From: Elephas maximus indicus
Lineage: Eukaryota; Chordata; Mammalia; Proboscidea; Elephantidae
DNA length: 64,000 nt
Direction of reading: 5' to 3'
Assembly (NCBI RefSeq): GCF_024166365.1
Contig: NC_064838.1
Coordinates: forward strand, 2,435,501 to 2,499,500
A program made the position numbers and the translations under genes. The notes beneath the pieces were generated by a model that made no database searches, had not been told where the DNA came from, and saw only the letters and a list, made by a program, of their open reading frames with translations. The number at the start of each line of letters is the position of its first letter. The stretch's first letter is position 1. Positions 1 to 64,000 of the stretch are shown here, in pieces.

Positions 1-255
1 TTCCAAATGTGTTTGACTATGCCTACCATGCTATCTAGGAATACGTAATAGATGCTTCCCCAAGATGTTCCTCCTTTGCTAGTCCTGAACAAGCATCTTA
101 CATTGGGGTGATTAAAGGTTTCCCTGAAAACCAAAAGGCCTTTTGAACCAGCACAATCTACTTCACGTTAAAGGGAGTTCCTTGTGGCCAGCAATTACTG
201 AAACATCTAGCAATGCTCAGCAGCAAGCACCTTTTACTTTCCCTGTAGTGGCTAA

Positions 256-690
256 AATATTCCCCTACTGTGAGGGCTTGCATGCTGCTGTGATGCTGGA
301 AGCAATGCCACCAGTATTTCAAATACTAGCAAGGTCACCCATGGTGGACAGGTTTCAGCGGAGCTTCCACACTAAGACAGACCAGAAAGAAAGGCCTGTT
401 GATCTACTTCCAAAAATTAACCAACGAAAACCTTGTGTATCACAACAGTACATTGTCTGACTCACTTACTGTGGACACGTCATCAGGAGAGATCCCTTGC
501 TGGAGGAGGGCATCATGTCTGGCGAAGCAGAGAGCCAGTGAGGGTGAGGAAGACCCGTGGATCAGCACAATAGCTGAAAAGATGGACTCGAGCATGCTGG
601 GGATCATGAGCATGATGCAGGACCAAGCAATGTTTCTCTCTGCTGTGTATGGGGTCCCCACAAGTCAGAGTCATCTCAACGGCAGCTAAC
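256..690 (+). mobile_element. RTE-tailed SINE, long form
   Basis: A degraded, non-coding retroposon of about 435 bp. Its left part (body near 280-430, 'gatgctggaagcaatgcc', 'ggtggacaggtttcagcg') matches copies at 18.7-19.1, 21.8-22.7 and 31.5-32.0 kb. Its right part from about 475 follows the 3' end of the RTE LINE at 2150-2388: 'gtcatcaggag', 'ggaccaagcaatgtttc', and the end 'cggcagctaaca'. It is therefore probably mobilised by RTE. No poly(A) tail is seen, as expected for RTE-type ends. The two open frames here are incidental. Confidence 0.7.
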
Positions 691-1109
691 AGTTATTACG
701 ATATTATATTACACCAGTTAATGCAATAATTCAGTTTTTTTACTTCATCAATTCTTCCTTTTGCTTTAGCTGTTCGACGCTCAAGAGCAAGTTTCAGAGT
801 CTCCTCTGACATCCACCTTGGTCTTTTCTTTTTTTCCTGTCTTTTCAGTGACCTCTTGCTTTCTTCATGGATGATGTCCTTGATGTCATTCCACAGCTCA
901 TCTGGTCTTTGGTCACCAGCGTTCAGTGTGTGAAATCTATCCTTGAGATGGTCTCTAAACTCAGGTGGGATATGCTCAAGGTCATATTTTGGCTCTCATG
1001 GACTTGCTCTGATTTTCTTCAGTTTCACCTTGAACTTGCATATGAGCATTTGATGGTCTGTTCCACAGTCGGCCCCTGGCCTTGTTCTAACTGATGATAT
1101 CGAGCTTTT

Positions 1110-1752
1110 CCATCGTCCCTTTCCACAGATGTAGTCAATTTGATTTCTGTGTGTTCCATCTGGTGAGGTCCATGTGTATAGTCACCGTTTATGTTGGTGA
1201 AAGAAGGTATTTGCAATGAAGAAGTCTTCTTTGGTCTTGCAAAATTCTATCATTCGATCTCCAGCATTGTTTCTATCACCAAGGCCATATTTTCCAACTA
1301 CTGTTCCTTCTTCTTTGTTTCCAACTTTCGCATCCCAATCGCCAGTAATTATCAATGCATTTTGATTGCATGTTCGATCAATTTCAGACTGTAGCAGCTG
1401 ATAAAATTCGTCTATTTCTTCATGTTTGGCCCTAGTGGTTGGTGCGTAAATTTGAATGATAGTTGTATTAACTGGTCTTCCTTGTAGCCGTATGGGTATT
1501 ATCCTATCACTGACCGCATTGTACTTCAGGATACACCTTGAAACATTCTTTTTGATGATGAATGCAACACCAATCCTCTTCGAGTTGTCGTTCCCAGCAT
1601 AGTAGACTATATGAGTGTCCAATTCAAAATGGCCAATACCAGTCCATTTCAGCTCACTAATGCCTAGGATATCAATGTTTATGCATTCTATTTCATTTTT
1701 GACGATTTCTAATTTTCCTAGATTCATACTTCGTACATTCCAAGTTCCGATT
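1110..1752 (-). pseudogene. RTE endonuclease domain, inverted fragment
   Basis: The minus strand encodes an APE-type endonuclease, the domain that nicks target DNA for retrotransposition. Visible motifs in order are GTWNVRSMN (1721-1750), ILGISELKW, IIQIYAPTT and ITGDWDAKVG. After a frame change near 1190 come RNQIDYICG and GTDHQML. The usual catalytic Asn in the GDxN motif is read here as Asp (GDWD). The frame enters the opposite-strand part above 1757, so its first residues are chimeric. The copy is broken by a frameshift. Confidence 0.8.
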
Positions 1753-1756
1753 ATTA

Positions 1757-2375
1757 GTGGAGAAAAGAATGAAGTAGTCAAGGATTTCATTTTACTTGGA
1801 TCCACAATCAACAGCCATGGAACCAGCAGTCAGGAAACTAAAAGACGCATAACATTGGGTAAATCTGCTGCAAAGGGCCTCTTCAAAGTGTTGAAGAGCA
1901 AAGATGTCACCCTGAAGACTAAGGTGCGCCTGACCCAAGCCATGGTATTTTCAATCACATCATATGCATGCGAAAGCTGGACAATGAATAAGGAAGACCA
2001 AAGAAGAGTTGACGCCTTTGAATTGTGGTGTTGGTGAAGAATATTGAATATACCATGGACTGCCAAAAGAACGAACAAGTCTATCTTGGAAGAAGTGAGG
2101 CCAGAATGCTCCTTAGAAGCAAGGATGGTGAGACTGCATCTTACATACCTTGGACATGTTGTCAGGAAGGATCAGTCCATGGAGAAGGACATCATGCTTG
2201 GCAGAGTACAGGGTCAGTGGAAAAGAGGAAGACCCTCAACAAGGTGGACTGACACAGTGGCTGCAACAATGAGCTCAAGCATAACAGCAATTTTGAGGAT
2301 GGCGCAGGACCGGGCAGTGTTTCGTTCTGTTGTGCATAGGGTTGCTACGAGTCGGAACCAACTCGACGGCACCTA
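1757..2375 (+). pseudogene. RTE ORF2 C-terminal fragment
   Basis: The plus strand carries the region after the reverse-transcriptase core. Motifs are FILLGSTINSHG (about 1785), KSKDVTLKTKVRLTQAMVF, SYACESWTMNKEDQRRVDAF, then after a shift near 2030 WTAKRTNKSILEEV, HLTYLGHVVRKDQSMEKDI and GQWKRGRPSTRW. These order as in BovB/RTE proteins. At least one stop or frameshift near 2035 separates the two halves. The fragment ends in the 3' tail also used by the SINEs. Confidence 0.8.
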
Positions 2376-2587
2376 ACAACGATAACAATGCAGTAATGAC
2401 ATGTTTGCCATTCCTTTCCTATAACTTTGTGCTGATAAACTGCCAGCTTACAAATGTCGACACCTGAGAAGTATGAAAATATCATACCTAAAAAGTGAGC
2501 TTTGCGCTTGTTTCAATTGGCAGCCATCCATTTCTACAAATAAGACATATCCGGTCAGATCAACATGATTCTAAACTTAGGCTTTAT

Positions 2588-3229
2588 CATTCCATCAGTG
2601 GCATCCCTAGGGGGATGCAGGAGGTACAGACCGCACCAGGTGACACTGTCAGAGGGGGTGACACCAAAATGACTATCTATAAAATTTTTGTGCAGTGTTT
2701 CAGCAGAAATTTATTATTTTTTATTAAAATATTCCTGTAGTTAAACAACAGAAAACTTTTTCCTAAGCCCAGTTTACATGTATGAATATACCTACAAGGT
2801 TAAACTCTATGCTAATTTACTTTTTGAACCTTCTAATGAGCTGCGGTCAGAGCTGTCATTGTCCACTGAAGTGTCAAGTGTCACAAGGACACTTCGAGTC
2901 ACATGGTTTCATCTGCACGCGTTACGAGCATCTCGTTGCTGCTGGTGTTTTTATAATCACTCATTTTGTCAAATTTTCTAGTGTTTTAGCTACAAATTGT
3001 GACAGTATTTGTAAACCTATACCAATAACTTTTTTGAGAAAGAAGTAGTAATTAAAAGAAAAGAAGTAGTGATGTACTGGAATTATGTTTCACAAGTAAC
3101 ATTAGTACAAAAAAACATTACTGAGGATTCTGTGTGGCTGGTATGGGAGGAGGCCCGTGGGGTGGGAGGGCGACACCATGAGCTACCACCCTGGGTGACA
3201 CCAACCCTAGTGATGCCACTGCATCCCAT
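2588..3229. repeat. 8-bp target-site duplication of the hAT element
   Basis: The copies are cattccat (2588-2595) and catcccat (3222-3229). They abut the terminal CAGTGG and its mirror, which fixes both element ends. Confidence 0.75.
2596..3221. mobile_element. Non-autonomous hAT-type DNA transposon
   Basis: A 626-bp element with terminal inverted repeats. The left end begins CAGTGGCATCCCTAGGG and the right end, read in reverse complement, begins CAGTGGCATCACTAGGG (16 of 17 match). It is flanked by an 8-bp direct repeat, cattccat at 2588-2595 and catcccat at 3222-3229 (one mismatch), as expected for hAT transposition. The TIR start and the sub-terminal 'ggtgacacc'-like stretches resemble Tip100-group hAT elements. 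No transposase frame is present, so it moved in trans. The AT-rich interior is unremarkable. Confidence 0.8.
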
Positions 3230-3497
3230 AGAAAATTCCCATACCATTCCACCTGAGAAAAGAACTCTTCTCTCTAATTATGAGAATGGTTTCTTAATTG
3301 CCTACAATTCCATAAATAGGCCTCAGGTCATCTGTGGATGGGTGAGAAATACCCAACATTATTAGACTATCGAAGACAAAACACACCGAACAATTCTGTC
3401 TGAGGCTCTGGGTGACAAGCATTGTACACACATGCTGTTGTTGTCACTAGCTGCTGTCAAGTTGCCCCTGAAACGGCCTAGTCCTGCACTGTCCCCG

Positions 3498-3735
3498 TGA
3501 TCGGTTGTCATCAGGCTGTTTTGATCCACAGGGTTTTCAGAAGTAAATCATCAGGCCTTTCTGCCAAGTTCCTCTTAGTCTGAAAGCCCCGCTAAAACCT
3601 GTCCAGCATCATAGGAACATGCAAGCCTCCGCTGACGGGTGGATGGTGGCTCTGTATGAGGCACATTGGCTGGGAATTGAACCCAGGTCTCCCACATGGA
3701 AGGCAAAAATTCTACCCCTGAACCACCAGACATAC
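3498..3735 (-). mobile_element. tRNA-Gly-headed SINE
   Basis: An antisense SINE. Its head at the right end, read on the minus strand, resembles tRNA-Gly: 'ggtggttcagggg', then an 11-base box-B-like motif (complement of ggaattgaacc, 3673-3683). The body shows 'cagcatcataggaacatgc' and 'ttctgccaagttcc'. The RTE-like tail is eroded at the left. Confidence 0.65.
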
Positions 3736-3878
3736 TAGCGTCACTTACTAAGTGCTCCAAAATTAGCAGATTCTCTTCTAGACACGTTTCTCATATCTTC
3801 TATAGACATTCCTTCCTCACCAAAAAAGAAGTGTTTTCAACTAAAATCCACTAGAAAAAAAAGGAAAAATTGCCAGAG

Positions 3879-4340
3879 CACACCCACGTGCACCGCTCCG
3901 GAGCCGTTTGTCACACCCACGTGCACCGCTCCGGAGCCGTTTGTCACACCCACGTGCACCGCTCCGGAGCCGTTTGTCACACCCACGTGCACCGCTCCGG
4001 AGCCGTTTGTCACACCCACGTGCACCGCTCCGGAGCCGTTTGTCACACCCACGTGCACCGCTCCGGAGCCGTTTGTCACACCCACGTGCACCGCTCCGGA
4101 GCCGTTTGTCACACCCACGTGCACCGCTCCGGAGCCGTTTGTCACACCCACGTGCACCGCTCCGGAGCCGTTTGTCACACCCACGTGCACCGCTCCGGAG
4201 CCGTTTGTCACACCCACGTGCACCGCTCCGGAGCCGTTTGTCACACCCACGTGCACCGCTCCGGAGCCGTTTGTCACACCCACGTGCACCGCTCCGGAGC
4301 CGTTTGTCACACCCACGTGCACCGCTCCGGAGCCGTTTGT
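3879..4340. repeat. 33-bp minisatellite, 14 identical units
   Basis: Fourteen head-to-tail copies of a 33-bp unit, with no mismatch seen over 462 bp. Each unit contains the E-box palindrome CACGTG and the 10-bp palindrome GCTCCGGAGC, and has four CpGs, so about 56 CpGs in all, against a CpG-poor background. After unit 14 a 10-base remnant 'cacagtttgt' has the first 4 and last 6 bases of a unit, as if a fifteenth unit had lost its middle. Because 33 is divisible by three, long 11-residue-repeat frames run through it on both strands; these are not evidence of a gene. Perfect identity implies recent expansion or homogenisation, or an assembly artefact. Confidence 0.97.
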
Positions 4341-4373
4341 CACAGTTTGTTTAACGTGAGTAACATTAACGCG

Positions 4374-4390
4374 TCGAAACAGAAACTGTT
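4374..4390 (+). promoter_or_regulatory. ISRE-like motif beside the minisatellite
   Basis: The sequence GAAACAGAAACT (4376-4387) fits the GAAANNGAAA pattern bound by interferon regulatory factors. It overlaps an inverted repeat cagaaa/tttctg. The surrounding 4350-4430 holds more CpGs (acgcgtcg and others) than the general background. A chance match is quite possible. Confidence 0.2.
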
Positions 4391-6589
4391 TCTGTGTTAT
4401 CAGAATCAAATACGGAAAGGAGACGGGGTTCTCAGTTTGGGAAAATTGCAGAAATTGTTGGTAATCGTTTTCCTCATTAGTCGCCACAGACGGCACGTGA
4501 CAAGGGGAAACACGCCTGGTTCTCAAGGCGCCTGACTCGGTGTCCACTGCCCCAGGTCACCCCCTGCCAGTGTATCGTTTATCTCAGAGAAGCTTCCTGT
4601 ATTGCTTAATCTCAGCTTTCAATACTGTCCACATCATCCACACGCCTGACTCTTTGTAAGTGGCTTTTAAAATTCAAAGAACATCTGAAAAATAAAACAA
4701 AAAACAAAGAACATCTGACAGATGTTAGATACACATACACACACCTCTAACAGCACTATATTTTCATTGACTACTAATATTTTAGCCATCTTATTGCATG
4801 ATTTCTTATGGCAGCTATAATACATTGCTCTTCATATTAAATTTAAAATTTTCAGATTGTTAATCTGTGTCCCTAAAAGTGGCAAAAAAAAAAAAAAAGT
4901 ATGTATTTCAGAGCAGTTGCCATTTCGTTCAAGGGGTCTTATTTCTTTCAATCCCATTGTTACTTTCTTGCCAAAGACTATAATTTACTTTTTACCGTTT
5001 CATTTAAGGATCTGACACTTGACACATTCCCTAATTAATTTGCATTCTGTCTAAAGGTAACCTGTGGTAAATACAACCTTTACTAAGGAGATCATCAGGT
5101 CACTGCTGGCAAAGCTATACAGCAGCCAAAGGTGAGCTAGATAAAAAAATATATATATATGTATTTTTTTTTTTTTTTTTCAGAGCTAGATACAGCCAAG
5201 GAAATTCACTTCCACCAACCGATTGGTGCTGGGACCCGTCCTGCTTTTCTGATCTGATGATAGATACTGCATATAAAAATATATAAACTACAGAGATGGT
5301 ATATAAAATACAAGAATTCCTCAGGCAGCCTCTTAATTTGAAATGAAATTGGTTGCCTAGCTAGACATGAAATGTCTCAAAGACAGGTCAGAGTTTCTTT
5401 AGCTGGCAAAGCTGGCTCTATTTTCACGTCCTCACACATCCACCCTCTCCTCAGAGCTAAGTACCTGTTAATGCAGCTAAGTGTTCAATGAAGCCAGATT
5501 TAAGCGCACACAAAAGGGATGGAAAAATGAATTTCTTTCTAGACTATGCATATTTTTCTACTTCCTAAATCCGGATGCACGGAGAAACCAAACCTGTCAG
5601 GGCCTCTGTCATATCTAAGCCACAGAGATAACACAGGTGCGAGTCTGGAGAGGCTGAGCTAGGAACGTTCAAGGTTGGAGGTCTTCTCTCTCATGAATGA
5701 AGCCGTTTTTACACAGAAGGGTGTTTGAAGTCCCACTGTTACTATCACACATTGCTACCTTCAATTCAAACGAGAAAACTAAGTATAAATCTTAAGTTAA
5801 CAAAAGAGTCATATAAATCGATTGGCCTACATCAAAACTGAAACCAACCTACACGAGGATGGTTTTCCTAGATCTGCTAGTGACAACGGTGGGTTTTCTT
5901 GAGTCTTGAAGTTGGTGGTGTTTGGGGTTTGGAATTTTGTCTGGGGGAAGAGACTGAGGCAGGGATGTTAGGAAGCGAAGGGCGCCACACGAAGAGCCAT
6001 TGATGACTTTTCTCACAGATACTATTAGGGCGGGGATTTTTTTGGTTCTGACTTTTTTTCCCCCCTTTATTTCATTTCTTCCATGAGCTCATTTTTTTTT
6101 TTTTTTTACCTTGGTTTTCATAACCATTTGAAAAGAAGGAAAGGACAGTTTGGGGACACTATCACACACTTTAGTGTTACATTAAGTGTCCGAAGTGAGC
6201 AACGGCAACGCCATAAGCTTAGGTGAGAAGGAAAAGCAAAGACACAGGGGATAATGGAAACTTCAGACCTCTCCACATCAGCGTTGTCTCTTGGTCGGTT
6301 AAACTGCACCTTGGAGAAATTACTAACCCTAAAACCAGTGTTAATGAGACAATCGCATGTTCCCAGGAAGAGCTTCAAACACAATTGGAAGACAGGTTTT
6401 GACAAGTACAAAGGTGACAGGCCTGCCTGGGCTCTGGGGCAGCGAGGAGGCGAGGCGGAGCGTTGAGGGAGCCCTGCTGTGGGCTTCGGTCAGGGGGTCA
6501 GGGCGCTGCACCTCCTTCCCGTTACCACGCGTTCAAGGCCGGTGCCGGGGTCAGAGGGCTAGGGGATTATTTTAGCTAAAAAGTGCTGG
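4391..6589. other. Low-copy DNA without recognised gene
   Basis: No exon, RNA gene or lineage-specific SINE is recognised. It holds short A or T runs (4884-4898, 5163-5180, 6093-6107) and a TSD-flanked AT-rich insert at 5134-5192. The AT-rich block at about 5320-5400 has the look of old single-copy sequence. The small open frames at 6118-6575 have no recognisable domain. Confidence 0.5.
5134..5192. repeat. AT-rich insert flanked by 10-bp direct repeats
   Basis: The 10-mer gagctagata occurs at 5134-5143 and 5183-5192 and brackets 39 bases of A-run, (AT)n and T-run. The flanks look like a target-site duplication around a minimal tail-only retroinsertion, or the result of repair slippage. Confidence 0.5.
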
Positions 6590-6830
6590 AAATATTAACA
6601 ATAGGTTTTCCGGGAAAACACAAATTACCACTTTTCAGACGCTATTTGAGTAAAAGATGTGGAAATTTTTGTGGTGGGTAAGTGTAGGAAAAAAACTGAT
6701 CCTGAACTTTCGGTTGAACCTGATTTTATCATTGAACATTGTGTTCTTGTGAACCCTTTGATGTGTTATTTATAAGGTTATTAGACTAGATGGTAAATTT
6801 TGAACAAGGAAAACTCCCCAATCTGCAGTA
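6590..6830. other. Candidate conserved non-coding block
   Basis: A repeat-free, AT-rich stretch of about 240 bp with long non-simple words such as 'aggttttccgggaaaac' (ETS- or STAT-like palindrome TTTTCCGGGAAAA) and 'gtgttatttataaggtta'. Conservation is inferred from texture only. Confidence 0.25.
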
Positions 6831-6960
6831 AAACTATTTTATTCTACCAAGGGGACAATGTCTGTAATGTGCTTGGCTCCCCTCCCCCTTCAACTCAATT
6901 TGAGCCTTGATTAGCTTGAACATAATTAAAGTAAGACTGACTAATTTACTCCGTGCGTTC

Positions 6961-6964
<4 letters not shown>

Positions 6965-7004
<40 letters not shown>
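6965..7004. repeat. (GT)20 microsatellite
   Basis: An uninterrupted GT dinucleotide run of about 40 bp, preceded by gtgcgttcgtgc. It is likely polymorphic and gives rise to Cys-Val or Thr-His repeat frames that are not genes. Confidence 0.97.
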
Positions 7005-7005
<1 letters not shown>

Positions 7006-7155
7006 AGGGTGGGGGTGGAGATGGGAGTTCCCTTCGCACCTTTCTGTTTTCTTTTATGGAGGTGCCCTCCTGTGGCCACTGAAAATATTGCATCATAAAA
7101 TACCCCTGGGGCCCACGCTAAGTCCCATATACTATTTATAGTGCTAGTTTTCATC

Positions 7156-7355
7156 GTGTAATGCGGTGTATTAAGCGCTGGACAGCTAACCGAAAAGTCG
7201 GCGGTTCGAACCCATCGTTCCGTGGGATAAAGAGGTGGCAGCCTGCTTCAGTAAAGATTACAGCCTTGGAAACCCTATAGGGCAGCTCTCTGTTCCGTAG
7301 GGTCGCTATGAGTCAGAATCGACTTGACAGCAGCAGGTTTGGTTTTAGTTTTAAT
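7156..7355 (+). mobile_element. AfroSINE, long variant
   Basis: The tRNA-like head has box B 'ggttcgaacc' at 7202-7211, then a variant middle ('cagcctgcttcagtaaag', 'acagccttggaaaccc') and the common tail 'tcgctatgagtcagaatcga' ending in 'ggtttggtttta'. The insert of about 50 bp before 'ccttggaaaccc' separates this variant from the short type at 13.9 kb. Confidence 0.9.
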
Positions 7356-7544
7356 ATGGTGCACATGAAGCATTTACATTTTCACTTAAATAAATTAAAA
7401 GTCCCACTAAGCTACACAGGTGTAATTTTTTTCAAACACTATCTTTTGCGTTTTAAAAGCTGGGATGTTTAAATATTAAGCAGAGAAACCATATTCTAAC
7501 CCAGATTTCTAAGAGTAAAGAGTGTCTCTTCATGGCCAGTTGTT

Positions 7545-8013
7545 GATGGATGGTGCATGGGTTTCCTAGGTCTACAGCACCACACTGCTATGAACTGTGT
7601 AGCTTCAATCAGCAGGAAGTTATCCTCTCACGATTCAGGGACCCAAAGCCTGAGATCAGGGCATCCGCAGGGCGGTGCTCACACTGCAGCTTTCAGGGAC
7701 AACCCTCCCTGCTTTCTTCCAGTTTCTGGTGGTTCCAGGCAGTCCTGGGCTTGTGGCCTGATCACTCCAACCTTTGCCCCTTACTTCGCCTGGCCTTCTC
7801 TATGTCTCTGTCTCTCAAATCTTCTTCTGCCTTTCTCTTACAATGATACCCGCTGCTGGACTTAGGCCAACGCTAAATCCAGGATGATCTCATCTCGAGA
7901 TCCTTGACTTCATTACATCTGCAAAGACCCTGTTTCCAAACAACATCATATTCACAGGTTCCAGGGGTTAGGATTTGGACATGTCTTTGGGGGGGCTGCT
8001 ACTCAACCCATTA
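7545..8013 (-). mobile_element. MLT1-like MaLR LTR
   Basis: An antisense solo LTR of the ERVL-MaLR group. Reading the plus strand, the order is 'gtttcctaggtctacag', 'ttctggtggttccaggcag', 'tgatctcatctcgagatcc', 'acatctgcaaagaccctg' and 'ggggttaggatttggacatg', the reverse complement order of MLT1-type LTRs. A SINE at 8016 abuts its end. Ends are eroded and no clear TSD is seen. Confidence 0.7.
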
Positions 8014-8015
8014 GA

Positions 8016-8350
8016 GGGCACAGTGGTTCTGTGGTACAATTCTCGCCTTCCATGTGGGAGACTGGGTTCGATTCCCAGTCAATAGACCTCACGTTCAACC
8101 ACTACCCATCTGTCCCTGGAGGTTTGCCTGTTGCTATGATGCTGAACGGGTTTCAGCAGAGCTCCACACAGAGATGGACTTGGAAGAAAAGCCGGGCAAC
8201 CTACTTGTGAAAACCAGCCAGTGAAAACCCTATGGATCACAGCTGTCCAATCCACAACCAATCCTGAAGACGGCATAGGGCCTTGCAGCATGTCACCCCG
8301 TTTTGCTGGGCTCTCCATGAGTCGTGGTCAACTCGATGGCAGCTAACAAA
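8016..8350 (+). mobile_element. tRNA-Gly-headed, RTE-tailed SINE
   Basis: The clearest copy of this SINE type. The head at about 8017-8082 resembles tRNA-Gly: box A tggttctgtgg (8024-8034), anticodon-arm region ttctcgccttcc, box B ggttcgattcc (8065-8075). The body has 'cacccgtttt'-type sequence. The tail 'ggtcaactcgatggcagcta' matches the RTE LINE 3' end. Polymerase III would transcribe such a SINE from boxes A and B, and RTE proteins would copy it. Confidence 0.85.
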
Positions 8351-8984
8351 AACACTTAACTCACTACTGATGGCATGGGAACCTCGGGAGGGGCTGGTGT
8401 GGTGGCGGATGGTCATTTGTTGTAGAATGGGTGCAGGAAAATGACACAGAACCGCTGGACCCAGATTGTCCCCTCTTTCTATGTGTTCATGGGATTCAGC
8501 AGCAGTGAGGGCTTGACGTCTTAAGGAAGTACTACATGAACTTTTCCGGGTCCTCTGCCCAAGAGCCTGACTTATTGTACCTCAGAGTATTCCGATGTCA
8601 GGGATTCTGTAAAGTGCAGACTCACTTTAATGCTTCCTTGTCAGGATTTGAGGCAGCACATGAAGCCACCTCTCCAGCTTCCACTCTGGTTCCAGCCGCT
8701 TCCACTGCACAGAACTCAGCTCAAGGGATCCACTTCTTTTTGTTCACTAGCTGCCTTTCTATGGCACTGGAGGAGAGGATTCCATGGGGACAGTTTGCCA
8801 CAGCTCAGCAGGGCTGTCCCCACCCCCAGAGGCAGCAGTCCCCTCAGGGAGCTACCTCCAGACTGCCCAGTGCTGGTCCGTCGTCTGTTGCTCACTCAGA
8901 CAGGAAGTGTGCGTCACAAAGGTGTGCAGGAGAGAAGTCAATCCGTCCCTCTCTCCTTGGAGGGGCTGGGTACCTGCCCTCTTC
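8351..8984. other. Low-copy DNA, nothing recognised
   Basis: Moderate GC. It has overlapping open frames on both strands (longest 183 codons at 8536-9087), but none has a recognisable domain, and the frame runs on into L2 and LTR sequence. Confidence 0.5.
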
Positions 8985-9045
8985 AACACCGCATCAAAAC
9001 TTAGCTTGTCTTTTGAGGCTGCCCACAATCTGGCCCCAACCCACC

Positions 9046-9625
9046 TGTTATGGATTGAATTGTGTCCCAAAAAAACATGTGTTGTGAATCCTAACCCCTG
9101 CATCTGTGGTTATAATCCCACATGGGAATGGGTTTTCTTGGTTATGTTAATCAGACAGGATTAGTATCGAGTGTATTTTCAGTCAATCTCTTATGAGATA
9201 TAAAAAATGTTAAATAAGCAAGTGAGAAAGCAGAGATGGGAGAGGACAGATGCCATGCTACATGAAGATCACCAAGGAGCCAAGGAATAGGACTTTATAG
9301 CAGGGCAAAGAGAGAGAAAGGCCTCCCCTAGAGCTGGTACCCTGAACTCAGACTTCTAGCCTCCTAAACTGTGAGAGGAAACCCTGATGGCATAGTGGTT
9401 AAGAGTTGGGCTGCTAACCAAAAGGTCAGGAGTTTGAGTCCACCAGGTGCTCCTTAGAAATCCTATGGGGCAGTTCTACTGTGTCTTCTAAGGTCACTTT
9501 GAGTCACAATCAACTTGATGGTAACAGGTTTGGTTTTTTTGGAAACTATGAGAAAATAAATTTCTGTTTGTTAAAGCTTCCCATTTGTGTCATTTCTGTT
9601 ATAACAGCACTAGATAACTAAGACA
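9046..9625 (+). mobile_element. MaLR-type LTR inserted in L2
   Basis: It starts TGTTATGGATTGAATTGTGT and ends 'cactagataactaagaca', the TG...CA ends of MaLR LTRs, with 'aataaatttctgtttgttaa' near the 3' end as the LTR poly(A) region. The flanking 5-mers ccacc (9041-9045) and tcacc (9626-9630) are a probable TSD with one change. A SINE is inserted at about 9379-9540. Confidence 0.8.
9379..9540 (+). mobile_element. AfroSINE inside the LTR
   Basis: A short-type copy from 'gaaaccctgatggcatagtg' to 'ggtaacaggtttggttt'. The LTR sequence aaactgtgaga (about 9368-9378) recurs as aaactatgaga (9543-9553) after it, an eroded target-site duplication. Confidence 0.85.
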
Positions 9626-9852
9626 TCACCCTACCAGCCTCCTGATTTCTGCTGCTGTCCAAAAGTCAACAAACCCACTATTCGCTCACCTCAGATCCAC
9701 CTTGGGCTCTCTCAGGCCTTTACTTCTGCCATTCTTCTTGCCTGGAATGCCCCTTCCCCACCTCTGCCTGCTGAGTTGAGCCCAACTCCTCTGAATTCCT
9801 ACCACAGCATCTGCCCACAACGTCCGCCCTCCGGAAGACAACTGGTGGATCT

Positions 9853-9968
9853 AATAGCTGAGTTTTTGGAAGTAGATTACCAGGCCTTCTCCTGAGGTAC
9901 CTCTGGGTGGACTCAAACTGCCAATCTTTCAGTTAGCAGGCTGGCGTGTTAACCGTTTGCCCCACCCA
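9853..9968 (-). mobile_element. AfroSINE, type with 'acccagagg' middle
   Basis: Antisense and partial. Plus-strand landmarks are 'tttttggaagtagattacc', 'acctctgggtggactcaaac' and 'tttcagttagcaggctg', ending near 'ttgccccacccagg'. The RTE-like tail is missing. Confidence 0.7.
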
Positions 9969-11019
9969 GGGGCGCCTGCACATATTTAATACGCACTGAA
10001 CAAATGAATGACCAGTCATCACATTTGTATGCAGCCCTTAGGCAAGGTCTGTTTGGCAGTAACCAGGCCAGACAGAAACATGATTTTCCGGTCCAGTCGC
10101 ATGAGTGGCTCGTTGCTACAGAAAAGCCGTGAGCCAGTGTCTCCCACAAGACAGAGCCCACAGGTTGTGGCAACCCAGTATGGCTGTTAGCCAGTAAAGA
10201 AAGTGTGAACTCAGTCAGTTCTGGCATTACGAAGCAATTCCACTGTACTTCCAGTTCCCAGCCAGACCCAGCCATGTGGGGAAGTGCGTATCTTCTGACA
10301 TCAACCGGGCCAGTGTGGGCTCACCAGGCTCAGGGCCGTGGAGACCCTAGGTGAGCAGAGTCAGGAGGGAGCACACAGCCTTGACTCATTTACTGCTGGA
10401 TGGAGAGAAGGAGGGATCCTCCTAGCTTGCACACAGGTAACCAGAGCCCCCACCCGTAGTTGAGCTTCATCGTGCTCACCGCCATGTATTGGGGGTCTCC
10501 CACGGGCAGGGTCTGTAGTGGACGTTTCGTGTACAGAAATTGCTTTCACAGATGTCCACCACCACAAAGCCAGGACCAAACCCCATCTCCCAGGCCCCAA
10601 AGCCCAGTCTCATATTAATTAAGCTACTATTATTCATCGTTCCAACAGGCCAAAGTCCCCCTTTTTGCACAAGAGCAGAAGAGAGTGACCAGAACTTAAC
10701 CTCTCTTTCACAACTGAGAATCCTGAAAAGCTGGGGCTGTCACCATCTGAGCATTTCCAGTTCCAAGCACAGGCTGCCCAGGGAGGTCTAAATCCACCTG
10801 CTCATTCATGACAAGTTGTGCCTCCTCTGTCCTCCAGTGGATAGCTGACATTATTGTCATTTTAAAATCAACTCTCCCTGCAACTTGTCCACTCCACAGC
10901 CTGATCATGTGGGGAAAAGGTGTGCAGGCATTCATTCATTCATTCGCTCATTCTCCATGTCTTTGTTGATCTCTGTGATGTGCCAGGTGTCATGCTGAGT
11001 GTCGGGCATATGAAAGTGT
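9969..11019. other. Low-copy DNA, nothing recognised
   Basis: No exon, structural RNA or repeat family is recognised, apart from a short (ATTC)n run at 10930-10948. Open frames of 60-108 codons overlap on both strands and show no domain. Confidence 0.45.
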
Positions 11020-11245
11020 TATGCGTTGAATGCTCCTGGCTTCTTTCATTCAGCGTAGTGTTTCCAAGGCTTATCCACGTTGTGGCATTCATCTGGACTT
11101 CAGTTCTCTTTATGGCTGAGCAATATTCCACATTTTGTTTATTCATTTGTCAGTTGATGGAGATTTGGGTTGTTTCCACCTTTTGGCTATCATGAATAAT
11201 GCTGTTAAGGACATTTGTGTACAAGTTTTTGTGTGGACATACTTG
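11020..11245 (-). mobile_element. L1 3' fragment, old
   Basis: Antisense. Plus-strand words such as 'tggctgagcaatattccaca', 'ttgggttgtttccacctttt' and 'gtacaagtttttgtgtggac' are hallmark antisense words of mammalian L1 ORF2 3' regions. The same segment occurs in the longer L1 at 25.3-25.5 kb. Confidence 0.85.
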
Positions 11246-11330
11246 CCAGAGATATCGTATGCATACATAAGCACGTATGTGTGTTGCTCCCCACCACTCT
11301 GCTCCCGTTTTCACACAAGTGGTAGCATTA

Positions 11331-11348
11331 CACACACACACACACACA
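11331..11348. repeat. (CA)9 microsatellite
   Basis: A short CA run directly before a MIR-like segment. Confidence 0.9.
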
Positions 11349-11349
11349 A

Positions 11350-11430
11350 TCCTGCACATTTTACAGAGGAGGAAGCTGAGGCAGAGAAGGGTGAAGGAAC
11401 ATGCCTGAACTCATCAACCGTGGACAGATC
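11350..11430 (-). mobile_element. MIR fragment
   Basis: Contains 'attttacagaggaggaagct' followed by 'gaggcagagaagggtgaag', the conserved core region of MIR SINEs. Orientation was judged by eye and is uncertain. Confidence 0.5.
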
Positions 11431-11834
11431 CAACAGGTTGATAAATGCCTTTTGGTCTCTTTATGGTTCGTGTTCTGTCTTCCTGGTTTTGTCTTCAGAA
11501 CAGTGTCATTCCCCTAGGACACTCCGCCCCCCTCACCCCACACCCCTTCTTTCCCATCACAGACCTAGGTGGTACATGTTTATACGTCTGCTTGATACGA
11601 GAGGTCTTCTCTAGGAAGAAGCAGGGACAGACAATTCTCTTGGGAAACCCCACAGAGAATTCGTCACACTCCAATGTCTGGAATGGTTGTCCCACCCAAA
11701 TTCTCTCCATTCTTCAAAACTATTTCAAGCCTCTCTTCCATCCCCTCCTCAGCCTCCACAATTCAGGGTGATCTTTCCCACCTTTGAGCCTCTCTCCTGA
11801 TTGAGAGAATCAAATAGGTTGATAAATGGCTCTT

Positions 11835-12010
11835 GTCATCGCAGGCTGAGCACCCACTATGTGCCAGGCACTTAAGGAGGTGCTTCACATACATCATCTT
11901 AAGTATTTATAACCCCATTTCACAGATTAGGTTGTTGAGGCTCAGGAAGTTCAGCACATGCAGTGAATCTCTGGAGCAGGATTCAAACCAAGGCCTGATG
12001 ACCCCAAAGT
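11835..12010 (+). mobile_element. MIR fragment
   Basis: Contains 'cccactatgtgccaggcac' and 'accccatttcacagattagg', followed by 'ctcaggaagttcagcac', in the usual MIR order. The orientation follows that order. Confidence 0.65.
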
Positions 12011-13589
12011 TCATGCTGCCCCTGCACGCTCTCGCTCAGGGCAAGCCTTGGGGACGTGGATAACAGAGGCTGGGTCTCTCCAGTTGCTTCATGTGTCTTC
12101 TCTCCCAACTCTATTTTCATCTGCCAGAGAGCCAACAGCCTCTCTCGAATGCCCCACAGGCACCCATACACACAGGAAACTTGCTGGCATTGGCCAGCCC
12201 AATAACAGGCACATGGCAGGTCCTTCATAAAACCTGGTGACTTGACTTATTCTGTGGCTTTGCTATCAATGAAGATTGATGGATAAGAAAAAGAGCAAAG
12301 CATTTTGAACCAGCTAGAAGGAAACACAATCTCTTCGTGCCGCATTCTGCCCAAAAGGGAATTACCCGGCCCACCCCAGGGCTCCTGAGGGGGAAGGGCC
12401 TCTCCTTCCTCTCATCCACTCTTTCTGAGGCGGGGCGCCCAGAGAAAGGCGCTCTTTCCCCCATCACTCTCTGCTGAACATCCCACTGTGGAAAAGCTCA
12501 GAAACCACCATCTACCCAAGTTCATGTTCTCCCTGCTCACGTTCTGAGAAAATGCAGCTTCCCAAGCCAAGGGCTGTTACCAGGAAAGCAAGCACAGGAT
12601 GAGACGACGATAGGGTGAGGAGAGGGGAGGAATTGATCTCTCTGGCTGGAGGAAGATGTCAAGAAGAAAGTGAAGAACGTTGAGTTCTCATTTTAGCATC
12701 TTGATAATGGATATTTTCTCCTTAAATTCACATTGTCAGCACACATAGTGAGAGGACAAAGTTCCATAGATGAGATGGCAAACACAGCCCTACAGGACGA
12801 AGCAGCACGACACTGGGCCAGCAGCGAGCACTCAGTAGAGGGCGGAGTGCGTGGTGATTGCCAATCACCGGGAGAACCCCCTTGCTTACCGGAGGAACTT
12901 GAGGTCAAACTTTGCAGGGGCAAGCAGACTGTAGGTGGGTTTCCATTATCGTTTGTTCTTCCTGATAAAAGAACTCGATGAGAGATTCTACTCATGTACT
13001 TTTGCAAAATGAAAAACTAAGGTTCTCAGAGGTCAAGTGGGTAGAACCATGATTGCACCGCCTCCTCTCAGGCCCTTTTTAAGACAGTTTCCTGTGTTTT
13101 AACAAGAAGTCCCTGTGCTCCAGGAACTCCCTCGTGGAGGGTGAGGTGAGAAGAGTGTTATTACTGAATGCAGCCTTGGAGGGGGGTCCTGTTCATTTCG
13201 TTTTGCCCTCAGGCAAGAGATGTTCTGCAGCTGCCAGGTCTGATGTCTATCCCAGCTAAGGGGCCTGTAGCAGAGACTGCCCTGCTCCCACCACCACAGG
13301 ACACCCCACCTCTAGAGAATATGGCTGTACCCTTTCTGATGTGACAGCTCTCATCATGCCCCTGGTCTTCCCTGAGCTGAGCACTCCTGTTCTTTGAACT
13401 GGGTCCTGTCCCACAGGTGCCCCCTCCCAGATACACTGCCACGGCCAGGCCCCAGGCTGGCCTGCTCTCCCCCATATCGACATAGCTCTGACCTCATTTC
13501 CTTCCAGCCTTTCCTCTCTGCCACCCCAACCACGAGGCATGAGCTGAGCCCACCCTCACCCCGGCACGCCTTATCTTCCTTCCTTGCTG
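12011..13589. other. Low-copy DNA, nothing recognised
   Basis: About 1.6 kb of moderate-GC single-copy sequence. Open frames reach 104 codons (12693-13007, minus) without recognisable domains. No splice-bounded exon can be argued. Confidence 0.45.
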
Positions 13590-13732
13590 GATTTTTCTCT
13601 TACATTTAGCCCGTATAACTCACTGTATATTTATCTGCATTTTTTTTAATGTCTTATGTCAGTCTCCCTCCTATTAAAATAGAAGCTGTATTAGAGCAGG
13701 CATTTTTATCAATTTTGTTCACAACCTAGCAC
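13590..13732 (+). mobile_element. L2 LINE 3' end
   Basis: The run from 'ctcccctcctattaaaat'-like sequence to 'gagcaggcatttttatc', 'ttttgttcacaacc' and 'tagcacatgg' follows the L2 3' terminal consensus. An RTE insertion starts immediately after it. Confidence 0.6.
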
Positions 13733-13736
13733 ATGG

Positions 13737-15320
13737 TTGTTGTTCTTAGGTGCTGACAAATCAGTTCTGACTCATAGTGACCCTATGAACAACAACAAAA
13801 GACTGCTCAGTCCTGCCCCATCCCCACAGTCTTTGCTATGCTTGAGTCCATTGTTGCAGCCACTGTGTCGATCCATCTCATTGAGGGTCTTCCTCTTTTT
13901 CAATGATCCTATACTTTACCAGGAAACCCTGGTGACTTAGTGGTTAAGCGCTACAGCTGCTAGCCAAAAGGCTGGCAGTTGGAATCCACCAGGCGCTCCT
14001 TGGGAGCTCTGGGGCAGTTCTACTCTATTCTATAGGGCCACTATGAGTCAAAATCAGCTCAACGGCAATGGGTTTGATTTTTTTTTTGGGGGGGGTATAC
14101 TCTACCAAGCATGATATCATTCTTTAGAAACTGTTCCCACCTGACAACACGCCCGAAGTATGTGAAACGAAGCATCCTGGCTGTACTTCTTCTGGCAGTC
14201 CATGGAATATCCAACGTTCTTCATCAACACCATAATTCAAAGGCATCAGTTCTTCTCCAGGCTTCCTTATTCATTGTCCAGCTTTCACATGCATACACGG
14301 CAGTTGAGAATACCATGGCTTAGGTCAGGCACACCTTAGTCCTCAAGGTGATAGCTTTGCTTTTTAACACATAGAAGAGGTCTTGCAGGAGATTTGCTCA
14401 GTGCAATATACTGTTTGATTTCTTGATTGCTGCTTCCATGGGTGTTGATTGTCAGTCCAAGTAAAATGAAATCCTTGACAACTTCGATATTTTCTCCATT
14501 TATCATGATGTTGCTTATTGGTCCAGTTGTGAGGATTTTTGTATTCTTTATGTTGAGATGTAATCCATACTGAAGGCTGTAGTCTTTGACCTTCACCAGA
14601 AAGTGTTTCAAGTCCTCTTCGTTTTCAGCAAGCAAGGCTGTGTCATCTGCATATCACAGGTTGTTAATGAGTCTTCTCCAATCCTGATGTCGCATTCTTC
14701 TCCATATAGTCCAGCTTCTCAGATTATTTGCTCAGCATACAGACTGAATAAATATACAACCCTAATGCACACCTTTCCTGATTTTAAAACATGCAGTATT
14801 CCCTAGTACCGTTCGAACTACTGTCTCTTGGTCTATATGCACAGGTTCCACATTGGCACAATTAAGTGTTCTGGAATACCCATCCTTCACATAATTTGTT
14901 ATGACCCACACAGTCGAACACCTTTGCATATTCAATAAAACAAGGTAAACATTTTTCTGGTATTCTCTGCTTTCAGCCAAGATCCATCTGACATCAGCAG
15001 TGACAGCCCTAGTTCCACATCCTCTTCTGAATCTGGCTTCAATTTCTGGCAGACAAGTAAACACTTCTAGTGTGGCATCTGTTTGTTGAAACATCTCAAT
15101 TGGTATCCATCAATTCAGGGAGCCTTGTTTTTCGCCAGTGCCTTCAGTGCAGCATGGACTTCTTCCTTCGATACCATCCACTCTTGATCATATGCTACCT
15201 CCTGAAATGGTTGAACATCTACCAATTCTTTTTGATACAGTGACTGTGTATTCCTTCCATCTTCTTTTAACACTTCCTATGTCGATCAGTATTTCGCCCA
15301 TAGACTCCACCAGATTCTGG
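13737..15320 (-). mobile_element. RTE (BovB-like) LINE, 5' truncated
   Basis: Antisense. The 3' end is at about 13737 ('gttgttcttaggtgctg') and coding sequence runs up to about 15320. The minus strand encodes reverse-transcriptase features: YADD at 14642-14653, then LAENEEDLKHFLVKVKDY, GPISNIMINGENIEVVKDFI and LGLTINTHGSSNQEI. Farther upstream are EARFRRGCGTRA and ILAESREYQKNVYLVLL. The YADD catalytic motif is intact, but stops and frameshifts break the frame. A SINE is inserted at 13922-14095. Confidence 0.9.
13922..14095 (+). mobile_element. AfroSINE inside RTE
   Basis: A near full-length short-type copy: head 'ggtgacttagtggttaagcg', 'gctgctagccaaaaggctgg', body 'tggggcagttctactctatt', tail 'tatgagtcaaaatcagctca', then a T/G-rich end. 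The RTE target tatactttacca (13910-13921) recurs as tatactctacca (14096-14107). Confidence 0.9.
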
Positions 15321-16229
15321 TGACCCTGGGTAGATGCTCCATAAAGATTTGAATGACCTAATAAATTCATTTATTTAATTAATGACTCCTGATACCCCTG
15401 CCAATTCAGGGACTATTTTGCCAATATCCATCTCACACTGTGACATCCAGAGCTACCCAACAAGGGTAACTGTGGTGTCCTGTGATGTGAACCTCTGAGC
15501 CCATGAATACAGTTCAAGAGGACCTGCATCATCACACAAAGCCTTGTAGCATTGCTTCCTTAAGTTTGAGGCCAGGTCAAATCCAAAGCACCTTGCCTTC
15601 CCAAGTCCCTCCTGTCCTTGGCCACTGGGCATTCCCAGCGACAACAAAGTGCTTGCTCCCACCAGTGTGTACAAATCAGAGACTTGTAGGAAGAGGAAGA
15701 GAGTCTGAGCATGATTTTCTGCCTGGGCTGCACTTGCTCATCCAGGGGGAGGGAGGAACTCACCGTGCTCCCTCTGATAATCCACTTTCTTTTCTTACCG
15801 TCCAAGGTTTGTTCAACAATATTTATTGTGCACTTGCAGCATTGTGCTATCCTGTGGAACAGGAGTTACTAAGAAGTTGCAGAACAACCCAGACTCAGAG
15901 ACGCTTATAATCCACCTGGAAAGCCCGCATCAGCACCACAGGGCAGAGTAGAAGTGTGTTAGGAGTTTGGGAGACGCTACATGAATCTGAAAAGGTTTAA
16001 AGTAATCATGACTTATGTGCAAGAAATGACTTCCTGCTTGATTTTTGCATAATCAAGTAAAATTCTACTCCAACTCTCGTCTACTGGCTGGGCTGGTAGG
16101 AATTCAATCTCAGTTCTTGGAAGGGCCCAGGTCTGGCCTGAACAGAACATTTGGATGTCCTTTACCTCTCCTCTCCTCATGAGTCACCCTGGATGCACCT
16201 TATCCTTACCTGCTCAGGCTCTTGGAGAA
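15321..16229. other. Low-copy DNA, nothing recognised
   Basis: No gene or repeat family is recognised. The 135-codon frame at 15503-15910 shows no domain. Confidence 0.45.
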
Positions 16230-16650
16230 CAAGTGGAATTTGGAGGGAGAGAGGGTGCTCTCTGTACCGCTGTTCCTGCTCCTTTCTGGGCACATGGCTG
16301 GACTACATTTCCAGGCTCCCTTGCAGGCAAGTGGTGTCATGTGACTGCACCTGGCCAATGGCATGTGAAGGAGGTAATGCAGCACACTTCCAGGCCCTTA
16401 AAATGCCTTTCTGGAGCCTTCTAGTCACTCTTCTCTCACTGGTTGGCCAGATACAGGGGATCCAGGGAGGATGTCCAGGATATGGTGGACAGTGGGGATG
16501 GGAGAAATCTGAGTCCCTGAATGATAACGCCCCTGCTCCTCCACACCCACTCCTCTGTCCCTCCACATTGAACTGTGGCGCGTGTGAGAGATAAGCCTTC
16601 GTTTGTTGGGGTTTATTCGTTACAGCAGCTAGTCTGCAGTGACTACTGCA
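16230..16650 (+). mobile_element. LTR-like interspersed repeat, unclassified
   Basis: The segments 'tggactacatttccaggctc', 'cacctggccaatggcatgtg', 'acttccaggcccttaaaatg' and the end 'gataagccttcgtttgttg...cagcagctagtctgcag' are familiar from mammalian LTR-type repeats. I cannot name the family. Confidence 0.35.
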
Positions 16651-16997
16651 GAGGGTGAGAAAAGAGAAAGGGACATGTGTTCCTAGCGTATCAGAAATAA
16701 GGACATTCCTCCCTCCCCAAGGACTGAGATGATTGGCTATAAGAGACAAAAGAGAGTCCAGAGAGTGGGGAGCTACGGGTCTCACTCCTCACTCGTACAT
16801 GATGAAAATGCTTTCCTTGTTTGTCCTGAGTCCTGGCTGCAGGCTCATCCAGATGCTTGGGTCTGGAAGGTTGGGGTGAGGGTGGAGTGTCTTTCTTTTA
16901 GCTACTATGTGTTCCAGGTGTTTCCTACAGGCCAATTTTTGGTTTTGATTTTTGTTCTACTGGATTTTTTTCATGGTGACATTTGTGTGAGAGTGGC

Positions 16998-17424
16998 TGT
17001 TACAGATTGAATTGTGTCCCCTCAAAAAATTTTTTGAAGTCCTAGCCTCCAGTACCTGTGAACATGATCTTGTTTGGAAATAGGGTCTTTAAAAATTTGC
17101 AGGAGGTTGGGTCCTAATCCAATCTGGCTGGTGTCCTTGAAACAGAGGAGAGAGACACAGAGGCGGACACATGAAAGAGGGCCATGCGATGATGGAGGCA
17201 GAGAGTGAAGGAATACTTCCACCAACCAAGGACCACCTGGTGCCACCAGAAGCAGGGCGAGACGAGGAAGGATTTTCCCCTAATGACTGCAGAGAGAGCA
17301 TGGCTCTTCTGACGACCTGGATTTTGACTTCCAGCCTCCAGAAGTGTGACAGAATAAACTTCTGTTGTTTAAACCACTCGCTTTGTGGTATTTTGTTATG
17401 GCAGCCCTGGGTAATGAATAACTG
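16998..17424 (+). mobile_element. MLT1-like MaLR LTR
   Basis: It begins TGTTACAGATTGAATTGTGT. It then shows 'ggaaatagggtctttaaaaa', 'gaggcggacacatgaaag', 'cagcctccagaagtgtgaca' and 'gaataaacttctgttgttta', with the poly(A) signal region near the 3' end. The final bases run into an antisense SINE at 17425. Confidence 0.8.
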
Positions 17425-17577
17425 TACCATTGCCATTGAGTCAATTCTGACTCATAGCGACCCTATAGGACAGGGTAGAACTGCCCCACAGGGTTTCCGA
17501 GGAGTGGCTGATTGATTCCAACTGCCAATCCTTTGGTTAGCAGCTGAATTCTTAACCACTGCACCACCAGGGCTCCT
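17425..17577 (-). mobile_element. AfroSINE
   Basis: Antisense short type. Plus-strand order: 'gccattgagtcaattctgac', 'tagaactgccccacagggtt', 'tttggttagcagctgaattc', 'ccactgcaccaccagggctc'. Confidence 0.9.
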
Positions 17578-17714
17578 AGATAACAAAAACTGTAGCCTAA
17601 TGTACTATTTCTATGAGATTAATTTGCTGCTTGCACAACATAACCTTACTTAACAAGATGCAAACCGTAAACACTCAACATTATACCGCTTCTCCACTTT
17701 TTTGAGAAAGGCTA

Positions 17715-17860
17715 ACAACTACTGGGTCTTCTTACGTTTCAGGCATTATTAGTGCCGTTAACTCACTTCAACTGGTAAAACCCCATTTCACAGCGGAGGA
17801 ACTAAGGCACACAGCCTGACTCCTGAGCCCAGGCCCTCACAGCCCTGCCCTGCCTCTCCT
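17715..17860 (+). mobile_element. MIR fragment
   Basis: Contains 'aaaccccatttcacagcgga' and 'aactaaggcacacagcctg' after a GTTAACTCACTTCA-like stretch, in MIR order. It is degraded. Confidence 0.5.
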
Positions 17861-17894
17861 ATTCTGCCAAGATAACCGGTCAATGCCTACCTCA

Positions 17895-18385
17895 GTGTTT
17901 CAGCTTCCTAGGACTGCTGTGACAAAGTGCCACTGCGTGGGCGGCTTCAAACAACAGAAATGTATTCTCTCACAGTTCTGGAGGTTAGATGTCCAAAATC
18001 AAGGTGTCGGCAGGTCCATGCTTTCTGTGAAGGCTCTCAGGGAGAATCCTTCTTTGCCTCTTCCAGCTTCTGGTGGTTATCAGCAATCCTTGGCTTGTAG
18101 CTGCACCACTCCTGTCTCTGCCTTTGTCTTCACATGGCCGTCTTCCCTCCGTGGGTGTCTGTGAGCCTTCACGTGGCCGTCTTCCCTCTGTGGGTGTCTC
18201 TGCATCTTCACGTGGTGGTCTTATAAGGACACCAGTCACTGGACTTAGGGCCCACCCTAATCCAACGTGATCTCATCCTAACTAAGTACACCTACAAAGA
18301 CCCTATTTCCAAATAAGGTCACATTCTTGAGTTCCAAGTGGGCATGAATTTTGGGGGAACAGTATTCAACTCAGTAATTCACCTC
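17895..18385 (-). mobile_element. MLT1-like MaLR LTR with internal duplication
   Basis: Antisense LTR. Plus-strand order is 'gcttcctaggactgctgtga', 'cacagttctggaggttagat', 'cttctggtggttatcagc', 'gacaccagtcactggactta', 'ccctatttccaaataaggtc' and 'attttgggggaacag'. A 39-bp segment near 18128-18222 is repeated 2.4 times. Confidence 0.85.
18128..18222. repeat. 39-bp tandem repeat, about 2.4 copies
   Basis: Units at 18128-18166 and 18167-18205, with a third partial unit to about 18222. Each starts cttcac(a/g)tgg. Divergence is low, so it arose within the LTR by local duplication. Confidence 0.85.
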
Positions 18386-18399
18386 ATTTGTTTTGGGTT

Positions 18400-18620
18400 T
18401 GATTTTTAACTCATATTCATTGAAAACTTATTTCGTATCAGGTACAGCACTTTGCATTCCCCCTTTGTTCTATCCTCCTAACAAGCCTACAAGGGGGGTA
18501 TTCCATTTCACAGAGGAGAAAACTGAAGCTTGGAGAGGTCAGCAACTTTCTGGTCTGTGAGCCGTGGAGCCAGGGTTTGAACCTGGGACTACAGACTCCA
18601 GAAGCCTGCAGAGCTCCTAT
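18400..18620 (+). mobile_element. MIR element
   Basis: Long for a MIR. 'ctatcctcctaacaagccta', 'tccatttcacagaggagaaa', 'actgaagcttggagaggtca', then 'gccagggtttgaacctggg'. All MIR core and flank words appear in the expected order. Confidence 0.85.
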
Positions 18621-18711
18621 CACACATGCTGCTCTTAGACTCTTAGACTAACCTACAAGACCCAGGGCTACTCCTGTATCTTTGCCAGCTGGGTTTCTCC
18701 CAGCACATAGC

Positions 18712-19085
18712 AGGTTGTTGTTATTGTTGCCATTAGTTTGGCCAGGCTCATGGCAACCCTGTATACAACAAAACAAACATTGCCTGGTCTTGCACCCTCT
18801 TCATGATCACTGATACACTTGAATCCATTGTTGCAACCACTGTGTATTTTCAGTGCCTTCCAACTTAGGGGGCTCGTCTTCCAGCGCTATACCAGCACTA
18901 TATGTTCTATTGTGGTCCACAGTTTTCACTGGCTAATTTTTGGAAGTAGACCATTAGTCTGTCAGTCTGGAAGCTCCATTGAAACCTGTCCGCCATGGGT
19001 AACCCTGCTGGTACTTGAAATACCAACGGCATAGCTTCCAGCATCGTAGCAACACACAAGCTATCACAGTATAACGAACTGACAG
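18712..19085 (-). mobile_element. RTE-tailed SINE, long form
   Basis: Antisense. It begins with the RTE-like 3' tail ('gttgttattgttgccatta'), followed by 'tccattgttgcaaccactgt', 'ttcactggctaatttttgg', 'aagctccattgaaacctgtc' and 'cagcatcgtagcaacacac'. The structure equals 31503-31966 and 256-690. Confidence 0.8.
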
Positions 19086-19269
19086 ACGGGGGGTAGACAC
19101 AGCAGGTATGTAATCCATATTTGTTAGGGGCCCCTGTATGGGAAGAAGAGTGGCCCTGTTCCCAGGACTTGGCAGCCCAACATCAGCTTAGAAGCTGTGA
19201 GAAGCCCAGTCCCCACGTCTCCACAGCCCCCTCCGCACCCTCAGCCACTGTAGGCCTCCTATTTAGCTT

Positions 19270-19460
19270 GCGGCAGGCAAGCTGGCGTCCATTTTGTGAA
19301 GGTTAACAGCTGATGGCTTTAATTGAGTAGTCCTCACATTACCATGGCTCGTTATAATATTATATGAGCAATCTGATGAGCTGGCCACTGCGTGAAGGTT
19401 TAATTAAGTTGAGAATAGGGCTCAGTGGAACACAATTTAAGATTTGGCTTCTGTGTGTAG
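19270..19460. other. Candidate conserved non-coding element
   Basis: A repeat-free block rich in homeodomain-type TAAT/ATTA cores: 'ggctttaattgagtagtcc', 'cgttataatattatatgag', 'ggtttaattaagttgag'. It also has the E-box CAGCTG and contains no simple repeats. Such texture is common in developmental enhancers. Conservation cannot be measured here. Confidence 0.35.
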
Positions 19461-19649
19461 AGTGTGGGTGCGACTGCATGACCTGTAGGCACAGCCCCTA
19501 CGCATGCACCCCCGTGTCCCCGCCACCAGTGGGCAGCAAGCCACAGAGACAGAGGTTTGGAATGTCCACCTCTCAGTGCCCCGTGTCCCTAAATGAACCA
19601 ACAACCAACTGCAGCTTCAGTAACCCAGAAACTGCTGCTGCGGAAATGG

Positions 19650-19828
19650 TCTCTCTCTCCCCCTTTGCTCCTTCCTTCTTTCTCTTTTTCCCTCTTTGCT
19701 CTCCTTCTCTCTCTTTTTTCTCTCCCTGCTACCTGTCTCTCTCTCTCCCCCCCACTTTCAGTCTCTTTCTCTGATTGTCTCTTGTGCGTGTACACACACA
19801 CACACTCACACACTCACACACGGCCCAG
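19650..19828. repeat. Polypyrimidine tract and (CA)n
   Basis: About 125 bp of nearly pure C/T (19650-19775) followed by CA-rich repeats to 19828. Long frames on both strands here (Ser/Pro/Leu- or Arg/Glu-rich) reflect composition only. Confidence 0.9.
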
Positions 19829-20406
19829 CTCCGCACCTGAGAATCACTCTGTGAGATTTGGTATAACTCTGCGTTAAATACAGGTACTGCTCACAGTTAT
19901 CAACACTGTCATCCCCCCGGGACAGATGAGACCACAGGGACCCAGAGAAGCACTGGCTGCTCCTCAGGGAGCTCAGCAAGTCCATGTCGGAGCTGCAAAG
20001 ACAGCCCAGGTCTCCTGACACTGCACCAGCCAGCCAGGATCCTTTCCCGGTCCCTGCCAGCCGGATTCCTCCTAGGAGTGTCGAGCTGCAGGCCGGATCT
20101 TCAGGCTGTGGTTGGCTCCTCTCTGGATCTGGAGCCCAGGCCCAGCCTCACTCCCTCAGAAAGCATGTGGAGAGGTAGGTGCATCCTGGTCCAGGTGGGG
20201 CCCCACGGAGGAGGCTGGATTTTCATCTCTTGTTGATGGGGGGGCGGGGGAGATGGAGGCTTTCCCTGCTGTGGCCTTGCCAGAGAGCCAGGGAGACGAG
20301 GAAGAGAGCAGGCAGGTGGCAGCCCGTCACTGGAAGGTCCTGTGGACAGACAACAGTGCCGAGGTCCTGCAAGTCAGAAAAGGGACCTGTGGGGAATAAA
20401 CCAGAG

Positions 20407-20600
20407 TCCCAGGGTGGTGAAAATGGTTAAGGTCTGGGCTGCTAACAGAAAGGTCGGAGGTTCACATCTACCCAGAGGTGACTTGGAAGAAAGGCCTGGC
20501 AATCTACTTCCAAAAATTGACACTGAAAACCCCATGGAACACAGTTCTGCTCGACACACGTGGGTCACCATGAGTCAGAGTCGACTCAGCAACTGCTAAG
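20407..20600 (+). mobile_element. AfroSINE, 'acccagagg' type
   Basis: 'ggctgctaacagaaaggtc', 'gttcacatctacccagaggt', 'gcaatctacttccaaaaatt', 'acactgaaaaccccatgg', then the tail 'accatgagtcagagtcgact'. It belongs to the second SINE type in this window, which shares head and tail with the short type but has a different middle. Confidence 0.9.
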
Positions 20601-20744
20601 GAAGGAACCAGGCCCCCAGCTCCCGGGTGAATGCTCAGCCACTGTCCCATCCAGGGGACCTGGAAATGTGCTCAGCTCAGCAGAGACACCTTCTGGCTCC
20701 ATAGATACCAAATGGCAGCTTCTATTTCCTGCAAGGAGAGAGCA

Positions 20745-20880
20745 ATAACCATTTGTGCCGATTGGTGTCTACACAGTGATTATAGCCAAGCAACGCACTC
20801 TAAGAGCTAAAAACATTTTCAGTAATTACCATTCTCATTCTTTTCTCTGTCACAATTACAGGCATCAAACTTCTAGGCCT
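20745..20880. other. Candidate conserved non-coding block
   Basis: A repeat-free AT-rich block around 'gtgattatagccaagcaacg' and 'cagtaattaccattctcatt', next to a CpG-richer stretch. It is a weak candidate judged by texture only. Confidence 0.25.
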
Positions 20881-21807
20881 CAGATGACAGCCTGCAGCTG
20901 CAGTCCAGGCCTGGGGACACCACGCCCTCTTGGGCTCCCAGGACACCCAGTCATGGCCTCCTGAGAGTCCTGCGTGCCAGCCTCCATGGCAGCCTTCCCA
21001 ACTGCACCCACCGGCGGCTGCCAGGGTGCACTCAGGCAGCGAGGTGGCCCGGTGCATTGCCGAGCCCCGCCTGCTGCAGCGCCGGCCAGCCAGCGCACAG
21101 TGAGTCCCGCTCAGCTTGCTGACCTGCCTCAACCCAGGCCGTGGCACTGTCCCAGGGTGCCAGCCGTTCGACGTGGCTTTCCCCACTTCCACCTCCGCAC
21201 GAGTGCGGGCTGGAGGAAGGAGGGCTCCGCTTTGCACTGCTCACTGCGACTGCTGCCTTTGTAAAAAGTGCCAGAAAAGGGCAGGACAGACTCAGACACC
21301 TTCTTCATTTCAGTAACTGAAACGGCTCCCAAACCTCCACTTGCTTCTCTCTCCCCTTCAAGCTCATCTTCCTCCCAGGTGACCCCAGAGGGTGAATGAG
21401 CTAACCTGTGTGTTGTCCTGCCCTCAGAGCCATTTTTGCCCTACCCCCCCCCGCCCCCACCCCACCCCTTTGCTCCCAATCCAGGCTCCCTGCTCAACTG
21501 GCTTCCAGCTGGGTTTAACCAATGGGAGGCGCTCCCCTCTCCACCCACCTCACTACCACACCTCCAGGCCATGTCTCTGGTCTCCAGGGCAGCTCCACCA
21601 GTAAGACCATCATCATCCCAGCTTTTCCTGAAGGATGCTGACCCCCAGGTTCTGGAACACCACCTCTTCCCTTTGTCCCTCTGCCTAGGGCTGGTGTGGA
21701 TTCCCTGCTGTTAGTGATCTCTAGGGTGCCTCACCTGCTCTCCTGGACTTCCCTGCTCTTCCACCCCTACAAATTCGGTGCCTTGCATAAAGTCTCCCTG
21801 AGCTGCT
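20881..21807. other. GC-rich low-copy DNA
   Basis: The most GC-rich low-copy part of the window, with several CpGs at 21010-21240. Many overlapping open frames (longest 145 codons, minus 20800-21237) follow from the high GC. No domain, promoter or exon structure is recognised. Confidence 0.45.
21444..21468 (-). other. Potential G-quadruplex (minus strand)
   Basis: C runs of 9, 5, 4 and 4 separated by single bases give four G tracts on the minus strand, a canonical quadruplex pattern. Confidence 0.6.
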
Positions 21808-22712
21808 CACCACCACCCGTCTGTCAGTGTGTTGTACTGTGGTGGTCTGCATGTTGCCACAATGCTGGAAGCTATGCCACCAGTATGTCAAATATCAGCA
21901 GGGTCACCCATGGTGGACAGTTTGCAGGAGAGCTTCCAGACTAAGACAGATTAGGAAGAAAGGCCTGATGACCTACTTCTGAAAAGTAGCCAATGAAAAA
22001 TCCATGGATCACAACAGAACATTGTCAGATACAGTGTTTGTCTAAGCTATCTAGTGCTGCTGTAACAGAAATGCCACAAGTGGATGGCTTTAACAAACAG
22101 TAATTTATTCTCACAGTCTAGGAGGCTAGAAGTCCAAATTCAGGCTGCCAGCTCTAGGGAAAGCCTTTCTCCCTCTCTCGGCTCTGGGGGAAGGTCCTTG
22201 TCATCAATTGTCCCTTGGTCTAGGAGCTTCTCAGTGCAGGGACCCTGGGTCCAAAAGATGCGCTGCTTTCTTGGGTGGTAAGAGGTCCCCTTGTCTCTCT
22301 GGTCTCCTCTCTCTTTTATATCTCAAAAAAAGATCGACTCAGGATGACAACTTAATCTCGTAGAGTGGGTCCTGCCTCATTAACGTAACTGCCACTAATC
22401 CCACCTAATCAACATTATAGAGATAGGATTTACAACACACAGGAAAATCACATCAGTTGACAAAATGGTGGACCATCACACAATACTGGGAATCATGGTC
22501 TAGCTAGGTTGGCACACATTTTGGGGGACACAATTCAATCCATAACAGTGTTGGAAAATGCGCCCCCTAGGTTGGAAATCACAGTGGCTGCAACAGTGGA
22601 GTCAAGCATACCAATGCTTGAGAAGATGGTGTAAGACGGGACAACGTTTCCCTCTGTTGTACATGGGGTCACCACGAGTCAGAGCCAACTTGACAGCAAC
22701 TAACAACAAACT
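21808..22712 (+). mobile_element. RTE-tailed SINE split by a solo LTR
   Basis: The left part to about 22033 has 'atgctggaagctatgccacc', 'cacccatggtggacagttt' and 'cttccagactaagacagat'. The right part from 22553 resumes with 'cccctaggttggaaatcaca', 'gtggctgcaacagtggagtc' and the RTE-like tail 'cagagccaacttgacagcaa'. The interruption is the LTR at 22039-22547. Confidence 0.85.
22039..22547 (-). mobile_element. MaLR-like solo LTR with perfect 5-bp TSD
   Basis: Antisense LTR from TGTCTAAGCTATCTAG to 'ttcaatccataaca', 509 bp. The flanking 5-mer gtgtt occurs at 22034-22038 and 22548-22552. It is the same subfamily as 36087-36571 and 38137-38626: shared words 'gctgctgtaacagaaat', 'tccttgtcatcaat', 'ttttatatctcaaa', 'caaaatggtgga'. 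No internal region remains, so it is a product of LTR-LTR recombination. Confidence 0.9.
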
Positions 22713-23978
22713 ATCTACACGTTTCCTGTTTCAAGGTTAAACCCTGACCCACACTCCTGTGCTGGACAGAGAGCACAGGAATTTGCTCAGCCTGACCTTG
22801 CCTTTCTTCCTGTTCCTAGGAGCCCACTGAGGCCCCCAGATCCCCACCCTCAGTACCTGTTCCTTCTCCTACCTCTGAAGGGAGAGAGTGGGGCACAGCC
22901 CAGGTCCAAACCAATGAGTAGGATTTTTTTCATTGCCAGATTTTGGGGGTGGGGAGGGCACAGGAAGCAGTTAATCCTCAGGCTGGGTCCCCAAGGCAAG
23001 TTGCACCAATAAATGGTTACTCTTTGGTGCGGGGGGGGGTTACTAATTTTTTAAAGTATGATTTCCACTGCTAGTTTGAACCTGGGTCAAAACATTGTAA
23101 AAATCATCACCTATTAAAAGCCTCCATTCTAGAGGTTATTTACCCAAATAAAAACTGCATGAGGTAAGCATTTTGCGCCAATTTGCAGTGAAGTTGCAAG
23201 CAGGAGAAAGTGGTGGAGTTGGCCCCCAATGTCCTTCATGAGCAGCTCAGCTTGTGGGCACCAAGGAGAGGCAGCACTGAGGGGCCCCGGGGAAGAGGAA
23301 GAGAAAGACCTGGGGTCCCCTGGCTCCTCACTGTGGCTGCAGCTGTACCACTGGCAACCTGCACACGCAGACACCAGGCTGTGGATTACTCAGGAAGCCA
23401 TGTAACCGGGGATGTTTTTGCACACCAATCTTTGTGCTGAGCAGGAGAGAGGCACCAGGACTTATAAGAGCATCCTTGAGTTCAGGTGATGGCGGGCTGC
23501 GTGCGACAGGGAACCTCCCGTTGCTCATCCCAGGCCCCTTCATGGCAGGGTGGCTTCTGAGAGGACTTGGCACTCCTGTTCTCCGCACACTCTCCGTCCA
23601 GCCCCTCACATCAACCACCCTCAATGCTAGTCAGGGTTCACGGGTGCTAACCATAGAAACCAACTCTGCCTCTCAGCCGTGAAAGAGGGGCTTGCTGGGG
23701 GATGCTGGCAGCACATCAGCTGAAGGAAGGTTGAGCAGTCAGCCTCAGGAGGGAAGAAACCAGGACATATCCAAGCACCTGAGTACTGGAAGCTAGGACC
23801 AGCTCTCCAGAGCCCTGAGAGTGATGATTCAGCTCCAGGTCTTTACAAGGTTCAAGATCATACTCCTCGAACAAAATCTGATTGACCTTTATCGGGTCAA
23901 CCCCTGCCTTGTCCAGGAAGTTCAGGGAATAGGGGAGGGGTCATTATCCCCATATCTGTTCTTCCCTTCTTCCATAGG
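22713..23978. other. Low-copy DNA, nothing recognised
   Basis: No gene is recognised. Open frames of 76-98 codons overlap at 23129-23682 on both strands and lack domains. A G run sits at 23031-23038. Confidence 0.45.
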
Positions 23979-24212
23979 AATAGCACTTAAAAAAATTTTT
24001 TTTGTTTTATGTTGTTGTTGAGAATAACACAGCAAAACATACACCAAGTTTCTACACGTACAATTCAGTGGCATTGATTACTGAATATCTTTCCAGTGTG
24101 TAACCACTCTCACCCTCCTTTTCTGAGTTGTCCCTCTCCAATTAACGTGAACTCACTGTCCCCTAAGGTTCCTGTCTAACATTTTGACTTGCTCTTGTCA
24201 ATTTAATCCCAT

Positions 24213-24391
24213 GTAAAAACACAAACCAAATCAGTTGCTGTTAGGTCGATTCCTACTCATAGAGACCCTATAAGGCAGAGTAGAAGTGTCCCATAGGGTT
24301 TCCAAGGAGCAGCTGGTGGTTTCGAACCCCCAACCTCTTGGTTACCAGCCGAGCTCTTTACCACTGTACCACCAAAAAAAGACCAGGGCTC
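24213..24391 (-). mobile_element. AfroSINE inside L1 3' UTR
   Basis: Antisense short type. An 11-bp perfect target-site duplication tttaatcccat lies at 24202-24212 and 24392-24402. Internal words are 'tcgattcctactcatagaga' and 'cttggttaccagccgagctc'. Confidence 0.95.
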
Positions 24392-25727
24392 TTTAATCCC
24401 ATATAGCTACATCGTAAAAAAGCATAATGCTCAAGGCAGACATTCTTTATTAGTTAAGCTAAACTATTGCTTGGTTTTGAGAAGACTTCAGGAGATATTT
24501 TGGTTTAAGTTTTAAAGATTATCTCAGGGCAATAGTTTTGGGACTTCATCTAGCCTCCAGAAAATCTGGAGTCCATAAGAATTTGAGATGCTGTTCTACG
24601 TTTTCCCAATTCTGATCAAGATTCTTCCATAGAACCTTTGATCAAAATGTTCAGTAATGGTACCACTGCACCATCCAGTTCTTCTGGGCTCGTGGCAAAG
24701 AAGGAAGTTGTTTTTGGAGGCAATTAATCACACATGTCATTTCCTCCTCCTATCCTTGACGCTCCTTCCTCTGTTGCTCCAGGCAAATAGGGACTAATTG
24801 TTGTGCCTTCAATGGCCACTTGCAAGCTTTTAAGACCCCAAGCACTACACAACAAACTAGGAGGTAGAACAGAAGCACTAAACACAATATTAGGCCAATG
24901 AACTGGGATGTCCCATGAAACTATGACCATAAACCCCCAAACCAAGGAACCAAATCCCATGTGGCATTTCACTGTACGTAAGAAGCCTCAGCAGTCACTT
25001 TCTGTTGTTGTTGTTTGTTGTTATAAATATATCTATCATACAACTTTTGCCAGTTCAACTTTTTGCAGGTTTACAACTTAATGACAGCAATTACGGTAAT
25101 CGGCTGTGTAGCCCTACCCTTAATCAATTAGATTTTTCATCACTGTAAACAGAAAGTCAATACTCCATAAGCAATAATATTCCCTTTCCCCCTCCCTCCT
25201 GCCCCTGGTAACCACTAAGAAACTTTGGTCTCTATACATTTGTCTGTTCTTGTCTTTTTACTTAAGTGAAGCCATACAATATTTGCCCTATTGTGATTGA
25301 CTTACTTCACTCAGCATAATGTCTTTAGGCTTCATCCACATTGTAGCATGTGTCAAGACTCCACTCCTACTGGCTGTGTAGTATTCCATTGTATGCAGGT
25401 ACCACATTTTGTTTCTCCATTCATCTGTTCTTTGGCATTTAGTTTGTTTCCACCTCTCGGCTATTGTGAATAGTGCTGCAATTAACAGTGGTGTACAAGT
25501 CTCTGAGTCTCTGCTTTCAAGTCTTTTTGGTACAAACATAGGCGTGGAATTGCTGGATCATCTGGTAGTTTTTTGAGGAACCGCCACGCTGTTCACAATG
25601 ACTGTACCATTTTGCATTCCCACCTGCAATGGATAAGTGTTACAATTTCCCCACATCCTCACCAACATTTGCTATTTTCTGTTTTTTTTAATGAAAAGAT
25701 TATTAAGATAATTAGACATCCTAAAAA

Positions 25728-25924
25728 GAACAAACAACAACAACAACAAAAAACACTGCTTTCGAGTTGATTCCGACTCTTGACAACCCTGTAGGACAGA
25801 GCAGAACTGCCTGTATTTAATCTTTATGGAAGCAGGCTGCCATAGCTTTCTCCCCAGAGATGAGTCTGAACCACTGGCCTTTCAGTTAGCAACTGAGCGC
25901 TTAACCAATACATCACCGGGGCTC
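25728..25924 (-). mobile_element. AfroSINE, long variant, inside L1 ORF2
   Basis: Antisense. It starts with a (CAA)n-rich tail, then 'gagttgattccgactcttga', the long-variant middle 'ggaagcaggctgccatagct', and the head 'gcttaaccaatacatcacc'. It is the same variant as 7156-7355 and 59122-59322. Confidence 0.88.
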
Positions 25925-26922
25925 CTTCTAGTGAGAATGAAATGGTATCTCATTGTGGCTTTCACTTGCATCTCTCTGATGATTATTGACGCTGAGCATC
26001 TTTTCATGTGTTTGGTGGCCATTTGAATGTTGTCTTTGGTGATACATCTATTCAAGTCCTTTGCCCACTTTATGATTGGGTTATTTGTCTTTTTGTTGTG
26101 AAGTTGTCAAAGTTTTATACTTATTCTGGTTATTAGATTCTTATTGAATATGTGGCTTCCTAAGATATTCTCCCAGTAGGTAACTTCTTTTTTCACATTT
26201 TTGGTAAAGTCTTTTGATATACAACAGTTTTCTTATTTTTTATGAGGTCCCATTTTTTTATTTTGTCTTTTGCCATTTGTGCTTTTGTTATTAAATAATC
26301 CACTGTTAAAATCTAGGCCCCACAGCATTGCCCCTGCATTTTCTTCTAAGAATTTCATGGTTCGAGTTTCACATTAGGTCTTTAATCCATTTTGAATTTG
26401 TTTTTGTGTAGTGCATGAGGCTTGGATCCTGTTTCATTTTTCTCATGTGGAAATCCAATTTTCCCAACACCGTTTGTAGATGAGACTCCTTTCCCCATCA
26501 AATGGACTTAGCACCTTTGTCAAAAACTAGTTGACCGTAGATGTGTGGATTTATTTCTGGACTCTCAATTCCATTCCATTGGTTTATGTGTCTATTATTA
26601 TACCAATACCAGGCTGTTTTGATTACTGTAGATATCTATATGTTTTAAAATCAGGAAGTGTGAGTATTCATACTTCATTGTTCTCGTTCAACATTGCTTT
26701 AGCTCTGCCATTCAGTATAAAGTTGAGGGTTGGTTTTTCTATTTCTGTAAAGAATGCTCTTGGAATTTTGACTGGGATTGCATTGAATATATGGATCACT
26801 TTGTGTAGTATTGACATCTTAGCAATATGAAGTCTTCCAATCCATAAACATAGAATTTCTTTCCATTTATTTAAGTCTTCTGTAATCTCTTTCAGCAGGG
26901 TTTTATAATGTTCATTGTATAA

Positions 26923-27162
26923 CTACTTCACAACCCTGCTTGGATTTATTCCTAGGTATTCTATTCTCTTAGATGTTATTGCAAATGGAATCATTTCCCT
27001 AATTTTCTTTTCAGATTTCTCATTGCTGGTGTATAGAAACCCAACTGATTTTTGTTTGTTAACCTTGTACCCTGCATGTTTGCTAAATTCCTTTATTAGC
27101 TCTAGGAGTTTTCTTGCCAACTCTTTAGGATTTTCTATATATAGGATCATGTTATCTGTGAA
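26923..27162 (-). pseudogene. L1 ORF2 reverse-transcriptase fragment
   Basis: The minus strand encodes [33 protein letters not shown] and [12 protein letters not shown], typical of the L1 reverse transcriptase just after its catalytic motif. The catalytic FADD motif reads FTDN at 27151-27162, so two residues differ, including the second catalytic Asp. This copy is catalytically dead. Confidence 0.9.
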
Positions 27163-27301
27163 TAGAGATAATCTTACTTCTTCCTTTCCAATATGGATGC
27201 CTTTTATTTCTTTTTCTTATCTTATTGCTCTGGCTAGGACTCCTAATACAATATTTAATAGAAGTGGTGAGAGCAGGCACACTTGTCTTGTTCCCAATAG
27301 T

Positions 27302-27756
27302 AATAACACTTTTAATTGGGCATATGGTGACTCAAAATGAAGGCTGTCTTTCCTATGGCCCTGTCGGCAGTCAGGTGAGCCCATTCTGGTCAGTGGATTA
27401 CAGGAGGATAGGTCCTGTGGTGGCTCCCAGGAACCTTCCCTAAGAAATAAGTCACTCATCCCATTTGCCTTCTTCCTCCCAGGATCCTACTCCATCCCCC
27501 TGTATTGTTAACTACCTTGGTGAAGGGACAAAGGTAAGTTCCCTAAGGTCAAAGGACCTATAATGTCAAGGCCACACTTGGCAAAACAGCATGAATGATA
27601 GAAGGAGCCTGGGCCCCGGACACACAGAGTGCTACAAGGTGTTGGCCCTGGACTGTCGATCTAATTATGTTTATACCATGAGGCACTGTCTACACTGATT
27701 TGTCTTCTGTTATTTATTTGTGAGACATTGTATTGCCTGGCCGACGCATCTCATGT
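27302..27756. other. Low-copy or old repeat DNA, unclassified
   Basis: Nothing is named with confidence. 'gaaggagcctgggccccgg' and the stretch near 27670-27740 recall an eroded LTR-type 3' end. Confidence 0.3.
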
Positions 27757-28030
27757 GCAGCCGTCACCCATCTGTCAGTGGTGGCCTGAGTGTTGCTATG
27801 ATGCTGAACAGCTTTCAGTGGCACCTCCAGACTAAGATGGACTAGGAGGAAAGGCCTGGCAATCTACTTCTGAAAATAAGCCAATGAAAACCCTATAGCA
27901 TCACAATGATCCTATCCACAACAAATCTTGGTGGTGGTGCATGACCAAATGCGATTCCTTCCATTGTGCATTGGGTTGTATGAGTCAAGGGCCAATTCAG
28001 CAATGTCTAACTATAACAACAAAAACATGT
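27757..28030 (+). mobile_element. RTE-tailed SINE
   Basis: 'cacccatctgtcagtggtgg', 'gctatgatgctgaacagctt', 'gcaatctacttctgaaaata', then the tail 'atgagtcaagggccaattca' with 'ctataacaacaaaaa'. The tRNA-Gly head is only partly present. Confidence 0.75.
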
Positions 28031-28879
28031 CACTGTCAGCTGAGCCTAATCTTAACTAATACATTCCCCAAATAAAAAATAAAGTGCTTTTACCAAAAAG
28101 GAGAAAAGCCAGCTGGGCAGGCAAAACCATCAGGCATCTTCTGCACTCACTGACCCCTAACTGCCCTTATCACTAGGCTCCTACCACGATGCCTCCACCC
28201 ACCCTGCCCCTCTGCCTGCACACAGAGGTGGGCATATTCTGAAAGCTGATGAGCCTTGGCCCTTCAGTGTCCACAGCAGCTCACCCTGTTGTGGGGTAGG
28301 CCCTGGCACAGCAGACTGGTTTTAGGCCAGGGCCACATCTGACCAGGCCAGGCCAGCTAGAGGCTCTTCCCTGGGAGGCTGGAACTGGACCGGATCCTGG
28401 AGAATCTGTTACAATCCTGAACTAGATCTTTGTGAGCACAGGGTGGCGGTCCTGGTCCACGTGCTGAAGAAGCCAAGGGCGCAGGCTTTTGCAGAGAGGA
28501 GCGGCCGGTGAACACAGAAGGGGAGAAGAGCCAGACCACAATTCCCGATGGGTTTCCAGTTGCTGGGCTTGGTCCCCCTGAGCCCTGACAGTACCTCCTC
28601 CCATGAGTTTGGCAAATAAATTTCACCCCCAAACAGTCACACGTGAATGAGCCTTTTCACTGGGACTTTGGAGACAGCGTAAAGGCGACACTGACTTTAA
28701 AACCAGGCCTGCTGGTGCTCCCCACCTCCAGCGGCCACACAGCAGACCTGCCGGTGCTCCCCGCCTCCCGCGGGCCATATGGCACAGCACACAGACCTCG
28801 GGCTTTGGAGTCAGGCTTACCCTGAACTCCCAGCTGGGGAACCTGTAAGCAGATGGCTCAAGAAGGTAAGCAGGTTTTA
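28031..28879. other. Low-copy DNA, nothing recognised
   Basis: Moderate GC. Short frames on the minus strand (28357-28632) lack domains. Confidence 0.4.
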
Positions 28880-29005
28880 CTTCAAGAGACTGTTGTTACA
28901 TATGATGGCCACATTTGATGTCACTAAACTGTAAGTGTGAAGAGTGTGAAATGGTAAATTTTTTGTTACCTATATATTTACCACAATTACAAAAAATGGA
29001 TCATG
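28880..29005 (+). mobile_element. L1 3' terminal fragment
   Basis: 'tgtgaaatggtaaattttt', 'gttacctatatatttacca' and 'caattacaaaaaatgg' match the terminal words of old L1 3' UTRs. Confidence 0.6.
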
Positions 29006-29804
29006 ACTTTTAAAAAAAGACTTGTTGCATTTAAATGAAATAACACGTGTCAGTGCCCCAGGGATAGTTCCCGGCACGGGGTGTGTGGATGACAAGTGTT
29101 GGGTCCCACATATTTCTTCCTTTTCCTTTCCAGGTGAACCTGTGCCTCCATGGAAGTCACAGTCTGTTCCCTGGGCAGGGGAGCAGGGCTGCAGCACCCC
29201 ACATGTACTGATAACCCCTCCTTTGGAAGCATTCTGGAGGATGGCGGTCGGGTCTGTGGTGTAATCGCCAGCACGCCATGGGTCAAATCATCTTTTCCAG
29301 GCCAGTTCATGGCTCCAACTATGATACATTGCTTTGTTCCTGTGGGAAAGTGCTTAGTCCCAAACAACTTAAAAATGAACTTCTGAAGTGCCTGAGCACG
29401 CTTGTCTCCACGCTCCCCCCGCCCCCCGGGTTTGGGAAGCTCTTAGCTGAATAACCGTACACATTCTCACAGCTCTGCTTGGCCCTTCCCTCTCCCTGTC
29501 TATTCTCAGCCGTGACTGGTGAATGTGCTGTTTGTGCCAGGCTGCATCATGGTGGCCTTTTGAGCATGTGCACCTCCCCTTGGCCCAGCTCAGGCCACCG
29601 GTCCGGATTCCCAGGCCCCGCTCTCTGTCTCAGCCACCTTCTCATCTGCCACGCCATGCGGACACCTTATGTGTCAATACTTTGCATCTCAGATGTCCTT
29701 GGCTACCTGCTTCTTAAAGAAACAGGCTTTTTGAGGAGCGATTAAGAGAAAGAGTGCTCTGGGCTTCTGTCAGCATTTGTTCAGCCTCACACCAGTTAAG
29801 AGTT
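29006..29804. other. Low-copy DNA, nothing recognised
   Basis: Contains a MIR-like trace at 29030-29085. A short acceptor-like stretch 'tccttttcctttccag' at about 29118-29133 is not followed by a recognisable exon. Confidence 0.4.
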
Positions 29805-30880
29805 TATAAAATTTGCATTGTACAAGCAGCAAAAGAAGAAATAGATAAATTGGACTTTATCAAAATTTTAAATTTTTTGAGCTGCAAATAATGTCATCAA
29901 AAAGTGAAATGCTAATCCAGAAAATTAGAGAAAATATTTGCAAATCATATATCTGGTAAGAGACTTGTATCCAGAATATATAAAGAACTCCTAAACTCAA
30001 TTATAAAAAGATAAATAACCCAATTTAAAAATGGGCAAAAGATCTGAATAGACATTTCTCCAAAGAAGACATACAAATGAATAACAAGCCTTGATGCTTA
30101 GCATCATTAGCCAGGGAAATGCAAATCAAAACCACAATGAGATATCACTGCACACCCACCAGGACAGCTATAATAATAAAGATGAATAAGAACTGCTGGC
30201 AGGATGTGGAGAAGTTGGGACGCTCCTACACTGCTGGTAAGAATGTAAAGTGATGCAACTACTTTGGAAAACAGTTTGGCAGATCCTCGAATTGTTAAAC
30301 ATAGAGTTTTTATATGACCCTGCACTTCTATTCCTAGATATCTACCTAAGAGAAATAAAAATATATGTCCATACAAGAACTTGTACACAAATGTTCAGAA
30401 CATTATTCATAATAGCCTAAAAGCTGAAACAGCCTTAATGTCCATCTATTGGGTATGGCTATTTCATCTCACACCCCATTAATTCGGATGAATGGATAAA
30501 CAAAATGTGTTATACTGGAATATTATTTGGCAATAAAAAGGAACGAAGTAATGATACATGCTACAACATGAATGAACCTTGAAAACATCATGTTAAGTGA
30601 AAGAAGCCAGTCACAAAAGACCTCATGTTATATGATTTTATTATATTATATGAAATGTCCAGCATAGGGAAATCTATAGAAACAGAAAGTAGATTAGTGG
30701 TTTCCTAGGGTTGGGGGGGAAGAAGAGGGTTGAGGAAAATGAGAGGTGACTGCTAATGGGGTGATGAAAATGTTCTGATATTGATTGTGGTGATGGTTGC
30801 ACAACTCTGTGAATATACGGAAAACCATTGAATTGTGCACTTCAAATGGGTGAGTTGCTTGGTGTGTGAACTATATCTCA
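29805..30880 (+). mobile_element. L1 3' end, old subfamily
   Basis: Sense orientation. It runs from 'gacttgtatccagaatatat' and 'aacccaatttaaaaatgggc', through 'gcaaatcaaaaccacaatga' and 'agctgaaacagccttaatg', to the end 'gaattgtgcacttcaaatgg'. This is the C-terminal ORF2 and 3' UTR of an L1M-type element. Stops are frequent and there is no coding potential. Confidence 0.93.
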
Positions 30881-31502
30881 AGGGAGCTGCATCGTGGTTT
30901 CTTCACAACACACTTCGTATGCAATCCTCTGATCCCGTGGCTTTATCAGTTGAAGGGCATTTTGTATTTGTTCCTGTTCAAACTCTTCAGTTCCTGGAAA
31001 CCCTCCAACAGGGTCAGTACTCCTCGATTTCCTTACAAGTTCTACGCACGGTCCTCCCAGCCAGCTATGGGCTTTCTCTGGGCATGTGAAATACGGTTAG
31101 AAGGAAGGGGTCTGTCTTAGTTTCCTAGGCTGTCATAACAAAACACCACAAAGTGGGTGGCTTTAAAGAACAGAAATGTCATTGTTTCACAGTTTGGGAA
31201 CTAGAAGTCCAAATCCGGTATCAGCCCTACTGATTCCTCCTGAGGGAGACTCTGTTTCATGTCCCTGTCCTAGTTTTTAGTTTCTGCTGGTGATCCTTTG
31301 TGTTTCTCAGCTGCTTGGAGATATATCTTCTACCTGTGTTTGTCTCCATGTCTGTTTTCCCCTTTCATAAGACACCTTCAGAGGGATTAGGACCCACCCA
31401 ACACCCTATGGCCTCATTAACTTAACTAATAATATTTTCAAAGAAAAACTCTATTTCCAAACGAGGCCACATTCACAGGTACAGGGATTAGGACTTTAGC
31501 AT

Positions 31503-31966
31503 GTTGTTGTTGTTAGTTGCCATGGGGCCAGCTCTAACTCATGGCAACGCCATGTACAACAAAACAAAATGTCACCATGTCCTGTGCCACCTTCACGCTC
31601 TTTGGCGTGCTGGAGTCCACTGTTGCACCCACTGTGTATTTTGAGTGTCTTCCAACACCTTCACGCTCTTTGGCGTGCTGGAGTCCACTGTTGCAGCCAC
31701 TGTGTACTTTGAGTGCCTGCCAACCTAGGGGGCTTGTCTTCCAGCACTGTATCAGACAATGTTCTGTTGGGATCCATAAGGTTTTCACTGGCTAATTTTT
31801 GGAAATAGATTAAGGCCTTTCTTTCCAATCTGCCTTAGTCTGAGCTCTGCTAAAACTTGTCCACCACAAGTAGCCCTGCTGGTAGTTGAAATGTTGGTGG
31901 CATAGCTTCCGGCATCACAGCAACACGCAAGCTGCTATCGTACCACAAACTAACAGATGGGTGCTG
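31503..31966 (-). mobile_element. RTE-tailed SINE, long form
   Basis: Antisense. The RTE-like tail 'gttgttgttagttgccatg' comes first, then 'ttcactggctaatttttgga' and 'cagcaacacgcaagctgct'. It carries an internal 68-bp tandem duplication at 31589-31724. Confidence 0.88.
31589..31724. repeat. 68-bp tandem duplication inside a SINE
   Basis: Copies are 31589-31656 and 31657-31724, differing at four of 68 positions (about 94% identity). Both start accttcacgctctttggcgt. The duplication lies wholly in the RTE-like part of the SINE. Confidence 0.95.
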
Positions 31967-32022
31967 GAGGACTTTGACATATCTCACATCTTTTTGGAGA
32001 ACACAGTTAATCTAGAACAGAA

Positions 32023-32694
32023 CTTAACCCCCTCCCCTACCAGCTGAGATGCTGCGTGTTTTTAGTGAGGGCGAGGGGCTTGGTGGGGGCTGGGTGGGGA
32101 CTGCTCACCATCTCTCTTTCCTGGCAGACCTACCTGCTCCGTCACTCAGCCCAGTCACCTGGGTTTTGTGGCTATTTCAGCTCACCCCCCATTAACCTGG
32201 AGACTATTTCTGCCTTTGCTGGGGAATTTGGGGGAGGAGCTACCAAATACTCCCTCCCCATAAGCAACCCTGTCCCCTGCGTTGGGAATGTTGTTCTCCC
32301 TCTGATCTCTCACAGAGCCCTGAGCAGCCCTCAGCACACTGAAGGGACCACAAGGACGTGATGAGAACCCAGGGGACTCTCCTGCTGATGTACTGATCCA
32401 GAACAAAGTCATCATGGAGGACATTTGGCTAATGAGGCTTTAGGGTCTTGTCAGTTCTCAGGAGTATCGAGGGGTTCACCAGCCTCGAAAGTATGAGCAC
32501 CCAGGCACAGGGCCCAGCACAGAGGCACATAGTGCCTGGCACTGAAAATCAGCCCTGGTCCACACTGCCACTCCAGTAAGGGACTGTGCAGAGCAGGGGT
32601 TAGGAGCTGAGGCTGTGATCACATACCTGGCTGTGCCACTGCCTGCGGGACCTCAGCAAGTGGTTTCACTTTCCATACCAGGGTCTTCTCACCT
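32023..32694. other. Low-copy DNA with a MIR trace
   Basis: A MIR-like segment lies at about 32590-32680 ('tcacatacctggctgtgcca', 'ctcagcaagtggtttcac'). The rest has no recognised gene or repeat. Confidence 0.45.
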
Positions 32695-32714
32695 ATTGCT
32701 GTTCTTAACTACCA

Positions 32715-33292
32715 TTGAGTCTGCCCCTGACTCATACATACATACATACATACATAGAGAGATTTATCTCAAGGAAATATCTCATGTGGTTGTGGAGGCT
32801 GGCAAGACCCAAATCCATGGATTAGGCATCAGGTTGGAGGCTTCTCCTGAATCACATGGTGGTAGGGGCTGCCAAGCCCAATTTGGCAGATTGGATGACA
32901 GGCCTCTGGCCCATGGGACTAGGGAAGCTGGCGAATCAGGTCAGACAGAAAGCTGATGGCTCACAGGGCTGCAGAAGCTGGTGAATCCCAGAATCAGCAA
33001 GTCAGACAGCAGGCTGCTGGCTGGAGTCCCAGTAACCAAAAGTCAGATGATGTTGAGACGGATGCAGGATCCAGAACAAGTAAGCTTTGCAAGAACATCT
33101 ATATATATTGGATGCAGGCCACAGCCCCAAGGAAACTCCTTTTTCAAATAATTGGCTACTCATATCATACCACAAAATGGAAGATGATTACATCAGATAA
33201 CAAAATGGAGAATGATTTCATCACTATATAACTGCCAAACCACTGAGAATCATGGCCCAGCCAAGTTGACACATAACATTAACCATCACAGT
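32715..33292 (-). mobile_element. ERVL-type LTR (3' LTR)
   Basis: Antisense LTR. Read on the minus strand it begins TGTGATGGTTAATGTTATGT and continues 'gtcaacttggctgggccat', as ERVL LTRs (MLT2 group) do. An AATAAA-type signal is not obvious. It abuts the internal remnant at 33293. A purine-rich stretch just upstream on the minus strand ('acaagggg') is a possible polypurine tract. Confidence 0.75.
32733..32756. repeat. (CATA)6 microsatellite
   Basis: A short tetranucleotide run at the distal end of the ERVL-type LTR. Confidence 0.9.
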
Positions 33293-34158
33293 CGACCCCT
33301 TGTCAACTTGGTATACATCTTAAATCATATATAACCTCTAAATAAAGACAATTATTAAGATCATACTTTCACCTAACATAATACAACAGCATGTGTATGA
33401 TAGAAAATGCACTAGCCCATTTACATCTTATATTACAAGTGAAGAAAACAAAACAAAATTTGCTATTTACATATACACATATGCATACCCACAAGTATAA
33501 TAAAACAAGGAAGAAATACTCATAACAATTACAGTCCTTGTTTCTGCAAGTGGTCACGTGGCCGCGACTGGTATTTAAAACTATCTTCTTCCACCACCCA
33601 TTCCATATTCCCTTTACCCTCAGCAAGAACCTCAGCTGGTCATGGTTCTTTGCCTGGTGAGGTTATCCAAACCTTCATTCCTGAATGGTCTGGGCCATTA
33701 GTCAAAAAAAAAAACCAAACCCACTGCTCATGTCAAAATTGAGTTGCTGTAGTTTTCCACTGAGTTTAATCGCAGGGCATGGTAGTACTAAGAGACGTCA
33801 TAAGGGGTCTCCTGTATTCCAGACCTACTCTCCTTTACCTCCATTGTGCAATACCAATCCAATTTCTCCTTAGTAATCATGATTGATCACACAAGCCAAT
33901 ATGGTAACTCCCTTCTTTGCCTATTGATCCAGAGGCATGAAGAACCCAAAGTGGCCAGGTGACATTCTTAACTTCCAGTTCAATGGAATCAATATTGCAT
34001 GTCCAGGTGTGATTATTAGTCCCTTTGGAATTAAGATCTCTAGATCCACAGAGCATAGGGTCGTGGGGACAGGAAGCAAAAATTTTGCAAGTGAGACACT
34101 AGGGATGATAGTGAGTGGTGCCACTCGCGTTTCCACCCCTTGGTATCTGGACCCGTGA
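33293..34158 (-). mobile_element. ERVL internal remnant with dUTPase
   Basis: An old endogenous-retrovirus fragment lying directly upstream of the LTR on the minus strand. It contains the dUTPase-like region described at 33640-34150 and a 3' non-coding stretch. Gag, protease and most of pol are absent. Placement of dUTPase near the 3' end without env is characteristic of ERVL. Confidence 0.75.
33640..34150 (-). pseudogene. ERVL dUTPase-like fragment
   Basis: The minus strand shows GLIITPGHAILIPLNWKL followed by MSPGHFGFFMPLDQ (33921-34136), then, past an in-frame stop near 33920, VTILACVINHDY and later LHNGGK and WNTGDPL. These are the landmarks of the dUTP pyrophosphatase domain in ERVL, an enzyme that removes dUTP to protect viral DNA. 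At least three stops and shifts break the frame, so it is a fossil. Identification comes from family knowledge. Confidence 0.75.
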
Positions 34159-34159
34159 A

Positions 34160-35240
34160 TCCTGGCTAGAGGAGAAACAGCACGTTATATTGGATGTTGG
34201 TTGAGAAAACATACGCCTCCTGGAAAACATTGCCCCAATCCTGAAAAGTATGGCCACCTAGCTGGTGACGTAATTGTGTCTTTTTATGCCGTGGCAAAGA
34301 ACTTGCCTGAATTATGTTGAAATGTTTGGTAGAAGGTAGAACTCATAAGTGATGAACTTGGATATCTGGCTGAGATTTCTAAGCAAAATCTTCAAGGGGC
34401 CACGTGGGTTCTCCTTTCTGCTTATAGTAAAGTGTGACAGGAAAGAGATGGACTTAAAAAGGAACTGTGCAAAATGAAAACAGAACTTAAAGATTTGGAA
34501 AATTCTGTTGTACAAACTAAGGACACGAGTTCACCAGGGATGTGGCTACATAATCTTTTGTTAACGAGATTCGGCCTGTGACTGATGGATCTAACCAACT
34601 ACCACAGCAGAAAACCCACCAGCTTAGACCAAAGAGGACAGAGAAAGGGCTAAAGGAAAGAATACTGTCTGCTTCTTGGGATTCTATAGTCAGGAAACAG
34701 GTTGAAGAAGCTACAAGTGTTGTCCTCCAAGAAAAAAAAGGACCATCCCTGGAGCAAGCTGGAGATCAGTTGAACAGCAGAACCCGGAGCAGGGCCTTTT
34801 CAGCTTCAAAGGGTGGGGCCATAGCCTCCTAGGTTTCAAAGAGTGAGATTTTCACCAACTTGGTTCCAGAGCGTGGGGCTGTTAAGGTTTGCCAGGGGGA
34901 TGGAGTCACCCAAAGCCAAGGGAGCACAGTTGCCATTCCTGTGGGTCTGGAAGGTGGAGCTGAAGCCCAGGGCCAAGGGGCCTCCACTCTGAATCTGGAA
35001 AGTGTGGCCAGTACCTAGACTCTGGAGGGCAGGGCCCTTGTATGAATGGTCTCAGAGAACAGAGATTATTTTCAAGACTTTAGAGTTAATGAAATGTGTT
35101 CTGCTAACTTGCTTGGTGCCTGTTATGCCTTCTTTCCCTCCAATTTCTCCCATTTGTAATGAAAACGTCTAGCTTGTACCTGCCTGTTGCACCATTGTGC
35201 CTTTGGAAGCAGATAACCTGTATTCTAGATTGGCCATGTG
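34160..35240 (+). mobile_element. MaLR internal region, probable
   Basis: Sense. 'atatctggctgagatttcta', 'gcttatagtaaagtgtgaca', 'ttggttccagagcgtgggg' and later 'tttctccctccaatttctc'-like and 'cccatttgtaatg' phrases follow the order of MLT1/THE1-type internal sequences. It is non-coding and eroded. Orientation is opposite to the ERVL remnant at its left, so the two are independent insertions. Confidence 0.5.
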
Positions 35241-35543
35241 ATCAATGTGGCTGCACAGGGTGCTGTGTTTAGAAGGACCCACGCTTGGTTCTATGTGCAG
35301 CATTTTCATTTTGCCCTGTGCCCTGAGAATCGTGTCCCTGGCCCAGACCTGGGGGCAGGATGATGGAAGCTCCATCCCTACGTGTGGAGGCCAAGCTTGC
35401 CTCGCCTCATCAGCTTTGCCCCGGTCATCGATGCCCCCAGGCCTCGGATGCCACCTCCAACCTCCAGCCAACTCTTTGCACCCCTTCGCCTGGGCTCCTT
35501 GTTCCCATGGGTTAGACACACAGGCATCTCCTGCATTGGTCTC

Positions 35544-35755
35544 CTGTTGTTGTTAGTTGCCATGGAGTCAATGCCAATCATGGGAACTCTGTGTGTGCAG
35601 AGTAGACCTGCTCCATAAGGTTTTCAAGGCTGTGACCTTTCAGAAGCAGTTTGCCAGGCCTTTCTTCCAAGGAACCTCTGGGTGGGGTTTGAGCTGCCAA
35701 TCTTTTGGTTAGTAGTTGAGCACTTAACCATTCGTGCCACCAAGGTACTCCATAT
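35544..35755 (-). mobile_element. AfroSINE, 'acccagagg' type
   Basis: Antisense. 'gttgttagttgccatggagt', 'tttgccaggcctttcttcc', 'tttggttagtagttgagcac', 'cgtgccaccaaggtactcc'. Confidence 0.88.
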
Positions 35756-36056
35756 TGGCCTCCTAGGGCTGCCATAACAAAGTACCACAAGCTGGGTGGC
35801 CTAAAACAACAGAAACTCATGGTCTCTCAGTTCCGGAGTCCAGAATCAAGGTGTCAGCAGGGTTGGTTCTCCCTGGAGGTTCTGAGGGAGACTCTGTCCC
35901 ATGCCTCTCTAGCTTCTGGTGGCTGCCAGCAATCCTGGGCATTCCAGGGCTTGGGAATTCATCACTCCAGTCTCTGCCTCTGTCTTCACATGGCTGCCTT
36001 CTCTCTGCGTCTCAAACTTCCTTCTCCTTTCTAAGGACACCAGTCACTGGAGTTGA

Positions 36057-36740
36057 GTCCATAGGTGGTGCAAATGGTTTGACTGCTGTATTACTCATCT
36101 AGCGCTGCTGTAACAGAAATACCACAAGCGGCTGGCTTTAATGAAGAGAAATTTACTCTCTCACAGTCTAATAGGCTACGAATCCAAATTCAGGGCGCCA
36201 GCTCCAGGGGGAGGCTTTCTCTCTCTGTTGGCTCTGAAGGAAGATCCTTGTCATCAATCTTCCCCCAGGTCCAAAGGACTCACTACTCTCTTGGCTCTTG
36301 CTTCTTGGTGGTATGAGGTCCCCCTTTCTCTCTACTCTCTTCTCTTTTATATCTCAAAAGAGATTGACTTAAAACACAATCTAATCTTGTAGATTGAGTC
36401 CTGCCTCATTAACATAATCGCCCCTAATCCCAATTTATTAACATCATAGGATTCACAACACAAAGGAAAATCACACAGATGGCAAAATGGTGGACAATCA
36501 CACAATACTGGAAATCATATCATAGACTAGCCAAGCTGACACACATTTTTGACACATTTCAATGCATGACAACTGCTAACCAAAAGGCTGGATGTTCAAG
36601 TCCACCCAGAGGCACCTCAGAAGAAAGGCCTATTTATCTACTTCCAGAAAATCAGCCACTGAAAATCAACACAGCTCTACTTTGACACACACGGGGTCAC
36701 CATTAGTGGATATTGACTAGATGGCAACTGGTTGGTTTTT
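36057..36740 (+). mobile_element. AfroSINE, middle layer of a nest
   Basis: Head at 36057-36086, rest at 36577-36740 ('ctgctaaccaaaaggctgga', 'agtccacccagaggcacc', 'gcaactggttggtttttg'). The LTR word tcactggagttga at its left recurs as tcattggagtta at 36741 on the right, the target duplication. Confidence 0.88.
36087..36571 (-). mobile_element. MaLR-like solo LTR, inner layer of a nest
   Basis: Antisense, 485 bp, from TGTATTACTCATCTAGC to 'tcaatgcatgaca'. Perfect 5-bp target duplication actgc at 36082-36086 and 36572-36576. It is the same subfamily as 22039-22547 and 38137-38626. As the innermost layer it is the youngest of the three insertions. Confidence 0.92.
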
Positions 36741-36888
36741 GTCATTGGAGTTAGGGCGTACCCTGAATCCAGATGATCTCATCTCAAGATCCTTACCTTA
36801 ATTACATCTACAAAGATGCTATTTCCAAGTAAGGTCACATGAACAGATGCAGGAGTTAGGACTTAGACATATCTTTTGGGGGGACACT

Positions 36889-37340
36889 GTTTGTATTCGT
36901 TTTCTAGTGCCACCATAACAAAGTACCACAAAGTGGGTGGCTTTAAACAACAGAAATTTATTATCTCACAATTCTGGAGACTAAACGTCCAAAATAAGGT
37001 GTCATCAGGGCCTTGGTCTCTCTAAAGGCTCTAGGGAAGATCCTTCTTTATCTCTCCTGGCTTCTGGTAGGGTCAGGCGTTCATTGGCTTGCAGCTACAC
37101 CATAACGCCAATCTCTGCTTCCATTGTCACAGGGCCTTTTCCCTCCATGCGTCTCTGTGTCTGTTCACTCTTATAAAAACACTGGTCATATTGGATTAGG
37201 ACCCTGCTCCAGTATGACCTCATGTTAATTTAACTGATAACATCTTCAAAGACCCTTTTTCTAAACAAGGTCTCATTCATAGGTAAGGGGTTAGATGTTC
37301 AATACACCTTTTGAGGGGACACAGTTCCATACATAACACC
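36889..37340 (-). mobile_element. MLT1-like MaLR LTR
   Basis: Antisense LTR. 'ttctagtgccaccataacaa', 'acaattctggagactaaac', 'atgacctcatgttaatttaa', 'ttttgaggggacacag', 'atacataaca'. It follows the previous LTR directly. Confidence 0.85.
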
Positions 37341-38131
37341 CCCTTTTCTTTCTCCCCCACATCTGTATCAACTCAAAGGCACTTGGTTCTGGAGAATGGA
37401 ATTAGAGAGTTGGAGAAATGACCCCTAGGTGAGCTTCTGCTTTCCCTGATACTACACCAGGCACTCTCACACATTATCTCAGAATCCTTGAAACCAGTGG
37501 CCCATTACACAGATGAGCCAGCTAAGGCACAGAAAGGCCAAGGAACCTCCAAATTACTGAGAGTGGAGCCGAGGCCAGGGTGAGTGGCAAGGGAGTGATG
37601 AGATAGAACAATAATCTGCCCTGTGCCTACCTGCTGTGTATGCATGTGAATGTTTGGGGGCAGTGGTGGGCCAGAAGAGAGGGGAAATGTCACTGAGACA
37701 GGAAATGCTCTGCTGCAGTAATGGCCAGGACTCCTCACCTCAGAGCTCTAGGCAAGAAGCCAGGGCTGCAAGTTTGAGCTCCAGAAGAGAAATGCCTCAC
37801 CTGGCTCTCTACCATCCCTGCAGACAACACTACAGGGCTTTGTGGAGTGCTCGGGAGTCTGGGTGACTCAGTGCCACCCATCCTTGCTGGAAAACAGGCA
37901 AACACACACCTTTCTGTGGGCAAGGACAGCATTAAAAGGATCTGGGAAGCCAGGGATTTGCCTAAACAATCACCTCAGGTGCCTGGAGGAAAGGAGTTCC
38001 CCCGGGAGTGGCTGGACTGGGAGAGGAGGTGGAGACGGGAAAGGAGGCAGTTCTCACAGGGAGAGAAAAAGAAGCCAAGAAACCTGGCAAAGAAAGGGCT
38101 GGATTTTGGTTTGGTTTGATTTTTTCTCTAC
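37341..38131. other. Low-copy DNA with a MIR fragment
   Basis: A MIR fragment lies at about 37430-37560 ('accaggcactctcacacatt', 'cccattacacagatgagcca'). The remainder is purine-rich near 38000-38110. Open frames reach 152 codons at 37842-38300 but run into the LTR and have no domain. Confidence 0.45.
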
Positions 38132-38136
38132 CCATT

Positions 38137-38626
38137 TGTCATGGAATGAATTGTGTCCCCCCAAAAATGTCACCTTGGTTGGGCCATGTGTGGTTGTCCT
38201 CCATTTTGTGATTTTCCTATGTGTTACAAACCATAATCTCTACCTGTGGTTAAAAGGATTAGGGTGGGATGTGACACTCTTGCTCAGGTCACATCCCTGA
38301 TCCAACGTAAAGGGAGTTTCCCTGAGGTGTGGCCTGTACCACATTTTATCTTGCAAGAGATACATAACAGTGGGAAAATCATACCACCAAGAAAGCAATG
38401 CCTGGAGCAGAGCCTGTCCTTTGGACCTGAGATTCTGGCACTGAGATGCTCCCAGACCAAGGGAAGGCTGATGACAAGGACCTTCTCCAGAGCCAAAAGA
38501 GAGAGAAAGCCTTCCCCTGGAGCTGGCACCGTGAAGTCCTACTGGACTGTGAGAGAATAGACTTCTCTTTGTTAAAGCCATCCACTTGTGGTATTTCTGT
38601 TATAGCAGCACTAGATGACTAAGACA
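38137..38626 (+). mobile_element. MaLR-like solo LTR with perfect TSD
   Basis: Sense, 490 bp, from TGTCATGGAATGAATTGTGT to 'ctagatgactaagaca'. The 5-mer ccatt at 38132-38136 repeats at 38627-38631. It is the cleanest member of the subfamily seen three times in this window. Confidence 0.95.
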
Positions 38627-38631
38627 CCATT

Positions 38632-39344
38632 CTTACATATGTAGATACCAGAGCACAGGTACAGGGAAATAAGCCACCTTGAAAAAAGAGGTAGGGACAG
38701 TGGGAATGGGAACAGGTAATGGAGGTCTTACAAGGGGAGACATGTGTGAAGTCAACACTCCAGGTAGAAGGCCAGCATTCTGAAGTGTGGGCTTTTTTTT
38801 CCTTCAAAGTTTTGGAAATTCCTTCGTCTCCTTGCATCGCCTCACCTTGACGTCTACCTTCTTCCAGGTGGATTCCGGCTCAGGTGGATATAGGAGTGTG
38901 TCCTTGATAAATAAGTCAAAGGTACCAATCTTTGCCCTTACTTCCTTGCCAGCCTCCTCCTCCTGCTGCACCATCTACCAGCTAACACCCCTCCTGTTTC
39001 CCAAGCGGGCCCTTGTCTGCTTTCTGGAGGGCAGCTCTGTGGGGTGGTTAAATGCACGGGATCTGGAATCAGACCTGGCTCTAACCCCAGCTCTTGTGGT
39101 CACTAGAGGTGCCCTCTGGCCCCTTTGTTGGCTTCTACTAAATGCTTAAGTTCCTTTGTCAGAGAAAGGCAGAGAATGTGTCTATCTCATAAGGTTATCG
39201 TAAGGCTCAAAGGAAACACACAGAGTGCTTGGCCCAGGGCCCTGGCACATAGCAAATGCCCCCCAGGGTGCTGGCCTGGTACCTGAAGTCTTGACTGCAC
39301 CTGTGCCTCCGCTGGTCAGACCACCCTCACTCTACGGCCAGTGT
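38632..39344. other. Low-copy DNA with a MIR element
   Basis: A long MIR lies at about 39045-39260: 'tgggatctggaatcagacc'-type core, 'aagttcctttgtcagagaa', 'tatctcataaggttatcgta', 'cctggcacatagcaaatgcc'. The part before it holds nothing recognised. Confidence 0.55.
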
Positions 39345-39600
39345 GGTTATTGTAGTTGCCATGGAGTCAGACGGACACGTGGTGACCCCATGCCCAACAG
39401 GATGGGACTGTTGTGATCCATGGGGCTTTCACTGGCTGACCTTTGGGAATAGGTTGCCAGGCCATTCTTCTGTCTTAGGTGGAAGCTCCAATGAAACCTG
39501 TTTAGCATCATAGCAACATGCATGAGGCTCACCTGCGGGGAATAAACCTGAGTCTCCCGCACGAAAGGTGAGAGTTCTACCACTGAACCACCACTGCCCA
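39345..39600 (-). mobile_element. tRNA-Gly-headed SINE (first of a row of five)
   Basis: Antisense. Tail 'gtagttgccatggagtcaga' at the left, head at the right: 'gagagttctaccactgaacc', 'agtctcccgcacgaaagg', the complement of a tRNA-Gly 5' half. Confidence 0.85.
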
Positions 39601-39611
39601 CTCGCGACCAG

Positions 39612-39782
39612 TAACCAGTAAAGAAAACCCACTGCCACCGGGGTGATTCCAACTCACAGCAACCCTACAGGACAAAGTAGAACTGCCCCCACAGGGTTTC
39701 CAAGGAGCAGCTGGTAGGATTCCAACTGCCACCAGGGCTTGGTTAGCAACCAAATGCTTAACCACTGTGCCACCAGGGCTCC
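39612..39782 (-). mobile_element. AfroSINE (second of five)
   Basis: Antisense short type: 'aaaacccactgccaccgggg', 'caaagtagaactgcccccac', 'ttaaccactgtgccaccagg'. It is preceded by 'gaccagtaaccagtaa'. Confidence 0.9.
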
Positions 39783-39791
39783 AGTGACCAG

Positions 39792-39957
39792 TAAACCAAA
39801 AAACAAATCCATTGCTTTTGAGTCAATTCCCACTCATGGCAACCCTTTGCACAGAGTAGAACTGGCCGCATAAGGTTTCCAAGGAGCGGCTACTGAATTC
39901 AAACTGCCGACCTTTCGCTTAGCAGCCAAACTCAGCCACTGCACCACCAGGGCTCCC
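39792..39957 (-). mobile_element. AfroSINE (third of five)
   Basis: Antisense short type: 'aacaaatccattgcttttga', 'acctttcgcttagcagccaa', 'ccactgcaccaccagggctc'. It is preceded by 'gtgaccagtaaac'. Confidence 0.9.
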
Positions 39958-39961
39958 AAAG

Positions 39962-40123
39962 ACCAATAAAACCTGTTGCCGTCAAGTCGATTCCGACTCA
40001 CAGCAACCCTTTAGGACAGAGTAGAACTGCCCCATAGAGTTTCCAAGGAGTGCCTGGTACACTTGAACTGCCAACCTTTTGGTTAGCAGCCGTAGCTCTT
40101 AACCACTACACTACCAGGGTTTC
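39962..40123 (-). mobile_element. AfroSINE (fourth of five)
   Basis: Antisense short type: 'cctgttgccgtcaagtcgat', 'tttggttagcagccgtagct', 'cactacactaccagggtttc'. It is preceded by 'agaccaataaa'. Confidence 0.9.
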
Positions 40124-40129
40124 CCAATG

Positions 40130-40300
40130 ACCAGTACCCAAAAAACCAAATCCACCGCCATCGAGTCAATTCAGACTCATAGTGACCCTATGACAGAGTA
40201 GAACTACCCCATAGGGTTTTCAAGGAGCACCTGGTAGATTCAAACTGCTGACTTTTTGGTTAGCGTCCAAGCTCTTAACCACTGCGCCATCAGGGCTCCC
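40130..40300 (-). mobile_element. AfroSINE (fifth of five)
   Basis: Antisense short type: 'accaaatccaccgccatcga', 'tagaactaccccatagggtt', 'ccactgcgccatcagggctc'. It is preceded by 'atgaccagtaccc' and followed by 'actagtagg', a possible last target remnant. Confidence 0.9.
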
Positions 40301-41959
40301 ACTAGTAGGAAGGTTTAAATGTGTGTGGATGTTGCAGTCCGACTTGTCACCAAATTGAGATCTGGTAAGAATCACTCTTCCAGTCCTAAGAAGAAGAGTG
40401 GTGGTCAGGGTAGGGAGAGATCAGGAGGAGGAAATCTGGGCAAAATCCAAGGTATTGCTCTAGTGCAGAGAGGGCTGAGGGAACCCTGGGGCCATTCTGG
40501 CCCCACAGGAATGTTAAGGTTAGAAGCAGCGGATGCCCAGTGGGAGGTGGTGTGGGAGGGGACATGCAGGAGCCCCGCTGAACCCTGTGGCAGAGCAGAA
40601 GCTACCACCTGGCTTGGGGAGCCCTGGAGTCCCTGCTATAGAGAAATAGACACCAAGGGGCTGCCTCAGGAAGCCGCCAAGTGCTCAGTTGACCTGACTC
40701 AGCCCCCCAGTTGGTAAGGCCTGGGACATTTGGGTTTATGTAGTGGCTCTGCGTTCCTACGTCTACTTCACACCTGACAGGCATGGCCCAGTCCATCTCT
40801 TCCCTCTGCAAAGCCAGGCTGAAATTCACTGGCCTTGTCATTCCTGTAGAAGGCACACCAGCCATGACCACTGGGCATCTCAGGTGTTGTCTGGTGCAAG
40901 AGGACCTGGGCACAGGTGAAAGAGCTGGGAGCCAGGTGTCTGGCTCTGGGCATATGCTCTCCACCCCCAACCTTTCCTGCTCAGGGAGATTGTCCTCCAC
41001 TCACAGCCCTCCAGTGGCAGCCCTGCCTGGCGCTCAGGCAGAAAGCCGTCCAGCAGGCTATATGTGCCAGGTGAGGTCATGCTGGCATGCCCCCGGGGCC
41101 ACCCACATCTCTGGGAAGGTCTGCTCTTGGTCGTGCACACCCTTGTCCTCAGCGTCTCTCCATTCCCCTCCCCAGCTCCTTCTGTCACACTCCAGGAAGA
41201 AAGGCCCTCGGATTGCCGGAGGTCAGTCATTAGAGCTTTGGGGTGACAGGAGAGCCCTCAATTCCCCTCAGACCTCCTCTCCCAGGTTACCTCACCCTAC
41301 TCACCTTACTCATCCATATGTAAGGTAAGGAAATGACAGGTACTCAGTGTGGAACTTCCAGCATAATGTAAAGCCTTGATTCCATTTAGGTTTGGGTTTG
41401 TCAGCCAGACAGTACTTTCCCAATTTCTAATTGAATCCCCATAGTAATCTGGGGGTTGACACTGACTCCTACTCCAACTTCCTGGTCTCTGGGTGATTGA
41501 CAGGGTTGAGGCGCACCCAACCCTGACTTGTGGGGACTGCCCGTATGGTTCTAGACCCACACAAATGCAGTCATGAAATTTAAAAGCCAATACCCCCCAA
41601 AAGCAAAAACATTGACCATGTTGTGCAGTGACCTATGTCTTATAAAATGGTATTTCCTGTTCCTGTTCTCTGTAGTGAGAAAAGATGAACAAGTCAGAGT
41701 AGGGGAAACCCATGAAGAGCCTAGTGATGGAGAAAGTGCCACTCCGCATAGGATTGATCTTCCTTTCCACAGGTAACCCTTGCCTGGGGTTGTCACCAGC
41801 CTGGGGTACAAAATAACATCTCATTTATTTGAATATTCAACCCATAATGATTTGGGCCTCCAAGCTGCCTAAAGTGGCAGGAATTGCAGTCTTCCTTTAG
41901 GGGCTTCCATCCCATATAATTTCTTGGAACCCTATGGAATACTTAAAAAAAAAAAAAGT
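40301..41959. other. Low-copy DNA, nothing recognised
   Basis: Moderate-to-high GC to about 41300, then AT-richer. Open frames up to 181 codons (40783-41328, plus) overlap a 132-codon and a 116-codon frame on the other strand, with no recognisable domain and no supporting splice context. A 12-base A-run is at 41946-41957. Confidence 0.45.
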
Positions 41960-42125
41960 TGATACCTGTGTGTCAGACTAGAACTATGCTCCAAGGGTTT
42001 TCAGTAGCTGATTTTTCTGACGTAGTTCACCAGGCCTTTATTTCAAGGCATCTCTGGGTAGACTTGAACTTCCAACCTTTCGGCTAGTAGTCAAACATGT
42101 TTACTGTTTGCACCACCCATGGACT
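41960..42125 (-). mobile_element. AfroSINE, 'acccagagg' type
   Basis: Antisense. 'actagaactatgctccaagg', 'ccaggcctttatttcaaggc', 'tttcggctagtagtcaaaca', 'gtttgcaccacccatggac'. Confidence 0.85.
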
Positions 42126-42919
42126 CTCTGAGATACTTACCCATACCTGAATCTATCCTGATTTCTGCTTGTCACTTCCACCCTCCATCCATCCATCCAC
42201 ACTGGACTGCTGCTGCACCCGAACTCCCAGACCCCTTGCCTGCTCACTGTCGACTTCTCCAGGCCACTTGTACCTCTGTGAGGTTCCCGTGAGTAAGGTC
42301 ATAGTCCTCTGCCCTGTTCCAAAGTAAGGGTAGAAAGAGTCAGGGCGTGTGATGTTAAAGAACACAATAATGGAGACACCAACGGCCCAGGCTAACTCCA
42401 GATTCGAGAAAAACATGCCTCAACTTCTTCAATGGCACATGTTAGCTGCTTATGCCCCCATTTGACATCACTGAGAATACAGAACACTGAAAATCTCAGT
42501 CTGCACTATCAGGTGATATCATCATTTTTTCCCATGAATAATAGATGGTGTTCACTTTTCTTCTGTCGAACTGAAGGACTTGTCCTGGAGTCTGTTTCAG
42601 ATGTAATTGAATGCTTCTTCCCAAATAACAAAAACTGCCAGTAATCTCTATCTAAAATAAAAATATGTCAAGATTATCTTTCTTGGGGACCCTGAATATG
42701 CACATCTAATGTGGACTGCTATCACAAGCCAGCCACTTATCAATCCTTTACAGAGTGAGGAAATCAGCAGGACAGAGGTTAGGATCCAATCAATATATGC
42801 ACAAAGAAATAAGAAGTTGTTTGGGGATGAACACCAGCTTTGGAAAAACGATATGTGCGGGAGACTTTGCCTTCTGCACATGCAGTTCCTCCCCTTGACT
42901 TGAGGTGACCAGTATGTTT
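42126..42919. other. Low-copy DNA, nothing recognised
   Basis: Contains a short (ATCC)n run at 42185-42200. No exon or repeat family is recognised. Confidence 0.4.
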
Positions 42920-43290
42920 CTGAGTTAGTCAGGATAAGTTTGGTTATGCTGTAGTAACAAACAACCCAAAAATGTCAGTGACTTTAACACAAGTTTATTC
43001 CGTGCTCGATCTACGTCACTCAAGGATCAAGCTGTAGAAGACCACATCTTTCTGCAGCTGTCCATCTGGAACGCACATTCTTCTCAGTCACTTCCACTCA
43101 GATTCCATCAGCCAGGGCTTGTCTTGTGGCATCAGCTGACTGCAAAGGGAGCCAAGAAAGGTAGGGGAGCACACAGTACGTTTAGTGGTGGTCGCTGTTT
43201 CTGTCCCACCTTTCCACATGAGAAGCTGCTTTCAGAAATGGATCTGGTATTGCTCATTCACATCTTTCTCTGAATTGAACCTAACAGTTA
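42920..43290 (-). mobile_element. LTR-like repeat, MaLR-related, eroded
   Basis: 'gttatgctgtagtaacaaac', 'gtcagtgactttaacacaag' and 'gtttattccgtgctcgatc' follow the antisense start of MaLR-type LTRs. The distal part is not recognisable, so the family is uncertain. Confidence 0.4.
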
Positions 43291-44631
43291 TTCCTAACAA
43301 GGAGCATTAGCCTATTTAACCTTCTCTCCCTTATGTGGAATGAAAGACATTATCCCCTGATAAAAGGGTTCCAAGCCTCAATACTGAATGAGGAAGGAAC
43401 TGACGAGAGCAGGCAGCACAACTACCTATCGGTCTATCTATTTATTCATTTATATGTCATCTTATCCCTCCCAAAGCAATCTAAAGAGGCTCACAAAGCT
43501 GTATACAACGCAAGATAAAAATTAACATGAGATTTAAAATAAGACTGAGGGAATACGAACAAATGGAAATAACAATTTTGAAAATCATAAATTTGGAAAT
43601 ACACAAACAGCATGGTTGATATAGAAGAAGCCAATGGGAAGAAGAAAGCATCATCCGCCAGGTCTGACACATGGTTCAGAAGACAGAAAAGAACCAGAGG
43701 CTCAGGAGAGGCATAGTTATTCCTAATCTGAGGCCAAGAGAAATTCTCCAATCAGCCTTCAGAAAACCCTCAATGATCAGGGAAACCAAACGTCTTCTGA
43801 GAAATACAACAGGGCTGCTACAGAGCTGCAGTTGTCAAGTCCCCTGGTGTGAGGATGCATAAAACTCTACAATAAAACGCCACACAAAAATTGCAATAAT
43901 GGAAATTCATATAGAATGTGAATTTGGATATCAACAATTGGCGGCCAGTGCCCCCCAGCTCCTGCCTGTTTTCAATCAGAGGCAGCCTGAAGTTCTTATT
44001 TCTGGGTGAGGCTGAGAGGACGGAGAGTTGGTGGGTCAGGTAAGGCCAGGCACAGAGATGGCAGGCAAAACCAACTCTGGAAGTGGGTAGACAAGGAACA
44101 AGTTCCCAGTTTTGCCAGATCTAGCTAATATTCCTCAACCTGCCCTAGACGACCAGCCCCAGGACCCAGAATCAGCACCATTAATATGTAAACCTGGGCA
44201 GACAATGGCCATCTGGTGGCTCCAAACTGCATCAGGAAGATGTAGATCCCACTGCCCATGGCTCAGGAGCACCCAGCCTGCCTTCAGCCAGGCTCACCCT
44301 GGTTGCTTTACCCATCTGGAAACAGGATTGAAGACTTGGGACTCCATTTATCTCATTTTGGCAGGCTTTTACTCTGATTCTTGAAATGGCTACTGGACCC
44401 ACAGGGAAGCCCCAGAAGCTTCTGAAGGGACTGGTGAGAGAAGGCCCCTCGCTTGCTTTGTGATGTGTGGGCTCCATGGGTTACACGTGCTCACCCTGGT
44501 GCCATTACACATAGGAACCATGAAGCAAGTAATAATAAAAGAGGGGAAAGAAAAAAATTAGATGAGATAATAAAGAGGGATGGAAATTTATGAAGAGATT
44601 AAAATTTAAGGATAAACATGTTTTAAAAAAC
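43291..44631. other. Low-copy DNA with a possible ancient repeat
   Basis: The stretch 43430-43520 ('tttattcatttatatgtcat', 'ctcccaaagcaatctaaag', 'aggctcacaaagctgtatac') resembles a word pattern of old amniote repeats. The rest up to 44631 has no recognised gene; the 90-codon frame at 44112-44384 has no domain. Confidence 0.3.
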
Positions 44632-44800
44632 TGAAACCAAAAACTCGTTGCCGTCGAATCTATTCTGACTCATGGTGACCCTATCGGACAAAGTAGAACT
44701 GCCCCATAGAGTTTTCAAGGAGCACCTAATGGATTCAAACTGCCAACCTTTTGGTTAGCAGCCATAGCACTTAACCACTACGCCACCAGGGTTTCCAAAT
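44632..44800 (-). mobile_element. AfroSINE
   Basis: Antisense short type: 'ctcgttgccgtcgaatctat', 'agaactgccccatagagtt', 'tttggttagcagccatagca', 'ccactacgccaccagggttt'. Confidence 0.92.
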
Positions 44801-45039
44801 TTTAAAAAAAGAAATTTAAAACAACAATGAATAAAAACTTTCTAAATCAGATTTTTAACCCCTCCGAAGAGAAAATTTAGAAATTATGATATAAAAAATA
44901 TGATTTAGGATAATACTAATAAAAAGAATAAGACAAGAAATTAAGTACATGACATGAAAGTGAGAAGCATACGTTTAAAAAATATAAAAACAGAAAATTA
45001 AATGTTAAAACTAAAAGAACACTAAACATTAAAAATAAT

Positions 45040-45600
45040 TTTTAAATAATGGCAACTAGAGAAAATTGTAGGGGTGCATGTAGGGGGAACCTTTCCATGT
45101 AAATGAGCATAAATGCTTCTGGAGGGTGATTAGGAAATAGGTTCCAAAGTCTATGACCTTTGACATATGATCTTTGAAATATGAAGTCTGACATATGACT
45201 TTTGACCTAGCAATCCCATCCCTGGGAATTTATACTAACACAGTAGATAAGTATACAAAGAAATAGTACATGTACAAAAATGTCCCTGAAGCACAGCAAA
45301 AAAAATACAGTTACTGTATGTGAACAAAAATGGGACCTGGTTATAATGAATTGCTATCAATACAAAGGAATATACTTTCTCACCATTAAAATAGTTATTC
45401 GAATCTATATTTACTGACATGAAGTCTTTTACAATATATTATTGAGTAAAAATACATACAGACTCTTATGTATTTGGCAAGATGGGGTCTCTAGTTGGTA
45501 GGAATAATTTCTTCTTTTCTCATACCTACATTTCCAAATTTTCTAAACTGATCATGTATTGTATAACGATTTTACTTTTAAAATTTAAAAACAAGACATT
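45040..45600 (+). mobile_element. Old L1-like 3' fragment
   Basis: 'gacctagcaatcccatccct', 'gggaatttatactaacacag', 'aatgtccctgaagcacagc', then a run of old-L1-type 3' UTR words to 'gattttacttttaaaattt'. Very diverged. Confidence 0.55.
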
Positions 45601-45914
45601 AAAAAATTTATTTAAATGAGTGATTGTTCTTCAAGCTGAACATTGACTGTTCCTTTAACTTCTTCCCATTGACATGGTTTCCTCTCTTAGACACTTAGCT
45701 CCTGATACATTCCAGTTAATTAGTGTGGCTTTTTTTTTTAGGCACCAAAAATTGATTTAATACTTTTGATGTGCACACAGTCCATGAAACTACATTTCAG
45801 TATAACTGAATACCCAGTCGATGAGAGAAAACCCTTGTCTCCAGAGAAACCAAGCAAAAAAATGCAAGATGAATAACAGAATTAGGTAATAGGCATTTTG
45901 CAGGCACTCATAAA
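45601..45914. other. AT-rich DNA before an RTE insertion
   Basis: No gene, RNA or named repeat is recognised. Confidence 0.4.
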
Positions 45915-46209
45915 CATGCTGAGCAAATAATCCAAGAAGCTAGACTATACTGAAGAACGGGGCATCAGGATTGGAAGGGGACTCATTAACAACCTGCGTT
46001 ATGCAGATGACACATCCTTGCTTGCTGAAAACATAGAGGACTTGAAGCAATTACTGATAAAGATCAAGACTACAATACAGCCTTCAGTATGGATTACACC
46101 TCAACAAAAGAAAATAAAAACCTTCACAACTGGACCAATAAGCAACATCATAATAAATGGAGAAAAGATTGAAATTGTCAAGGATTTCATTTTACTTGGA
46201 TCCACAATC

Positions 46210-46745
46210 AACACCCATGGAAAGATGGTGCTCAGCTACAACCGATGACTGCCCTGACAGGGAACACAACAGAGAACCCCTGAGGGAGCAGGAGAGCAGT
46301 GGGATGGAGACCCCAAATTCTCATAAAAAGACCAGACTGGTCTGACTGAGACTAGAGGAATCCCGGTAGTCATGGCCCCCAGACCTTCTGTTGGCCCAGG
46401 ACAGGAACCATTCCCAAAGCCAATTCTTCAGACAGGGATTGGACTGGACAATGGGTTGCAGAAGGACACTGGTGAGGAGTGAGCTTCTTGGATCAGGTGG
46501 ACACTTGAGACTATGTTGGCATCTCCTGCCTGGAGTGGAGATGAGAGGGTAGAGGGGGTTAGAAGCTGGCAAAATGGGCACATAAAAAGAGGGTGGAGGG
46601 AGGGAGCAGGCTGTCTCATTAGGGGGAGAGCAACTGGGAGTATGTTGCAAGGTGTATATGAGTTTTTGTGTGAGAGACTGACTTGATTTGTAAACTTTCA
46701 CTTAAAGCACAATAAAAATTAAAAAAAAAAAAAACACCCATGGAA
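46210..46745. repeat. 13-bp target-site duplication
   Basis: aacacccatggaa occurs at 46210-46222 and 46733-46745 around the L1 3' end, inside RTE coding sequence. The right copy overlaps the end of the A-tail, so its first one or two As are ambiguous. Confidence 0.9.
46223..46732 (+). mobile_element. L1 3' UTR insertion with poly(A) tail
   Basis: About 510 bp, from 'agatggtgctcagctacaac' to an A-tail at 46721-46732, with AATAAA at 46711-46716. It is the same 3' UTR family as 55843-56410. It is severely 5' truncated and contains no coding sequence. Confidence 0.92.
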
Positions 46746-47022
46746 GCAGCAGTCAAGAAATCAAGATGCATTGCATTGGGCAAATCTGCTGCAAAAGACC
46801 TCTTTAAAGTGTTAAAAACCAAAGATGTCACTTTAAGGACTAAGGTGTGCCTGACTCAAGCAATGATACTTTCAATTGTCTCATATGCATGCAAAAGCTG
46901 AACAATGAATAAGACTGAATATGAATTGATGGCTTTCAGTTATGGCACTCACAAAGAATACTGAATATACCATGGACTGCCAAAAGAATGAACAAATCTG
47001 TCTTGGAAGAAGTACAGCCAGA

Positions 47023-47241
47023 CCCATAAAACAAAATGAGACTAAAGGGGCACACCAGCCCAGGGACAAGGACTAGAAGGCAGGAGTGGACAGGAAAGCT
47101 GGTAATAGGGAACCCAAGGTTGAGAAGGGAGAGTGCCATGGGGTTGTAAACTACAATTAAAAAAGAATATATATATACATATATACGGCACTGGGTACTG
47201 GGTTATATATACATATATATATAAATTTGAGAGTCAAAGAG
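47023..47241 (+). mobile_element. Second nested retroinsertion
   Basis: A 219-bp insert between perfect 11-bp duplications gtacagccaga (47012-47022 and 47242-47252). The left part ('gggcacaccagcccagggac', 'gaaagctggtaatagggaac') looks like another L1 3' UTR. The right part is an AT-rich tail with 'tatatatacatatatac' runs. The source family is not certain. Confidence 0.85.
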
Positions 47242-47517
47242 GTACAGCCAGAACACTCATTAGAAGCAAGGATGGTGAGACTTCGGTTTACATACCTTGG
47301 ACAGGTTATCTGGAGGAACTGGTCCCTAGGAAAGGACATTATGCTTAGAAGAGGGTCATGGAAAAAGAGGAAGACCCTCAGCAAGATGGACTGACACAGA
47401 GGCTGCAACAATGGGCTCAAGCATGACAACGACTGTGAGGATGCCCAGCACCGGGCAGTGTTTCGTTCTGTACATATAGGGTTGCTATGAATTGGAACCA
47501 ACTCAGCACCACCTAAA

Positions 47518-47700
47518 AACATAGAGGGTCAGTGAAAAAGAAGAAGACCCTCAGTGGGATGATTGACACTGTGGCTGCAATAATGAGCTCAAACATAACA
47601 GTGATAGTAAGGATGGTGTGGGACTGGGCAGTGTTTCATTCTGTTGTACGCTGGGTCACTATGAGTCGGAACTGACTCGATGGCACCTAACAGCAACAAT
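47518..47700 (+). repeat. Second copy of the RTE 3' tail
   Basis: After the first tail ends at about 47517 ('cagcaccacctaaaaacata'), the sequence re-enters at 'gagggtcagtgaaaaagaag' and runs to 'cgatggcacctaacagcaac'. It is homologous to 47350-47517 but clearly diverged, so it is an old tandem duplication or a second, short RTE insertion. Confidence 0.8.
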
Positions 47701-47767
47701 GTAAATAATACACTAAAGGTATCATTGGATAATAAATTGGTAAGAGATAAGTGAGCTACTGGATAGT

Positions 47768-47885
47768 CACAGTGGCAGTTCGAATCCACCAGGTGCTCCT
47801 TGGAAACCCTAGGGGGCAGTTCTACTCTGTCCTATAGAGTTGCTATGAGTTGGAATCAACTCGATGGCAATGGGTTTGGGTTTGG
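47768..47885 (+). mobile_element. AfroSINE, 5' truncated
   Basis: It starts at 'gtggcagttcgaatccacca' and has the full body and tail to 'atggcaatgggtttgggttt'. Confidence 0.88.
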
Positions 47886-49574
47886 AGAGTCACAGACAGC
47901 CAGAGTACCACCTCACAGATTACTTGCTAACTATAAAGAGAAAAACTTAACTTTCCAGTGGAGAGAGCTGGCTGCCAACAGCATAACCTAGTGACCACAC
48001 TTAGCATCTCTAATGGAACAGCACACATCGCTGTTATAATGCAACAGAGGCGCATGCGTCTCCTAGTGAGATGCAATGTGAGGCAAACTTGCCAAAAATG
48101 TCCCATCTGAATATAACCAAGCCATTAGGTCTAGTTCCATTTGATGAGAAATGCAGAAAATAGGTCAAGTTAAATAACACTACAAGGAAACAACAGACCA
48201 GTGCAGAATGTGGGGCATATTCTACAAGGCAACTGCCTTGGTCTTTTCAAGTCAATGTACAACAAAAGCAAGAATGGGGGTTGTGGGGTGTGTGTGTGTG
48301 CACATATATACGTAATCACACACGTACATATATAAACACACAATATTATAATATATATTATATAATTTATATATAAAATATTACATTATGACAATATAAT
48401 TATATTTTATATATTTAATATACATATTAAAATGAAAAGACAAACCAAAAACTAATAAAAATGAATTCCTATGGGGTACAGAGAAGACAGGAATGAAAGT
48501 TATACTTCTCTGAATACACTGTTTTTTTGTAGATTTTACTTTGGAATTGCGTACATACGTAAATCAAAATTTCTTTCAAAAGCAATCCCTGAATTTTGAA
48601 AAATTTGAAAGCAAAAGGAACTAAATGAACCTCACTGTATATCAAGTTTTTGGCCTAACCACACCAAGAGGAATTATTTAAAACGACTTTAAACAATTAG
48701 ATACTACATTCCCAGAGTGATAGCCTAAGAAAAAAAGGATGAATTTAAAAAATTTTAAAGTAATCATATTATTTTTTATATAGCAAACAAAGGAGTCCCT
48801 GCTGGTGCAAACATTTAAATGAAAAGTTGGCAGTTCAATATGTTATTGTATTAAAAACTAAAATTTTCAGAGAGAAAAAAATCATATATAAAATTCAAAA
48901 TACTGGCTGTAATCCTAAATTTGAATTGGAAATGTTAGCTTGAATTCTTGATGTGTTTTCTTTTTAAAAAATATTTTCTACCTTTGTCCACTGAAAAGGT
49001 CTCTTAAGACCAACCAGTAACAATAAATACCCTACCCTAGCACCCAGACTTGTGATCTCTAAAGACAGATTCCATTAACCAGGGCTCCTTAGAAAGTGAT
49101 TAATTCCATGTCCAGAGCAGGAAAGATACAAGAAGGATCTGCAGCGTCAAAGTCTGTGTGGTCATCAAAAGAACTCAAGAGTTGGCATGGAGAGACGGGA
49201 CAATTTGAGCATCAAAAAATAGTGATTTCAGTGAATTGAATATAACGAATATATTAAAATCTATGAGTTCATCATGAGACTGAAAACGAGAGAAATTAAT
49301 TGGTCACTTTGGATATCTTTGGAGGATGCCAGGGAATCAACTAATTATCCAGGAAACAGATAAATAAGGAAAAGAAGCAAGCATTTATCATGCCCTTCTG
49401 TACAAACTTAATTTAAGGGAACAAAATAGTTAATGAGGGAAAATTCTTCTTTATAGAGAAGGAATAACATACTGAATATTTACAGATGATATGTCTGGGA
49501 TGTGCTTGAAAACGTCGGGGGAAGCGGAGGTATAGATTTTTAAAGTCTGACATCTCATGGGAATAGACTTCTTG
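47886..49574. other. AT-rich DNA with simple repeats and old L1 traces
   Basis: (GT)n and (TA)n-rich sequence at 48285-48430. A stub of a SINE head lies at 48790-48838 ('gtccctgctggtgcaaacat'). Between 49050 and 49570 there are phrases resembling old L1 3' sequence ('atttacagatgatatgtctg'). No gene is recognised. Confidence 0.45.
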
Positions 49575-50300
49575 GCTCACACGTTTAGTTAGAAGCATGG
49601 TTTCGTGGGGCTCTCCAGTCAATTCGCCTAAAGTGGTTCTTAGAGTTTCTGCTCTACCTCCTACTTCAGTGAGCAACGCCAGCAATGTCTGAGGTCTTAA
49701 AAGCTTGAGAACAGCCACCCAAGATACAACAATTGGTCTCTACTCACCTGGAGCAACAGAGGGAGGAGGAGGCCCGGGTATCAGAGGATGAGACTGCAAG
49801 TGTAATTGCCCCCATGAACTACTACCTCCTTTGCTACATCAGAAGAAATGGATGGTGCCCAGCTACCATTACTGAATGTTTTGATCAAGGACCCAATAGT
49901 TGGATCTTGATCAAAAGGAAGAAAAAATGTGGAACAGAATTTCAAATTCTTATTGAAAACCACACTTTCTAGAAAACCCCCAATCTATTGTCTGGAAACT
50001 TGTAAGCCTTGAACCAAAACTATCCCATACAGTCATCTTTAAACTAAAAAACAATTTAGTTCATTTAATAATGTTCTCCTTGAGCACTGTGTTCGTTGAA
50101 GGAATTGTCTATATGAGATGAAATGAACAACAGGAACTCTAAAGCACAGAGAAGAACTTGAAGGGACAGGGGGTCCAAGTTAAGGGCGGTGAAACAACAT
50201 GGGTGCAGATAGGGGAACGGTGACACAATGTGAAGCATGTAACCATTGTCAATGAACCATACGTGTAAAAATGGTTCAATAGGTGGATGTCTGGTTGTAT
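49575..50300 (+). mobile_element. L1 3' UTR, sense
   Basis: Matches the antisense 3' UTR at 24000-25000 along its length: 'gtcttaaaagcttgagaaca', 'ctggagcaacagagggagga', 'aaatggatggtgcccagcta', 'attactgaatgttttgatca', and the end region 'aaccattgtcaatgaaccat'. ORF2 is absent. The 79-codon frame at 49733-49972 is a UTR artefact. Confidence 0.88.
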
Positions 50301-50859
50301 TTTTACCAAAAATTTGTTTTTAAAAGTTTGAACGTATGTTGATAATTGTTAAAACTGGTGAATGGGTAAGGGGGTTTGTTATCCTATTCTCTTATGCCAT
50401 TATACATTTCAAATATACTAATTTTATTCGGTGCCATAATGGTATTGAGATTATGTGGAAGAATGTTCTGATATTTTTAGAGATGGAGATACTGGTGTTT
50501 TCAGGGACAAAGCATTTAATTTACTTTAGAATGGTTCTAAAGATTATGTGTATATGTATACACACATGCATCTATACATGAACACACACACAAAATTGTG
50601 AACAATTGTTGAATCTAGGTGGTAGATACTTTCTACATTTCTTATGTTTGAAAATTTCTTTAATACAAAGTTTTTAAAAAAGTCTAACAGCTCAGAATTT
50701 TTCAGTCCACTGATAATCCAGTGTGTATTCACCTGAAATAGGGTGACTTTTCATCCTTCTAGCTACCTGTTGTCCTTTAGCCCAGAAATTGCTGTGTGTC
50801 TTGCTGTCTTCCAGGACTGCATCAGGTTGAAAGGTAAACATAAGAGATGATGGATGATT
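50301..50859. other. AT-rich DNA, probably old L1 or unclassified
   Basis: 'tgatatttttagagatggag' and 'aaaatttctttaatacaaag' recall old L1 3' ends. No gene is recognised. Confidence 0.35.
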
Positions 50860-51180
50860 CTTCCAACATGTGCAGACTCGGAAACCCTAAACATCTTAAG
50901 AACCACCCTCCAAGCTGCCCAGCCAGAGTCCAGCTCTGAACGCTGCCAATTTATTTATGAACTCTCCCCACCAGGCCCACGGAGTAGTCGTTAAACTTAA
51001 TGGAGCAGCTCAGCCTCTCTCTCGGGGCCCATAAACTTAAGAGGGTATTTAGTTCTCACAGTCTGGAGAGAGTCAGCTAATCAGAGCAATAAAGTCTACT
51101 TCCCGAGTAATCTGGTGGGCTTGTCTTACTAACTACAGTGCTGTTCAGGGTAACTAAGCAGGCATTCCATCCAGGTGGGC
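50860..51180. other. Candidate conserved non-coding element
   Basis: Repeat-free, balanced composition, with several homeobox/CDX-like AT cores: 'ccaatttatttatgaactc', 'cataaacttaagagg', 'tcgttaaacttaatgg', and 'gctaatcagagcaataaag'. It is bounded by an antisense SINE at 51245. Its texture is the strongest of the candidates in this window. Conservation is not measured. Confidence 0.4.
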
Positions 51181-51244
51181 CACGAAGGGGTGGTACTTTA
51201 TTCTTTTCACATCCTCAGCACCTAGCAGTACACCTAACATTTAA

Positions 51245-51440
51245 AAACCAGGTGCCATTGGGTTGGCTCTGACTCAATGGCAACCCCATGTGTGTCAGAG
51301 TAGAACTATGCCCCACAGGGTTTTCGATGGCAGATTTTTTGGAAGTAGATCACTAGGACTCTCTTTAGAGGAGCCTCTGGGTTGACTCAAACTGTCAAGT
51401 TTAGCAGCCAAGCATGTCAGTCATTCGCATCACCCAGGGA
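51245..51440 (-). mobile_element. AfroSINE, 'acccagagg' type
   Basis: Antisense. 'aggtgccattgggttggctc', 'gtagaactatgccccacagg', 'gaggagcctctgggttgact', 'cattcgcatcacccaggga'. Confidence 0.85.
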
Positions 51441-51699
51441 CTTCAGTAGGTGCTTAATGAATGTGACTAGAAGGGCTGCAGACACAGCTGGGACACTGGA
51501 GCAGAGGGTAGTGAGGGGCCTACAGGAAGCCTGTCAAAGCCACCAGCATGAATTGAGTCAGTTCCATCTCCCATCTTACCCCACTCACATTTCAAGCAAG
51601 GTAACTTCACCCAGTTTTTGGCAAAATGACCAGTATTCCATAGCTGAGGGTGGCAGTATCACAGGTGGTGGCCTGAACGCAATCCTCATTTCAGCCCTT

Positions 51700-51805
51700 C
51701 AGCCGTTCGATTCCACCAGGCATTCTTGGAAACTCTATGGGGCAGTTCTACTCTGTCCTATAGGGACGCTATGAGTTGGAACCTGCAACAGGTTTGGTTT
51801 TTGGT
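51700..51805 (+). mobile_element. AfroSINE, 5' truncated
   Basis: It starts 'cttcagccgttcgattccac' and keeps the body 'tatggggcagttctactctg' and tail 'acgctatgagttggaacctg'. The short preceding stretch 51441-51699 has nothing recognised. Confidence 0.88.
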
Positions 51806-51954
51806 TTGGGTCTGTGCACTTTGGGAAGCGTCTTGCTGTCCTGGAGTGTAAAGGACAAAAGATAAAGCTGTCTCACAGGGCTGTTGTTGAGAGGGTGTGT
51901 GAACGCCCGACAGCACCTCCCACAGTGTCCCACACTGTGAGCCTCCCCAGAAAC

Positions 51955-51984
51955 GGGGGGTGGGGGGGGTGGGGGGGCGTGGGC
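51955..51984 (+). other. Potential G-quadruplex (plus strand)
   Basis: G runs of 6, 8, 7 and 3 separated by T, T and CGT. It fits the G3+N1-7 pattern well and lies in a locally GC-rich stretch (51900-52200) that also gives long overlapping frames on both strands without domains. Confidence 0.75.
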
Positions 51985-52225
51985 ATGGCCATCCGCAGCA
52001 GGACCCTCAGGGGAGCCCAGCTGTGGGTGTCCCTGGCTCCCATGGGCTCCCCCTCCAGGGGGCAGGTCCCGGCACCACCGTTGTTCCTCGGCCTCTTCCT
52101 GCCCTCTCCATGTGTCTACTGCAGTCTCCGCTTTGATGTGGTCCCGTCTCACGGGCCTGGGCCTGGGCTGGTGTGGCTGGGCTGGATAGCACTGCATTTT
52201 ATCAGAGGGAAGAGTAAGGAGAGGC

Positions 52226-52518
52226 AGCTGTGCTTCAGTGGCAGAATTCTCACTTCACATGTGGGCAACCTGGGTGATTCCCAGCCAGTGCCCCTCACAC
52301 ACAGCCATCACCCATCTGCCAGTGGAGGCTACTGTGTTGCTACGATGCTGAACAGCTTTCAGCAGAGCTTCCAGACTAAGACAGAATAGGAAGGAAGGCC
52401 TGGTGATCTCTTTCTGAAAATCAGCCAGTGCAAACCCTGTGGGTCACAACCTCCATAAGGTTGTGCATGGGGTTGCCACGAGTCGGGGGCCACTCAAGGG
52501 CAGCGAACAGCAACAAAA
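52226..52518 (+). mobile_element. tRNA-Gly-headed, RTE-tailed SINE
   Basis: Head 'tgcttcagtggcagaattct', body 'tacgatgctgaacagctttc' and 'cttccagactaagacagaat', tail 'gttgccacgagtcgggggcc'. Box B is degenerate (gggtgattccc). Confidence 0.85.
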
Positions 52519-52789
52519 GAACAAGGGAACAGCTGGTGTAGCATTGTGGACAGGCCCCAGCAGATGCTGGCCTCCCTAGGGGGAAAGCTTAGAATCTTGG
52601 GGGGCTGCCCAGTGGAACGTGGGTCTTCTACCCCTTCTCTAGGGTCACTGCTCTCTCCATTCTGAGCTTCTACCATGCAGGGTTTCTGCAAGCTCAGTCT
52701 CATCCATCCAGCCTCAGGCCATCCCATAAATCAAATGACTTTCTCAGTAATGGGAAGATTCATTGTCCCCCTGCCATCCGGTGTCACTG

Positions 52790-52995
52790 GGTAACGGCTA
52801 GTCAGTCAGAGGAACAGTAATTTTTATACCATAAAAACTGAATTCTGTTTGTTCAGTATGAATGAATGCTGTTGATCAAGCGAAAACCTATAAAACCCTA
52901 GAGACAAAAGGCGAGGAATTAAGCTTGATAGATCAGCTGCTGACAGACATTTTATGAGCCATGTCTTTTAGCAGTGGGAGGATTTACAGCCTGCT
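52790..52995. other. Candidate conserved non-coding element
   Basis: A repeat-free AT-rich block: 'cagtaatttttataccataa', 'gttcagtatgaatgaatgc', 'gaggaattaagcttgataga', 'gacattttatgagccatgtc'. It is complex sequence without simple repeats, flanked by ordinary low-copy DNA. Confidence 0.4.
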
Positions 52996-53741
52996 CAGTC
53001 CTGCACTGGGCGCACCCCCCACTGGCCTGACATCAAGGCAAGGCAGAAGTCACCTGCCAGGCTTCCGATCGGCACTGCCACTTCCTGAGATCAGGCAGGG
53101 AAGGCGCCTAAAACAGCTCCTGAGGAACACCATGCAATGAACACGGATTGCTATTACCTGCCAGTGGGGCAGGAAGAAGTCTCCCTTGGCGGGAGGTGGG
53201 GGCGCACACAGCTCTCTAGAAAAGCCCTCCCACTGCAGCCCAGGCGAGTGTAGCTGTATCTGCCTCATCCTCAAGACTGAGTCCCCAGCAGGTAGGAACT
53301 GAGCTTGAGTCTCATCTTCCTTGTGTCACCTGCGCTTGGAGTAGCGAGGAAGTCATCTGACTTTTTATGCCTTGGTCTGCTCAACTGTGAAAAGAAATAA
53401 GGTTATCTACCCCCCAAACAGCTGTTGAGACTAGACTGATGACATGAAGTGTTTGAAATGCCAAAGGTGTACTGTGTACATCCACGCACACACAGAAAAC
53501 ACTGGGTATTTGTACTCTTAGCTTTGCCCATCTGTTCCCAGGTCCCTTCTTAGCACTTTTAGAATTAGACCTTTGCAGGTCTAAAAGACTATGCTCGCTC
53601 AAAAGGGCCCATCTAGCTGTATCCTGTCCTCCTCACCCCTGGCCACCTTTCCATATTTCACATTTCATTAGGGATTTCAAGACTCTAAAAAAAAAGCTAA
53701 GCCTTCTCTCTGTGGTGCGACTTTTCCATTTCTGAGAGTAC
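52996..53741. other. Low-copy DNA with a MIR trace
   Basis: A MIR-like segment lies at about 53345-53470 ('ttggtctgctcaactgtgaa'). Otherwise nothing is recognised. Confidence 0.4.
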
Positions 53742-54098
53742 TGTTGTTGTTAGGTGCCCAATGTACAACAGAATGAAACACTGCCCAGTCCTGCACCATG
53801 TCACAATCATCGTTATGTTTGAGCCCATTGTTGCAGCCGCTGTGACAATCCATTTTCTTGAGGGTCTTCCTCTTTTCCACTGACCCTGCACTTTACCAAG
53901 CATGACGTCCTTCTCCAGGGACTGATCTCTCCTGACAACATGTCCAAAGTATGTAAGACACAGTCTCACCATCCTTGCTTCTAAGGAGGAGTCTGGTTGT
54001 ACTTCTTCCAAGACAGATTTGTTAGTTCTTTTGGTAGTCCATGTATATTCAACACTCTTCGCCAACACAATTCAAAGGCGTCAATTCTTCTTCGGAGT
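53742..54098 (-). mobile_element. RTE LINE 3' fragment
   Basis: Antisense. The minus strand encodes FELCWRRVLNIHG, LTNLSWKKY, HVVRRDQSLEKDVMLGK and GQWKRGRPSRKW. The 3' tail has a deletion near 53755-53765. It matches the plus-strand RTE segment at 2020-2375. Confidence 0.9.
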
Positions 54099-54429
54099 AT
54101 TGGACACTCAGAAATGACGCAGAATAGGACATTCTCTTTCTGTATGACCAGATCTTTCTGCTCTAGCCCCACCTCCTGAGAGTTACTCTGGCGTTCCGAG
54201 GTAACGGGAACCTGGGTCAGTGCCCTCTGTGTATTCAGTGGACAAGGCTCCAACCGCAAGCCCAAACCAGAAGACCTAAAACTAAAAGAACCCAGTGCGG
54301 AGGTATTTGGTAAAACAATCATCACCTGTGTGTCCACTTTTCACGTTACCTTAGACAAGTAACATAACTTTACCAATAAACCCTACTGCTGCCCATGTGC
54401 TCCTGTAAAATACAGATTGCTCCAAATCT

Positions 54430-54560
54430 GGTCTGGGCAGAACATTTTTGCATGGCTGATTCATAACTTCCCTCTGGAAGGAAATTATCAGTTGTGATAA
54501 AATATTTAAGCAATTTTCTGACAAACATTAACAGGATTAAGATTTATCTGAGAAACTGGT
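54430..54560. other. Candidate conserved non-coding block
   Basis: 'tggaaggaaattatcagttg', 'tgataaaatatttaagcaat' and 'ggattaagatttatctgaga' hold GATA-type (TTATC, GATAA) and homeobox-like cores in repeat-free sequence. Confidence 0.35.
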
Positions 54561-55842
54561 TACTCATCTACCCCCCACCTGTCAGGTAAGAGAACAGAGT
54601 TACCTTAACCAGACCCTTCTCTCTCCACTGAGTCCAATCATGATTGTCTATGCCATCCTCTTGGCCTGCAGACGCCTCTACAAGAGAGACACTTTGACCT
54701 CATCGGCAGGGCCTTGGCCCCCTGGAGTCCCACCATCACTCCCAGGGTCATCCCAGAGCCAGAACATCTTCCCCACAGTCTCAGAGCCTGAGACCTTTGT
54801 AATGTGCAACCACCACTCCCCGGAATGAGGCTCGAGGTCACACACTTCAATCAGCTTTCCACCACTCCCCCTATTGACACTCATCTGAGAGCAGCCGTAT
54901 TGACTGGAAGGCTCTAATGGGCCAAGTGGGGATGGCAGAAAGACACACAGAACCCCCCAGGGGTGGGCTTTTCCGGGCAACCAGCAGACAGTAGGGCCTA
55001 TGAGAGGTGGAGGGGGCAGAGAGTCCTGGCAAGGGGCCCAGTGTGCCCCCCCCCCATGTTGCACATCAACACAAAGCCACTCTTGCCAAGGGGCACAATG
55101 GAACATTCCCCTTAGCCCTACTCAGATCTTGCCAGCCCTGGGTGCTCTGAGGATACTCCGGAGATGGGAAAGGGAAGAAGAGTCAGCAATGGGTGGAGAC
55201 AAGGCATCAGAGCTCAGCTCTGGCTTTGCCCTTCCATCCAGAGCCGAGCCTGAAGGCAAGTCACTCACTCCGCAGACTTGTTCCTGGCCCTGCCACCGGG
55301 GCAAGAAGGGCTTACCTCTGCAGCCAGCTGGCCAGCAGGGCTGGGCTCGGGGGTGGGGCAGCCCCAGGCAGGAGTGAGAAGGCTCTCAGAACATCTGCAG
55401 TGCTTGGTAGGTGGAGCAAGTCCCAGCCAGCCTGCATCAGCACCATGAGCATAACTCAGCACTCACTTGGCACCTGAGACACTCCTGGGGCCTGCAATGA
55501 CACACCCAACCATTCACTGCCAGCCTGCACTCACTGGAGGCCCTGACAGCCAACAGAGGGGGCACAGGAACGAAGGAGGCAACACATCTTCTACAGAAGA
55601 GAAATAAGGTGCTTCCAGAAAAAGAACAGGTGCTGCTGCTGCTTATCCATTGTGACCCTGGTCAAAGCAGCCCAGGGTGTGCCGTGAAATAGATGGCAAT
55701 CGGCCACATCCATCTCCCATGAGTTCTCTCCACCAAAGGCTTGTTGGAGTCTTGAGATGCCCAGGAACGTCGCACCTCAGCCTCCCAGGCAAGACTCTCA
55801 CTCATTCCTTGTCATTCATGTCTTCAATACACCTGTATTACA
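54561..55842. other. Low-copy GC-rich DNA, nothing recognised
   Basis: Open frames to 142 codons (54678-55106, minus) overlap frames of 125 and 94 codons on the other strand. None has a domain or a clear exon boundary. Confidence 0.45.
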
Positions 55843-56410
55843 AGGAAAAAATGAGCCCAAGAGACAAAGGGCCACATAAACCAGAGACTCCATCACCCTT
55901 AGATCAGAAGAGCTAGATGGTGCCTGGCTACCTCCAATGACTGCCCTGACAAGGGACACAACAGAAAATCCCTGATGGAGCAGGAGAAAAGTGGGACGCA
56001 GACCTCAAATTCTAGTAGAGACCAGACTTAATGATCTGAGACCGGAGGGATCCCAGAGGTCATCACCCCAGGACTCTCTGTTAGCCCAAAACTAACACTA
56101 TTCCCAAAGCCAACTTTTCAAACATTAGACTGGACAATAAGACATAAAATAATACTGGTGAGGAGTGTGCTTCTTAGCTCAAGTTAGACTCATGAGACTA
56201 TGTGGGCATCTCCTGTCTGAAGGTGAGATGAGAAGGCAGAGGGGGGACAGGAGCTGGGTGAATGGACACAGGAAATACAGGTGGAGAGAAGGAGTGTGAT
56301 GCCACATTGTAGAGAGAACAACATGGGTCACATATACTATGTGTGTGCAAGTTTTTGTATGAGAAACTGACTTGAATTGTAAATGTTCACTTAAATCACA
56401 AAAGAAAAAA
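55843..56410 (+). mobile_element. L1 3' UTR, sense
   Basis: Same family as 46223-46732: 'aatgactgccctgacaaggg', 'attcccaaagccaacttttc', 'tgtgggcatctcctgtctg', 'gaaactgacttgaattgtaa', 'cacttaaatcacaaaag'. It retains more 5' sequence ('aagagctagatggtgcctgg'). The A-tail is short and decayed. Confidence 0.88.
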
Positions 56411-56425
56411 TCTCCGTGGGTGGTA

Positions 56426-56600
56426 TGGAAGCCCTGGTGGTGGTAGTGGTTAAGAGCTACAGCTGCTAACCAAAATGTTGGCAGTTTGAATCCACCAGCA
56501 CTCTTTGGAAACCCTATGGGGCAGTTCTACTCTGTCCTATAGGGTCCCTATGAATCAGAATTGACTCCACTGCAGTGAGTTTTTTTTTTTTTTTTTTTTT
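56426..56600 (+). mobile_element. AfroSINE
   Basis: Nearly full-length short type: 'ggtggtagtggttaagagct', 'ggcagtttgaatccaccag', 'ctatggggcagttctactct', 'atgaatcagaattgactcca', ending in a T-run. Confidence 0.92.
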
Positions 56601-56603
56601 TTC

Positions 56604-56805
56604 CCATGGGTGGTGCAAACGGTTCACATGCTCGGCTGCTAACCAAAAGGTTAGAGGTTCAAGTCTACCCAGAGGAGCCTCGGAAGAAAGGCCCAGGGAA
56701 CTACTTCCAAAAAATCTGCCACTGAAAACCCTACAGAGCACAGTTCTCCTCTTACGGGGGGGTCATGAGTCAGAATCAACTCGATGGCAACTGCTAGTGG
56801 TATAC
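56604..56805 (+). mobile_element. AfroSINE, 'acccagagg' type
   Basis: Full-length: 'gggtggtgcaaacggttcac', 'gcttgctaaccaaaagg'-type head, 'tctacccagaggagcctcgg', 'gccactgaaaaccctacaga', tail 'atgagtcagaatcaactcga'. It sits directly behind the short-type copy, so both SINE types can be compared side by side. Confidence 0.92.
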
Positions 56806-59121
56806 AAAGCATTGAGCTAGATATTTGTCATTCTATCAAAACTCACCAGAGCCCTTTCCCCTGCTATAAAGGCAGAGCCAACTGTAGCATGAAGTCCCTG
56901 TGGGAGAGAGGTGGGACCATGCGGGCTCTGGTCCTGTGGCCACATACCTGCACCTCTCCAACCTAACTGTGAGGGGAGGTGGGATGTTAGTAGATGTTAG
57001 CAGTTGAGAAGGATTTCCCACCACCTGAATCATGCGCATTTCAACAGTTCAATGCTTTAATCCAATGGGGAGTGAGACTGCTGGGAGGACTGAAATCAGA
57101 GCTTTGTCTTTCCTGTCCTTCTAAAGGCGGTATTTGCTTCTGTCCACTTCCTGAGCAAGTCCACTGGGCTCTGCCTGGTACAGGGAACTCGGCTAACAGG
57201 CGTAACCAGGTCTATAGCATCGTGAGCAGCATCAGCATCCTCCAGAGTGCTAGGGCACTGAAATGTAAAGTGTGGGGTGGTTTTAGGGTTAGATGCTCTC
57301 ACCTCCTACCTCAGCTCACTGGGGTGACTGACTTAGTGACATTTCAGCCTAATCACGAGACTAGTTCCCTAACCTGGTCGTGACTTTCCTTCCTTAACTG
57401 TTTCCTGTCCCGCAGCTTCCTGAGAGCAGCAGTCGGTATCAGCAAGATGGCTCAAGCCAGACGGACCCACCAGAAATCCCAAAGTCCTTGCCCCTGCAGA
57501 GAAGCAGGCTGCTCCTCCCTCCGCAGTTAAGTCCCCGCCACCAACTTGCCTGCACTGGCACCAGCCCTCCGGAAAGGGGCTGGGCCATGCAGAACACGCT
57601 GCCCTGAAGGAAGCCTGCTCTTTACCACAGGTGTGCCCCAATTCCTGAAAGGTCCTCTCCACAAACCCTGTGGGGAGGGGCTGCCCCAGGAGCTGGAGTA
57701 GTGCAGACATCCACTGTGGGACACCTACACCATTTGTTCTTAGCTTTGGCCTCAGAAGCTTTCCATATTTCATTTTTCTCCAAGCCTCAGCAACCTAACC
57801 TGGGTAAACTTGGGTGAGAACAGGGACACCTGCACAGAGCTGAGAAAATGCCACGCCACCTGGGGAGGGCCAAGTCCCTGGGCAGGCAGAGGCCAGCCGC
57901 CCCACCCTGCAATTGGAATGCCGCCTGCCGGGTACCTTGACCAGACAGGCACCTGAACTCATTCGGTAGAGGCCCTGTCAGCAGGGCTCTGGAAAATAAG
58001 GCCAGGCCCAAACCGTCCTTTTTTTGAGGGGTGGAAGTTCAGTAGGTAGGGCCCAGAAAGTTGAGGCGGACGGCATTTCGTTCTGCGGGAAACCGAGCAC
58101 GGAAACTGAAGAGCCTCTTAACGTGAGCAGGGGGGGACCCTCTCTTCTCAAGAAAGGCAACCACAGTACCAGTCCTGCCTTCACCCCAGCCCCCGGCCTC
58201 TCCTCAATCAGGTCCCAGAGATGCCTGAAGGACTTGGCCAGGGACTGTACGGAGGGGCAGAAAGCCGGGAGTGCACCCAGGTGGGTGGCTTGAGGCAGTA
58301 TTTTAGGGTGGAGCAGAAGATAGGACCTCAATCACTTGATAACCTGTCCCAGAAAACTAAGGGGTGGGCAGGCCCCCTCCAGAAGGGAGTCAGATTCACC
58401 ACTATAGGCCGTCCAACTGTCAGGGGTTTTCTCAGCTTTAAAAAAAAAAATGAGTTTTTGCTTGGGGACAGTGAGTTTATTTTAACGCTGGTGGAATAAT
58501 TCAGAAAAGGGTAACAGGAATGGCTGCACAACTTGAAGAATGTGTCACTCAATTATACACGCAGAAGATGTTGGGGTGAAAAAAAAGACAAACAGTAGTG
58601 GAAAGAAAACACCAGACATCCCAATCTTGTCTCAACTCACGCTAAGTTTGAAACTAAGGAAGATGGGGACGTGGGAGGTGACCCACTGCGGCCCAGCCCA
58701 GGTAACCCTTCCTTTTACAGCTGAGACACGGCAGAGCCTACGGTGACCAGTTTCCAGTCTTGCCACCAGAGACCCTTTTAGCTTTTCTCTGGCCCCAACA
58801 GGCCTCTGCCTCCTCTCCCTTGAGGTTCTTACCCTCACCCAGCCCCATGCATCAAAGTGCAGGTCTTTAATTTCTAGTCGGACTTTATTTTTTGGGCCCT
58901 GACGTTCTTTACACACCTGATGTCAGTTTTCTTTCCACCAACTTCTCACGGCCAGTTACCCTTCCATTCCAACCATCTGCTTAGACACAATTCTGGCACA
59001 GTGCTGCCTCCTTCTCCTCAGATCGCCGGCTGCCCTGTATCCTGAGCACACCCACACTCCGCTTAGAAGCTGCCATACTTGTTGTCTCGGAGCTGGGCCT
59101 GGGCCTCCGTACTGCTCCCCC
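56806..59121. other. Low-copy DNA, nothing recognised
   Basis: About 2.3 kb without lineage-specific repeats. Open frames up to 134 codons (57369-57773, minus) overlap others and have no recognisable domain. An A-run sits at 58440-58450. No gene can be argued from sequence alone. Confidence 0.45.
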
Positions 59122-59322
59122 CAAGAAAAAGAACATTGCCGTCCAGTCAATTCCCTACCCGTAGCAACTCAACAGGACAGAGTAGAACTGTCCCATAGGG
59201 CTTCCTAAGCTGCATCTATGGAAGCAGACTGCAACATTTTTCTCCTGAGGAACAGCCGGTGAGTTCCAAACGCTGACCTGTTAGCAGCCAAGCACTTGAC
59301 CACTGCACCACCAGGCCTCTTT
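59122..59322 (-). mobile_element. AfroSINE, long variant
   Basis: Antisense. 'aacattgccgtccagtcaat', 'gtagaactgtcccataggg', the long-variant middle 'tctatggaagcagactgcaa', 'ttagcagccaagcacttgac', 'actgcaccaccaggcctc'. It is the last lineage-specific SINE before the right edge. Confidence 0.9.
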
Positions 59323-60840
59323 GAGCTCAGCTTTCTTCTCTACTCTTCCATCCATGAAGAAAAATGGGACAGGTGGAAAGGGAAACACTGCTTTTATTTC
59401 CTTTTTAATGGTCAACAGGGGAATGGGGACAAGAGGGGGTTCTGCTCTGTCCAGGGAGCCAGCTGTACCAAACCAGCCCTGGTCAGTACAGCTGGCTTGG
59501 CTGTGCCACTCAACTCTGCTTATTAACTCACTGTGGAGAGCTCAACAGCTGGGATGCTGGTCACTGCTGTGCGTTTGGAATGTCAAGGCAAGGAGCTCCT
59601 GAGTGATCAGCACGTTGGTGGTCCAGAACAGTGACTGTCCTTAATTGGCGGGGTGGAGGATGCCCTGGGGCTGCAGACGCCACTGCCACCTCGGGTCTGC
59701 CCAGGACCACCTTAACTGGTCAAGGAGCATTGTGTTTGACTCACAGGCCACAGGGACCTTGTCTGTGTCCACCGACCTCCGGAGGAAAGGGGGCTTCCAA
59801 GCTTTGTGCATACTGAGCAAAGAGCTTCCAGTGACAAGCCCCTCAAATGGTCCTATCTCTATTGTGGGTTCTCATGATGCACCACTTGACACACCGTGAC
59901 CCTCACTCAGGCACACAGCTGACACACTGAGATCAAAGACCCCAAATGTGGAAGGCTAGCGTGCACCAGCTTCCCACTGAATGACAGGACAGGATGGCAC
60001 TCAGTGGCATTGTATATGACAGATTAAATCATGAGGAAGAAAACGAACACCACTTTCCGGTAATTTATGGAACTGCTGTCAACATTAAAACCACAGAACC
60101 CCCCTCTCAAGACTAAAGTCCAGAGGAGAAGCTGCCAATCTGACCGAAGGGACTTTCAGAAGAGGCCCAATGGTGAGCACTCATGATGCAGAGCGGGGAG
60201 CTTCCGGCCGGGCTGGATCCCTGATGGCACTCGCACATGTAGAGTCTGCCTGCAGGGGGGCAGACAAATACTGGCAATCTCTCCTCTTCCTCTGCTTGAG
60301 TGCTAGCTCCCTCACCTACCAAAAACCACCATACATTACTTTGTTGAAAAAAAAAAAAAAAACCCAACTCACTGTTTTCTGGAAATAAAGATCTACACTA
60401 CAAAAAGAAAAAGCAAAAAAGAGCTCACGGGAAAAGATCTCTGTGCAAAGATACAGAAATTAGCAAAGAAAGCAACCTTTTAGTGACCACAATCACTGGC
60501 AAGGGGTAAAGAGAACATGAATTTGGAATCCACACCTGATTAATCTCAAATCTCCTGACCTACAAATGATTTTCAAAATGAAACTTTATCTTGGCAAAGG
60601 CAAAACAGAAAGTCAGGGGCACTGACGAAGACCATCCCGTGGCTACACTTTAAGGCTCTGAGCACTAGTCTACAGTGAGCTGTCCTTTGGGCCGTGCAGT
60701 TGTTGCTTGGTTTGGACTCTTCTACAGTTCTATGAGGTCAGTACTGGGCAGGATGCCAGGGGGGCGCACTAGACTCTACTGTTTTTTGCAATTTCCTGTA
60801 AATGTGTAGCATTTCAAAATAAAAGTTAATTTTTTTTTAA
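59323..60840. other. Low-copy DNA ending in a plus-strand 3'-end-like motif
   Basis: No gene is recognised. The last part, 60780-60840, has 'ttgcaatttcctgtaaatgt' and AATAAA at 60818-60823 followed by a T-rich stretch. This resembles either the terminus of an old L1 or a genuine plus-strand polyadenylation site. A 16-base A-run lies at 60346-60361. Confidence 0.4.
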
Positions 60841-60855
60841 AGTGAGTTTTAGTTC

Positions 60856-60861
60856 TTTATT
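60856..60861 (-). terminator. Candidate minus-strand poly(A) signal
   Basis: TTTATT on the plus strand gives AATAAA on the minus strand within 'gtaagaataaagaactaaaa'. It faces the plus-strand AATAAA at 60818-60823 only 32 bases away. It is supported by motif only. Confidence 0.3.
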
Positions 60862-62464
60862 CTTACAACAAAGGTGGAAGAGGGCATGACGGGCTAGCCC
60901 GGGGTGGTAAGCAGAGCTCAGGCCCAGGAGGGATTCCTTTGAGTTCTGCAGTGCACTTAGGATCCCCTCTGCAGCCAGCCCCCCATCCCACCATTCTGCA
61001 AGCCCAAACTAGCTCCTGGGGATGAAGGAGGTGCGACTGGAAGCTGGCAGCCTAACTCCCTCCCTTCCGCTCCCCTCCCTTCTCCTTGCCCCTCCTTCCA
61101 TTTTATCTTCCATGACCCTTGGATTTCTTGTCCAGCCTTCAAGACACATCACCTGTAAGTTCACAAAGTAATGCACCAATGCAAGCCCCTGGCAATCATT
61201 TCAATAGCTTTTATCATTTGGCCAAAAGAATTCTGAAAATCTACTATATGCTTTCGTTACCAGTCTTCCCCACACCCCCCACCCCCCCCACCACTGCTGC
61301 CCTTTCCAGACCAGTCTCTTCTGAGTGGGACAGGGGGATATTGCTTACCATATGGACAAGCATCGTCTTTCAAGCCATCTCAACTTATAACCAGTGGTAT
61401 GAACAGAGGCACGTGTAATCTGCACACACAGCCAACTCCCCGATCAAATGCTCAAATTAGGAATGCCTCAATCCCCTAAACCCGGTGGCATTGTGGTACA
61501 GGAGTTCTGGTGGCAAGCTGCTCTGGGTTTCAATTCTGCTCCTCTGTTTGGTAGGGATAAGCCTGCATTTCCTCACCTGTAAAGTTCAGACACCTACCTT
61601 GTTGACCGGTACATGGTAGTCACTCCTCCTCCTCCTGAAGGGTCTGTCAGTGGAGCCTCTGCCACTTCACTGAACTCACTTGGACACTGAGGAAGGCCCT
61701 TTAGCAGAAGATGCCTCGGGAGGTAACGGGACCCCTCACAGGAGGGTCTGAGTTTAGTGCGTGAAGACGTATGGGGCACCCATTTGTGCTGATCAACGTT
61801 TGTTAAGTGCATGGCTTGGCATGGCCTGAAGCTACTCAAGGGCTCCGATGATACTCCGTGAACAACATGCACCTACTACGTGGGCAGATCAGTGCACCCT
61901 TTTGTGTGACAGACCTTGAGGTAAGTGTAACGAGGGTAAAGTGCTACAGTTTCAATGAGCTAGGAAATGTTTTCAACCTCAAACTACCTACCTCCCTGAG
62001 TTGCTATTTGAACAGCACTCAAATTCTGATATTTGAGCAGCTGAGATTAAACAATCTCTTTTTAAAAATGCAAAACTCCAACAGGCATGTGAGTATCACC
62101 TGTAGTGAATCCATTACTAAGGAGATGATTTTAACTCCCAGGAACGGTTTTATCACAACTGTTCCTCTTCATTACCACGAAAGCCATGTCTTTATATCAT
62201 GAACATGAGACATGGGTCTAGTCTTATCATGATCATGCTCTAAGGCCAGAAGAGAGCCCAGAAAGAACGTTCCAGTTGTTTCTAATGCTTGCCATTAACG
62301 GCAGCACAGGCTGCTGATTTTACACAACACATTCAGGAGGGATGTTGTCATTAAAAGAACATCTTCATCTTATTACGTTTAACTCGGAGTCTAGCCTTGT
62401 GTCCCCCAAAATATCACTTTATCTTCCATAACTGAAACGATTCTAAAGTATGCATAATTGAAAA
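60862..62464. other. Low-copy DNA with a MIR-like trace
   Basis: No coding exon is recognised. On the minus strand an acceptor-like 'tgaacttacag' precedes an open 61-codon frame (61142 down to 60957), without a known domain. A MIR-like trace is at 61510-61625. C runs at 61268-61289 could form a minus-strand quadruplex. Confidence 0.35.
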
Positions 62465-62482
62465 TGATGGAGAAGAACTGCT

Positions 62483-62488
62483 TTTATT
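62483..62488 (-). terminator. Candidate distal poly(A) signal, minus strand
   Basis: AATAAA on the minus strand, followed downstream by a G/T-rich stretch ('ttttgggggacacaagg', near 62395-62412) somewhat far for a standard downstream element. It would be the last of three signals. Confidence 0.3.
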
Positions 62489-62678
62489 TCTAATTATTAA
62501 CAACAATGCAACTTACTGATACTTACAAACGATGTCAAGTGAGCTGAACTAAGTAAAGCTTACATTTTATTTTGGAAGCACTTAAAATACTTTATGCTTT
62601 TATGGTTACATTTTCCACAATAAGCATTAAATACCAACTACATGTCTCCCCGATAGTCAGCTCCACCTCCCCACCAAA

Positions 62679-62700
62679 ATCAAAAAAAAAAAAAAAAAAA
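62679..62700 (+). repeat. Poly(A) run
   Basis: An A homopolymer of about 20 bases followed by cacac. It reads as a T-run inside the inferred minus-strand 3' UTR. Confidence 0.9.
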
Positions 62701-64000
62701 AACACACTTTTTGGTAACAGTCACTTTAAAATTATGAAGACTGCACTCGCTTCTGGCTTTCAAGCCCACAGCACTGCTGCACAGTGCCAAAAATGCCTGG
62801 GATTCAACACTGCTAGGTTAAAATTGTAGGCTTTTTAAAATCAAATCCAAGCTTTTTACGATGTCCTCATTTCTAAGAGAACAAAACAAAAAGCAGTATG
62901 AACAGATTCTTACGCTAAAAAGGAGGGAAATTTCACTGAACAGGAACATGCAGGAGTGTTAAGGCAATACAGAATTCTATTCAGTGTTCAATAAAAATGA
63001 AAGGTTAAGAAGCAACATATCATGCAAACAAAATAATTACAGGGAGCCAGGGATAATCTTGCTAGAATAAAATGATTTTTCTTTTTTAAAAGGAGCCAAT
63101 GTTTGCCAACTGAAATATTTAGTCCAACCTAACTGCTCAGTATCTGAATCGGTGCATGTGTGTTTATATGTATACATGTTTATAAACAACTCATCTACTT
63201 TTCCCCAACATGACCCTAAATTCTAAGAGCCTGAGATGGTACTGCAGAGCAAAACTTTGCAGAATCCTGTGTACGTGCTAAAAAGAACAATTACAGATCT
63301 AAGAAAAAAAGACGGAATTTAGCAAAAATTAAACAGTATGTGAGATAGAATTGGACTACTTGGAGAGAATAAAAACTAAAACAATATAAGGAATGGTTCT
63401 ACATCAGAAGTGACTCACTGCTAGCATACCATGTACACAGCCAGATGGCTCTGAAGGATCCATGCTCAGGTGTGACTACCTCAAACTTAGGAAAAAGTAC
63501 CCGATATTCATGATTCAATGTGTGATTTACATTACCTTTGATTTATGCTACACTTTATTATATTCTAACTTTAAACACTCTACTGCCATGGTGGGAGGGG
63601 GGTCATTTCCTGGATATATACTTTATATCTGGCTGTACCATCTTACACACAAAAAGCTATCAGTATTTCAGTAGTTTGTATAGTGGTTGACTAGCTGAAA
63701 GAATGAGATAGACCCTTGGGAAAAGTGAATGAGATCCTTAATAACTCTAGAAAAAAGCCCTAAGAGATTTAGTGCTGGGGAAAAGCAAAGTAAGAACGTC
63801 TACGGTGTGTTCCAAATGTCATTCACTGCTAACCATTACCATCACCTCACCTCTGACCTCCCTAATCTGACTAAGCAGTGATCAAATGTCCACAGTCCTG
63901 TTACAAATAGGTGTGGTCTTCTACCTAACAAGTGTGTAAAACCAAGACACACACAGAACACAGGATTGTGCTCAAAGTTGCCCGAGCATGTGGTGCAAAA

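Follow-up and report, generated by a model that had tools for sequence, protein, structure and literature searches.

A perfect 14-copy, 33-bp minisatellite, probably young, beside a CpG-retaining flank near an elephant chromosome end

In a 64,000-nt stretch of elephant DNA (C28:2435501-2499500 of a 64-contig assembly totalling 3.40 Gb; hereafter, the window), we have characterized a tandem array of 466 bp in all, at positions 3879-4344, in which 14 identical 33-bp units, CACACCCACGTGCACCGCTCCGGAGCCGTTTGT, are followed by a CACA run-on to 4344. We are confident, short of certainty, that this array is a young, GC-rich minisatellite of the subtelomeric kind, probably variable in copy number, that grew from one unit. 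Its composition, period and position are as in a human subtelomeric class, which makes a young minisatellite the best reading. The array is a real minisatellite, ordinary in kind, and the locus serves as a worked example of how a striking array can fit a known class. The sole unusual point about the locus is a one-sided CpG-retaining islet to the right of the array.

Tandem Repeats Finder (TRF), which the first-pass annotation of this DNA had proposed as a check, returned a period of 33, 14.1 copies, 100% matches, 0 indels and a score of 932, and the same structure was observed in a unit walk. That annotation had described fourteen perfect 33-bp units at 3879-4340, with about 56 CpGs and one CACGTG and one palindrome in every 33 bp. 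These claims are borne out by our counts of 56 CpGs, 14 CACGTG E-boxes (the first at 3885-3890, with a spacing of 33 bp) and 14 copies of the perfect palindrome GCTCCGGAGC (the first at 3895-3904), none of these features being assigned to a strand. The GC content of the array is 66.5% and its CpG observed/expected ratio (o/e) is 1.18. Minisatellites have been described as units of between seven and several hundred bp that follow one another head to tail (PMC8096271), a definition within which 14.1 copies of 33 bp at 100% identity clearly fall.

Both edges of the array are abrupt. The unit was matched at 5 of 33 positions in the 33 bases to the left and at 7 of 33 in those to the right, and six local alignments, which covered the left and right flanks on both strands, detected no degenerate units there (the alignment scores were reached by 156-300 of 300 shuffles). 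No 12-mer of the unit occurred elsewhere in the window on either strand, and a blastn search of the window with two units returned the array itself only, in agreement with the earlier view that the array derives from no repeat family seen in the window. Tandem identity on this scale is not chance, but the motifs within it count as one event, repeated along with the unit, and not as 14 separate observations. Among 20,000 shuffles of the unit, CACGTG was present in 1.3%, a palindrome of at least 10 bp in 3.8% and some 6-bp palindrome in 47%. Purines and pyrimidines alternate in the array over at most 9 bp; this was taken as unremarkable, and Z-DNA formation was rejected as a candidate property.

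Contig C28 is 84.1 Mb in length and begins with CCCTAA repeats, which occupy its first 10 kb (1662 copies), which places the array start, C28:2,439,379, at 2.44 Mb from a chromosome end that is capped by telomere repeats. Human VNTRs with GC over 60% and a period over 15 bp are reported to be 21-fold enriched within 5 Mb of chromosome ends (PMC7608644), and the elephant array falls within all three limits, with its GC of 66.5%, its period of 33 and its location within 5 Mb of a chromosome end. In GC, period and chromosome-end distance it is therefore like the human GC-rich subtelomeric VNTRs described by Linthorst et al. (2020; PMC7608644), from which it differs in species and in that all of its units are identical; the likeness is one of these properties and not of compared sequences. 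As about one in five human minisatellites are stated to be variable in copy number (PMC8096271), variability of the present array, seen here in one assembly, is plausible by analogy of class and position, and the earlier mention of a hypervariable locus can be retained as a candidate property on the same grounds. The 84 Mb contig with a telomere repeat suggests a long-read assembly that would easily span 466 bp, and the worry that the array is an assembly artefact is reduced, not removed.

With regard to origin, we propose that the array began with the tandem duplication of one 33-bp stretch bordering a small CpG-retaining islet, and that it then grew via slippage or via recombination-repair turnover (unequal exchange or synthesis-dependent strand annealing, SDSA), perhaps aided by predicted hairpins between the palindromes of neighbouring units. 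Either the growth would be so recent or the turnover so fast that the units have stayed identical, and the E-box and CpGs would be passengers of the founding unit, itself partly like a CA/TG-rich tract. We infer both this growth mechanism and a present or recent unmethylated state of the flank in the germ line. In humans, most minisatellites are reported to lie at recombinationally active chromosome ends, some of these active ends coinciding with hotspots, and hairpins have been proposed in the case of MSY1, and SDSA in that of the GC-rich autosomal minisatellites (PMC2599865).

The array contains inverted repeats with 16-nt arms that are 88% complementary, and copies of GCTCCGGAGC in neighbouring units are predicted from folding to form hairpins in which the arms reach 16 nt. 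When folding as single-stranded DNA was compared with that of dinucleotide shuffles, which break the tandem structure and are for this reason a lenient control, segments of 2-3 units gave z values of -2.5 to -3.3 and one unit gave -0.6 and -1.0. Two or three units would fold better than one because the palindromes of adjacent units pair as the 16-nt arms. The zero differences between units yield 95% upper bounds on age of about 4 My if the array is methylated and 13 My if it is not, as a rough guide. These bounds assume a rate of 1.2e-8 per site per generation, a ten-fold higher rate at CpGs and 25 years per generation.

The observations against the minisatellite reading include the following two: the array is locally exceptional, being the only perfect one with at least 5 copies and having an unusual E-box count, and the CpG retention of its flank is not predicted from array turnover alone. 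The first of these comes from a survey of 274 kb, comprising the window and 21 fetched stretches (22 in all; L006 and L007, from contig ends, were left out, as were match loci L001-L003 and L022), in which we counted 29 minisatellites with periods of 10-100 and TRF scores of at least 50. Only the 3879-4344 array, 1 of the 29, is 100% perfect with at least 5 copies. Two of the 29 hold at least two CACGTG, both located in the window; besides the array, a minisatellite at 18127-18222 (39 bp x 2.5, 84%) has two. Two other minisatellites with at least 5 copies are nearly as uniform: one, at L024:1-1520 (C2, 2.0 Mb), has 17.5 copies of an 87-bp unit at 99%, and the other has 6.0 copies at 98%. A 32-bp array at L009:8110-8263, for which the TRF consensus had suggested a third CACGTG array, was rejected, its actual copies being devoid of CACGTG.

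When the array was used as a query against the assembly, one further place was found, C20:86561127-86561262, at 70% identity. The C20 array (L003:1469-1650, at ~86.56 Mb and ~9.9 Mb from the contig end) consists of 29-31 bp units with 5 CACGTG, and has in common with the 33-bp unit an exact 16-mer, GTGCACGTGGGTGTGA, which is TG-rich, includes CACGTG and is present there in 4 copies. The remainder of the C20 unit looks unrelated to the 33-bp unit. By this comparison, the shared core would be a recurrence of the CACGTG motif context, and the TG-rich surroundings common to both arrays suggest that the E-box is readily born of CA/TG-like tracts; alternatively, the core could reflect a selected or shared motif.

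The second observation concerns the two flanks, which are clearly different from each other. The left flank (3739-3878) is AT-rich and ordinary in CpG content, with 2 CpGs in 140 bp, and the CpG-rich tract begins at the array edge. In contrast, the non-repeated right flank (4345-4560; no strand assigned) contains 13 CpGs at a GC of 48% and has an o/e of 1.07, the ratio for the window outside the array being 0.255. Its o/e was reached by 0 of 6290 other scanning windows in the 64 kb and its CpG count by 16 of 6290; over the 274 kb, 54 of 26849 such windows matched it in both measures, and all 54 are located either in L013, at its CpG island, or in an 850-bp satellite in L026. The latter satellite (11.8 copies, 98%) fills the 10 kb of that stretch (C6:2000001-2010000), 2 Mb from the contig start, and has CpG-island-like stretches about every 850 bp. 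Takai-Jones CpG islands are defined by a length of at least 500 bp, GC of at least 55% and o/e of at least 0.65. The array and right flank taken together (3879-4560) have values of 682 bp, 60.6% and 1.14, respectively, and a scan by the same thresholds placed the only such island in the window at 3631-4630.

Homogenization of the array alone cannot account for the CpGs, since the right flank is non-repeated and yet CpG-rich. This bears on the first-pass annotation, in which the CpGs were viewed as retained in a CpG-poor region and the array was considered very young, being homogenized, or unmethylated. The former description has to be amended, as the right flank clearly departs from the low o/e of the window outside the array; a young or homogenized array is upheld here, but the argument from CpGs had missed the non-repeated right flank. 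As the array is perfect and its flank is not repeated, CpG retention can be read at this locus free of noise from array turnover. The right flank is either unmethylated in the germ line or recent DNA.

A recent insertion would supply DNA of the latter type: the array and right flank would have been carried in by one mobile element that bears a VNTR, in the manner of SVA, and would for that reason be high in CpG. The sharp left boundary of the CpG-rich tract is in favour of such an event, which we nevertheless consider very unlikely. A search of the 3.4 Gb assembly with 4345-4680, by a procedure that skips very common words, gave a single match, which was the flank itself, and the array query yielded only itself and the C20 array of a different unit; the dispersed genome copies that characterize an SVA-type element were thus not seen in either search. 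Also, target-site duplication was not above chance in three tests, the score being reached by 184, 316 and 199 of 500 shuffles, respectively, in tests that a short duplication could escape. By these searches, a multi-copy element appears unlikely as the source of the right flank, and, since the flank matches only itself and had no target-site duplication above chance, germline hypomethylation would be a better inference than a young element. An origin in viral, bacterial or plasmid DNA was rejected: a 20-base core had 0 matches in viral contigs, and the array had no plasmid match. The core occurred once in bacterial and archaeal genomes, in a Kofleriaceae MAG, and this 1 match was taken as chance.

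If germline methylation is truly lacking from the right flank, the locus would be well suited to the question of whether a small germline-open site seeds and drives one-sided minisatellite growth. A stronger version, which we put forward as a speculation of low probability, is that a germline-active element has the array as its polar, growing end: a short non-repeated islet at ~4345-4560, which bound factors or recombination-hotspot activity keep unmethylated in the germ line, would drive tandem amplification at its edge. The result would be an orphan CpG island in which the dose of E-boxes, as read by CpG-sensitive bHLH factors, differs from one individual to the next.

A regulatory VNTR would place the emphasis elsewhere: the array and flank would be an orphan CpG island promoter or enhancer, in which E-box number sets output through bHLH proteins of the USF/MYC/TFE type and CpG methylation blocks it. 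We regard this as improbable for the present locus, although a regulatory role is possible in kind by analogy with known systems. The location in the window's only Takai-Jones island is in its favour, as are two sites within the flank itself: an isolated CACGTG at 4494-4499 (no strand; context GGCACGTGAC) and, on the + strand at 4376-4387, an ISRE-like site, GAAACAGAAACT, both identified by sequence match. We take GAAACAGAAACT to resemble the interferon-response element, and GAAANNGAAACT, at 4376-4387, is the only one in the window on either strand. However, limited scans of the window found no clear exon and no Pfam match, and a CACGTG in each unit is only mildly surprising, given its presence in 1.3% of shuffles and the many motifs possible. 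Also, the E-boxes lack a common helix face. At 10.5 bp/turn, 33 bp corresponds to 3.14 turns, which places successive E-boxes 51 degrees apart and so distributes the 14 of them evenly round the helix; their mean resultant length was 0.0 at this pitch and 0.08, 0.13 and 0.20 at 10.2, 10.4 and 10.6 bp/turn, respectively. A phased binding platform, with sites on one helix face, is not described by values of 0.0-0.20, and the earlier claim of 14 sites near the same helix face fails.

Several known minisatellites can be compared with the array in this connection. Trepicchio and Krontiris reportedly described, in 1993, an IGH minisatellite and USF; the array is like that minisatellite in being tied to bHLH sites, a likeness of subject and not of compared sequence. 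The TRIB3 promoter is described as having a 33-bp VNTR in which every unit holds an ATF4 site and from which reporter output rises between 1 and 5 copies (PMC7425993). The array is similar to it in having identical 33-bp units with one potential site each (14 CACGTG in 14 units, by sequence match), whereas the TRIB3 VNTR is reported at 1-5 copies, within a promoter, with a C/EBP-ATF site in a conserved segment and a demonstrated effect on expression (PMC7425993). Minisatellites of hTERT are reported in introns 2, 6 and 12 (PMC5703907). Many repeats of one of them, hTERT-VNTR2-1st, are described as carrying the canonical CACGTG MYC site (PMC2915984), and the array is like it in motif, not in unit; hTERT-VNTR2-1st belongs to the TERT gene, whereas no gene was found near the array by the limited scans. 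More generally, VNTRs are stated to be able to carry NF-kappaB and myc/HLH sites, and common human VNTRs to be enriched in CpG islands and in factor-binding clusters (PMC8096271).

Association of VNTRs with CpG islands has also been reported in the setting of methylation that is retained, not avoided. Among human CpG islands hypermethylated in both gametes, those that remained more than 70% methylated in blastocysts were 118 of 499 with VNTRs and 31 of 2,222 without, and VNTRs were present in 11 of 44 maternal germline DMRs (PMC4263407). The array, as a CpG-rich tandem array in a CpG island, is like the VNTR-containing islands described there as resisting embryonic demethylation (PMC4263407), a likeness drawn from sequence alone. 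An imprint-like island of this type, with one parental allele methylated and the repeat number protecting the mark after fertilization, nonetheless has a negligible probability in our estimation. Germline methylation would erode the CpGs of the non-repeated flank, unless it were restricted to the oocyte or recent, and exon and limited Pfam scans revealed no nearby gene in the window.

The remaining function that we considered was a coding one, in which the array would be an exon for 11-residue repeats of TPTCTAPEPFV or, on the other strand, TNGSGAVHVGV. Five of the 6 frames are open through the array, and one + frame matches Pfam PF23698, 'ORF29-like', at 31 bits against a cut-off of 27 (E 2.3e-7) and is also weakly matched by EGF_TEN (E 0.0006, below cut-off). 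A second + frame reaches 23.7 bits with Mucin-like, short of the cut-off of 28.7. PF23698 was obtained from 0 of 6 permuted repeats of the first frame, one of which gave Mucin-like at 16 bits. The exon score of the array, 23.8, is the highest in the window, and a donor-like AACGTGAGTAAC is located just after it. However, this score accumulates from a small contribution of each unit, repeated 14 times; five or more of the 6 frames were open in 54% of shuffled units; and the PF23698 match is scattered over 7 stretches of repetitive sequence. Moreover, a comparison of the PF23698 frame with 5672 candidates yielded no homologue at E 0.01, in a collection that may lack elephant proteins; the minus-strand frame had no Pfam match and, in PDB, only an ankyrin chain at E 0.08; and there were no clear flanking exons. 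We attribute the PF23698 match to repetition, though it is not explained away, and view a coding repeat as extremely unlikely.

Outside the array, Pfam at E 0.001 had 0 matches in the 70 best-scoring of 899 open segments, and the exon scan found no clear exon in the window, a scan that would overlook non-coding genes as well as first and short exons. The next scores after that of the array were 19.6 (20942-21099) and 16.5. The scan was applied to seven stretches, including as control L013, two exons of which, presumably MHC class I-like, scored 44.3 and 25.6; a minus-strand segment of L013 that may be spurious scored 23.4. Exon scores in this range are not decisive, and the absence of a clear exon is all that we claim. 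With no Pfam match and no clear exon in these limited scans, no promoter or exon role is indicated for the array, and the young minisatellite remains our preferred reading.

Other features of the window were also noted. The segment 5501-7160 had no match to the interspersed repeats of the window except for a simple GT repeat, and CpG o/e is raised to 0.57 at 5501-7500, as compared with 0.255 for the window without the array; the 5501-7160 segment is possibly germline-hypomethylated or conserved. At 4675-4718, a 14-base direct repeat, CAAAGAACATCTGA, bounds a short A-rich stretch and resembles a poly-A-only retroposition event. LINE pieces in the window are presumably of the RTE type and, like the SINE described next, agree with an elephant host. 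A SINE-like repeat at 3534-3733 on the minus strand, which we take to be AfroSINE-like, is tRNA-Gly-like and has relatives elsewhere in the window; ARAGORN and Rfam locate the tRNA-Gly(TCC)-like sequence within it at 3660-3733, also on the minus strand.
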